64,000 bases of DNA, taken from Neelides folsomi. Lineage: Eukaryota; Arthropoda; Collembola; Neelipleona; Neelidae. A program made the position numbers and the translations under genes. The stretch spans positions 186,001 through 250,000 of the forward strand of contig JAQGBZ010000029.1 in assembly GCA_034687125.1 (NCBI GenBank). Direction: 5' to 3'. Every line of letters begins with the position of its first letter. Position 1 is the stretch's first letter. Positions 1-64,000 of this stretch are shown piece after piece. Below the pieces are notes generated by a model. The model saw only the letters and a program-made list of their open reading frames with translations. It did not search any database and was not told where the DNA came from.

Positions 1-389
1 TGTCTTGGCATCTTGATCCGTATTGTGGCATCCCGAGAGAGACTTCGATCCATGCCTGCACCATACCTGCTCTCCATAATTCCATGGGGAGGGTTGCGGC
101 CTCTTCGAGGGCTCTCAACTTGTCCCCATAACTCTCTTGTTCTGTGAGGGGCGAGGGCGGGACGGAGCTCTGCGGTGACCAACTAGTCCGTTGACTAGAA
201 TGGAGCCCATCGTATAATGTGGGGTCGAGGGTTCGCCGATGTTTGTTTCGGGCAAAGACCCGGGAAATGGAGCCCCAAGCTCCTTTGGCCCCAGTGGAAG
301 CTCGGCCAGTAAAGTCGGAGGCTCCGCTGCGTCTCCCACCCTTTCGTCGAGCTTCGGCAGCCTCGGCAGCCAGAAGTTGTTCGGCCGAC
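1..389 (-). CDS. KAZN: Kazrin exon 9, SISRVFAR block and start of SAM1 (cut at window edge)
   Basis: The acceptor is a clear pyrimidine tract followed by gctcacag|GTCGG. The preceding exon leaves two bases (AG), so the reading frame is SAEQLLAAEAAEARRKGGRR, then GAWGSISRVFARNKHRRTLD, then PTLYDGLHSS..., with LRALEEAATLPMELW and RAGMVQAWIEVSLGMPQYG at the edge (residues 561-690). Human kazrin has GSISRVFARGKQRKSLDPGLFD and WKAGTVQAWLEV in the same places. The last part opens the first SAM domain. Arg/Lys clusters (RRKGGRR, RNKHRR) are candidate nuclear localisation or membrane-binding patches. A different frame is longer from start to stop but is a shadow. Confidence 0.93.
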
Positions 390-1004
390 CTGTGAGCAAA
401 GGAAAATTAATTAATTGCTCATCCTCCTCGGGACTCAATCGGAAGGAAACCACGCGAGTGGAACGTCTCTCAATATTCTACCCAAACTCGGGAATGGATT
501 TTCCATGCTCTGAGACACCATAACACACAAAGAGAACGAGGCTCGAGGGAAAGGTGAACGTTTGTTTAGCAGGATTAATCAATTCCGGGGAAAGGACAAA
601 CTAACCGAGAAAATAGAAAAAAAGGAAACCATTGTGAATTTTTTAAAGAGAAACCAAATACATGTTTCCTGAAGGTAAATATAAAATTCTTCTCTTTGAA
701 AATTTCTTATTATGTTTTAAACGATACTCAATAGTACTCAATACTATACTAACGTAGTACTTTATATGGTAGTATGATACATATTTGCGAATGTAGTAAA
801 TTATCACATATATGAAAACTAGAAATATAAATACAGGTAATTCTTGTAAATGTAGTTCTATCTATGCATAGATTTACAGACGTCAAACTAAAATTTGTAA
901 TCTGCCTGGGTATATTTTGTAGGAATGTAAATGTAGGAATAATGAATAATAGTTAAAAATTAACCAAAAATATAAACAGGGTCATTTGAGTTTAAATGTC
1001 ATAC
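390..1004 (-). other. Kazrin intron 8
   Basis: This is a 615-base AT-rich intron with a gt...ag boundary and a pyrimidine-rich acceptor. The part near 740-1000 is strongly AT rich. I see no other feature. Confidence 0.8.
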
Positions 1005-1167
1005 CTTGATAGAGCTGTCGTGTCAAGCGAGCGATTGAGGGATGAGAAAGACATAGGACCAGGGCTATCTCGAGGAGTTGCAAAAAGCTGTGGAAGAGTC
1101 GCCGTTGAGATGACGGACATTGAGTCCCCGTCTCCTGAGCCATCACCACACAAGTCTATGCTGATTG
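1005..1167 (-). CDS. KAZN: Kazrin exon 8, Ser-rich linker
   Basis: The acceptor is tttgacag|CAATC and the donor is ATCAAG|gtatga; phase 1 in, phase 2 out, residues 507-560. It encodes AISIDLCGDGSGDGDSMSVI followed by STATLPQLFATPRDSPGPMS and FSSLNRSLDTTALS. The Gly/Asp/Ser repeats and the SP and TP sites suggest a disordered, possibly phosphorylated linker. Conservation is weaker than in the coiled coil, so the exon is called from open frame, splice sites and phase continuity. Confidence 0.83.
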
Positions 1168-1443
1168 CTGTCAAAGTCAAAAACAATGAATTAGAGAATG
1201 TAAGACAATGGAGTCAATGGACATAGTTCTATTTATAAGGAAAAGAAATGTCTGGAGTGATAAAAATAAATTATTTTTTGAACCTCATACAAAAATTTAT
1301 CACTTTTAATTGACGCTTCCTCTTTAAAAGTCGTTGAGAAGACGAAATAAATTAAAGAATTGAAGCGAAGAATTATTGTAAATTGTAAATTGAGTAAATT
1401 GGAGTAAGAAAGGAAGTTGTTAAAAAAAGTTATTTTTAAATAC

Positions 1444-1669
1444 CTTCATTGGCCGAGTCGGACAAATTGCCTGTTGTGTGAATGCCTCCAGCCGAGTCCC
1501 TGTCAGAACTGAGTCTGACTCCAGAATCAGCCGAGCTGCCTCGGTCACCGAGAGTCGCATAAGTCGCCGTGAGGGACGAGACAAGTGAGTAGTGGGACGT
1601 CGGGTTCGTGCTTTGACTCGATCGGTCCGGCTCCGAATAAAGACCATATTGGGCCAACTGTCGTCTCGC
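1444..1669 (-). CDS. KAZN: Kazrin exon 7, Ser/Thr-rich linker
   Basis: The acceptor is tcccatag|GCGAGA and the donor is ATGAAG|gtattt; phase 0 in, phase 1 out, residues 432-506. It encodes ARRQLAQYGLYSEPDRSSQS and then a Ser/Thr/Gly/Asp-rich stretch (YSLVSSLTATYATLGDRGSS, SGVRLSSDRDSAGG). It is probably disordered and phosphorylatable, matching the variable linker between the coiled coil and SAM domains in the family. The frame choice comes from the phase of the flanking exons. A second frame is also open here and is a shadow. Confidence 0.85.
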
Positions 1670-1937
1670 CTATGGGACAAAATCATATTTCGTGATTTGA
1701 AGAGATAAAGGGGGCAGTTAGGAGAGTAAAATCAAAATGAATGACGTGTTTGTAAAAAGTTCGTTCATTCATCTCACGTCCCTTGACATGTCTGGGTTTG
1801 AGATTGGTCCAATTTAAAAGTATTTCCTTGAGTAAGCAAAGTATTTATATTGTCGTAAGTCGGTCGTCAATGAATGAACGTCTTTTTGTTGTCATTTGAG
1901 TGGAAAGTAGCGCTAGGCCTCGGCCCCGATCACTCAC

Positions 1938-2117
1938 ATCGAGAAGTTCTTCTTGCATCTGTTGAACCTGGGCTTCTCGGAGGTTGAGTTGAGTTGCCAG
2001 GGCCAGTCCACGCTCTGCCTCGTCCCTGGCATGTCGGAGGATGTTCCATCGCTCCCTCTCCGCTTCGTCTCGCTCAACTGCTAAGCGTTGGAGCGCCGTC
2101 TCGCTCTCTCTCATCCG
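1938..2117 (-). CDS. KAZN: Kazrin exon 6, end of coiled coil
   Basis: The acceptor is cttattttag|CGGATG and the donor is CTCGAT|gtgagt; phase 0 to phase 0, residues 372-431, 60 codons. It encodes RMRESETALQRLAVERDEAE, then RERWNILRHARDEAERGLAL, then a Gln/Glu-rich end (QVQQMQEELLD). It aligns with the human segment RKESEDAVKALAKEKDLLEREKW by pattern. The helix probably ends here, since the next exon turns Ser/Thr rich. Confidence 0.93.
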
Positions 2118-2609
2118 CTAAAATAAGTCAAATGTCAAATTCACATCCCTTATCTCAACTTTCGCCATTATCACTTGTCAACAAGAGAATAGGGGCAAGA
2201 ATCCTTTCACTCTTTTTATCTCATGTAAATCTCATACCGCTTTCCCAAACAACTGAATCAAAAACAAAGCCCTTCCCCCACATGTTTGGAATATTTTATA
2301 GGAAAGAAGAGGAGCTTATGGATGGAAATCGAAGAAGAAGAACATTCTTTGGAATTCTCAAAGGAAACTCTCAACCGCGTACTAAGTCTACTCAGCCCAC
2401 TCAAAATAAATGTTGATTTTGTGAGTCTTAAATAATAGATGGTAAAATCTTAACAAGGTTATATAACTACATACACATAGCTCTCTTTATCTTCCACAAT
2501 TTATCGAGAAGGGAACTTGGGATGCTTTCAATTTCAAGAAGGTTGTGTTCCAAGGAAAATTCCCAATGTACGCATTACTTCATGTTTGTTTGTTCAAAAA
2601 TGGCTATAC
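2118..2609 (-). other. Kazrin intron 5
   Basis: This is a 492-base intron. On the opposite strand an open frame covers 1994-2416, but it lies mostly antisense to exon 6 and this intron and resembles nothing known to me. The neighbouring introns at 1168-1443 and 1670-1937 are under 300 bases and plain. Confidence 0.75.
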
Positions 2610-2737
2610 CTGTTCATAGTTTCGGATGAAGTCTCGGAGCTCTTTCTCTTTGTCTTCCAACGTCGTATAAAGTTCCTTCATCTGATTGAGAAGTTCAAAT
2701 TTTTCGGCTTTCAATCGCTTTCGATCTCCTTTCAATG
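2610..2737 (-). CDS. KAZN: Kazrin exon 5, core coiled coil
   Basis: The acceptor is actttcag|CATTG and the donor is GAACAG|gtatag; phase 1 in, phase 0 out, residues 329-371. This is the most conserved block of the coiled coil, reading ALKGDRKRLKAEKFELLNQM and then KELYTTLEDKEKELRDFIRN and YEQ. Human kazrin has nearly the same string (ADRKRLKGEK...LVSQMQQLYATLE...EQLRDFIRNYEQ). It is the single strongest evidence for the gene's identity. Confidence 0.96.
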
Positions 2738-3240
2738 CTGAAAGTGCATGGAAAGAAATGTAAATATTTGTTTTTATTAAAGTCATATGTCCACATTTGA
2801 GATTTGATTTCGGAGTAAACGCAAAAGTTGACCTTTGTCATTTGCAAATGGGGAAATTGAGGATATTCTAACTTGACATTTATAATTGGTATTTAAAAAT
2901 ATCATAAATGACCACCTTTAGTCTTTGTGGTATTCAAAATCATTTGTTTTGGGTTTTCAATTCATTTTTAATAAAATATGGATAAAATAATTTGATTTAA
3001 TATCAAACAAAAAATTAACTGGGACATGTTTATCTAAATTTTAATCAAAATTGTATGCGAGAGAATTGATTGAAAAACTTCATGTTGTTTTATTATTGGT
3101 GAAAGGAGGGCTGTGGAAAGGGAATTCTTTCCGCTTGGAAATTAAAGAAATGATGGAAAAAAGTGTAGAAAATGACAGTTTGATTATAATTCTTTGCACT
3201 TTTCATTATTTCACTGAACCCCCCAGAACTTTTTTCTCAC
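2738..3240 (-). other. Kazrin intron 4
   Basis: A 503-base AT-rich intron with ordinary splice signals. I see nothing else in it. Confidence 0.75.
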
Positions 3241-3441
3241 CTGAAAGAGCTTCTTTCGCATGCAAGAGTTCCGTATGGGGGTCTTGCGGCTCCTTGCTGC
3301 TCCCGCCCGTCGAGTTTTCTCTTCCTCTTCGAAGTTCTCGTTGGAGTTCTCGTTTCTGTTCCAACAAATTCTCACATTCCAGCCTCAGTTCGCTCATTGA
3401 CATTTTGGATAAATCGAATGTTCGATCAGGATCTCCGGAAT
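3241..3441 (-). CDS. KAZN: Kazrin exon 4, second coiled-coil segment
   Basis: The acceptor is cattttag|ATTCC and the donor is TTTCAG|gtgaga; phase 1 in and out, residues 262-328. It encodes SGDPDRTFDLSKMSMSEL followed by a strongly charged heptad region (LECENLLEQKRELQRELRRG), a short Gly/Ser break (ENSTGGSSKEP) and HTELLHAKEALS. This corresponds to the family segment containing SATELR...QEL..AKEAL. Because the exon is symmetric (1-1), it could be skipped without a frameshift. Confidence 0.9.
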
Positions 3442-3990
3442 CTAAAATGAAAAAAGCTTTTCATTTCATTGAATTTATATTGGTTTTTATTTGATCATAA
3501 TTTCATAATGCTCGTACCTAAATAATAGTCACCTCAAAAGTTCAGATTACTAAATACTATGTTATATTTATTTTTGGGTAAGATAAAAGTAAAAATATTT
3601 AAAAGGATTAAACTTGAAATAAACTTTATGTTGTATTATTTATGTTCTTAACAAAATTGCTTTGATCATGTGAATAACAAGAACAAGAGATAAAAATATA
3701 ATATTACTTATGTAATGTGTTTGTATCTGTAGATATTTTAGGTATATTGATTGTTAGTTTATTAATGTTGGTTATAAATGGTTTATTACATATGGTATAT
3801 TTTAGGGTATTTCTTTAGCTATATTGGATCTTCTTACATTGGGATATTGGGAATCAACTATTATGTAGCACATGACATGAAAGTTTTGTGATTATGGTTC
3901 ACATCAAATATTTAGTATAATAGAGAAGAGATGAGTTGGATGTTGTGAAGGAATGGGGAAAGTGGGGGAGGAAGAATTCAATCAACTTAC
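3442..3990 (-). other. Kazrin intron 3
   Basis: A 549-base AT-rich intron with donor gtaagt and acceptor ttttag. I see nothing else in it. Confidence 0.75.
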
Positions 3991-4327
3991 CATCGTCTGG
4001 ATGGGAGTTGTGATAATGTCCGGTCGTCCCATTGCTCCCACTCGTCCCAACTCCATTCACATGTTGGTGGTGTGCATGTGAAGGGCTCTTTTCCTCCGGG
4101 AACCCATTGCTTGGAATTGGACTTGAATTTGAGTTCCTTGACAAAGCCGTCATCTCGTGGTTTGGGGTCGTGGGGGTTGAGGGGGGTGAATTGAGCTGAG
4201 AGATTCGTTTGTTTGTATCGCTGAGCTCAGCACGTAATAGAGCCATTTGCCGATGAGCCGATTGCAAGTCTCCGTCAAGTCGTCCGGCCAATGCTTTGTT
4301 CTCTTCTACCATTTTACGGAACTTTCC
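3991..4327 (-). CDS. KAZN: Kazrin exon 3, first coiled-coil segment plus low-complexity linker
   Basis: The acceptor is tcctccag|GGAAAG and the donor is GATG|gtaagt; phase 0 in, phase 1 out, residues 150-261. It begins GKFRKMVEENKALAGRLDG and continues LRAELSDTNKRISQL, closely parallel to the start of human kazrin (MMEDNKQLALRIDG). This is the first coiled coil, about residues 150-194. A Ser/Thr/Pro/His/Asn-rich linker follows (SPPSTPTTPN, SHAHHQHVNG), probably disordered and longer than in vertebrates. Met155 (ATG 4312) corresponds to a start used by some vertebrate isoforms, so internal initiation is possible. Confidence 0.93.
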
Positions 4328-6178
4328 CTGGAGGATAAATTTGGTTAGCGGTGATAATCATTAACTATAGCTTTAATCTCCATCCAATTCCCACAATATT
4401 TTACACTTTGAGAATTCTACGGAACTTAAGCTTAATACGCCTCAAGATAACCTGTTCAATAACAGTGCATTACGATATGTTTATCTATTATTGTTACATA
4501 ATAAATACCCAATAAATACCTTATAAGCACTTTTGAATTCCTAAATATGTTATTGTTAAATTAGATTAATGATGTAAATTCCGATATTTATGGCTTCATT
4601 TAAAACTCATTGAAATTATCAATGAAGGTATTTCTATAATCGGTCAAGTCGGCACTTTAAAGTTTTAAGCCAATCAGCTTAAGGGATCTTAACGAGTCGC
4701 TTCATTTCAAAAGAACAAAGATTCATTAGCTTCGCCCTGCTCACTCTGCTCTCGTATTTCATTCCAAGAGAATGGTTGGTTAGCATTCTGCTTTCATTAG
4801 GAGTCTTTCCCGACTCCCTCCCTCGAAACTTAAATTAGATTGATCTTGATTCAATGACTCCATTGAACTTCCTTATTCTCTTATTAACGTCTATTGACAT
4901 AAGGATCCAATATTTCATGTATGCTTATTAACTTAATAAATCTATGTTAAATACACTTACTCATATGTCCAACATTGAACCATACTGAATTTTTTCCCTA
5001 TTAGTTATACGAATCTAATAATAATCATAGGATTTACCAACTAAATTAATATCACTTGAAATCTCCCATATGCAAAGTGCTAACTATTTAGGTAGACTTT
5101 AATATTTATAATAGTGGGAAATTAGTTGAATCATCTCTTCTGATTAAATTGGAGTGATCGCGAAGGGAAGTAAAAGAGAAGTTTTTTGGGAATTAGTTGG
5201 TCTAATTTAATAAAGACCGAAGGGGAAATCCGGAACGGGAAGAGGGTTGGCATAATTATATGAAGTTGAGAAAGTATCTCTTCCGCTCTTCCACTATATT
5301 ACAAGTATCTCTCGTCTCTTTTACGGAATTAAGTAAGAGGGTGAAAGAAGGCGGCCGCTCCTCATTCTCTCCACCATCTTATTCCCATTTTCTAATGCCA
5401 GATAAGATGGGAAAGACGAAGGGCGAGCTTTCACAGTCTCGCTCCAGAAATGTAATGAACCATGTATTACTTTCCCAATCTCATGAGCCAAAAAGCCCCC
5501 ATAATACGCCCTTAAAGTATATTAAACTCGAAAAACATTTCTCTCAAGGTTCTTGTTTGTGTATTCAACATTTAGTTTCCTTTCATTCATCCACCCTTGA
5601 AAATTCGTCATTGGTTTTGATGAGGACAAAGTTAAAGAGACTCGAGTAACAACTCGGCTATTGAGGTGCGAAATATTTCAACATCATAAACGGGCCTTAT
5701 AAATAAATATTTTTATAAACTCAACATTTTCATAGCATACCATCTAAAATAGAAAGTAGGGAAATGGTCAATAATAAATAGTTACGAACTTGCGTATTTT
5801 AGGGTTAGTTTCTTTTCTCACACCATTTTTGGATCCCAAATTGACATCTCTCATGATAATGGATAATATTGAGTTGAGAATAGAGAAATTAAAGAATGCT
5901 CTAATAAATTTAAGAGCGACGCTTTCATAATCATGTCATTAAAGTATCATAAAAAGCACTCTACATTATTTAAGTGTTGGCCATAAATTCGTAATTAAAT
6001 TTTTATGTGTCGCCTTTATTCTCTTTATGAGTGCTTAAATATTGTTTAAATGCCAATACCTGTACAGCACTGTTATTGAAAAAAGTAATAATTCATTAAA
6101 TTGAAAATAGAAATTAATTTTTTCTTAAACCTACTTAAAAATACAAAAAATACAAAACCCAATATTAAAGTTTCTTAC
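4328..6178 (-). other. Kazrin intron 2
   Basis: A 1.85 kb intron. On the plus strand at 5260-5649 there is an ATG-led 129-codon open frame of Ser/Lys-rich sequence. It has no recognisable motif and no visible splice support, so I treat it as chance. Confidence 0.7.
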
Positions 6179-6345
6179 TTGAGCATCTATGAGGAGCCTT
6201 CGCATGAGGCACATTGAAGTCTTAAATGCCTCTCGATGTTTGACGTCCCCATTTTTCCCATCGAGTTCAAGATGAAGGGCTTCAGCATCCGGTGAGAAGA
6301 CAAAGGAAATGATTTGGTCATTCAGGGAGTCAAGTGACTGGATCG
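6179..6345 (-). CDS. KAZN: Kazrin exon 2, start of conserved N-terminal helix
   Basis: The acceptor is ttttgcag|CGATC and the donor is CTCAA|gtaaga. The exon enters in phase 1 and leaves in phase 0, covering residues 94-149. It encodes IQSLDSLNDQIISF...EALHLELDG and then REAFKTSMCLMRRLLIDAQ. The last block leads straight into KFRKM of the next exon and is typical of the region before the first kazrin coiled coil. All 55 or so codons are open with no internal stop. This exon is the common landing point for both alternative first exons. Confidence 0.9.
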
Positions 6346-6860
6346 CTGCAAAACAAAAGAAATTCACATTTAGAATCAAACTCATTGTCATTGCATCTCC
6401 GTTCATTTATTCACGGGAGAAATCGGGGTAGTTAAACTCAAAGTCCAATCTCGCCAGTTGGCAATTAACAAAGTTTCATGTGAAACGGCACTGAGAACTT
6501 CCAAATTGCATGTGGAAGAGGAAATGAAGAACTGCAGTTTCATTTCATTACTTTTACCGTGTCATTCAAAGTAGAGAGAATTCCAGTAGTTGAACAAGTA
6601 TGAAAGAAGATGATGGAACATTTATTATCCCATGCGGCTCCTTGTTAAGAAAGAGATGAAAGGCATCTCGCGACGCCTCAACTATAATTAGGAACTTGAA
6701 CTTTCTTCCCCATGTAATAAAGTGAGAGTGTGTGTGAGAACTTCACATCTAATGTCAAGTAGTATGTGTATAAATATAACTGTTGCTGATGAACGCGTTG
6801 CATAAAACTCACAATCACATGAGACATTCCAGAAAAATATAAATACACGAAAATTCTAAC

Positions 6861-7094
6861 CATGTTAAATATCAAATCCATGTCTTCGTTTAGTTCAACA
6901 CAAAATATTTTTGTATGGTCCATGGTGGAAACATAGGGTAGTGGAGAAGCCCCCCCTTTTCTTGCATTCTTGATGAGAGAGTCAAATGTGCTCATATTGA
7001 GCTCAATGTTATGATACGGATCCCTAAATGTGGTTTTGGTTTCTTTTGGAATGAGAGGGGTTGCTTGGCCGTGGCCGAAGAGATTATTCAATGT
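6861..7094 (-). other. Possible cassette exon, 78 codons, phase 0-0, function unknown
   Basis: A candidate exon lies between an acceptor (gaattcag|ACATTG) and a donor (AACATG|gttaga). It is exactly 234 bases and open throughout. It encodes LFGHGQATPLIPKETKTTFR, then a middle part (DPYHNIELNMSTFDSLIKNA) and ends DHTKIFCVELNEDMDLIFNM. The composition is protein-like and GC-richer than its flanks. I do not recognise the family. The phases do not fit between kazrin exons 1 and 2 (phase 1), but they would fit a splice directly to exon 3 (phase 0). It could be an alternative kazrin 5' exon, a nested gene fragment, a pseudogene piece or chance. Confidence 0.3.
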
Positions 7095-8225
7095 CTGAAT
7101 TCCTTGTTAGCTATGTGCGATCTTCATAAGTTCTTTTCAACAACGTGCTCATATTTTTGATATTTGGACCATGAGCTTGGGTTAGGGAGGTATTTGTGCA
7201 ATGCAGACTTTATAGGGTATTTACTGTATATAAATTTTTCTGTATGCTCTAGGGAGCACAATATTGGTGGGAAGAAAATTCTGGCCTCTTAAAGTTAGTA
7301 GGATTGAAAAATACATATCTTTCTTGGGGAGTTTTATAAGAGGTTGAAAGTTAAGGGTGCAGATTGAAAGTAATGTATTGAGGTCTATTCTTGGGAGACT
7401 CTCTTCATCATTTTCTGAGATCAAGAAAAAATATTCCATTAGCGCTCCTTTCCGTAGACTCAATAAATTATACCAGCCCTTCCAACTCAAAGACCTACTC
7501 AATGTTGGAAACTTTTTGCAAGTCAAGATGAATTATAGAAATGTTCATTTTAAAAAATTTGCTGACAGGTCAAAAAACAGCCGTATACAACAACATAAAC
7601 CATTTAATAAAGGTTAAAATGAATTGGCTTAATTATTTTTTATATTCTCATTAGATGAAAATAAATCAATCGAAGGCGTACTTTATATTTATACCTATAC
7701 TTAAATGCAAATAATGTATAATAGAATATAAATAGAACTTCATGTCTACTATATATATCAATTTCCGTTTTCTCCTTGTTGGGAGTTAAAAGGTTTCTCG
7801 ACGAGGAAGAAAGCAGAAACACAATTTGTACTTCCTGTTTCGGAGAACAGTGATCAATAAAATTATTGAAATGTATGTTTTTGTACTGTAACTGCCTATA
7901 TTCCAAATGGAAATAGAAGCTAAAGATATTATTAAATTATCTTGGAACTTTAATGGTGGTCTGATCGACCTACAAGAAATGAAAACGAAAGAATAAAGAA
8001 GCCGCCTATAGATTATTAAATAGAACTTATCGATATGAATTGAGGTAATATTTTAAGATAATAATATTAATCGTTAAACTTTTATGCATGTTTATAAATC
8101 ATTACTTCAAGTCATATTTATATTATATGTTAAATACCATCTCATGGTTGTAGTCATATAGTGCGTACAATATGGTATTACAAATTTATGTACACACGTG
8201 GATACTTCTACTTTATAGGTACGTA

Positions 8226-8337
8226 CATAATAAAGTATCTGTATATAATGAAATTGTGAGTCTTTATCGACCCAGGCCAGGGCACTCTGGTAATTTCGAC
8301 CGTCATTTAGCTTGGCAGCCTCAACTGCATTTTTCAT
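8226..8337 (-). other. Possible small first exon, function unknown
   Basis: An ATG at 8337 opens MKNAVEAAKLNDGRNYQSAL, followed by AWVDKDSQFHYIQ, in an island clearly less AT-rich than its surroundings. A gtacgt donor occurs near 8225 and would leave phase 0. The sequence looks protein-like but matches no family I can name. It lies upstream of the 6861-7094 island on the same strand, so the two may belong together. Confidence 0.22.
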
Positions 8338-9693
8338 TTGATTCCTCTTAAGTTCCTATTTCCAATTCTCTTTATCCCAATTCACGTTTAATACGCGAGG
8401 TAGGGGTTAAATTATTTAGACGAGAAAGTGTTATTGGCCACTATAAATATTTTTTAAAAATAGAAGTTCAGTGGCATAAATAATTGTTCTCGAAGGCACA
8501 AGTGTTGAGGAGAAAAGTTAACAGATTTGAAGATCATTAAGTCACATTATTTCTTGTGTTAAATTCTTTAAAATTATAAAGAATTTGATATGCTAGACAA
8601 TTATTTTGTAATGGACATGAAGTCACATGCTGGTTAATCTTTCGTTTAAAGCGTTTAACAGTTTGTACATTCTTTAAAGCGAATGCGTGCAGAACTCTTA
8701 GCCAATTAACGTATTTCCGGAACAATTCCAATTAGAGGATTCTCCTTAACACTCGAGTTCATTAGAAAATGCTATGAATAGTCCACATTGTATTCCATCT
8801 AACCAAAAGTATTTAATTTAATATATTAGAATACAAATTTCGACTATTCGTCTGACTCAATTGTATGGTACTTTTGTTACTTTACTTTTTTTTTGCATAT
8901 ACGATAAAACTGGTGAAACTGTGTTTAACTAATAAATTATATTTAATAGCTTCGGGGTAAACAATAAATGAAAATATTTAGTTGTTTTTGTTAGTAACTA
9001 TTCTAAAAGATAATTTTGTAATAGGAAATGTTTCAATGACCGCTAAGAACAAGAACGTGTGTATGGTTTGAATGGTTCTAGAGTTGAATTGGTAGTTTCA
9101 TATTCAATAGTTTTATAAAAACTTCAAGTTATAAAATATCATTTTTTGATATACAATAAGTGAATCGTGCAGTGAGAATTATCGTTGACAATCTTCGCCA
9201 CACCAATACAATACAAGTCACGAGAACGCCATTAAATAAGGAGAAGGGGATCGTTCCAAAAAATAAAATGTAAAACCAGTGGAAGTAGATAAAAACGAAA
9301 AGAAATAATTCTATGTTCATTGCTATCTTATTTTTCCAATTCCTGCAGATTTTTTATCGTGTCAGGTGAAAGAAATTGCATAACTCGCAGTAAAAATACA
9401 TTCCACGACATTTTTATCTACATTTACATTTCTTATAACTTTCCTTTTCCTTTCTCGTTAATATTCACAGGAAACCCCTTTTCTTTGTACTTAAATGTTA
9501 AACCTATTCCCATTTTTTATAAGGCCACTTTTTGAATATTAATTAAAGTATGCTCACTTGGGGTTATTGTTTAAGTGCTGTATGTAATGTAGTAAGTTAT
9601 TAAAATCCAATAATAAACTGGACTCTTTTAACGCATGTACAGATAGAAGAAGAAAATAATTCAAGATGTCATTTTGAATTGCTTTACGCTAAC

Positions 9694-9973
9694 CTTTTTC
9701 AAAATGGGCATTTTGCTTTGCAAAAGCATTTGTGAAGGCTGTCACAATGCGAGAACTGAATTCTTCGCTGCCACGTGTCACAGTCGATCGGGTCTCTTCT
9801 TGATCTGACGATGAGTTTGTGAATATTATAGGGATAGGAGCACCCGATTTTCCGCTTCTGTTCCCATTCAGAGTCACTTTATCCTCTGATGGTTTTGTCA
9901 TCTCAAGTTCCTCTTTTTTCGGCCTTTCTTCTTCCGGAGACTCCCCATTTGGTATGCCTCCGCTGTCCTTCAT
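9694..9973 (-). CDS. KAZN: Kazrin exon 1 (proximal first coding exon)
   Basis: The first in-frame ATG is at 9973; the frame upstream reaches a TGA near 10045. It encodes 93 residues: MKDSGGIPNGESPEEE..., an acidic and basic disordered stretch, then an Ile/Pro run (APIPIIFTNSSS) and a helical end (IVTAFTNAFAKQNAHFEK). The donor AAAAAG|gttagc leaves phase 1, and joining to 6345 gives GCG (Ala) followed by IQSLDSLND. The last 20 or so residues look like the start of the helical region that continues into exon 2. The start could move if an untranslated or coding exon lies upstream. Confidence 0.8.
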
Positions 9974-12900
9974 CGTTATTTTACGCTCTTGGCTTATTCC
10001 TTTCAACGAGAATCTCAACTTGGTGGTTCGAGAGAGGATCAATCACCTCAAAGTCAGGCAATGAATACCTGAGAGAAAACACTTCAATCTTTAACACGAC
10101 AAACCTCAGGCACAAGTGCACGGTGTCAAACAACTTGTCAAGTTTTTATGACTTTTCAATAGAGTTCTCATCATTAAACCTAATTTTCTTGTCAGATTTG
10201 TCAATATTATGAATGTGCATAATATTGAAAATTATATAACAAAATTCAAATTCTGTAATTATTCTTAACCACTTTAGAATTCATTGATTGTTAAGTAATT
10301 GTGACAGGGTGAAGGAACAAAACACCGAGCACAAAACCACATGTATGTAGAACTTTAAATAATTCCTCAATCAGCAAACGAATCGATGCACATTACAGTC
10401 TAAAGATACACATGAAAAATGGTTCAAGTCGTCTGGAGTGAAACCAGGAACGAATTGATTCTCACCCAGCAAAGACATTTGCAAATTCACAGAAAGTTTG
10501 AAACACAAGAAGAGTTTTAACCTTCGCATACTTGGCGAAGTAAAATTGGACATGAAAAATATCCGTGTTTGTGGAACCCTCAATAATGGAGGAATGATGA
10601 TTACGGAGGTTTAGTTTCGCGTCTTAACCCTCGTCCGACCATTTGTCAAATGAGGCAGATCAACTGCGAGAGTTCCTGTGGCCTCTTTCCTTATAGAGGA
10701 AGCTTCATTTGCTCTTGTACGTTCGCCCTTCTTACTCAGAAGGTAGATGAACTTGTCTCGGGGCTCTCCACAACGGGACTCGCTCCTCCTTCAATCTGCT
10801 TACGAGGATCCCTATCCTGATGTTCACCCGTATCACTACCCTCAGCTGCTATCTTCAATTTGTTTGTGTACTCCAACTCTTAGTATTATTATTTGTAAAT
10901 CCTCTTCACTTGTCCCATTCTGACTCATTAACAGTTTCTTCGAGGCCCATTTCTCTTTTTCTTCAAATGACACACTAAAATCCGATGGTGTTTAAACTTC
11001 ACTCTGATTTTTGCGGATGTAAAGCTTGTGTTGCTGAAGAGCCTCTTAAGTCTAATTCATTAATAGCTTCCCTTGACCCTACGCTTTTAAATAAACTTAT
11101 ATATAATTATATCGCTATAATTTTATTTAAAGAATATAAACGATTGTGTTAACTGTCAGAAGTTTATTTTAGCCAAGATGGCTCAATTCGTAGACATTTG
11201 AATTAAAAAGTCCTTGTAATAGTAGAAGAACATGAGTGGATAAATCAGGACAGTGATTAGAGTGGGCCTTTTATGAACCCGACTTCTGTTTTCGGCCCCT
11301 CTCGCCAATTTGGGATGATGCCATCGATGAAGGATAAAAGGGCCGGCTCTGTTTCCATCAAATTCCTTATTCGATCCCGATCAGAGTCCCATTTCCTTCA
11401 CTTTAAGCTCAAAAATACACGTGGGTGAGTTATTCACAGCCTCATTCGTGGACTCCACATAGTACACTACATCTAATCATGTAATGATAGAATCGGTGCG
11501 ACAGAGACGCATCTCATGCCAAATTCTGAAGGGTGTCTTCAATAATCTATCTCCTTTACTTCACAACTCCCTCATCTGGTATACAAGATGTACTGGAGAG
11601 TGTACACGAAGAATATAATAATACGGAAAAGCCACTTCTCACTGTGTTGGCACTAAATGAATATCCATTTAGCTTCTGTCACCTCATTTAACCTTTTAGA
11701 TTTCTCAGGAAGGCAAATCCCTTTGACTTGAACTGCACGGAAGGGAATAATTTGTTGTACTTCAATTCCTCACTCAATCGGGTGAAATGATGCGGAGGCT
11801 TCTCGACCAACACGTGCAGAAGTGAGTGTGCGAAAGTGTTTGCTCGGTGGATTGCTCTTTCCACTAATGCATATAACGCATAGGTATATGAATTTAACCC
11901 ATAGGATTACTATATTATATATTTAGATTGAAATTAGCTAGAGATGTGGACACGGTGGGTTATATTGTTCAATAAAAGCTGAGTGAATGTGAGTAGGAAC
12001 TGAGAGATACAAATGAAGTTTCTGGTTCGAATAAAATGGTGTTTATACGGGTTCCAAATGTGACGGAAAGTGTTTTGATTTGAATCCTCTTCACGCTTTT
12101 GTTTGCTTTGTGGCTTTCTGCCTCCTTTCCGCCTAAACCCCCGCACTCGCACAGTTTGAGGAAGAAGATTAAAAGAGTCAAAAACTTATTACACGGAGAT
12201 CCATCGCTTTCCCTCACTCTTTAAACGATGGTAAATCCGGAGTGAGCTGAGGGAGCTTCGGCTCTTAAAACCTGAGTGAACCAAAACTTTTTAAAGACTC
12301 TCCACCTCTTCCTCCTTCATGCTGTTCAAGCTCGCCTTAGAGGTTCCACGAGGGCCCCGAGCCAAAAAGAGAGTATTATTTTTTCGGGTGCTACAAAAAA
12401 GGACCATCTGCTCTGTCTTCTTGAAGGAGCCATATTTACTACATTCGAGTCTCTCATCCCTTCCCTTCATTCTTGAGGGTCCCTCGCACGGCTCCCAACT
12501 AAATAATAATGAATGCGCAAGGAGCCACCTTCTCTTTCTTATATAGATGTCTGTGTGCTTTCCTTCATTTTCCTCGGGCAATTTCCCCCCTTATTTTATT
12601 CAAACAGGATGAAGGAGAGGAAGAAGAAAGAAATCGCCTTTGAAATCTTACACTTGTACTAGGACAAAAATAGGGATGGGACTACATTTATATGCAAGAC
12701 CCTTAAAGTTCAACAAGGCTCTCACCTTTTTCTTGGGTCTTTTAAGTATAACCTTACTTACGTGTGTTTGTGCTCAAATACAGTTGGTGTTTATAAAGAC
12801 CCTCTAGCACTGGATTTTTATTTGTACTAAACCTTAGTTTAACTCACCTATTCTCTAATCATCCCTTTCCCTTCTCAACCTTGTTCACAGCACACTTGTT

Positions 12901-15900
12901 CATAAATAGAATTTGTATACAAACAATTTCCATTTCACCCGGCTTAGGAACCTTAAATTACATTTACCTACGCGATAATCAACTACCTTATTTGGAGCAT
13001 TTAATAAACCTATATTAATTTAGTATCCTCAACTTTTAATAAACATTGGAAAATAAAGAAAATACCAATAATATATTAGTTCTAAAAATACGTGACCCTA
13101 ACACAGCGAATTAAAACTGTGGTTCAAAACTACGACGAAAACAATAAGTTAGACACATTGAGGGGAATTGCACACAACATAGATTATTAATTTTGTTAAT
13201 ATATTTTATTTTTTGTATAATTTTATTAATATATTCTTATATATTTGCATAATTTTGAATTATTTTATTAATTGTTCGATATGTTTGACATTAGAACTCA
13301 ATGGTTCTTTTCAGGGCCGAGTTAATATAATAAATATAATAACACTAACATTAAATATTTTCTTATTTTCAACCCATGGAACAATATACGAATATTGGCA
13401 AAAAATCAAAAGTGGGGGAAATTTTCATAGTGGAGAAATTTGAAAATTTGGGGAAATTTTCTTTTGGGGAAATTTTCCCACATAGGGAAATTTTAGTAGT
13501 GGAGAAATCTTCGGTGGGGAAATTTTCGTAGTGGGGAAAAATGTAAAATGGGGAATTATTCAGGGAACCAATGCTTATAAGTCTGTAGTTATAAAATATT
13601 TATATCTGTACATTAATGCATAAATGTACTTGTATTGTATACTTATTAATTATTCTCCTTTGAGTTGACTTGTCTCGTATTTGAACATCTACCATAACAA
13701 TGAATGTGTTGATCAATGGAGTGGATGGGAGTTCTCAAGCTGACTGAGAGTGCCGTCTGTAGGTCACACAACAATGGATTGGAATAAGTTTCATCTGCTC
13801 CTTCAATCCACAAAGTTAGGGCTCAAACAAATGAAGAACACCTGGAGGACGGAAGTCTGGGCCCATTAATTTAAGACTTCACAGTCTGAGACGCTTAATG
13901 CACTTATCATGAGTTTGGGTTTTCAACCCTGGATTCAAAGTGGAGAAGTAATGTGGATTGAACTTTTCATTTTAGGAGAATGATACTCATTTTCTACAAT
14001 TTCGTCATTTCATTTCCTCAATGTTTTATCCATACTTAAAGGCATACTTCCTTCTACGAATCTAAAATGTTCAAGCTCCTGAACTTGAAAAAAAACTCGC
14101 AATTCGCTCTGCTTTTCACTGCACCCGTGCCAAGTCAGTTTAGGAAATGCAATTCAAATTGCATTTCAACCCTTATCAAAAACTTTACACCTTTTATTTA
14201 CAATGCTTAAAAGATTTTTGATATATTTATGGATTGCCTCGCCCACCTCTTATAACTAGTATAAATATAAATTGGTATCTTGAACTTTGAATGCTCTCCT
14301 GGTTCTTATTGAGACTTCAATATCGTCTCGTAATGATTTACACGACGGCAACAGAAATAAAACCGGGAATGCAAATGTGTACTCTTTTATAACAGGATTT
14401 TGGGCCAAGTGAGAAGAATGCGAAGGAAGGAAATGAGAGTTATTTAATAAGAATTGAAGCAATTTTTCTTCAGTTTCCCCATCCTCCCATCTGCTCTGAT
14501 AGATAAATCTGAATTTTGATAAGGCTTCAAAGTTAGAAGCACCAGGCGCCCTTTATCCATTATATATTCCTTTTCCTCTCAACTTAACATCTCATAAATA
14601 CGTAAACCCTTTTAGAACCAACTGATGTATACAAAATTATCCGCATACCTTTAGCAAAACCAACCCACGAAAGTTACTAAAACTGTGGATGCTTTTATCA
14701 TTGCACAAATGCAGGGAAGCGAAATAAAGATGCAGTGATTCAATGCAACTCTGAACAAGTAGAAGCATATCAGTATTCGATACATTAGCTATATTAGTAT
14801 CGTTTTCTACGAGATTGCAGATTTTTTCGTCCTTTACAATTGATGGTATTTATTTTCATATGATATTTTTAGTGTAGGTAAAATATAAAATAAATTAAAT
14901 ATTTGCACCTACATATTTGTATGATATTTAATATGCTTATTAAACCATTGTGACTCATTTGACATGAGCCGAACCACCGACATGCGATGTCATGTCCATA
15001 TAAAGCCAATTGGATAAAACAAATTGGACGAGGTCAAAAATCAGGTTTTAGGTAGTGTGAAGTAAAGGTGGATCAAAGGAGAATCATGATTGCTTACTCA
15101 ACTCCCGATTCATTCTATTGGAAATAGTGGGGAGATGAAAAACGTTCCTTGTTCATGACGATTCTCAATGAATGAAAGTGGACGTGGACAATTGGCAAGA
15201 AATTGAGAAAATGTTGAAAATAAACTCAAATGGTGAATGAAGAAGGTGGTGATGAAACTTGAAGAAATGCATTATGAAAGGAGGGGGAGAAGCAATAGGT
15301 AAAGGGAAAATACATGGTAGTCGAGGAATCTCCTTCTCTGCTTTCTTCAAAATTGGTTTGACTCTTCCTGTATTCCGTGAGAGAGAAATGAGATGGAATG
15401 GAAGTGAGATGAAAAGAAGGATAAACTCACGCTCTTGATCTTCACCAACTCAAGTGTTGAACTCAAAGTTATAGCAGGGGAAAGCCCATCATATCTTCCT
15501 CACTATCACTTCCCCTTTTCTTCCTGGGTCGTTTAGCCACTTTTGCGGAACCAATTCTATTTCTCCCGATTCCTTCTCAATATTTCTTCAAACCTCCACG
15601 AAGAAGAAAAATTGAACAAAAAAATATTCCGACTCTATAACGATCCCCAACGATTGGAATTGAGCTGATTGTGCGTAAGCCACTTGGAAATGAACTCGAT
15701 CGGGCATGGGCTCATCTGCAGTAAGATACTATTATGTTAAGGGAAGTCCTTGTTATATCATCTCCTTTCGCGGTATATATTTACTATCCGAAAGGAACCC
15801 TCGTGGATGGCCAAAGTATGGTAGTTGTAAAAGTATAAAATATAATGGAGGGGGAATGAAAATCGATAAAAATTGCCATCAAGGATCACTCTACGAGGGC

Positions 15901-17828
15901 AGAAAAGAAGGGAGAAGCGCCGAGTCGGAGGAGGGACGAATTTGGAGACTCAAACACAACTCTTAATAACTTCAAGGTCTCAGATATTCAAAAGTATCAA
16001 CCTTCCATTTTCCAACCCACAAATAATCCATTGAGAAGGAAAGTCGAATGAGCCAAACAACTACAGAAGAGACAGCAGAATTGATACTTTCGCTGCAAAG
16101 TTATAATTTTACAATCCTACTATGAAATTGTTTCATCAACCTTCATTTTCCATTAGATTTTAATTAATTACTGAATTAGGTACATTATTCATATGATGCA
16201 CGATCATCGGTTTCTCTGATAGTTAATTCATATTCAAGGAAAATATTTCATACAAATCTATGTATCTTATATACATACGTCATGTCGTGTTCTATTATAT
16301 CGACAATTTGTTAATAATCCAATAAACCCGGAGGGGTTGTTCTACAACACAGAAGTCATCCACATATTTCAAAGGAACCAACCGAACCGAGTAATCAAAA
16401 AGTTATGTCGATTTGATATCAGTTTGGTCGACTGCACCTTCCAGTTTTTTGTTTCATGTTTCTTCTTCGGAAAATACGTACAAAAGTTTGAATTTACGCA
16501 CTTAATGTTAGTATTTACTTTTCCAAGACATGAGTGAGAGAAACTGTAACTAAATAAAGTATCAGAGTTTGTAAAGGTTCGATACATGATATGGTATTTC
16601 ACTCGAGGTGAAATATTTTTGGAAACGGCAAAGGGTTTCATTTGCCCCTTTACGGCATTTTTGTGTCTTCATAATCATCGTAAAAGTCACTATTAATTTC
16701 TCTTATCTCGATAACCATTGACATTTAATGCCTCTTTTCTCTTCATTTGTCAGCCGTGCCAGTAAAGTTTCGCTGGTCTTCCTTGGACTAAACCAACATT
16801 TCAATTCCCTTCTGATTAAATAAACCACAACCGCTCATCGCTGCCATCAATAGGGTAGAATAACAGACTAGGCATATTATCTTTTAATTAACTTATTTGT
16901 TTACATTCAAAAATTATTAATAAATATGGTACTGAACTTCATGAATTTTATTTTTGATAAAATCCATATTAAGTAATCTGGGTCCTTTGGATATTTGGGG
17001 TTGGTTATTTATCTATCATTTAAGAAACCATTTTATTATATTTAATTCGCCTAATACTATAAGATCCTTCATAAGGAACTCGTATATAAAATATTTATAA
17101 CCCATCCATAAAAGTCTTGGCGCAGAACTCACGAAATCAATTTTTAATTCATGCTCTTTTACAACTTGGCAAAATGGTATTATCTACTCGTATAGCTTTA
17201 TATTGCTTGTTCGCATCGTATATACAAATATAAATAGGTAGTACATACATATTATGTAATTATAATGAGATTCCGTTTTCCAAATGCTTTAAACGTGCAC
17301 GATGGAAGTAATATGGTAGGGATGGAATATGTCTTTTGCCTTCTCTTTCTGATTCATATCTTCATATATCCAAACATGCCTTTAATGGGCTCTAATATAA
17401 TGCAAACAATGCTCAATTATGCAAATAAATGTAAGCACTTTGTGTAGACTAATCGCGTAAACTCCTGTTTATAAATGTTTAATATTGTAATAAGATGATC
17501 GATGTATTTAACTTTTACCAATTTATCATTTCATGGACATTTTTTTAAAATTTGACATAAAATTTATCATCTCCTAATTTCCAACATTAATGGATCCTTA
17601 AAATACGACATTGATACTGATTAATCGGCAAATGGGCAAATGAGCCTTGTTCAACCTGACATGAGACACTTTTTTCTATGAGCATTCTCATCTCAAGATC
17701 CTTTGACATAAATTAATGGGAATTGCTCATTTAACTCATTTTCCTATAATTCAGTCTTCTTTGCATCCAATTTGAGAAAGGAGTGATTAGAAGATTAGAA
17801 GAGTGAAAGGACGAGTGAACATCTTTAC
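9974..17828 (-). other. Region between the two kazrin first exons
   Basis: If the distal start is used, this is intron sequence; it also holds the putative proximal promoter and 5' leader. No convincing exon was found. GC-richer patches occur around 10560-10860, 11270-11450 and 12230-12600. The last has open frames on both strands that are compositional and unrecognised. A minisatellite sits at 13412-13554. The remainder is AT-rich with occasional G-rich purine runs (about 15060-15330). Confidence 0.55.
13412..13554. repeat. GGGGAAATTTTC minisatellite-like cluster
   Basis: About eight imperfect copies of a unit near 16-22 bases, built on GTGGGGAAATTTTC with a spacer such as CATAGTG or GTAGTG, follow one another. 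Individual copies vary (GGAGAAATTTG, GGGGAAATTTTCCC, GGGGAAAAATG), so this is a degenerate tandem array. The core GGGGAAATTTTC resembles NF-kappaB/Rel (Dorsal-type) sites, but the array alone does not show function. Confidence 0.7.
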
Positions 17829-17997
17829 CTTCTACTAGATTTCGATAGTAATTCTTGTTCCCACTTCCATTCATCTGACTTTTGGACTTCTGAGGCACTT
17901 TGCTCTCAAGCTCATTCAAACTCTGATTTCCATTCACCATCGCATCCAAGCTCCACGGTTCGGTTCTAACAGTATTTCCATTTGAAAGAACCTCCAT
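17829..17997 (-). CDS. KAZN: Kazrin alternative first coding exon (isoform N-terminus 2)
   Basis: The exon starts at ATG 17997, with an in-frame TGA directly upstream, and encodes 56 residues beginning MEVLSNGNTV and ending YYRNLVE. It closes with a good donor (GAAG|gtaaag) in phase 1. That is the phase needed to enter the kazrin exon at 6179-6345, giving ...LVE-A-IQSLDSLND. The peptide is polar, Asn/Ser/Gly rich, with no signal peptide or membrane segment. Kazrin genes in vertebrates are known to use alternative N-termini, so a distal promoter is a natural reading. It could instead be spliced to some unseen exon. The phase match is seen directly; isoform use is inferred. Confidence 0.7.
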
Positions 17998-18199
17998 TCA
18001 AAAGGTTGAATCACAATGTCCTTATATAAAATAGTTATGTCCTTCTCGTTAAGCTAAGGAACATAAGAATGATGAGAGAACGGTATAAAGCTCATAAGAG
18101 GAACATGAGTAGAAAATCGTGTAAATGTTTAGCTCTGTGCCCCGGGGTCAATATTTTTTGATCAATGAGGGTAACAGGCGTGGTTTGAGGGGTGGGAAT

Positions 18200-18850
18200 A
18201 ATAAATTAGTAAATTGAGAAACAATTATTCCGTGTCTAATGGGACCACAAGGAGGCGGGGGAGGGCGAGCCTTTCCAAGCCCATCGAGGTGGAGGTTCCT
18301 TCGTGCCATAACGGAATCCAATTATTCTCCGATGACTCATCCGCACGACGACGAAGACCGGGAGGGAAATGTGGAGGGGTAGGAGTGGGAAATGAGCTGG
18401 ACTCCTCCACTACCTACTCTTCCGTATAAATAAACCGTGGATTTCCGAGCGGGGTATGGGGCCTAATTCCTAATGCCACAATGGAGTTCATGGGCCTTCT
18501 CCTCGTCGTGAGGTGGAAGTTGAAGGAGTTGGGGAGAGTGTGGATCCGGGTTTTCTCCCAAAGAAGAGAGAATATCGGGGAGCTCGTGAGAAGGAGCCCA
18601 ATGGATATAACTATCAAAGAGACACATACATGGAGACCGTAGAAGGATGGGAATCTCTCCCCTCCCCACTGGGATTCGGGAAGGGAGCGTTGGCGAGAAC
18701 GGAGGAATACTTAAGATTTTCCTACGCCACCACACTCTCCGAAGAGCAATTCAACCCTCATGTGTCTTCGTCACTCTCAAAGTCTTCTACAACTTTTTCT
18801 GGCATGGGAGTCCAAGGGCAAGTGGCATTAGGGAAATAACTCTGCAATCT
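18200..18850. promoter_or_regulatory. GC-rich island just upstream of distal kazrin start
   Basis: A block of about 650 bases is clearly less AT-rich than its surroundings and lies 0.2-0.85 kb upstream of the distal kazrin ATG (17997). It contains a TATA-like TATAAATA at about 18424 on the plus strand. Open frames on both strands here resemble no family. The position fits a promoter or untranslated leader of kazrin, or an unlinked plus-strand transcript. Inference only. Confidence 0.3.
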
Positions 18851-19523
18851 GCCCGCTTCTTCCCAGATATCTTTCACTTTAAAATGTCAAAAAATGGAAA
18901 CACGGAGAATTGAAATTCAAAGACTTGATCTATTTCTTTCACTTTCAAAACTTTAAACAACTTAATTTAAACAGTTGAAAAATTCACAAGTATTGGTTAT
19001 TTATGGTAAGTTAATCTTTTGTTTAAAGAATTAGTCGAATATGAATTGAACACTGTACTGATATTCGAGAATTTCCGTGAGCACCATCGTTGAGCTTCTG
19101 GTGAGAACTGAAGGGCTTCCTTTTCCTCATTGTATAGGAAGGCCCTTCATATGAACCTGGAGGGGTCGGATTTAACATGGGCTCGTTGAGCATTGAGTGA
19201 AGTGAGGTTGGTAAAGAAGGTCTAGTCAAGCACAGGCTGACGTGCAAAATGAAAAAAGTCCCTTGGATATAATGGGGCTTTCACAATAGGTATATGCATA
19301 CCTAAATATTAAACTATATCTGGGTATAAATCATATATACTATACTTACATTTAGTAAACAATGTGCTACGCACCTTCATTCTCATTTCATAAGTGTAAT
19401 ATTATAAGTACATATAACGATCCCTTTGCTTTGGGTTACAAAATACATATTAGGTATTAATGAAACCCATCTGTGGATTTTAAGGTAGCACCTTAACGGT
19501 ACTTATGAAGTACACCACGTGCT

Positions 19524-19554
19524 AATAATAAAAGGTAAGACACCTTTTATTATT
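19524..19554. repeat. Perfect 13-bp hairpin
   Basis: The arm AATAATAAAAGGT (19524-19536) is followed by the loop AAGAC and the exact reverse complement ACCTTTTATTATT (19542-19554). It could be a decayed element end or a transcript structure; no gene is attached to it. Confidence 0.7.
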
Positions 19555-22500
19555 TATGTGTACATTTCGTATTTCAAAGTAATTTAGTTTAGCATAAAAA
19601 TTAAAAATAATCGTTGTTTCCTAATGCATTTTAACCATCTGTGTTTAAAATTGATAATAACAAAGAGAATTTTTAAAAAAAATATAAATGACGAAAAGGA
19701 ATAAAACGATAAGAGGAAAAGTAAAGATGTTTTATGTGAAATGTGATGAATTTCTTTTCATTTCAATATTTGCTCAAGTGCCTTATGCGACTCATATTGA
19801 ATCTTTCCATGAATCTGTGAATGTGACTTGTGGGGGAGGATAATGCTTTGACTTTTGTTTCGATGGTCTGTCGGGATGTGAAGAGTCACATAAGACTTGG
19901 CCCTACAATTTGGTTATATCCACAAGGGGAGAAGTTCAAATCTTGCCATATCCATTTGAAACGTTAAGTACCATATTCGGTTTCTAGTCACGCTGCTCCT
20001 TCGTCACTCGTCACCTCAGATTCCCTCACTCCCCTCAAACCCCGTGGAGGACGAGGACTGATATGGAATCAAAGGAACAATGCCTTTGATAGGAAGGCGG
20101 ATTGACAACCTCGTGAATGAGACGAGAACGCGACGTCCAAATAAAGCCTTATTGCTTCTGGTTTTATGAGGCTTCCTACTCCTTTCACCTAAATGAGATG
20201 AGAGGAAATTGACATGGAAGTTGAAGAATATTGAAAAATTCTTTCATCGGTCCCTTTTTAGCAAAATCCAATTGATGCTTAACTCAATCATCAATTTCAA
20301 TTCTATAAATTCATTTTTATTCCAAAGACTCTTGACGTAAATATTTTCATCAATGAATTGTCGTGTTAAAATACTTATCTCGTGCTATATGTAAACTCAA
20401 GACTTTTTAATTTAATATGATTATTCAACCATATAACTGTAAAGTTATATGTAATTCAGATATTATATTTAATATTAAAACTTTTATCTGCTAATTTATT
20501 TTATTGGCTATTAAGATAAGAATTTAATATGATTTCAAATAGTTTCAAGTCATAACATAACAATTAGAATACCTATTTGCAAGAGTCAATTGACAATCAA
20601 TGCCAGTTAAAACAATTGAAAATTATCATAGCATTATACCTGCAGATCATACCATATTATTCATTCAATTAATTAAATCCGATTTGATTTAGTAAATGGA
20701 TTGAGAAATTAATATTTATCTCACTTAACGTTCAAGTCCCCTCTTTCAAACGAGAAGGAAATTACTTTTCTTGGCAAACTCTTACGTTAAATTACTCTCT
20801 CGATTGAGATAGAAGGACATGAATGGAGACAGCAAGACCCAAAAGCCCCTTCCCATTTACGAAATTGAGTTTAACTTACTTCTCCTTTCTCACACTCTCG
20901 ATGAATCTCCTCCTTTGGAAATGGTGAATCTTCCACTCGCCTGTAAGAATAGATAAAAAGACGGACAATCAATTAAAGCGTCAATATAAATGTAAATGTA
21001 AGGATGAGAATGAAGTGGATCCTCGATTAAACTACTAGAAAAAATTCAATGTTCTATTAAGATAAAGACTTCATTTTTTTGGTTCAATGTAAAAAAAACT
21101 CGTATATCTAATACCTATTGATTTTATGGGTTTACCTATATTTCTTTTATACTTTTCATAATCATACTAAATTGAAAATGATACAAGTAATACTGTACAA
21201 ATATACGTAACGACATAGTTGGAAGATTTTAACAATATAATAGTAATAGGGATGAAAAATAGCTACTTACAATCTTCCTACGCTACGCCAAGAAACTGCA
21301 TGGGTGTATTGGTATAACGTCAATTTAATAGAATGACTCTACTACTATGTATTATGATCTCTATAATAGATTTTATGTTCAGATATTTGAAAGATGTACT
21401 GGCGGAGGTTAAAGGTTTTATGTTCAACAATTGTTTGCATTCTGGTTGACTAAAGGATCTCTAAAGACGTGTGTGATGAAATTTAATCCTTCCCTGCTAT
21501 GCAAAACGAGTCATAAAGAAGCAGTAAAAATTTTGAAAGAATTTCATTATAGGAATAAATGAGGCTCATTAAACTTATTTACACTCGTTTGAATGCTACG
21601 TTAGTTGGAGTGAAGTAGTTGGGTGGAAAGAATGATAAATAAAATTTTCTGCATATTTAGATTTTTTAATTAAAATTGCCTTGAAGGTATGATAAAGTAA
21701 TATAAGTTTGTATATAATATGAAAGTAGATGTGTTTTTCCATTCTCGTCTATTATACTGTGAAATTGATTTTGCATTCTCAAAATTGCTTTTAACCACGA
21801 ATCCCATTTAGTCGTTTATGTAAAATTAATAACAAGAAATGAGAATATGGGATGGTCGAGATTATGAATATTAAATTTTCAATTTACTCATTTATATCTC
21901 AAGTTATTCAATTGAAATTACCAATCAGAGTTTTTGGGCTTGGTTGCAGTTATTTGCTAAATCCCATCATCAGAAAATTTGAAAAACGCCAAGAACAAAA
22001 TAGGGAACTCACTGTCACACTCAAAAAATAAATTGAATAACAGTATTTGTTAATGGTTTTAACAATCTTGTTGAAATTGACTGTTGAACAAACTTTGGTT
22101 AGAAATCTTGGAATGTCCTTTGAAATGTTTTTCCTTTCTCATCCTCGTCCTTCTCTCCAGAGGCTCAGTTGGGGTCCTTATGATAATATTACTCAGCTGG
22201 ACCCCCAAAAGTTCGACCTTTGGTTTTTGATCTCATTGATTAGAACTAAAAGTGAAATAGGATTGAGCGTTCAATGTGACTGCAATCTCGTGGCACTTGA
22301 GAACAAGACACTTCCAATCCACTTCTTATAATGTGTGTGAGAAAATGAGAATCCTGCAGGAAGAGACTCCCCTCCCTCACCTTTGTAAACACAGAAGAGA
22401 ACTGGCTGAGTCGGTCGAGTGACTGCAGGATTTAATGAAATAAATGACCTCTAGGCCCCTATGTTTATTAAGTCAAGAGGAGGAGATTCATCTTTATTGC

Positions 22501-25500
22501 AGTAGGGACATAGGGTTTCTCCTTATCGCTCCCCGTCTCTCTCTCCCCTGAACCATTGGTAAGTCGTAAGGTGAGTAATATTATGAGTCTGTTTCATCCT
22601 CCTCCTACTACTCTCCGCTCCGTCTCTTCCGAAGAGCCGAAAACCTACAACAATGGAATCCTTCAACTCATCCCCCTTTTTAACCTTCAAGTCCACCACC
22701 AACGAACCAAGCCGGGAAATATTTAAATACTTATGTAATCCATTTACATATATTTTTATTCCTATTTAACTCGAGTGTACCATACAGATAAAGGTTTATT
22801 CCTACTGCTTCCACAAATGTACGGTATGGTATAGGAGCAGCAACTCATAATCATAATCATAATTCAAGGGTCTTTGTATGGAGGAGAATCGACCAAAAGG
22901 AAATTCCATTCATTTCCACTCTCACTACTTTTTAATGGTATTCTTATACTTATCTCTCTGTGTATAACAATGAATTTGTAGAAATAGAAAATCGTCGTGG
23001 AGCCCTTTAATATAATACAAATGACCAACATTCCGATTCAAATCCTCTTTTACCACTCGACCCTTCAAATGCATAAAATGGAGAGATATGGGTTAAACAG
23101 TTCTCAAAGGGGGTCTTAACCGCTCTGCTTTCTTTCTTCCATTCTCAAGAGGATTTATTGTCCACGATGACATTATGAGGTAATATCCAGCCGTTATTAG
23201 AAACTTTAAAAATTCAACTTCACCCATACAATAATGTATTATAATAACTAACGATAAGTACAGATATTTAATATTATATGATACATCCAAAATATTCAAA
23301 GGATCTCAATAATTCCATTCATTTTACCATATAAATTCAATATTAAGCAGTGAACCAGAACTATAGTAGAGCTAGTAGACATACCAGTACATGCATGTTA
23401 ATACATTACAAGTAGTGTTCTTTAAAGACTCACTTAGAAAGCCTTTGAGGACTTTAAGCTCTTGAAGGAGATTCTAAAAAATCCAAGTATCCTTTATAAC
23501 CCTTCAAAGAAATTTCCCCTCCTCCTTTAATAAATCCATTAAATGAATATTCAGGGCTAAAATTCGCCTTTAAATCCTTGGATCAAAGAAGTAGCATGAA
23601 ATTATGCATGGACAATATCAGTGAAGTGTAACGTAGGCGTGGACCCACTTTGAATGAGGCTTATAAAGCCACATTTTAAAATTTTAATCTTATGGTTTAT
23701 CATTCACGTCGACCACCCGTGGGAACAAAATGAAAAGAGACCATTTCAGAATTTTTTTATTAAAAGAAATTATCGTTTGAATAAAAAGTGCAAAATGAAT
23801 TCAGCTATTATGCCACATTTTAATATTTTGCTCATATTGAAAAACGATCCCAGTACTTAAGCATTAAATATTAAAATATATCTGCTTATTTTTCAAGCTA
23901 AAGTAGAATTTAAGCACCTTCAATCGTTCAATCCCCACATTCAAAACCTAAAGATCCCATTATGATAAATTCATAATTCTATGCCCTAGTGGATTTGTGA
24001 ATCTTTACTCGTTCCCTTCTTATCTTTATTGAAAGCCTTTTAACGCTCCTATACTAAAAGTATTGGTATTTTGCTTCTTAATATCTGTAATACAGGCTTA
24101 TGTATTACATAGATAAAAAAGTGAAAATTTTCTCAATATTTTGATACCAATCAATTTATTGCAATTACGGTGTAGTGAGAAATGGAAAACGCGAAATAAT
24201 TCATTATTCGAGAGAAATGAGAGAATCATTGGCCTTTAATATAATAAATTTCACTCGAGACTTTGGGACTTTCAAAGTTCAGTTTCTGACAACACAGAAG
24301 TGAGTTGAAAAGGGAAGTAAATGTGTTGTGGCTTCACATACTACCCCCTTGGGGTTTTTATATCTATGCATATTTTAGTAAGTGGATTGCTTTCATGTAT
24401 CAGGAACATAATCACAAAACACACCCTCGCCTCTTCTTCCCACTTCTCACATTTGAAAAGCGAGAGATAACTAAGCCTCTTCTTTTCGCCTTTCTACACG
24501 TGTTGAAGGTGATTCTATTTTATTTGGTTTTAAGTTTCAATGGAATACTATGTGAGTAAGTTGAGCATCTTCAACCGCATATGAAATTGAAGAACACAAT
24601 TTGCCTCTCCATATCCGTCAGTTGTCTTATTTTTTTACATTCCAACTTTCCATTTTAATTCAACAAAGATTTAAATAAGCAGAGAAAACGAGAGAAAAGT
24701 TACGCAAAACAATGATATACATAATGTACTATAAATATTGTAACAGATGAATATTACATACGATTTACGAAAAAGCAAAAAAGTAAAACCATATGCCTCA
24801 TCCTTATTACATACATGCTAATTTATATGTAAAAATATCAGTTTATATCAGAGCTTTTATATAAAATCTAAAAAAAAGTTGATGTCAAATTGTATGAATA
24901 GGAAATAAAATTATTCGCAAAAGACGAATAGATTAGATAATTATGAATTTCAAGTTTCATTTATTAAAATGAGATACTCTACAGAGTGCTAAATAATTCG
25001 ATTTATTTATTTGTGTATGCCATAATGTATATGTACATAAACACAGTTAAACACACTATATGATTCAGCAATACTATGGACTAAAACCTTTTTTGATGAT
25101 CCAGGTAATTTTTACAACCAACACTGAGAACTCTAAAAAGGTGAGCCTCTAAAATGAAGGAGCTTATTGTACAAATAGCACGATTGAAAGAAGGAAACGA
25201 GTTCGGAAGTGGATCTTTCCTCTAAAAAGTGCTCGACATTCTCATCATTTAAAAGAAATTGGAAAAGGCATAAAGACTACACGGGACTTGGGGCTTACAC
25301 TTAAGACTCGCTTTCACTCCGTTAGTTAAGAAGTTTGTCTTCAAAAAGCTCACCCTTTGCTTTTTAGTAATATAAAAATATCAGTATACTTTTAAATACG
25401 ACCACCGTTCGAGTTTTAGAGTAGGTGAAATAGTATTCTACAAAGTTAGCTATATGGGGAACACTTTCGTGGGCTACTCTTACTTTTAGAAAGCAAAAAA

Positions 25501-28500
25501 GTATCGAAATCAATATTTTGGAACGATCCATTCCAAGGACTCCGCAGTTTCACATCCGAGGAAATCAAAGTGGATGTATAGAATTTCCTTTTAGCCCACT
25601 TTAACTCTCCATCAACAATTAAAGTTGAACAACTTCCCAATTATACCCATTACAGGAGAAAGCAAGACAGTTAATCTAAACTTTAAACATGAAGATAAAT
25701 AGTAAAAATAATTCTTTGGATCTTTGAAATTAAATAAATAGTATAAATATAATATAAGAATAAACATTAAATTGCATCGCATAAAATTTAAATGGGTGGA
25801 TAAAGAAAATTACCGGACGCAGTTAAGATGGAGGGAAAGTTTTATTGAGGTGGCGCATAGTTGAAATGGAGAATGCAAACACAACTTGGGCTAAACTTCC
25901 TTTCTATCGCCGGAGCCTGACGCGATTCCATTTGAGTGCCCTATGTTTTCTATGCATTTGTGAAATTTTAGCCCAGCTCTTTGAAATGTAATGGAAACCT
26001 CAATTGATGCCGAAAGGAAACAGGGAAATGTACAAACGGCAGCGGTTAAAATATAGCTGAGAAAAGTGTTAAACTTTTCTTACCATTCTTCCATCGGTCT
26101 TTATTACTATGTACTTCCTTCAAATTTGCAACAAATTTGAGTTGATAAATTTTCTTTTAAATCCTTTCATTTCCGTTTCAAACTGGGAAACTAGTTTTTT
26201 TTAAGAAGGTGAGAAAGATCGGTCGAATGTTCAATAAGGAAAGGAAAACCGAGGTCGCCCATGAGCAGAACCAAACGAATGTATGGAGAAACTCATCTCA
26301 AGCTCCAACTATCCAACCGATTCGTTAGGTTTACGTATGCATGTAATGGGAAGAGGCAGAAAATCCGAAAAGAGAATGATCCAATATAGGAGAATGGTCC
26401 TGGGTTGGAACCATACTCGTAAAAGTGGGAGTGTGTGAGATGAAATGATGCATTATGAAAGTGAGTTGCTCCAAAGTTCTTTTGACGAAGAAGAAATTCT
26501 AATTCCATATTCAAATATCTATTCCCGGAGCAGTGTAATTTGGGCGTGTGGGAAGTGGGAACTCTATAGGGTGCGGATCAATATTATCAGTGGGTGATCT
26601 ATGTAAGTCTGTTCTATAAGCTAAACAGTTTATGCTTCTCGTAAAAACTTAAATCCTCAATGCGTTTCGCTAATTTAGTCTCTGATGGTTTTAGAGAAAA
26701 GCTTATATTTGTACTCTACTTGTATAATTTTAAAAGAATGTCTTGGGAATTTACTTATAGAAAAATATATCAGTTACCTAATTGTAAATCTCAATGAATT
26801 TTCATGTAAAGATTTCCTCCTTATATTACTCTTCATGAAAAGGAAAAATCGTTTTTATTTTAAAAGTTAAAAAATTTAACTTTTAACTCAATTTGAAATT
26901 ATAAAATTTTATTTTATTTAATTGTATTATAATCGATTGCCAATTTAGCTTGAGTGAATATTTTCTTATCCTTCCATCCTTACTTTCCTTTGTAAATTTT
27001 AACCTTACTATGTAACATATAATCTTTAATTAAGATATTTCCTTACGTCATTTTAGGATTAATTTTTGTTCAGAAAGTCAGTAAAATTTGCTTATTGCTA
27101 ATATAAGGTTGCGATTTACGAATTAAAATGGTTTGTTTATTTAAAGTTAAATGTTAAAGCACAAAATTAATCTTTTATTTAATTTAGGCATTAAAATATG
27201 TTTAAAGATATATTTTTATAAGTTATATGGTATTAAAGTAGTAGTTTTACCTTTTGGACTTCTGAAGAATTATTAAATAAAAGGCCGAGAAAAGTAGGCA
27301 AGTAAGTGGAAATGAATGACGTTTAATAATCAACTCACTTCACACACTTTTGAAAATAGGATTAAACAACTTGGAAAATACAACTAGACTTTTAAAGCAC
27401 ATTTTAATTAAAACTTGAGTGCTGTGAAGAATTGAAAATTACGTGCGATCTTCCAAATATTAATCACATTGGTCGTCACTTTGTAAAAGAAAATTCAATT
27501 AATTCGCAATCAATGTTCGCGACGTAAAATGATATAGTGAACCAGACTTCGTTAAAACAACATTAAAAAAATACTTGCTCGAGTCAATATTGGGCAGAGG
27601 AAATGGGAAAGTTTATGGGGAAATTGAGCCAACGAGAGAGAATAAATAACGAGGGAATGAGTTGTGTTAAAGAGGAAATGTGTCTGTCCTCCTGCGGTAA
27701 CGAATTTTTCTACCAGAAAGAGGAAACTGGGAAAATGCGCCCTTTCCAAGGTTTAAAGGAAATTGGGAGACCGACCCTCTTCTCCAGTCAACTCCAGGAA
27801 AACTACTAGCTATACGTGATCGTATGTATTAACTCCGTTCTCATAATCCGACCCCGATTGCGACTGCGTTTTCGCCCCATGTTAAAGGAATATGTGCAAG
27901 GGTCGAATCTGTACATGAAAGATGCAGGGGCTATATGCGTTGTTCTCCTGCACATTGTGTGCGTTCATACCCTACGTACGCTTTATATCCATATACTATT
28001 AATACATATAAAGTGCTCTTACCATTAGTTATATGCTACAATGGTACTCATTCTGGTTAGATCCACTATATAAAATTGTATAGAATCAAATTACGGAATA
28101 AGGGTTCCTGCCCCTTCTAACTCAACGTGATTGCATAGTGCATTAGATAGATAACGGACTCTTTGGATCCTTCCCGTCCCTCAGTTTACTTTCTCTATTG
28201 TGCGTTTGGAGCAGGATGTGGATGGCCGTGATAGTGAGTTGTGGAGTTTCCTCATGCTCCCTTGCATCTCCACACTCTCCAGTTCTCTCAGTAGTGGAAC
28301 AAGAAGGGGGACAGTCCCGACGACTAGGTTCATTTAAATTTCTTTTTTGCCCCATAATAGGAGGAAGAGATGGATGTGAATGAGACTCTGGCTCGTGCCA
28401 CCGCCCTTGGCATCTGCTTTTTATAGGATGAGTTTATTTGTATTTATTGTTATGTAAGCACCAGCTAGTGTTGGTGTAAAGGCATCCAAGCGAAGATGAT

Positions 28501-31500
28501 TTTAGTTATTTTATCCTTAATTGTAAAATATGTAATTTTTTTTTATTGAACTAGGTAAGAATAAAAGAAATTATATTATTAGGAAGCATTTTAAAAATAT
28601 TAAATAGTGATTTATTCATGTACTAAATTATACTATCTGTAGGTTTACATATTTTTATATTTAAGTATTTTGTATTTCGATGATTAAGATTTAGTTGATT
28701 AAGATTTAATAAAATCAGTATACTTAAGAATATGATTAAATTAATAATTTATTTAGTTATTGCTACTCAAATAAGGTGATACTTGCGTTCACTCTAATTT
28801 TTCCTTTTATAGTAAATGGTCTTTCTCTGAAGAATCTTGGGAAGAGCCATTGCCATTAGAAAGGGAGGGATTCCTAATGCTTAATTGGGCAATTTAAGCC
28901 CGATTGGCTCCCATTTTTCATTCTAATGGACCACCAGCAGCAAATTCCGACAAAATTCCCATATACACAAAAGACACATTGTATGCACTTTAAATGAACA
29001 ATGAGCCTCTCTTGACAATAAATTGTCAAGGATGGAAATTGGATTTTAATTTTTGATTCACACGGCATATTACAAGTCTGAGATCTTTTAGTTATTTATC
29101 CTATCTTCCTATCATTACTACTTATTGTTAGCCCATGGAATGATTATAAGATCAAAATTTACATTTTTTCCAATTTTCACATTTTATGCAAATTGGCATT
29201 CTTTACTGTTAAGTTCAGCATTCTTGTGGAGCTAAGAAATGAATAACTTCCACTCAAGCAGAATACTTATCATTAAAACTCACCATTATGCTTGCACATG
29301 CTTGTCATTTGGAGTAAACTTAATCCTCGTAAAACACGTTTATATTATGAAGTCAAATGTGATGGTATAAATTGGTCGCTATTTAAAATGATCTCTTGGT
29401 TTTCCATATATGGAGGTAGACGGAATCCCTTTGTCTGATCTCTGGACGAACTGACCCCTTCATCAACATTCAACATTCAACAAGCCCCATTCAGATTCCG
29501 ACAGGAGTGTAATGTATGAGATCTGATTCGAGGCCGTGGGCAGTCCTTACAAGGAAGAATTCTTTAGGATGCATTGTTGTGTTTTCTCTCAATTGCACCT
29601 TGCCTTTTGCATTAAAGGAATTTATCTCACCCTCCACGTGTACATTTAAACTTATTTCATCTCATCATTAACACGCCATTCTGAAATTGGTATTTAAAAA
29701 TAATTTGTAACATTAAATTCATTGTTACATCTCATGATCTAAAATAATCATTTTTAATTAACTTTCTTTTCCTTATCAAACCATAAATATTAAATTGTTG
29801 TAAAAATGCTTATTACTATGCTAAATAAAACTAATAAACCCTCACTGTTTGAATTGAAGTTTATTTTTAAAAACGACGCTAATTATGGTTAGTTTAATCT
29901 TAGGTTACTTTTAGGTTTGTTTATAACAAAATAAACGTTGAAGTTTTCCAACGTGGCTCCCAGATTCACCTACCGCTTCTCTTCCTTTCTAATTTTGGTG
30001 GTCGATGCATCTCTTGGCGCGAGAGGGAGAGCTCGACCCGTAAGGGAGAATAAAATTCCTTTGTTCACCAAAAGTATCCTTCATCCCGTTGCGTCATTTT
30101 CATTCCATAAATTCACAAATATCGGAATATTTGCTTATGGGTTATGTTTAAATTATAAATACTCTTAGCTCAGACATCACAGTTAGAATTTTGGGATTTA
30201 ATAATTTCATAGAGCGATTTTGAAATCTATAAAATTATAAAATGCTTAATTATGATATTGAATAATCTGATTGCTTTTCATTTCTTGAGTTGACAAGTTC
30301 AATATTCATTTTTACGACTGATTAATTTGTTAGCAATATGATAATGATAAGTTGAGCTTTTTCTCTGAGTTTATTTAAATTGCTCAAATAGTACTTTACC
30401 TTTTGTAAATGTATGTAAATCTAAACCTTTTTAATATAGCAATTGTACTTAAAAAGCTTGTAACATTATTTTATAAATTAAGGATATAAAAGTTTCATGG
30501 GCAAGACTTATAGGTATAATTTACATCGACTATTTATTTGTAATCATACTGTATTGTCAGGATTTCATTAAATAGAAAAACACTAATTGTAATAGGAATA
30601 AAAATTGTATTAATCATCCGCTTATTAATCTTTGTCATATCTCATTGCACATGAGTGGGCGAGTCTCGAGTTTGTTGCCGTCTGATGAAAATAAAGTAAT
30701 AAAAGTTTATAAAAAATTCACTTTTGGCCAAATAAATTAGAATGGAAAGGAGTGACCGTTGACCATCCTAATCCAACCTACTCAAGCTGTCTTTTTGTAA
30801 AGAACTGTACAGGTGTTAGTGTCAACTTGACTGCATTTAAGATCCACACACTGTCTCTCCATCCCCTCTTTCTTTGCTTATTCATGAATGGGCTTCAAAA
30901 TTATGCAAAAATTCGCTATCCATTTATTCAAGCCTAAACAGTCACCTAAATATTCCTCTTCGTACACCTTGATGGTTGGATGAATGTAGTGGGAGAATGA
31001 CCCATCCTTTAAAATTTGAATCAAGTCTTATGCAAAACCTGGGTGTGAAAAATGTATATTCCAATTAGGATTTATACGCATAAAGTTGAATGGGCCAGTC
31101 AGGAAAGCTTAATGCTTAAAAGGAGTGGATGCTGATAAGGTCTGTTTTATTTTCTATTTATCTCAAATCCAAATAATGAGAATAGAATTCTGTGTGAGCG
31201 GCATTAAAACATTGTTAAAATCTTCAATTTTATATTCTATCAGAAAGAGGAGTGTGAAGAGGATTGAGTCATTTGGGCCTCGAATAAAAAACGAGTGGTT
31301 TGATGGACCGAACATCGCGAGAAGCTGAGGAATCCCAAGTCCCATGGCCCTTTAGCTCGTCAACATAAAACAGGGAAATCAAAACAAATAAAATAAATAA
31401 ACACTCTATATAGAGACGCCTCCTCGGAAGAAAAAAGTGGAAATGGGGAGGGCGGAGGAAGCTCCGAAAGTGGAGACAATCAGAGGGTGGGTTAAAATAG

Positions 31501-32299
31501 GGCCAAGACACGCATCCTCCTTTGTCGTCAATTCCAGACAAGATTCTCTCGGCACAAGCCGAGAGTCCTCAATCAAAAGCAGGTGTGTCAGCTCGTCCTG
31601 CCCCCAACGAGACAAAATAGGGAGATTTGGAGAACAAGAGAGACCCAGCATGTGGATACATACGCTCACATATGTACAAATATGTATATGCAATTGCAAG
31701 AAGATGCGTCGTCTATTTTTCAATGTAGTGGAGAATCTGTTAAGTCAGACGAAGAAAGGCATGGGCTGGGTAATGGCTTCTTTTGAATATGAGCTGTGTA
31801 TGAGAGTGCCTCCGGTCCACTTGGCCACCAATATAAAATAATAGACTCCGACGGTGAGACAGGTTGGAGTTGAAAGAGAGCCCCTGGAGAGTCTTTCCTT
31901 GACCAGGGCATGAGTCCACGATGCGATCCAGCCGAGCCTCGTGGTCAGAATTCAGCGTGCGCTCGTAACTCTCCGGCGTAAATGGGACCGGTCTCCATGA
32001 ATTATATCAAATAAATTCACATGAATTTGTATCATATCTTGCGTCATAAACCCCTGTATAATTTTTATAATTATAAAGGAAGGAAGAGAAAAGAAAGCCG
32101 AAACATCATCATTAAAGAACGTTTTTAGCTTCATTTGGATCCAGTGGCTAAAAGCGAAAAGGTTACTTTATTTGAACCAAAATAAACAACACTTTAAAAT
32201 TGAAGGGCCGAGAGGCGTCTGTGCCTTTACTAACTTAAACTAAGACGCTTGGATATTAGGGAAGGAGTCCAATGAGTAATAGAGGAATGTTTATGCATG

Positions 32300-33492
32300 A
32301 AGAAGATCCTAGGATTCTGCTCCGCTTTGAGGACGATCAGAGAAGAAGTGAAATGAGGCTGAATAATGTAAACGGTGATTTAACCCTCGGTGAATTGTGA
32401 ACTCTGTGATGTCATGAGATTGTCCAATTCTCGTGGTTCTTCTCCGGCGAATGAGGTGGGTGGGATAAAAGTGGAGGGTCACAGGGTGGAGGTTTTGGAC
32501 CCGGCAGAAGATCCCCGTCTCTCTCGCCACCGAGGTAGGTGGTGGACCCAGAGCGCGAAAGGAAGGAGCAGAACCCGAACTGCTTTCGAAGGGGAGAGTG
32601 AGCTTCTCCATTGAGTCAGTCAGTCGGCTCCTCTGCCGAGTCAAGTCAAGTTCGTACATTTCATCCCCCGCAATTCTATCAGCAGAGAGAGAGATTGAAC
32701 AACAATAGAAGGAAAGTTCGCGTCCATCCTGTGCAAATTCCTTTTACATGTTGTGGAGTGCCGATGAGGCGCATCGTCGTCTCCCTACTCCCCTTCGCAC
32801 CTCTTCGAATATTATAATCTGCTGAGGCGACCAGACAGACCGGCTGGAGACTTCGAGCTCCGAGCGTGAATATTAATATTCACTCTTTGATTAAACCTCA
32901 CGACTCCCTTCAAAAAGTGTACTGGAACCGTAACTGATCCATTTGGACATTGATTTAATTTTCTCATCTGCCCACTCTTCCCCCAAATATACTCACTTAA
33001 CTCTTTCCTTCATTTCTCTTCCCACTTGTGTTGTTGGTCGGAGGCGGAGAAGCCCAAGGCGGACGGCGAAGCTCAAACCTTCCCCAGAGGGGATTTGAAG
33101 AACATTTGGGCTCTTTAGCCCTCCTCCGCCCTTTTATGTCCAGTGGGTGATTGTGCGAGCAGGAGCTGGTGGTGGAATTCATCCTCAATCAAAAATCATT
33201 ATTATACATACACGGACCTTCACACTCACTTGTTGAGATACGAATCAATCTCCAATCACTCGGAACTTCTTATTATTACGAGGTGGGGAATCTGGACACT
33301 GCGAGTGGAAACGTGTTGAGTGGATGTAAATGCAAATGTTCCGGATTGATCCCATCGAGTGAGTCCTTAAAGGGAGACCTCCTTCCCATTACTTCATGAG
33401 CGAAGGGGGGAGATCCTGAGAAGCCAGGATTGACTGTGTGGGCCTCTCGGACCTCGTGAGAAAGGAAACAAGAGACTTCTAATTCCTCCACG
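32300..33492 (+). promoter_or_regulatory. Likely perlecan promoter and 5' leader region
   Basis: This is the GC-richest kilobase of the window, lying just before the perlecan signal-peptide exon. It contains a strong plus-strand donor (CACCGAG|gtaggt, gt at 32535) and a good acceptor after a pyrimidine tract (cttttatgtccag, exon resuming at 33144), consistent with a spliced 5' leader. A TATTATAAT motif is near 32808 and an 18-bp perfect palindrome is at 32866-32883. On the minus strand an ATG-led frame (32659 down to 32309, MYELDLTRQRSRL...) is open, but I see no donor in a phase that fits kazrin. Transcript evidence would be needed to place the start site. Confidence 0.4.
32866..32883. promoter_or_regulatory. 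18-bp perfect palindrome
   Basis: GTGAATATTAATATTCAC reads the same on both strands with no spacer. It lies about 610 bases upstream of the perlecan ATG, at the sharp edge between the GC-rich island and AT-rich DNA. It has the symmetry of a dimeric factor site, but no factor can be named from sequence alone. Confidence 0.45.
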
Positions 33493-33588
33493 ATGAGTTG
33501 GGGTGGAAGCAAAGGACCCCAAGGGCCCTTTTTCTTCTTCATCTTCCTAGCGTTCACCTTGGCCCAGACCATTCCACAGCACCACCAG
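33493..33588 (+). CDS. HSPG2: Perlecan exon 1, signal peptide
   Basis: ATG at 33493 encodes 32 residues: MSWGGSKGPQG, a hydrophobic core FFFFIFLAFTLA, then QTIPQHHQ. It ends at the donor CACCAG|gtcagt in phase 0. The next accepted exon (52142) begins in phase 0, so the join is in frame. The core length and the small residue before the polar end fit a cleaved secretory signal, with cleavage near residues 24-26. The 18.5 kb intron between them makes the pairing an inference, although no better signal exon was found upstream of the SEA exons. Confidence 0.75.
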
Positions 33589-36500
33589 GTCAGTCAGTCA
33601 ACTCATTCATAGTAAACAGAGAGCTCACTCAGAGCTCACACCACGTCTGGGCGCTTGGTCTTCAAACAGACCACTATTTCGGTATTTTTCTTCCTCTCCA
33701 TTAAAAGGTTGAGAGGAATGGGATATGGCTATAGGTAGTTAATTGTAAATACAAGCTTATAAATACTTATAGTAGATCCAAACAATGATGGTCCTCCCAA
33801 CCCTCACGAACCAAATGAAGAAGGACCACTCAATTTGAGTTTTCTCTCGTTGAACATCTTATAACGATTAATAGTTCATAATGGGCTTATTATTATTACT
33901 CTCTGGTTGGGGTGTATGTCGACGGAAATAGTTATTTACCCTCCTTCTCTATTAATTATTTCTGTTTACATTGGAATTTCATTATGAGGGCTCTGCTGTC
34001 TCCTTGAGTCAAGTAAGAGATAATTACAGGTGTGCTCAGATTTCCTCGTGCCCTCTGCTCACTCTCATCCATCTTCATTTATTCTCCTTCTGCAAAGTGT
34101 TGGTTTGGTAGTTGGCCCTCATTCCACTTATATTAGTGAGAGACAGGCCAACGCATACATCATACTCGTCGAATTTTAATTTCATAATAGAGATAGGAAT
34201 GTCGAGGGAACCCCCCTTCAACATTGTTTACATCCCAGGTTATTTTATGCAAACAGTTGTCTCAAACTTCGATCTTTCATTTGTTCCGATCCAACAGCGT
34301 GGATGAGCCTTTGTTAGAAATTATCTCTACCTCTTTTTAATTTTACTTACGAAGAGTTTGTTTGCTAAGAATTAAGACACTCTTCCAGCTTTTACATACC
34401 ATTAATTGATAAACATGGTTTTAGACTGCGGAAGTGAGAATCTTCGTTTCTTGTTAGCTTCATCCAATGATGCTAATTGTAAATATTGATTTCAGTAAAA
34501 AGTTAATTTGAGTTTTTCTCCTCATAAAGTACAAAACTGTGATTAAAATTGAAATCTATTAGCTTTATTATATACACAGAATCCATTATACATTTAATAC
34601 ACTTATAAAATTATTAGTACAAATATGCACTACTGACCACGAGATATACCAATAATAAAGATATGTTTGTTATAATAAAAATATCATGTAAAAGATGTTT
34701 CATTCGAGTCTGTTAAACCAAGTTTGATAAATAATGATAAATGATAAGTAATGCGTTAAAATATGACGTAAGTCTTCCATTTTAGAAACAAAAATTGCCA
34801 GTAGCAAAAATGGCGTTTTCATTTTTGATTAAAAAATGTTTCGTCTATCATTTTATTTCGAATAATCTTGTTACACACATATTACATACTTATGTTTGAA
34901 CTATAAACGCACATTGCGCAAATTTAAAAATGACGCATACTCTGCAAATAATGAGTATAAATATCTCAAATAATACGTTTTATATTTATAATAAATTGAG
35001 AATCAAGTCTCAACAAATGATCCCAGACTTTTCCTATTGTTAACTTCGTTCTGTCTCTCATTCTCAATTTACGACTTTTTTCTTTCAACAACTAAAAGTT
35101 TTCATATAAGGCTTCTCATGACTCCTACATTGTGTCTGAGTTGCAGAAAGTGAGTGGGGTTAAAGCGCGTGAGGGAGTGAGGCCGAATCATCAAAATTGA
35201 GAATATGAGACGAGGATGGATGCGAATTTGTAAGTTGTAATAATAAGTGGCTATGCTAATGACTCTCCCTTCTTTTCGCTCCTCATCCATCAATCCCAGA
35301 CTTTGAAATGAGGAATCAAAAATATATTAAATATTTAGTTTATGCTCCAAGAAATGCTTACATATAAATCTTCCCATTCTTCAGCTGTCAAAGAGAATTG
35401 CTCGTGGTGATAAACTGCGAAGCTTCGGCTCACTTACAATTTGTGTCAACTGACTGGGAACTCGCCCCGCTTCAACTGATCTGCATAGATAATCCATGAC
35501 AAACTGCGAGAATGGCTAAGAGAAATCTCAGGATCATCGCGGGTCTCTTCAATGTCTCAGCATTCAACGAGAGGATTTCCTTATGTAATAGTTTATGAGC
35601 ACGAGTGTACGTACACGCCCTCACCAACTTTTTCTGGCTATTCAATACCAAAGTCCTCTTTAATCATTTACATCCTCAGAGGTCTTTGAAGCCAAATCCC
35701 CTTCCTAAAGACAAAACAGGAGATTAGCACTGAAATTAGCATTACATTAGCAAATTACTTGCATGAGTCCAAGTTCACGGTAGATTTGTGAGCTACGCCT
35801 TTTCATATATTTTTAATTGCATCTGGCATTTGCCTAGTAAGGTGATTCACGCTTATTAAATATTGCTAATGTAGTTATATTATATTAACTCTAAATAACC
35901 TTATAGAGATTGCTATTTGACCACATTTTGAACAAGTTCAAAATCATTATATCTGATCATTGCTAATTAATTCGAGAGTGTGTAGACTCCAATGGCACAA
36001 TCAATTATTTGCTTGATCACACTGGTGAGGAATCTCAGAGATTGAAAGCTTGTTAAGTGGAAAGTCTCAGAATGGCGGATGGAGCTGAGGAGTCTAAGAA
36101 TAAAGGAAAATCAATCTGGGAGGTGGGCAGAGATATGAGTCAATTTGAAAGATCGGAATGAAGGAATCTGGCCGAGACAGCCTGATTGGAGACGAGGATG
36201 GGAGGAAAGAAGGCGGAAGTTGTGGGCTAAGCTGCAAGTGCACATTGCAAACGAAGAGGGATGTCGGGAGAAGAACGCTCTGAACTTGGACAAGTTCCCT
36301 TATAAGGCCTGAGTTTAAATGCCTTTCCGACCACTGTGAAGCTCTTTTGCCCTACACGGACTCTCTTCTAATTACTTAGGATGAATTATACCACGACCAT
36401 CACTCCGATCACACGTCTCATCAAACGAAGGGGAAAGGAGTCAATACACTCCCGGATTCCCCTTCATTCCTAAACCCAGTGAAACTTGAGCCTTTTTATG

Positions 36501-39500
36501 AACCACTAAATTCATGCCTTTACACTCTCAGAATTTTTGGTAACTTTTGGACCATACATTAGAAGAATTACTAGAACTTGTATTTAGGGCCTTTCCAATA
36601 TGACAAGGACATTTCGACGTAAGATTCAATCCGTGCTCAGACGATCTTTTTAAAAGTATCTGTACATACCTTAGACCTTATATAACATTTTACTTATAGA
36701 TAATAGGTATACTAGATACACTTTACACTAGGTATCTTCATTTTCCCCTCAACATTTTTCAAATCCAAGTCATGTTCAGCTTTTATAACGGATATTACAA
36801 CTTATTCTTAAAAATTTTTAATAGCAGAATCTTTGAATCTTCTACTTGATGAAGGAAATTTAACGCATTTTGGTAGCAAAGAACTTTTCCTGATCCTAGC
36901 ATTAAGATTAACAAAGATTTATAAGAAGAGTGTGAAGTGGTGTAAAAAATCCCATAGATTCGCTACTTATAAACTTGGTTCATTATACAGACACAACCAC
37001 GATCATCCAATCTCATTGTATAGAATTGTTAATATAGGTATTACCTTTGAATAAAGATCTTGGTCTAGAATTTCAATTGCTGTATTAAATTCCCGCACCT
37101 CTCCACTTTTCTCACTCATTGTCAGTCAGTGAGCAATCTTTTAATCCTCGTATTTCACTCATTGTTTAATCTTATTTAAACATGGACTTTTCCTATTTAT
37201 TTGAGCCCATTGCATCATACATTCTACAGGACATACGGGCAATTCGAGTAGGTGCTGAGCATGAGCTCATCACACATTTGTGAATATGTTATGGACTAAT
37301 CATATGAATATCTCAGTTTTTCAAATTTCCAGTCACACGCAATGCAATGAGAGGAATATCGTAAATGTAAGATTTACTGCCCATCTTTCGTTTCCTTCGA
37401 TGCAGTTCCCCTAACTCATATCCCTTCCAGCCATTAAGGCTCATCGAGGGTTCTGGTAGCGAGAACTCGTCAGACTCAACTGGGACTTGAAGCAAAGAGA
37501 AATGACTGAAATGAGAAGGAGAGAGGAGTTGAGTGAGAATGGAGAACCTTATGCATTTTCTAGCCGATTATTATTGCAAACTCGGGAAATGTCAGCATCT
37601 TTATCATTCTCTGTCACAGTGTCATCTAATAAATCCTCCTTCTGCGCCAGGAGCAAAACAGGGTAGGGAGGAAATCACCAGGGTGGATTTTGCCCTCATC
37701 GACCAACATTGACACTCGAACACCAAAATCCCGATCCACTTGATCTTCCACCCAGTTCTGAAGGAAAAGACCGACAATTTGTGGAGGTTATAAGAGTGTA
37801 TATGAGAAGATTGAGAACAGGTGCGAGATGCCTCTGACAGCTTAAATCCCCATAAACCTAAAACTATCTATGTTTCCATACTCCGTACACCCGGAGCTCA
37901 TTAATTTCACGTTGAGCAGATTCAGTAACTCTTATTGATATTCAATTCCGTCGTGTTTGCTTACCAGACCTCCTACATTTATGCTCGTCCTCCCGTTTCT
38001 TCCATCGACGTGTGTTTTAAAAAAGACTTCAAAGGAAACCCGGAATATTCACTTGTGTACTCCCATCATTAATTTTACATTATTCGGAAAAATATTTTTC
38101 TAGTTGATTTGAAATTGAGTTCAATGTTCAATGTGTTCATATTCATATGAATCATCTATAATACGAATTTGGTACTTTATCACGTCGAATCGACAAGATA
38201 TTATAAAAGTTGTGTTTGAAGTTCAGACTTTTTTATTTGCTAACTAACTAACATTAAGTTGACTAAACGCTATAAAATAATTTCTTATCTAAAGCTAAAG
38301 TTATTCATTCCACAAATAGCAAATACTAGTTCAATTATTCATCAGCAAAAGATTATTTTATTTTTATTGAACTCAATATGAGACAAGGCATACAATAATG
38401 ATCAAAAATTATTAAACATAACACGAGGTGTTCTTGTTCAAAGCTCACCGATTGTGTCATAATAATAATAAGAGGATAATAAAATAACATTACAGTTTGT
38501 AAGATCCACATTAAAAAATATGAATGAGTTTGTTCCCGAGCATAAAATATCCAAGTTTATGTTTTTTATTAACAATGTCGAATCATTGGGGAATTTTATC
38601 TTGGAAGATAAGTACTTTTTTATTTGAGTAGTACACACACACTGTATGAGAAATGATAAAATTACAATATTATTTAGGCATAACATAACTATGCTCATGC
38701 TCGATACATGAGTTTATATATAAAAGTTTTAATTATGTTTCTCAAGTGCGAGATAAAAAGAAGAAGGATTGAAAGAGACGACGAGGTTCTTAAACTTTGC
38801 CCGTTCAATTCATTGAGAGTCAATCAAAGGTTGGAAAAAAGGATGAAAACGGAACTTATTGCAAAAAAAACATAAAAAATGAAAGAGAGGTAAAAAGAGA
38901 TGTTGGAATAAGTGGATTTAAATATAGAAAGGGATGGGAGTTTGAGTAGTTTTGATCTTCTGGTTAGAGTAGAGATGATGAGATGATGAGGTAGGAAGAG
39001 CGTGCGGGGAATCAAAACTTGTAAATATCTTATCTTGAATAACTCCAGCTTATCACTCCCTATCCTCTACAGTGAGGAATGTCCTAAAAATACTCTTACT
39101 TTTCATCAATATAACGAGTGGGGATTGTGGGAACGGGAAAATTTCCTTACCGTCTCCTCTCACCTGAAAAAACGCCTATCTATAGATCTATCTTTGGGGA
39201 ATTTGTCATTTTGAAAGGATTTTTCATTTGATTCTGACTGGAAATGTCTCGTCCGGAGATTTGGAACTGAAGAGATAAATCGGTGCGTAATTCTACACGA
39301 GGGATATCCTTCTTCCGCTGACGAAGAATTTTATGCACTAATGGAAAAAACAAGGGGAAGGGATGAGGAATCGGTTCTATTTGGGGGCGGAGAAGAAATT
39401 GATGGAATTAGGATTTTAATCATTCATTAATCCTTACTGATAGTTCTTGTGGTTGAGGAACACGTATCCACGCACTTACCACATAATACATGGAAGGGAT

Positions 39501-42500
39501 TATGATTTGTGAGACGAGAGAATTCCTCAAATTTGTGCGTCTTCTACATAAAGCTCTGGTTAGGACAACTTGACTTCTCTAACTCCTTGTCTCACCAATA
39601 ATGCACGACTTAATGAGACTTAAGATGAGATTAGATAAAAGATTTTCATCTCTGGCTCTGAAGGGTGAGAATAGTGAGAAATGGTTAATTAGCCACCATG
39701 TGTTGATTTCCTTTCTCTACATATTTCTCATTATACTCATAACCAGGCTTATCTTCATTGTTGAACTACGTCCTTTGATAATATTGGAGCAAAGGGTGGC
39801 TGGGCTCTTCAAAGGATTCAATTTAGAAATGAGCTTAGCAGAAAATATGCGTGTAATTTGGAGGGAGGATTGAAAGATAAAGAGAAAAATGGAGCAATAT
39901 AGTCACCAGGATTTGAGTAACGACAAAACCCTCCACTTGATATATTTTCAAAAGAAAAGAGTCATTTACCTATGTAGGGTTTATTCATTCACATTAGGAT
40001 AAGTAATGAGTAATGTATAGGAATACAATAGAAAAGATTCCATTAGGAATTAGGAAGCACCACGAGGTTGACGATTGATGTGGGCTTGGCTTTGAAACTA
40101 CCAGTCTTGCAAATATCATTTATCCGTACACGTATTAGCACGGTTAAACACTCCTTGGCCATTACTCATTTAATGACAGAATTCGTATATCTCTATTTTT
40201 AAAGTTATATTTGTCAATGATGAATCAAGTTATCGAGCCTAGGACATTACCATTTTCAAATCAAATATTGTGTGTTCCACAACACAGCCATTCTTGAATT
40301 AGTTATGGTCTAGCCTAAAAGGCTTTTGGTAATGGACAAAAAGCTCTTGAATCGTTTAACAATATATTATGCAAATAAAATAGGAGGTCTAACTGTGATT
40401 TTTGTTTCCTCAATTCGAATGATATGGTCATCGTGGAGAAATCTTTTAAGGATGGATGGAAAGAGATATTTGACTATTTGTACATGTCGTTGAGGCTATT
40501 CGAGTATGTCAGTCCAATATATTTTCTTCAGCTCACATTTATTATGGATGGTGAATGGGGTATTAGAAGCTCTTAATCTGTCATCAGTTTGTCTCATTCG
40601 TTCCGAGACAAAAAGGAAAAGCAATCTCTCAATCTCGATTTTAAATGAGTCAAAATAAATACCAGGAGGCTCCGACGCCCTTTCAGACCTCAACCTCACA
40701 AATAAATAAACCACTTACAACGTTCACTCACACGGCGAGACTGCCAAACTTAATGAACTAATCGAACTCAAAAATAATCCAAGGTTTGCTCAATCCAGAC
40801 GCGGAACGAGAGAAAGATAACGCAAATTCTTCAATACCTTATTCCAACCCAGAACAAATTTTATGGCTTCTGTTCAAAATAACGAATATCAATATTTAAT
40901 TTATTCTCTCGTGCAAAATATTTTAAATGTTAAACAGAACATGTCTAAGCAGAGCGTCGAGATAGCCACTCAATTAATTACAGTAAAAAACGTTTGAAGT
41001 TTAAAACAATGACAGTTATTGTCCAGGTTTGAATGTAAGGAAATTTACTCCTACACCTTGACTTGCACAAGTTGGTCACGAAGAATTGTCAAGTGGTCGT
41101 AAAACGCTCGCCCTACGAACAAATTTGGAGGTTCAATAGTCTTCACCCTCCTTCAAAATAGAGATATCTCTCATCTCTTTCCGCAAGGACCAGGCTTGAA
41201 CAGAGAAAAAATTAAAATTTTAACTCTCTGCCCTTTCTCAGCAAGGAAGAACTCAAGTGGCGGTTTTAACGTGGGCTGCGACCGTAAAAATCTCTCAACA
41301 AGGCATGTGGAAAAGCATAAATACCTAGCTTTTAACTTTGATTCACCATGTTCCGTTCCTACTTTGAATATTTTTTAATCGAGTTAAGGTTAATTGGTTT
41401 ATTGGCACAAAGCACCCTTTGAAAATCTCTTACTATCTGAATAAATTAATTAATGGGGTTAATTGTTTAACAAAAATCCTCATTAAAGTTCTTGACCTTT
41501 ATTTGTTTATAAATTAGCTAATTAATTCAATGAAGATTTTGCCAAATATGTAAGGTGCCTAATTGTAATTTTTTCATTATGTTCCATTATTTCTTAATAT
41601 TTAATAAATATAAATGGCATTGCTAACATTGCTTTTGACAAAATACCTAAAACACTTTCTTTAAAAGATTTCTTATTTTACCATGGACTTGAATTGAAAA
41701 TCAAAATAGTCAAAAGATGTTTAATCATTGTGGCTTAAAAAGTTTGGCTTGTGTTGTTTGTTGTACTGCTGTAGACATTCTTTATCTCTTCTTCATTACT
41801 CTATCGACTTATTAGCAGGATGGTGGATGATGATAGTGTAAATATAGCATGGTTTGTTCACCTTCTCCAATTCTAATCTTCTACCTTGTGCTCTGCTCAC
41901 TTCATTTCCTCTTTTCGGTCCCATTCTTCTCCTGTTTCCGATCTGGAGAAGGCTGAGCATACATAGAATCCAGGAATCTATAGGGATTGTGTTGTCGTGG
42001 CCGGAACGCGGATCCGTTTCACTTTTGTGCCCGACTGGTTGGAAGATGTGGTTAGGAATAAAGGGAAGTCTTATCTTTTTGTTTCTCATCAGAAGGATGG
42101 GAATTCGAATGCTTCAATCCTTCATCTTGCTCCTCAATGAAATAAAATTACAATGCATATTTGGGCAATGGGCACGGCCAAGTGATTTACTGACCCATCG
42201 GATCCTCATTCCTGATCTCTCGACTGATGTGTGAGCTGCATGTGCAAGTTAGCTCAATTTTGAACCCGTCGTTATCATCCCTTCCATTGATCAGTATCAG
42301 GATGGCATGACTCCATGGGACCAAACGATTTTACCCCTTTCGACCGATCAATACACCTTGAAAGAGAAATTGATCAACAATAGAAATATCAACATCAAAT
42401 ATGTAGGTTTACAAAGACATTTGAATGACAAATTCGTGAGAGAATAAAGCTGCATCAGCTAACAGCTCCACTGCATCTTACTTTTGTATTCTAATATGGT

Positions 42501-45500
42501 GACTTCTTAACCTTAACATTAACCATTCACAATATTCGAATATCAAAAGATGAAATTGAAAATGATTAATTCATAATATATATAATTCGTATGTATGCAA
42601 TAATAATAAACCAAGGCGAAGGTGCATTTACATATTTTAGATTTTGATGACCGTGGACGTGTGGAATATTAAAACCGCGTTATAATAGAATTTAACGGTG
42701 AAATGTGTAAAACAGCTATTTTTAGCTTCATTCTGAATACGCACTTTAGTTATGTTTATGTTTTATTAACCATTTTCTTTTTACAACCAATAAAGAACCT
42801 GCGGTATATGGTCTCGTATGAGGAGAGAAATTGAACCTATTTGTCTCATCTTCTCCAATCCTTTGTTCCGGAACAAATATTAGACAATGCAGTAGAAAAT
42901 GAGGGGTGGAGGAATTTCTACCCTCTCGGTTTTGGCAGGGAATCCGTTCCTTCTTACTGTTCTTACTCCTTCTTATGGAACTTGAGACTTCATTCTTTCA
43001 GCTCTTCATCACAGTCATCTGTCAAGAAGCAGAGAAAAATCCTCCTAAGTAAATAAGCCATGTAAGTGGCTTAAGTTCTGAACCTTTTAAAGTCCAGCAA
43101 AGATTTGGGGGGAAAGACCGAGATTCCAGAATGGGACCAACTTTCTGCCTTATAAACAAAATCTTTCTTCTGTATGTTATGTATTTGTTCATATATACCT
43201 AAGTTTATTATGTAATAGTTATATGGAAAACGCATCATGGAAAATGGAATACATGCAGTTTTTCTCTGGGGTCATATATATTGAAAATATATTATACGGA
43301 TGTATGTATGAGATGTATATGTGTAAATTCTATGCTTTTAATATGATCATTCTTTATATGACCATTTTGTATGTATTCAATGGCGTTTGGAATAAACGGA
43401 CATATATAGTACATGCGATTAGGAATATATTTGTAGGAGCAAGTGGAGCTTATCCTTATGATAGGAGCCGAAATACAAAGAATTGTCCCAATTCGCAGAC
43501 TCGGGGACTTTGTCGATATTTTCGGCGCCAGAAAGTCGGGGGTATTTTTTCCTTTTGATTTTCGCATCTTTCTCATCCCCCTCTCCACATTCAGATTTGA
43601 GCAGCCGTATCCTCACTGGCCCATATCATAACTGTGAGAATATTATACATCTACCAATGGAGGAATCTCTTCCTTGAAAATTGAAAAGACCTTTCCACAC
43701 AATGTGATGTCTTCATCTGTTATATTTATAGTATTAAAGAAAGTGAGTGATGCTATAGATATCTATTACGATCTCTCTTCCTATCTTTATTATCTCCTGA
43801 ATGCGGATGGGGAGGATGAGATTTGAAGCTCTTCCTACTTGCAGACAGACAGAGAGAGGGATGCATCTTTTTTGATGACTCGGGAGAAGTTTCCCGGAAT
43901 GAACATTTATGCCCCCATTATCATCCCTCCACTCAAAGACTTGGGCAGAAAACTCTCAATTTAGGATAGAAATTTATGGCTTTCCAACTCTTTGAATCAT
44001 AAGATAATTAAACTATAGGTGCATTATACTAATACTAGGTTTCACTTTCAAAATGTGGGTCTATTTAGCTATAACACTACCATTTCTTGGGATTTGTGAT
44101 TAATAAACTTTCCTCGTTCAAATAATCGAATCTCTTAAAGCTTAAAATAATATATATTTTCATGTTGATTATTGCAGTTGAATAGAATAAAAACAAGCCT
44201 TTGGCTCAACTACGAAATAAAACACAATGATGACATAAATGTTAAGCACCCTTCCAGAGTTCTGTCTTAAACTTAACGATACATTTTCCAATCATATAAA
44301 TTATAATAAATTCCAGATAGATAGTTTAACCTTAAGGACCAATAAACAAAAGAAGCATGCAGATAGATACCTACTCACATACAATACAGTATATGGTACT
44401 GGTACATAATGGGATACGCATACCCTAATCTATACGATCAATCACATGAATTTTTTATTATAATTATATTTTATTTATTCAATCAACGTTTTAATTTAAA
44501 TTTATTTATTATTTAACTTATTTTAGGTATAATTTTTCTCAAGAAGTAGAAAATAATTGTACACATACCTGATGTAAATACATATCATGTGTGTACTTAT
44601 GTATGGTAGGCATAGTTTGGCAATTTTTATATTTATAAAGGCATTTCCCCTTTGGGTATAAAAGTTATTCCGAGTTGTTTTTAGCGCTTGTGTAACATTG
44701 CAGGGTTGAAAATTTTGAAATGGATTGAAAAATAATTGGAAATGCTCGAGGGGCTTAATTTATTTCAATGCATATATCATTTCAGATTTTCGTATGAGTG
44801 TTTACACATGTTTGGAAAAGAGAGCTCCTTAGTCAAATAATGTCAGAAAAAGATTTTGGACCAATTTGTTATGAATTTGCTGATAATATAATATACTTTT
44901 ATGTATACACAAATAGGCTTCTTCCCTTGTTAAATATTTATGTTCCAGTACATGCACCATAATGGATATATTTATTGAATCTCTCGCTGCAGTTTAGAGT
45001 TTATTACAAACATATATTAAAATCACATCTCCATCTGGATGCAGTTATTGCATGAAGTTGAATGAAGATCTTCGCACAAACAAGGAATTCCGTTGAGTGA
45101 CTTCTTGGCATCGACCCCTCAATTTCTTCTATCGGGTAAATTGAAAAGGTTCTCGTGTCCAAATGTCTCTGGACGGAGATTAGGGCGGAGAATGTAATCC
45201 CTTCCTCCTCCTACAGACCAGTCAATTGTATCAAATCTGCCGATGAACTACTGCTTGTAAAAGTTAAAGGGGGCCGCAATGAAATGTTACTCATCACTTG
45301 GCTCCTTTCCAAGTGGGAATGGGCCATTCCTTTGGAAAATCAAAATCTCGGTTCTCTCCATCCTACCAGAAGAAATGGAGAGTTAGGAAATATCTCTGTG
45401 TCTATTCTTTCCCCATTCTCATCTTCAGGAGTGATCAGGAGTCAAATGTCAATCCTTTATGCCACATCCAAAGAGGAGTTTGCAGAAAGTTTTTGCCACC

Positions 45501-46573
45501 TTTCACATTTGATCAGCCAGCAGTTTGCTCGAGTGGTGAAACATTAATCCTCAACATAAATAAGTATTATGTCCAAAAGAAATTCCTTTAATTCAATTAG
45601 CAACTACTGCAATGCTTATTCTATAAGCACAGAACAGAATAGGACAATAACACCTCAGGAGACGGTTTGGACACCCAATACTTTTCAGTTTAATAAATTA
45701 CCTCTGCGGTGTGTATCATGGAGTGTAAATTTAAATGATCTTGAGATTTAATAAGAAACATAATATATGAAAATGAGCCCTTTAAAAGGAGTCCTGTTGT
45801 AACTCAATATGGGCTCATTTTATCTCTCTCACACAATGTCGGCGGGTTTGAGCATTTTCCTGCCCTTTAAATTAATGGATTCAAGTTTTTTTTCACTTTC
45901 TTTTCTTTCTCTACCTTTACATCATTGTGATGTCCATCTCTTTTGAATATTAGTGGTTTGCCATACTCAATATGGAGAGGTCAACCATTGGAACTCATAT
46001 CTCATATGCACAAATACCCAAACTTATACATTTTGTAATGTGATACGGATGAAAGTAAATCCTATGCTTTTGTCCTAATACTTCAAACATGAAAAATTGA
46101 GAATAGTAATTGGTCAATCTTTTTTCATTCTACATTCCAGGTTATACGAGTTGATAGCTTGAAAGCTTATAACAAAAATGGTTAGGTAACCTCAGCTCAG
46201 TAACCTATTTAATGCTTCAGTTAATGCCGACTGCCCTTTCGGATCTAAAATGGAAAGAAGATGAATGTCGTATGTGTATTTATTTGTATATCACTCAAAA
46301 GCTTAAAATGCCTTTCCGAACTATTAATGGAAAGCTTATCATGACATTACGATAATATGCCAAGAAGACATTTTAAAATAAAACTTTTTTCGTGTTATTT
46401 CTAGTTTTGTAATTCTATTTATGAAGCTTTTATTTAATGTCTTTCAGATCTTTCGCTTTCCACGCAGATCGCTTTTTCAGTTGTAATAAATCTTTTTTAA
46501 AATTAACATGGAATGTAATTTGGGTTTAAAAACCTTTTCTAAATTCATTTTATGGAGTAATAAACATCTACAA

Positions 46574-46625
46574 CATAATGAATTCTAAGAGTAAATACCC
46601 TTTTATACAAGTAGAATTCATTATG
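46574..46625. repeat. Short hairpin with 14-bp arms
   Basis: CATAATGAATTCTA (46574-46587) is repeated exactly in reverse complement at 46612-46625 (TAGAATTCATTATG), with a 24-base loop. It is AT-rich and its origin is unknown. Confidence 0.65.
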
Positions 46626-49600
46626 TGTTAAAAATTCTAAATAACATTCTCTTCAAATGCTTTTAAAAATGATAAATCTGAAAATATTCACTTAAAATCA
46701 AGGATTCGTCAAATAAAAGAGATATGTCAAATTAAAAAATCCAATGTTTAATTTAAAATATTTAATGTTTGCTTAAAGTGAGTAAAAGGATAATCAAATT
46801 AATGTTGAGCAGGGCTAACCTAGACAGAGTCTGGTTATTGTCGAGTTGAAGTACGGGAAATTGAAATTTAGCAAATTTAGCAAATTGAGTAAAAAGGATG
46901 CGAATTGTCTCAATTGAAACACTCCTATCTAAGAAACTGAGAGCTCATCCTTAGTGAGGTGTCGGCATTCGTAATCTGGTGTCTGTCTGAGAAAACTATC
47001 CATATATCAAAGATAATGAAAAAGTCCTTTGCATTTTTTCCTCAGAATTTTCCCCTGGAAGATTTTAGGGCCCATTTAATTCAGTGCGAAGTTTATATAT
47101 CCATACATATCAGTATTTATACAGAGCAAGCGTATGCTCATTCATTTAATGCATTTCTTTTTCCTCAATCTGATTTCCCAAATCTCGGATCTCCTCATTT
47201 ACTTTCCAAAGCGAGGATTTAATGACTCAAGGGAATTTCTTAATTCTTTGGGTGATAGATGATCCTTCGTTAAATTCTGTTTCTTTAGGTATAGTTTATT
47301 CTTCCAATTTCTCTCCTCTATCATTCTTCCCGTTTCCTCACAAGCTCTCAAAGTTTGCCAAACGACAGATTAGCTCAATTCCTCAGCATGAAGTACATAG
47401 GCTTGGTAAGTATAAAAGGACACAGGACCTTGGTATACAACTTTTCCCCTCAACCCTGTCTGACATAGGAACAAGCCCAAGTTGGTCGTGGTGAATTTCT
47501 GGAGGACGTTAAATGTGAATGCCTCTCGTCTCCATATTATTATTGCCGTTCTCGGGTGGATATATGGACGTGTGTTCGTATTCTGGAATAAAGAATGTTC
47601 GCACTCCAGACCAAGTTCTGTCCCATTTCATTTCTTCTTCCACTAATCCACTCCATTCCATCCCAGTTGTTGCCATTTGGTTCCGGTTTCGGATTCTCTT
47701 CTCTGGCAAGGAAGAAGGGCTCATTGCCAAACATTTTGCAGGTTCTTGCACTGCCCAGGTGGCCGAATTGCACGTTCACTTTCCAAAGACGCCTTTCCAT
47801 CATTCTTTTACGAACGGAACTTTACACGCATTTTTCACACCGCAGCCCAAGAGTTTTCACTCCCACATTGAGGTCAGCAGAAAGCTTGTGAGATGAGAAT
47901 TGTTATGCTTTCAAGCACTCATTCCCAATTTTATATCTTTTTCTTCATTCAACCTATTGATTCTCCTCGTATACTACTTTTACAATGATCCATTTGTGGA
48001 TAAGTAATGTATTAAAAGTCGCATCCTGTTAAACCCCTCTTGTTTGTTTGTCCAACAATTTATCAGACGAATTTCCCCAAAAGAAAATCGTAAAAGCAGG
48101 AATTTTACTCTAGAGACAGATTTAAGACTCCCATTTAAACATTTGTTTTCTAACAGTTTGTCCTCGCCCCTCTCATTCCAAAAGTTTCCTAGTTCTTAAA
48201 TTACAAATTCAATGTATTTATGTAAATTAATTAATTGCTCCGCTAAAACGATTCATGTCAATTTGATAAACTTTATCAATTCAGGGTGATTCTATTTTCC
48301 TTAATAATTCATAATAAATATGTTAATAGAAGAAATGTGCTAACATGACAGATTGAAATAATAACTAACGATGGTTATCTCCCCTAGAATTGATTGATTT
48401 TTTCCGAAAGTAAAAAGCAAATAAAAGTTCTATTGGCAGCTTGGGTTAACATGATCCGATGGTTGAGTGAATGTTAAGTAGAACCTCGGTAGAACTAATG
48501 AGACAAAAGTGACGGAAGGAGGGGCAGTAAAGTCCTTAATGTTTCAACTGTCAAACTCAACCCGATGTTCCGAATTCGTGAACTCGGCATTAACGATCTC
48601 CCTTTTCACCTCCCCCACTTCTTAAAACGGGGTGAAAAAATGAAGAAGCTGAGAGAGATGAGTCAAACCTTGGGATTGAAACCTAAATATATGGATAACA
48701 CACTGACTGAGAGTTGGGAGAGAATCTGTAAAAGAACCTTTTGTTTTACTTTTTTAACCCGGTTCATTTATGTGTGTTAGATACACAGTGCGAGTGGATT
48801 TACTCGAACCGTATGTTTTCTGTTTTCTCATGGGCTCATAGAGTATAAATTGCAAAAGAAGGGAGTTGACGAGATTCAAAGGCTGGAGTGGGACAGGAAG
48901 TCTCTCCTTTTCATTCCGAGTGTGTGGGATGTGGAGATGGAAGGATAAACGAAACCGAAACGGGGATTTGTGTGGAGTTCAATGACAAGAGGGTATTTTG
49001 TATTCAAACTGTGAAAGAGAGATACAACTCACTCACAGCTTGAATGTTTCCATATTCCGACACCCTTGGAAAATAAGTAAAAGTCTGTAAAGATAATTTT
49101 AGACTCAAATGCAATGGAAAGTTCACTCATATCACTTTTTGCATTCATAATATTCTAACAAACGAAAAATCCTCATTTACATACATTGTGAAGCTGGCCA
49201 AGAAACCTATGTAGTCATTTGTTGACACCAAACCGTACAATGCATTGAAGGCATATACTTTTCGAGGATTGTGGAAATGCATCTTAACAAGAGCAATTAT
49301 CTTCCGTGTAAAATAAAAGAGGATAAACGCTGTCAAATTGGGTACAAGAACTGACATTCTTTAAATTTTTTCAACATCTTCAATTTTCTAGCCTAATTAA
49401 ACCTGTAAATGACTTTCAGCTCAAGTCTTGCATGCATTTTTATGTCTAAGACTTTAAAAGGGTTTTAAAGAATTTCTATCTACTTAATAAACACATGTTC
49501 ATTCTTTTCAAAAACTTGGTTCTATCTTTATCACACAATAAAAAATCCTAGTTATAATTAAAGAATAAGATAATAACATGGATTAGACAATGAAAAAATA

Positions 49601-49646
49601 TTTATTCATATGTGTGAAGCAGATCATAAATACTATCGGTAATTCC

Positions 49647-50265
49647 CCACCCGGTCCGGTTTGCTCCCCGGGTGGGGAGAGGAGAGCGGGTAGTAGGGTG
49701 GGTAGCAACCATGTGGGCTAGAGGGGAGAAGGGTGACGAAAACAGGGTGAGGAATGAATTATAGAATATTTAAAATCGAGTTCTATTTAAATTCCAAATC
49801 CAATGTAAATTTTTTTTGACTATAATTATCAAGTCATTCAACATCCCTTAACTTCGTTAGAAATCCTGCCATTTTTTTGGTATATGAAATGAGATAAATA
49901 TTATTTTTAAATATAGGGAAAAGAAATGTTTTAAGGGAAGAAATGTCATTTAATGATATAGAAGGGAGAAAGACTCGTCCGTGCTTGGACCAAGGCCTGC
50001 ACAGTCAGTTTGATTGTGGGCCTGCACAGTCAGTTTTGATTCTTCAGTTCGGTCCATATACTTCAAAGTTGACATTAGAAATTTGATATTGACCAAAATA
50101 ATATTCTAAATATCAAAGTTAATGCCAAAAGCTTTAATTTAAAGCCTAGGGATAGTATCAAGAACTTTATTTTCGTAAACTGCCCCAATAAAACAATTTA
50201 TTTTTGCTACCCAGTCTCCCCACCCAGCGAGTTGCTCCCCGCTCCCCGCTCCCCACTTGGCGAAC
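49647..50265. repeat. Possible decayed element with GC-rich inverted ends
   Basis: In an otherwise AT-rich intron, G/C-rich ends face each other. At the left, GGGTGGGGAGAGGAGAGCGG with GGGTGGGTAGCAAC (about 49670-49709); at the right, GCTACCCAGTCTCCCCACCC and repeats of GCTCCCC (50208-50250). GGGTGGGGAG and GGGTAGCAA are shared in inverted form. Between them is a two-copy tandem repeat (49994-50041). There is no coding content. It may be a degraded MITE-like element; the borders are approximate. Confidence 0.4.
49994..50041. repeat. Two-copy tandem repeat, period 25
   Basis: GGCCTGCACAGTCAGTTT occurs at 49994 and again at 50019, each followed by GATT. The copies differ by one extra T. Confidence 0.8.
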
Positions 50266-52141
50266 TCAATATAAAACTATATTTACAGTAATTAAAATGC
50301 TAATTTTTTGGTTAAAATATTCTAAAATAAAGATTAAGCATAAAGATTGTACTCAAGATTGTTATAACTTTAAGGGATATAAAAAGGCCCAGAACTTTTA
50401 GAAAAAAATCGAAGAAAATTTCCTTGTCTTTTATAAAAAACCAGGAGACGTCGAAGGAATACTTAATATTAGTGGGATGTAAGATGTAAGAAATTGGTGT
50501 AGATTTTTTAGCTCGTTTACATGAAATCCTCTTGATGACCCGCAGCCCCTGTTGATGCTCACCCGCATGAATTCGAAGCAGGAGAAAGTTAAGCTCCATT
50601 GAGCTATTGAGCTTCCTTCGGAAGCTACTTAAGGAAGAGGAAGCAAGGTATGAATGGAACAGGCACAATAAATACCTTGTCCGACCACGCTCGGAGAATC
50701 CTAATGACGGACCTCCGTTATTGAAGAAAGCCTTTTAGAAAAGTGAGCCACCTTGTTGGGGGAATCTCGTTTAATGTTAATGCTCCGCTTTCGAATCCTC
50801 TTCATTCTCCTAATTTTACGGCTCCTGGCTCTTTCTCAAACACACTTGGATGATGTGATGGGCATTTGATCATCACACCGTTACTTGCCTTGTAAGGAAG
50901 ACGCATTGCCGTGGGCTTTCGATGAAGCCGGGTCTTATGTAAATGCAAAGTTGGGCCGAGCAATTTGAACAGAGCTATGTGTCAATTTATTAGGGAAAGG
51001 CTTTAAAGTTCAGAGACCGTCGCTTAATACTGATTTAGGAATAATGGAGAAAACTACGTTTTTAAATTCAGACATAAACTATCAGACTTTACAAGAAACT
51101 CCCTTTGTCAACAACAAATAGAGAAATTCCAAGAAACTTTGTGGAGTTTGGGGTATAATTAAGTAATCAACAACTTAACACCAAGATTAAGTTATCTGAC
51201 ACTAAATATGTATTTACTGAATACTTTTCATTTACTTAATTATTTGTATTTAAACGTCATTTTTTCTACACATTTAGTTAGATGTTATTTTAATTGATTC
51301 AACGAGCTTTTAAACAACGTGCCTTCATGTCGCTGTCAGAATCACAATTAATTCAATTTGATGTTTTATACGCATTTCTTTGCTTAGGTATATTAATTTA
51401 CATAATTTGTTATGAATAAGAAAATAATAAATCATATCTCGGTGTATTCAAATATTTTGAAAATAGAGTATTTGAAATAATTAAATAGTTTGTATAAATT
51501 TAACATATTTAACAACTAATTAATTAAATGATATTATGGCTTTCACTTACATTTTTACATAATAAATATGATATTATGAAAGTGACCCATTTATATGATT
51601 TGATACCAAATGCAAATATGTAGACTTTACAAAAACTTTTTAATGAACAAAACTTTTTTTCGAACTTTTATTTCTGTAAAAACTATCGATTTTTGAATTT
51701 ATAAGGATTTTCTTTCATTATTTATATAGTTTATACATTCTTGTTCCATCTGGACTAGCTCATCAATAAATACTGGGTTTGCAAAAATAATGTAAGAGTT
51801 CGTGGAATCTATGAATGATAAATTGAAATTAGGAGCAAACGCATGCTTATTAAGCCATTTGAATAACTTTTTCTTTTAGAAAACAGGAGCAGGACCATAT
51901 ACTAAAGCTAATTTACTTGTAAGAAAAACTCTAATAAATATCTTATAATCATATTTCATAAAAAATCAATTTTTTGTGATTTTTTTACAACGATGAAAAA
52001 TACCGAAACAGTGTGTTTTATTGAAGCGAAGTTGTATGAAATAAGATGTATTAGCAATTTGCTGTGTTTTATTCAGCTACCATTGGACAGTTTTATGGTT
52101 GAAACGATGTTGAGTTAAAAATGATCTTCCCCATTTTTCAG

Positions 52142-52598
52142 AAAAACGATCGGAGCGTCGACCTTATTTTTGACGACTATTCCGATTCAAATTCAGCTGA
52201 GCGAAATTTAGTGCTTAGCGGGCGGAGTAATAAACATAAGACTTCAGTTGAGAGCAAGAGAGGAAAAAGATTTGAGGACTGGGGATTTGACGACGACGAG
52301 ACAACGGAGCGGACGGAGTCAACAATAAAAGACTCAACGAGACCTTCATTGCAAACGACCAAAAAAGAAACGACGGTTGACGGGAAGTTTTCTCCTTCGC
52401 CACTAACAAAAAGAACCATCGTTCCAGTCTCTGATGATGAAGATCTTGTCTCTTCCGGTGATGATGGCATTCACGAAGGGTCTGGAGACTTTTCCGCTAC
52501 GTCGGGAAGGGAAAGTCCATCCACAACAATTTCACACTCACCTTCTTCCTCTTCTTCCTATTCTACAACTGGTAGATCTGACACAAGCGAAACAAGGA
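52142..52598 (+). CDS. HSPG2: Perlecan exon 2, acidic Ser/Thr-rich domain with heparan sulfate attachment sites
   Basis: The acceptor is ccatttttcag|AAAAAC and the donor is CAAGGA|gtaagt; phase 0 in, phase 1 out, residues 33-184. It starts KNDRSVDLIFDDYSDSNSAE and is rich in Asp/Glu and Ser/Thr. The key part is VSDDEDLVSSGDDGIHEGSG followed by DF, which strongly recalls human perlecan domain I (SDDEDMLADSISGDDLGSGD). The two Ser-Gly-Asp triplets (Ser137 and Ser146) in an acidic context are the typical heparan sulfate attachment sites of the family. A long Ser run (SHSPSSSSSYSTTG) follows, likely O-glycosylated. The frame stays open into the intron upstream, so a false start at 52121 should not be used. 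Confidence 0.9.
52454..52489 (+). other. Glycosaminoglycan attachment cluster (two SGD sites)
   Basis: These codons spell SGDDGIHEGSGD, with acidic residues just upstream (SDDED). Perlecan domain I carries its heparan sulfate chains on SGD triplets; vertebrates have three and this protein shows two. Confidence 0.8.
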
Positions 52599-52725
52599 GT
52601 AAGTTTTTTTAAACAGACTCGTTGCAAAATATCTGTATAAATTTTACAATAATTAAAATTATTATATAAATGTTAATATTATAATTAAAATGGTCTTTTA
52701 ATCATTTTGGTTATCTCTCAAATAG

Positions 52726-52882
52726 GGTTCTTCAGAATTTCTCTCACAATTGGGAAAAGCTGGAGTCCTGCCTTGGAGCAAAGATCTTCTTCTGCCTTTA
52801 AAATGATCGAAGAGGAATTGGAACATTCATGTAGCCAAACATTGGAATTTGAAATTGAAAGCTTTAGTATCATTAATTTCAT
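52726..52882 (+). CDS. HSPG2: Perlecan exon 3, first half of SEA domain
   Basis: The acceptor is tcaaatag|GGTTC and the donor is TTCAT|gtaagt; phase 1 in, phase 2 out, residues 185-236. It encodes FFRISLTIGKSWSPALEQRS, then SSAFKMIEEELEH and LEFEIESFSIINFM. The pattern of a beta strand, a Trp/Ser-Pro turn, helix EEELE and a second strand is that of SEA domains, and it aligns with the human segment VYFRALVNFTRSIEYSPQLE. The GSVVV autocleavage motif of mucin SEA domains is not seen, which is also the case in perlecan. A Cys (CSQTLE) is unusual. Confidence 0.9.
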
Positions 52883-53410
52883 GTAAGTTTTATTTTTCAT
52901 GCATTGTTACATTTTTATGTATTTGATAAGAAAACACCTTAAATCAACACGATTGTTCTAATATGGTAGGACATTTTTTAGGAAAGTTCCAATTTATAAA
53001 TAATAAGAATAATAACAAATAAATACATTTGTGACAGAGGTTTACAAAAGTTCATTGAAGTAGAATTTCAGCCATGTGTCTCTGAATGTGTTTGGAATTG
53101 GAACCATGTGTTTGTAGAAGCGACTATTGACCTTATAACTATCTTATGCTTATGTTTGTAATCTTCAACTGGGTGATGAGACTCGCTTGGATGAATGAAA
53201 TTCGTAATCAGGAATGTATTTTATCTAACAAGCGGTCACCACTTAAGCCAGGAAGATAAGAGAAAAGGGTTCCTATATTTGCTTATGATATTTCTTGTGG
53301 TGAGGAGATAAGGTCAAGTCTTCTTAATGGTTCTTTTTTTATTATTTTCATTGAAGAAAAGAGGATGAATGAAACGAAAGATGAATAAATTAAATTATTC
53401 CCTTTTATAG
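52883..53410 (+). other. Perlecan intron inside the SEA domain
   Basis: A 528-base AT-rich intron splitting the SEA domain in phase 2. I see no other feature. The intron before it (52599-52725) is only 127 bases. Confidence 0.8.
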
Positions 53411-53571
53411 CGATATTGGCGACTCAGCGTTTGTTCGCTGCGTTTTCGACATGGGACTCATCGGCCACACAAAGGAAGAAGTTGAGGCTGCGTTCAATCC
53501 TCTTTTTGATGGGATCACAATGGGATCACTACGAGTCAAAAAGGAAGGCTTCAGCGTCAGAGATGTTGGAA
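53411..53571 (+). CDS. HSPG2: Perlecan exon 4, second half of SEA domain
   Basis: The acceptor is cttttatag|CGATAT and the donor is TTGGAA|gtaagt; phase 2 in, phase 1 out, residues 237-290. It encodes DIGDSAFVRCVFDMGLIGHT, then KEEVEAAFNPLFDGITMGSL and RVKKEGFSVRDVG. It corresponds to the human stretch running from GWVFVELDVGSEG to GFQFRRLG: strand, loop, helix, strand. A Cys in FVRCVFD could pair with the Cys in the first half (CSQTLE), a disulfide that would be unusual for this domain. Confidence 0.9.
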
Positions 53572-54393
53572 GTAAGTTAAACTTTATAAAACAGCGATAA
53601 ATTATGAATTTGATGAAATATAATATTAAAACCTTTAACTTAATCTTCCCAAACTTAATTTAGAATTAATTAGATTTATAAACGATTAAATTGGCAAGTC
53701 TCATTATTAGAATTAGAAATTTTTGAATAAAATACTTAAGAAAAAATGGTTTACTTAATAAATATTAAATCTAAACCCTTAAAAAGTATTTATGCCCACG
53801 CCCACGCCACGTTTAACTACCTGTATAAGAGATGGGCTGAAGTTGAAACTTGAGAATTAGATTTAGGTTCGAGAGGAATACGCCCTATCGCGAATATTCA
53901 TAAATTTACATAAGAATATTTTATGCCATTACCGATTTCAATTTCTGATACATACCTCATCATGAGCAATACGCATTTATGAAATGAATCCAACATACAT
54001 AAAGTATATAAAAGATGGAAGATCTGATTTGAGGGCTTATGAATCAAATTGATAGAATGAAATATGAGAAACATTAGTTATGTGAATCTACCCATGTTAT
54101 CATCCACAAACCTATGCCCTCATCTGCTTTTCTCTCTCAAGTGATTTTCTCATATACAACGAGTAACATCTTAATATTGAGGTTGAAAACTCAATCGCAA
54201 TTCTCTGGTCGAAGATGCTCCGAAGAGCGAATTGGGAATGAGGATCCGTTCCGAATAATAACATGCAGATTTTTCTTTTATCGTATAAATAATGCGTGCA
54301 TTCAACTCGTGCTGTATTAGGGAGTCTCAATCAAGATTAAGAAGTTCCCTTGTTGGATTTAAAACTGATTAATTGTCTGTATATCTTATTTAG
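53572..54393 (+). other. Perlecan intron between SEA and LDLa1
   Basis: An 822-base AT-rich intron. A CCCACGCCCACGCCACG run near 53793 is the only compositional oddity. Short open frames at 54112-54330 on both strands are chance. Confidence 0.8.
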
Positions 54394-54531
54394 AACCTCT
54401 CCTTTGCCACGAGAATGAGCTTCAGTGCAATAGCGGCGAATGTATTTCTATTACAATGAAATGCGACTCCTCTTTCGATTGTGCCGATGGGTCGGATGAA
54501 CATGGATGTCCAGACACCTCTAACACGATCC
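54394..54531 (+). CDS. HSPG2: Perlecan exon 5, LDLa module 1
   Basis: The acceptor is cttatttag|AACCT and the donor is GATCC|gtaagt; phase 1-1, residues 291-336. It encodes a complete LDL receptor class A module with six cysteines: [33 protein letters not shown]. The calcium-binding acidic signature D-C-x-D-G-S-D-E is intact. It is followed by PDTSNTI, a short linker. Symmetric phase-1 exons like this allow module loss or gain without frameshift. Confidence 0.95.
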
Positions 54532-54975
54532 GTAAGTGACTTCTCTTCCTTCACATATCTTTACCACTATCAATACTTAATTCTTTGTACATGATCCGAC
54601 AACAAATGATTATTTCATACACATTATAAACCTTTTTTATATTACAAACATAATATGAAGATATCTTGTTTATCTACATTTTACATTGCACAATATTAGT
54701 GCATATTTTTATAAGTAGGTAATACCTCAACAGGTACTAAATTCATGTTTAATTACATATAATGTTAGTTTAGATAATTCAAGAGATATTTAAGAGTGGT
54801 TAATATTTAAATCGTAACGTTATAAATTGAACAAAAAACTGAATATTAATCAGTGATTACATAAGAAGTTTTACAACAGATGGGGCCGGAAAACAGAAAA
54901 ATTGTTGTAAACTTTCATTGCACTGCATTGCATTGAAACAAAGAGCTATGCACAGAGTAAACCGCGTTACTTGTA

Positions 54976-55626
54976 CTGTGAAAGTACGAAAGTTCGGCAG
55001 TTCGGTTTTTCATGAAAATTAAAATATTCTTAGTAGCAACATTAAATTTTAACTCATTTGCCCTGACCTTGGTATTAATTAATAATTAAGAATATGAATA
55101 ATTAGAACCTTATTAATTAGAGCCTAGAGATAATTGTAAATAATAACTCAGTTTCAACATGTTGAATTAATTATGATCGAATTAGAACATTTAAAAACTA
55201 TCGCTTCTGACAATAAACACAAAACAACATCTTCTTTCCTCCCTTTCTGGCTGTAACCCATTTTTTAATCCGATACATGCGGATTGCGGATTGGGAAACT
55301 ATAGGTAAGTATATATAGTTTCATTATATAGATATTTGCTTAATATTAAATATAAAGGAAAGAAGATGTTGTTTTGTGTTTATTGTCAGAAAAGATAGTT
55401 TTTAAATTATCTAATTCGATCATAATTAATTCAACATGTTGAAGCTGAGTTATTAAATAAAGTTATAATTATTATAAGGCTCTAATTAATAAGGTTCTAA
55501 TTATTCATATTCTTAAAGTGTTATTTAATGCCAAGGCCAGGGCAAATGAGTTATAATTTTATGTTGTTACTAAGAATATTTTAATTTATGAGAAATCGAA
55601 CTGCCGAACTTATCGTTCTTTCACAG
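54976..55626. mobile_element. Foldback element with about 265-bp inverted arms
   Basis: The left arm (54976-55239) begins CTGTGAAAGTACGAAAGTTC and the right arm (55357-55626) ends TTATCGTTCTTTCACAG; the whole arms are imperfect reverse complements. For example, GACAATAAACACAAAACAAC on the left mirrors GTTGTTTTGTGTTTATTGTC on the right, and TCAACATGTTGAATTAATTA mirrors TAATTAATTCAACATGTTGA. A spacer of about 117 bases separates them. There is no coding capacity. This fits a foldback-type MITE or an inverted duplication. The target-site duplication is not clear. Confidence 0.85.
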
Positions 55627-56007
55627 CAGTTGTGCACAATTGTGAAGGAATTTCATTGCGTGCATAATGTTAATGAATTAAAGAATAATTCATGATGATT
55701 CGATAGAATATTAGGCATTCTTTGAAGAATGAATTTATTATATAAGCTTTCGATGACTTAATGACAATGGTTTAGTGGACCGCATGTAGGGAACTTTCCT
55801 TATTAAGATGAAAATTTTGATAGTTTTGCAATAAATTGTTATTCATTTGAATTTTACCTATATAAAATGCTTCAAATGAATGGAACTTAGCCTTTCCTTT
55901 TTGCATTTTAACTCGAAATATTATGTTGTTCTTGATGTACAAACAAAGCACTTAGAGAAGGAAATGAAATAAATTAATAAATACTTAATACATACCTATC
56001 TGTATTG

Positions 56008-56408
56008 TATAGGGTGTCAAGAAACTAAAGTACCCAGGTGGTTCAAGAAAACTGTTAGAAAATCGTGTTATATACCATTTGAAAGAGCATAAAAATTTAA
56101 AAGAAATTATTTTCAGATTGATATCTCAAGTTTTAAATTTTTAACGAGGGGTTAATTGGAAAAAATTAAAACGTTCGTTTAAAGAAAGGGATAGGTAGGC
56201 GCTGAAATAAAAGTAAAGTTGTTTTATTATTTATTTGTTATTAATTTCATTTAACTGCTCATTAAAAATTCAAACTTTATAATATCGATCTGATATTTAT
56301 GAATCTAATGTAACTTTTCACGCTCTTTCTAATGGTGTATAGCACAATGTTCTAGCTTATGCAATTTCCTCACACTTAATGGGTAGTTTAGTTTCTTGAC
56401 ACCCAGTA
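56008..56408. mobile_element. Mariner-like MITE (foldback, TA target duplication)
   Basis: The terminal inverted repeats are TAGGGTGTCAAGAAACTAAA at 56010 and its near reverse complement TTTAGTTTCTTGACACCCAG ending at 56406, both flanked by TA (56008-56009 and 56407-56408). The pairing continues inward: ATACCATTTGAAAGAGC mirrors GCTCTTTCTAATGGTGTA, and AGATTGATATCTCAAG mirrors the stretch ending ATATCGATCT. It is about 397 bases with no transposase. The TA duplication and GGTGTC-type end fit a Tc1/mariner-derived non-autonomous element. Confidence 0.8.
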
Positions 56409-57433
56409 TGTTAACGTTAATGTATGTACAGAGGATACGTTATAAGAATTAAAATTTAAATTAATTGATAAATTAACGAAGGTTAATAAATCCAATATTT
56501 ATCACTATTTACACACTTGTTGGATAGTTTAGAATCCGAAATTTTTGCTTATTTAATTATAAAATTAAAACAACAAGTAAAATTGATTGAAAATTTCGTA
56601 AGCTCACAAACGCAACATTTTGTAGCTTGTCTTTTGAATAATATTACAGGTAGTTATTTAATTACTACATTGGTACATTTTTCTTTAAATCTTGTTTTAA
56701 AACGTTACTTAATTAATTCTTATTGTTGTAAAATTAGAAATATCACAACTTCATTCCCCTTTTTGTATTTTCGTTATATTTCATTACATTATTAATATAC
56801 CTATTTATAGTACAATTACAATTCATTTACCCATTTAATACAATACACTACTAGGTATACAGGTAATATACACATTAAGGATCAATCCAGATCAATCTAC
56901 ATTAGTAGTACTCTAACATTAAATAAAATGAGCCATTTTAATCTCAGATTTAAATTCAAAGGGGCATGTTATATAAAAATTAAGGTCCATAACCCACATT
57001 GGCTCAGTTCATTAGCGTTATATTACGTAAATTACAATCGTACAATATTTAGAGTAATTAAAGGAAAGTTCAATTAATACTTAATATAGTTTTAAATTAG
57101 CGTTATACATACAGATACCTATTAATTACTTTGCTCTAGCAAACAATACAATTTCAGCATCTATTTTCATTACTGGTGAGGGAGATTTAATTAGCTAATA
57201 ATAATTAATAGTAAAGCAACTTGAAACGAAGATAGTGAATGATGCATGGCATTAAAATTCGGCATGATAATTTATAGAGCTTCCTTATAAAACTAAACTT
57301 TAAGCTCTTTCGACTTTAGTGCGAGTGAGATTTTATTTTAAAACTGCTGAAGATCTTCTGGTCAACCGCTGCTAAAATGCCCATTACTTACTTTTTTCAT
57401 GAAATGCATGGCTCAATTGATTTAAATCTTTAG

Positions 57434-57757
57434 CTTCGACACTTCCATCAACTACTCGACTTTCTTCTTCTTCTCGTCATTCAACTACTCAATTTTCTTC
57501 AACAACAAGAAAAGACATTTCGAGCGAAAGTGAAGAAGGAGACAAAAACGATCTTGAAATTGATAAAAAGCCAGACGATGGAAAAAAGCAAGTGGACAGA
57601 GTTCCAGTGCCTAATCCAAGACAACCAGACGATCATTGTCGAGCTGACGATCAAGTGAGATGCTCAGATGGAAAAACTTTTATATGCAGTGATCAAAAAT
57701 GCGACGGGCATCCAGATTGCCCAGACGAAGATGATGAATTTAATTGCGATTCAACGG
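57434..57757 (+). CDS. HSPG2: Perlecan exon 6, Ser/Thr-rich linker plus LDLa module 2
   Basis: The acceptor is aaatctttag|CTTCG and the donor is ACGG|gtattt (weaker than the others); phase 1-1, residues 337-444. The first part is a mucin-like linker (STLPSTTRLSSSSRHSTTQF), then an acidic/basic stretch (ISSESEEGDKNDLEIDKKPD), then a full LDLa module: CRADDQVRCSDGKTFIC, DQKCDGHPDCPDEDDEFNC. The six cysteines and the acidic calcium-site residues are present. The linker is probably O-glycosylated and is longer than in vertebrate perlecan. Confidence 0.93.
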
Positions 57758-58876
57758 GTATTTTACAAAAAATAAACGCTTACATAATTTGACTTAATTT
57801 CAACTTAATTTGCTTCTTAATATCGAAAACGTAATGCATTTATGTAATTTTGTTGCTTCTCTCGCATTTGAAATCTACTTCATTTTTGTAAAAAAATACA
57901 TAATTGCAAGTATTAGCTTGGTCATATTTTTGTATTTGATAAAGATATCAATTATTGAATATTAAAATTCCGTTTTATATGTACTATAAAACGTGAATAG
58001 ATTGTTTCTGTAATTTGTTATAATTTTGTGAATTGTACCAATATTTGATCGTATTACTAATGATGTTACTAGCTGTAACGTATTGTACAATATTTTGATG
58101 ATTTTAATTACTATTACGCTGAAATATTTAAGTTGATTAATACTTTGTATACTATTTGGTTTTGGTATCCTTTCAATACTTTTTAAGGGTTTTGGACTTT
58201 AAAACATTTCATATGGTGGATTTTACTTAGTTAGGGTATTATGTATTAATATATTAATTGTGCATTTAAGTGCCTATGTTTATTTATATATTGCAAGTTA
58301 ACACACATTTCAAACTAAAAATAAGAAAACAACATATTAATCAAACTACTCTATGTAACTTTTATAAGTAAATGTAAGCAAAAACATTCATACACTCACA
58401 CAATCATTTACAACTCGCTATTTTGTAGGTAAATTAATAAATATTTGTAAGTAAATTCCGTGGTTGATAAATTAGCAATTATGCTCATAAAACTCATCAT
58501 GAACTAATGAAATGAAAACTAATGGACTTAATTAATTGGGTAGACGATCTTTGTGAAAACACAAGTTAATAACCCGTGATTAAAGTATAATATATGGTAA
58601 TGGAAAAACTCACATCTCGACAAATAATCCAAAATGCTCATTAAATTTTAACCTCTATACACTCACTTAACCTTTTGTCAGTTCAAGTCCGTAAGCGTAA
58701 CTCGTCTTTCTACATTTTTCATTCTTACAATTGTTAGAGCAATCATATCAAACGCTATGAATGTGATGTCTTAAATAAATGTTATATGTTTGGCGTCTCC
58801 ACGATTTCCGAAAGAAACGTGTCTTTTCTCCATTTAGAGGCCGTTTTGAATAATGTTTCTTCAAAATGTATTTTAG
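57758..58876 (+). other. Perlecan intron between LDLa2 and LDLa3
   Basis: A 1.1 kb, very AT-rich intron. I see no other feature. The open frame that leads into the next exon from 58786 is intronic upstream of the acceptor at 58875-58876. Confidence 0.8.
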
Positions 58877-58993
58877 ATGCGTGTGAACCTGGTCACTTTT
58901 CCTGTGACCTCACGAAGTGTAAACCCCAAAGACTCAAGTGCAACGGAGTTCAAGATTGCGATGATGGGAGCGATGAGACAGGATGTCGTGGAC
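58877..58993 (+). CDS. HSPG2: Perlecan exon 7, LDLa module 3
   Basis: The acceptor is tgtattttag|ATGCG and the donor is TGGAC|gtaagt; phase 1-1, residues 445-483. It encodes ACEPGHFSCDLTKCKPQRLK followed by CNGVQDCDDGSDETGCRG, a complete six-cysteine LDLa module with the D-C-D-D-G-S-D-E calcium site. Its phase-1 donor needs further exons, which should lie beyond 63255 or outside the window. Confidence 0.94.
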
Positions 58994-61900
58994 GTAAGTT
59001 TGACTATTTCAATATTTCTTCCTTTTCCTGCCTTTCAACTTTCATTTGCCTTAATTCATGGCTTTTGTATTCTTAAACTTTAAAGTTAAAAAAATCATCA
59101 AAAGAACTTTCTAACCAATTTAATCTTAATGTTAGATACTAATATAGAAATAGTTTTAACTTGAAAATAACCAATTTTAATAAGCTGATACAATATAAAA
59201 TGATTTTACTCTACATACTGTACGTAATCTGTATAAATTCTGAACAGGCATAAATTTTAAATCTTATACTGACATCATTACAGTAAAAATATCAATAACT
59301 TTACCTTCAGATTTGAACACTTTAGTCGAATTTTATTTCTATTAATATTGAAGTTTGACTTTTCATTTTTTATACTATTACTAATATTACAATTTTAAGA
59401 TTAAGTTACATAGTTCAATATTCAAGGTGAAAGACATTGTTAATCATTTGACCATGTGAATTTATGACAATCATTATACTGGAAACGGGATATTTCTTCA
59501 AATACCAAAAAACCAACAATCAGAATGTTAAGTAGGGAGTTTCAAGTACTTACTTTTAAGAAATTGACAACCGATTATTAGTCGACTAATGCTTAACTGC
59601 ACCATAATTTCCTTAATGCAAAAATGCATATATTTCTTGTTAATCAGAAATCTTGGGCGGTATTGGCATTAGTCAATACAAGGAACTTAATGTGAATGTT
59701 AATTACTTCATACAATTATTATACAATGTAATGTTCCATTAGTTGGTTAGCTCCTGACGTGACGGTTGTAATGTTGAGGTTTCTCAAACTGTGGTTTATG
59801 GCTCTGTGGGTCGGCGTGCGACAAGGAGGGGATGAGTACCGAGATGATGGAACACAATTACTCTCAACGTCCAACCACCACCTCGCCTCAATTACATTAT
59901 ACTTAAAGCCCATACAAAGAATTGAAATGAGTTGGTGAGCACGAAATCCGACTCTGGCTATTATTTATGGTTATTTATGGTCTGAGACTCGAAATGGTCC
60001 ATTTGAGATTTACTTCTTCAGAGTTTACATACTCTTCCCCTGTTCCTCACCTGGGTTTATGTGTTTAATGGTTGGATAAGGGATGAGGGTCGGGTTGTCG
60101 AAAGTGGACAAGTAATATTAGGATAATACTTTTTAATACTTTCACCTTCGATTGTTTGGTCTGGGTGGCCAGAAGGAAACGGCGGTTCGTTTTCCATAAA
60201 TCAACCTTCTTTTGAGGGAAATCACTATAATTGAGTGTGAGCGGGAGGGAGAGCTGGAGATATGAGGTGTGACCTTACGGGCTTACGTGATCGGCTTCTC
60301 ATTAGATGCCTTGGACATTTCATTGGCAGAGCAAAGTGAGACTTTTTCACTTCTCCTCCCAGGCGGTCAACAGTATATTATGACCCTTGTTGTAATCTCA
60401 GTACCTGTCAGACACAAGCCGGTGTTTCGCTCCTTTAAATGAGGATAAAGATTATAGAATTTTTAATTCTCAATTGAATAAATGGGAAAAGAATGAGATT
60501 TGAGCACATTGAGGGGATAGGAGAAGGAGGAAAGGATTTACTGTAGAAGAAGGTGCGAATCTTTAATGCCAACCACATTGATATTATAATACTAATCAAA
60601 AAGGATCCACTGCTCCTCCAAGACTTATAACTCTTTTTCACCGAGTTCGTGGCAGGGCAGAAGCAGATCTCATCTTTTTCATCCTATCATAAATTGTAAG
60701 AATGACATGACGTGGCGCGGCCGGCTTTCACATGAATTATTACATTTACTCCGAGATCTTAGTTAGCAATACACAAGTTGGAGTGAAAAGACAACTAATA
60801 AACTTCTATATCTTCCTCTCGTGAGCTCCTTGGATGAAAAAACACGCGATTTCTTTTTTTATATTCCCTCTTCCGATTTGTTTTAACTCTAATTCAATTT
60901 GTAAACATTTTAGGAGCCAAGATTCTGTCTCTGTTAATTTGAGTTTATCTAAGGTTAATGTAAATACATTAAATCAAACTCAGTTTTTACCCATTTCCCT
61001 ATATTTTACATCCCTATCTATGCTGCAAAGCGGAATTTAAGTTTAGCATTACAAATTCAACTGCTTTTTCACTCAATTTTTCAAGGATAGAAATAATGAC
61101 TCCAATAAATATAAATGAGACTCAATACACCTTTACAGAAGAATATTTATGTTACAATACTTAAATCACTTATTTATGAATATGGTTTGAGTGAATCAAA
61201 GAAACCCATTATTAATATGTAGAGTACAAGTTCAATTGCATTCAGAAACTTTTAATAGCATAATTCAACAAATTGGTGAAAACGCACAATTTCGCCTTGT
61301 TCCAAAATGACTTGAACGTGCTGATCATGAGGTAGGGTGGATTTCAGGTTGAATGTCAGCTTTAGATTCCATTCAATTTTATATAAGGAATTTCGATCTC
61401 CAAGTTAGGCTAGGGTTAGAACTGAGAACACGCTTGATCTGAATAGAGATTCTGAATATTGAATAGTTTTTTTATATACAGTTTGTAATTTCAATCCAAC
61501 AAATACATATTACATAGTCCATTAGGAGAAGAAATCAAGAAACTGTAAATCTAATTAAATACGACTTTTATTGATGATTTTATTGAGTGTGGAGAATTTA
61601 AATTAGATTTCATTATGGTTTAATAATGAGCTAAAATGTAACATGTTACTAAATACAATTTAATAGTTGTTTACACTTATTAAAAATATTATCGGTTCAA
61701 TAGTTCAATTGTTCAATTTAAGGATAATTCTCACAGCTATTAGATTCGCTAAAATACTCAACATGCTAAATGACTGAATAAAAGTCCAATCAAATGTTAT
61801 TAATGTCTTTTGTAAACATTCAGGGTTCCAAAGTTTTATCTCGTTTCATTTGTTGAGCCTTTTACATCTTTATTGTTGGCCAATGTTTATTACTTAGATA

Positions 61901-62005
61901 CGCACATAAATTATGTATGATATTTGTATTATCTATATTTTACATTCATACATACAGAAGTTGTTTTTCACAACATTGATGGAAACAAGGAACTGAAGGA
62001 TTATT

Positions 62006-62102
62006 AAAGGCTATGCATTGGATTTTCTACAAAAATTTATTCGCATAGAGAATAAATAATCTAAAGATGTGAGAAGTGTAGAAAATCCAATGCATAGCCT
62101 TT
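62006..62102. repeat. Hairpin with perfect 26-bp arms
   Basis: AAAGGCTATGCATTGGATTT with six further bases (62006-62031) is repeated exactly as reverse complement at 62077-62102. The loop is 45 bases. The length and perfection suggest a recent small foldback element or a structured transcript such as a microRNA-like precursor. Confidence 0.85.
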
Positions 62103-62459
62103 AGTATAGTGTTTTTCCATTAGGCCATTTTTCGATTTCTGTATTTCAATGTCATATTTGTAAAATATTTAAATAGAGTGGGGTTGTCTATTCTTACACT
62201 TTGCTTACTTACTATTGCTCATTGAAGAGAATAGTGTTCCTCTCGAGTTCCTTCCTGAGAAATGAAGTGAAGAATCGCGTATTTAGCATTGTCAAACGGG
62301 TGTTGATTTAGCCAAGGAGAAAAAGATTTATTGGGGTTCTCCGGATTTCATCGACGCTCTTCCGACTGATGTTTCGAGATCATTCTTCTTCTCATTTATT
62401 TCGTGTCGAGTCTCTTGTTAGAAATGTTGAAGTGAATGGTAGCGGTGAGAGATTGGGGA

Positions 62460-63142
62460 GCAGATCTCATGTCCTAATCAACAACATCCCTGATCAGCAG
62501 TTGATGAGAATATGAAAATGAGGAGTCCTCCTCTCTTTGGTTCTCCGTAGCCAAAAGGGTGGGCTTCTCCTTTCCTGGCCAGGGGATTTGGCTCAGTCGA
62601 ACTGCGAGCAAATGCAAATGCATTGAGGAGAACATGAACTGTGGCCTCTGTAAAGTCTGTATGAAAGGAAAGGCGCTCCGTTGACTTCTGCCAGTCCATT
62701 TTGGAGTCCATCGGACGGAGATTCCTCCTTTATACTCCGGCCCGTTAGGAACATTATATAGAAGGAGCCTTCGCTCCGGAGGCAGATTGAATAATAAAAT
62801 AATAATAATAGCCAAAGCTCTGAAGATCCTTTGATTGACAGGGGGCCTTTTCGGGGTCTCCTACTGCGTGAGACCCTCATTTTCAATTTCCTCCCTCCTC
62901 GTTTATCTTCATTTGCTCTCCACTTCTCCTTCCACCTCCGACTCCTCAATCCGCAAAGTTTGATTTCACAATAAGCGGAGAACAACGGGATTTTTCATAT
63001 TATTCCGCTTTCCATGCGGATCGGTTTAGTAGATACAAGAAGAATGAAAATCCCGATTTGATCCCTTGCCATCATTCAATTCAAGTGAAGCTATCGTTAG
63101 TGGGAGAAAGCGTGTTGAGCATCTTGGAGCCGTTAAGTCGAG
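62460..63142 (+). promoter_or_regulatory. Likely internal promoter before second signal-peptide exon
   Basis: A GC-richer block lies inside the perlecan gene, ending at the ATG of the alternative signal-peptide exon. ATTATATA near 62750 is a TATA-like motif. Open frames on both strands here are compositional (Ser/Pro/Arg rich, no known domain). The call rests on position and base composition only. Confidence 0.35.
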
Positions 63143-63254
63143 ATGTCACGGGAAATCCCTGGGATTTCTGTGACCAGAGTCTTCTTCCTTCTTCTCCTCC
63201 TCCACTTCGGAGATGTAAATTCAAGGTTCAGGTCTTCAAGAGACCGAGACCGCG
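63143..63254 (+). CDS. Second signal-peptide exon, probable alternative first exon of perlecan
   Basis: ATG at 63143, with an in-frame TAA nine bases upstream, encodes 37 residues. They are a polar, net positively charged start MSREIPGISVTR, a hydrophobic core VFFLLLLLHFG, then DVNSRFRSSRDRDR, with cleavage likely after NS. It ends at the donor CGCG|gtaagc in phase 1. All LDLa exons of the perlecan gene upstream use phase 1, so this exon could join the next perlecan exon and make a secreted short isoform without the SGD and SEA regions. The alternative is a separate plus-strand gene starting here. An overlapping frame (63058-63258) is a shadow. Confidence 0.65.
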
Positions 63255-64000
63255 GTAAGCATTGACAAAATAACCCACATGAAACTATATTTAATATTGT
63301 TTGTTGTGATTTAATATTTATCTATCAAAACTTCAAAACACACGGCGTAATTAATTCAATTTAAAAGCCACTCTTGGTAATTAAAAGTCTTTTTGGAGGT
63401 AATAAAAGGCAAAGTGATGAGCAAACATTTTTAATTATGCAACTTGATTGTTGTCATTAATGTCGTTAGAGTCATAAATTAATTAGATGGAAGTAATGTG
63501 TTCAATCAGGAAGATTCCTAGGATTGTATAATTATTAACAATAATTTAAATAGTCAAATCTGATGGAGATTTTCCGGTCAGGCAATTGATTCATTCGAAG
63601 TCATATGAGGCGCAATGAGGATTCCTGTGAGAACTATCTATTTTACATAAGTATTTATATTTCTATCTATTATAGCTGAGTCAGTCAAGTTTGATTCAGG
63701 TTTTATTTGTTGTAATGAATTCAGTTGGTTGAAAATGAAATCATTGAAAGATTCATTTCATTTCAAATGTTCATCAGAATGATTTGACATGACATCACGG
63801 TTAAACACGTACACATGTTCACATTATGAGATCCTAGCAGGGATCGCACGGACATCCTAAATGAAATGTGTATCTCGTGGAAAAGGGTAGGGTAGGAAAA
63901 CGCCTTGTCCCACTCCGCTCACATCTTCCCATAACCATCCAACCACCTCATTCATACATTCATCCTTTCCATGTAAATACCTACAGACTTGCTACAACTT
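63255..64000 (+). other. Intron start after the second signal-peptide exon
   Basis: AT-rich sequence after the donor, with no exon or repeat that I can see up to the window edge. Confidence 0.6.

Follow-up and report, generated by a model that had tools for sequence, protein, structure and literature searches.

In the collembolan Neelides folsomi, a short exon at 63143-63254, inside the intron that separates LDLa3 from LDLa4 in the perlecan gene, is probably an alternative first coding exon of perlecan driven by an internal promoter in that intron, a reading to which we give a probability of roughly three in four on the strength of the sequence. The exon opens with an ATG and a signal peptide, ends in the phase of the next perlecan exon, carries an unusually good donor in an unusually long intron, and has no other coding partner nearby. 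The window, meaning the whole stretch of 64,000 nucleotides that was analysed (C29:186001-250000, C29 being contig JAQGBZ010000029.1), was joined to the next 50 kb downstream (C29:250001-300000), and positions past its end are given in extended window coordinates, which run on from those of the window.

The preliminary description had placed the exon in a perlecan gene, and the host gene does present LDLa, Ig, laminin B and laminin G modules in perlecan order. An LDLa array (domain II) is recognizable, with PF00057 above cut-off in four of the five LDLa exons scanned and the other modules identified by their cysteine pattern. More LDLa exons occupy 65.4-78.3 kb, and an Ig module at 79.1 kb is followed by further LDLa modules, a laminin B/EGF section, an Ig array, a laminin G/EGF section and the stop codon near 95.2 kb (extended coordinates), an order of downstream modules that was judged mostly by eye. 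Among three downstream exons compared with Pfam, Laminin_B and Laminin_G_1 exceeded the cut-off, while Ig_3 remained just below it (26.5 bits versus 30). A scan of bacterial and archaeal genomes with a perlecan laminin G exon yielded a single weak match, 21 residues long, in a Myxococcales bin, and it was set aside. Just past the perlecan stop, the open frame 97616-98341 (extended) resembles, by eye, a fragment of a Tc1/mariner-type transposase. The features of the gene up to and including the host intron are as follows.

33493 to 33588, forward strand: probable first exon of the long form, beginning MSWGGSKGPQGPFFFFIFLAFTLAQ..., donor CAG/GTCAGT, phase 0 (signal-peptide scan)
52142 to 52598, forward strand: acidic exon with two SGD (heparan-sulfate-type) motifs, predicted for the long form only (gene model)
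52726 to 52882, forward strand: first half of a weak SEA-like region (PF01390, E 0.033, below cut-off)
53411 to 53571, forward strand: second half of the weak SEA-like region (gene model; alone without a Pfam match)
54394 to 54531, forward strand: LDLa1 exon, phase 1-1 (PF00057, E 2e-12)
57434 to 57757, forward strand: exon with a Ser/Thr-rich linker and LDLa2, phase 1-1 (PF00057, E 0.0037, below cut-off; cysteine pattern)
58877 to 58993, forward strand: LDLa3 exon, phase 1-1 (PF00057, E 2.6e-11)
58994 to 64000, continuing to 65354 (C29:251354) beyond the window, forward strand: host intron between LDLa3 and LDLa4 (gene model)

The exon at 33493-33588 encodes a classical signal peptide, lies downstream of a GC-rich stretch and ends in a strong phase-0 donor that fits the phase-0 acceptor at 52142, to which it probably joins across about 18.6 kb. 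Another hydrophobic ATG frame with a phase-0 donor, 50780-50854 (MLRFRILFILLILRLLALSQ...), was ranked behind 33493 as the start of the long form because its donor, GAT/GTGATG, is weak (2.98 versus 9.67), and it is a possible further first exon of perlecan. Pfam searches of ten open frames at 41.8-50.7 kb returned nothing above cut-off, the best match being TFIID_NTD2 (E 0.0071). The possible signs of domain I consist of two SGD motifs and the weak SEA match, whose E value of 0.033 for the first half becomes 0.056, likewise below the Pfam cut-off, when both SEA-like exons are joined. The gene model holds three SGD motifs, two of them in 52142-52598 and the third in the laminin G exon 92693-93025.

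The LDLa exons of perlecan had been described as symmetric phase-1 exons, which in the gene model is correct for those on both sides of 63143-63254 but does not extend to a pair near 80.7-80.9 kb or to LDLa4, for which the gene finder chose the phase-2 acceptor 65341 over the phase-1 acceptor 65355. One LDLa exon, 77931-78038, was missed by the gene finder though present on inspection. Several LDLa modules are divided between two exons by an additional phase-1 intron, whose position inside the module is roughly similar from case to case in the gene model (extended coordinates).

71476-71559 and 71655-71693: split LDLa module
72414-72485 and 72622-72675: split LDLa module
77449-77538 and 77615-77653: split LDLa module

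Within the host intron, the candidate exon and its surroundings comprise four features.

62200 to 63142, forward strand: GC-rich stretch 5' of the ATG, putative promoter and 5' UTR (GC content, motif counts)
63134 to 63136, forward strand: in-frame stop TAA, three codons 5' of the ATG (upstream frame read)
63143 to 63254, forward strand: candidate alternative first coding exon with ATG, signal peptide and phase-1 end (translation, signal-peptide scan)
63255 to 63260, forward strand: splice donor GTAAGC, in the context GCG/GTAAGC (donor scoring)

The exon measures 112 nucleotides, that is, 37 codons plus one nucleotide, and hence ends in phase 1. Its peptide, MSREIPGISVTRVFFLLLLLHFGDVNSRFRSSRDRDR, begins with a classical signal peptide, cut as MSREIPGISVTRVFFLLLLLHFGDVNS/RF..., in which the h-region VFFLLLLLH (mean hydropathy 2.84) precedes a V-x-S site that obeys the -3/-1 rule, as scored with a simple in-house scorer rather than SignalP. 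The ATG has a purine at -3. Sequence and translation thus confirm the ATG exon with a hydrophobic signal, an in-frame stop upstream and a phase-1 GTAAGC donor that had been noticed earlier, and its reported distance of 4.1 kb past LDLa3 measures 4.15 kb from the LDLa3 donor (58993). Across the 75.1-Mb assembly, both the 851-bp stretch round the exon and the exon peptide matched only themselves.

The donor at 63255 scores highest among the 311 GTs between 59.0 and 65.3 kb and outscores 50 of the 65 modelled donors of the perlecan gene. The host intron, at 6.35 kb (6347 bp with the acceptor at 65341, 6361 bp with that at 65355), is the longest of the 65 modelled introns beyond 52 kb, the next being 2.9 kb and the median 134 bp; exons before 52 kb were left out, so the first intron, which would be longer if 33493 starts the gene, is absent from these statistics. 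Of the 81 gene-finder exons, 66 beyond 52 kb were used for the donors and introns; three placed at 59.7-63.3 kb were set aside, as were the first exon and eleven likely false ones at 36-50 kb. The statistics also depend on a gene finder that favours good donors.

Upstream of the ATG, the segment 62501-63200 has a GC content of 0.461, ranking third among non-overlapping 700-bp segments at 44-96 kb and first once the modelled downstream exons, on which both higher segments sit, are left aside; other GC peaks occur inside introns, for example at 59701-60400. Core promoter motifs in 62200-63142, comprising one initiator-like TCAGTC at 62593, one TATATA at 62755 and one ATGCAAAT at 62612, showed no clear excess over background. 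The octamer ATGCAAAT is present once in each of the two putative promoter regions, with a background frequency of 0.14 per kb, and its sharing is suggestive at most. When compared with each other, these two regions gave no significant similarity, and eight other regions did at least as well. An Rfam search over the window returned no matches. The host intron also contains, at 62002-62108, a 107-bp near-perfect palindrome with 30-nt arms that are 97% complementary and a fold z-score of -11.4; a second copy, 97% identical over 107 bp but with differing flanks, lies on contig C164 at about 79450-79546, and the palindrome resembles a small mobile element of palindromic type, or else the source of a hairpin RNA.

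Seven phase-1 acceptors with a score of at least 3 and at least 25 open codons lie between 63.3 and 65.4 kb, and the LDLa4 acceptor at 65355 is the only one with a positive coding score (+16.8 bits; the others range from -7.3 to 0.0). Joining 63254 to 65355 reads ...SRDRDR-G-IVSACGERSPDPHTDVFKFKC..., in frame and without a stop, and the splice from LDLa3 into LDLa4 shares this acceptor and phase. We infer that the LDLa3 exon competes with 63143-63254 for the LDLa4 acceptor through this predicted short-form junction. The claim of a phase match to the LDLa exons of perlecan stands insofar as the phase-1 donor fits 65355, although phase on its own says little, a random exon having one chance in three of fitting, and a phase-2 acceptor 14 nt upstream, 65341, is stronger (7.44 versus 5.74). 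The donor of LDLa3 is in phase 1, and the ordinary long form thus needs 65355 and not 65341.

The exon might have arisen by chance, as a T/C-rich intronic stretch in which a hydrophobic run follows an ATG and a good GTAAGC lies within reach, with no transcript behind it, and we regard this as unlikely. Its h-region does derive from a CTT/CTC run, and its codon bias is unsupportive, in that codon scoring against an intron null gives the signal frame +15.0 bits and another frame +16.4. With a GC-rich null trained on seven stretches, one of which (62.2-62.87 kb) lies immediately 5' of the exon, the score of the signal frame is -3.9; the probable signal exon of the long form gets -5.3 under this null, and the codon measure therefore seems blind to signal exons. 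Coincidence is at odds with the exon's place in an intron longer than any other modelled beyond 52 kb, on the best donor there, and with the rarity of comparable configurations. A strict signal-exon scan, with thresholds placed post hoc just under the exon's own values, returned no matches on either strand of twenty 10-kb pieces of real genome and none in 3.6 Mb of GC-rich genome tiles; looser cuts on the same 10-kb pieces gave 2 matches (1 in phase 1) and 10 matches (3 in phase 1). Order-4 Markov sequence (6.28 Mb) yielded 4 phase-1 matches, or about 0.004 per 6.4-kb intron, and Markov sequence modelled on the local GC-rich stretch (3.6 Mb) yielded 2, or 0.0035 per intron. Over the 114-kb contig stretch analysed, on both strands, the strict scan found one other match, 82729-82890, which is a modelled exon read out of frame. 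A relaxed scan of the forward strand at 33-96 kb gave eight matches, three of which reach a donor score of 9.6 and an h-region value of 2.8, namely 82729 (out of frame on the modelled exon), 33493 (phase 0) and 63143 (phase 1), and the donors of 33493 and 63143 each fit the phase of the next acceptor.

Two further explanations accept the exon and give it a different partner or role. It could be the first exon of a separate gene nested on the same strand and encoding a small secreted protein, a quite improbable reading for which it counts that phase-1 signal exons are common among secreted genes and that open frames of 61-67 aa follow the phase-1 acceptors 64368 and 64386. We rejected it, as the six phase-1 acceptors before 65355 that reach a score of at least 3 with at least 25 open codons all have coding scores of 0 or less; Pfam searches of four open frames at 62.3-63.3 kb, two per strand, likewise gave nothing above cut-off (Curto_V3, E 0.053). 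The sequence could also belong to an internal, cassette-type exon, either through the phase-2 frame of 62873-63254 or through an acceptor inside 63143-63254, which we consider about as improbable. An unconstrained gene finder did give an internal exon 62873-63254 with a phase-2 end joined to 65341, the stronger of the two LDLa4 acceptors, and an acceptor-like site at 63232 scores 6.74. The phase-2 exon was nevertheless rejected, since it needs 65341, whereas the ordinary long form with its phase-1 LDLa3 donor needs 65355, and since its frame scores -1.6 against the GC-rich null and has no Pfam match. Among the acceptor-like sites listed within the exon (63178, 63213, 63226 and 63232), 63213 alone is in phase 1 for the signal frame, and it scores 0.01.

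If 63143-63254 is an alternative first coding exon of perlecan, a transcript would start from the putative internal promoter at 62.2-63.15 kb, and 63254 would be spliced to the LDLa4 acceptor at 65355 (C29:251355) and from there to the common exons. The resulting short perlecan, beginning SRFRSSRDRDRG-IVSACGERS..., would be directed into secretion by a signal peptide of its own. By our own count it would retain about 16 of the 19 LDLa modules that precede the first Ig module, together with all later modules. The acidic exon with its two SGD motifs would be absent from it, as would the weak SEA-like region and LDLa1-3. A form without the heparan sulfate/SEA domain and the first three LDLa modules had been proposed before; the exon does have the position and phase needed to stand in for all that lies 5' of LDLa4, while the SEA assignment comes down to a weak match. 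The heparan sulfate part would be skipped with respect to two of the three SGD motifs, whereas the third, in the laminin G exon 92693-93025, would stay in the short form. It is conceivable, although we put it at somewhat under even odds, that promoter choice switches the SGD-bearing, SEA-like front end on and off and so sets N-terminal heparan sulfate and growth-factor capture, which, as part of the same tentative claim, would then be determined by promoter choice and not by splicing or glycosylation. Altogether, the original observation is confirmed, and its interpretation as a short perlecan, unproven, is plausible and largely backed by the anatomy of the exon.

Internal promoters of perlecan are already known as a type, since the isoforms of Drosophila trol are described as coming from three promoters. 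The relevant passages of PMC8405445 list 23 predicted isoforms (one short, one intermediate and 21 long) and, from Pol II occupancy, infer that niche cells use the long- and short-form promoters, in agreement with the alternative trol starts cited in the preliminary description; a passage of PMC10328508 puts the predicted variants at 25, with lengths of 2853 to 4489 aa. The D. melanogaster gene resembles the arrangement proposed for Neelides in having several promoters for different secreted perlecans (short RBB and intermediate RAK in PMC8405445). The two differ in that fly perlecan is said in the same source to have no domain I, and a SEA fold is not predicted for trol or unc-52 in the pertinent part of PMC4398486, whereas the part that the short form of Neelides would skip contains two SGD motifs along with a weak SEA-like region. 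In C. elegans, unc-52 likewise produces several perlecan isoforms from one gene, but the passages on it in PMC6266596 describe regulated splicing and mention no internal signal-peptide promoter. Human HSPG2 "miniperl" is also a shortened perlecan, attributed in that source to alternative splicing or alternative start/stop sites; as described there, the events fall within domain I and concern a colon carcinoma line, with no second signal exon inside the LDLa array. A possible novelty with respect to the fly is that the omitted part includes two SGD motifs, which would make the Neelides gene a variant of the fly arrangement. A literature search run without the species name, and hence of little weight, found no description of the exon at 63143-63254.

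Reading 63143-63254 as the start of a short perlecan predicts one sharp junction, from 63254 to 65355. If the exon is expressed, promoter choice within the perlecan gene would extend beyond flies, and it would offer a simple route to a perlecan without N-terminal SGD motifs.
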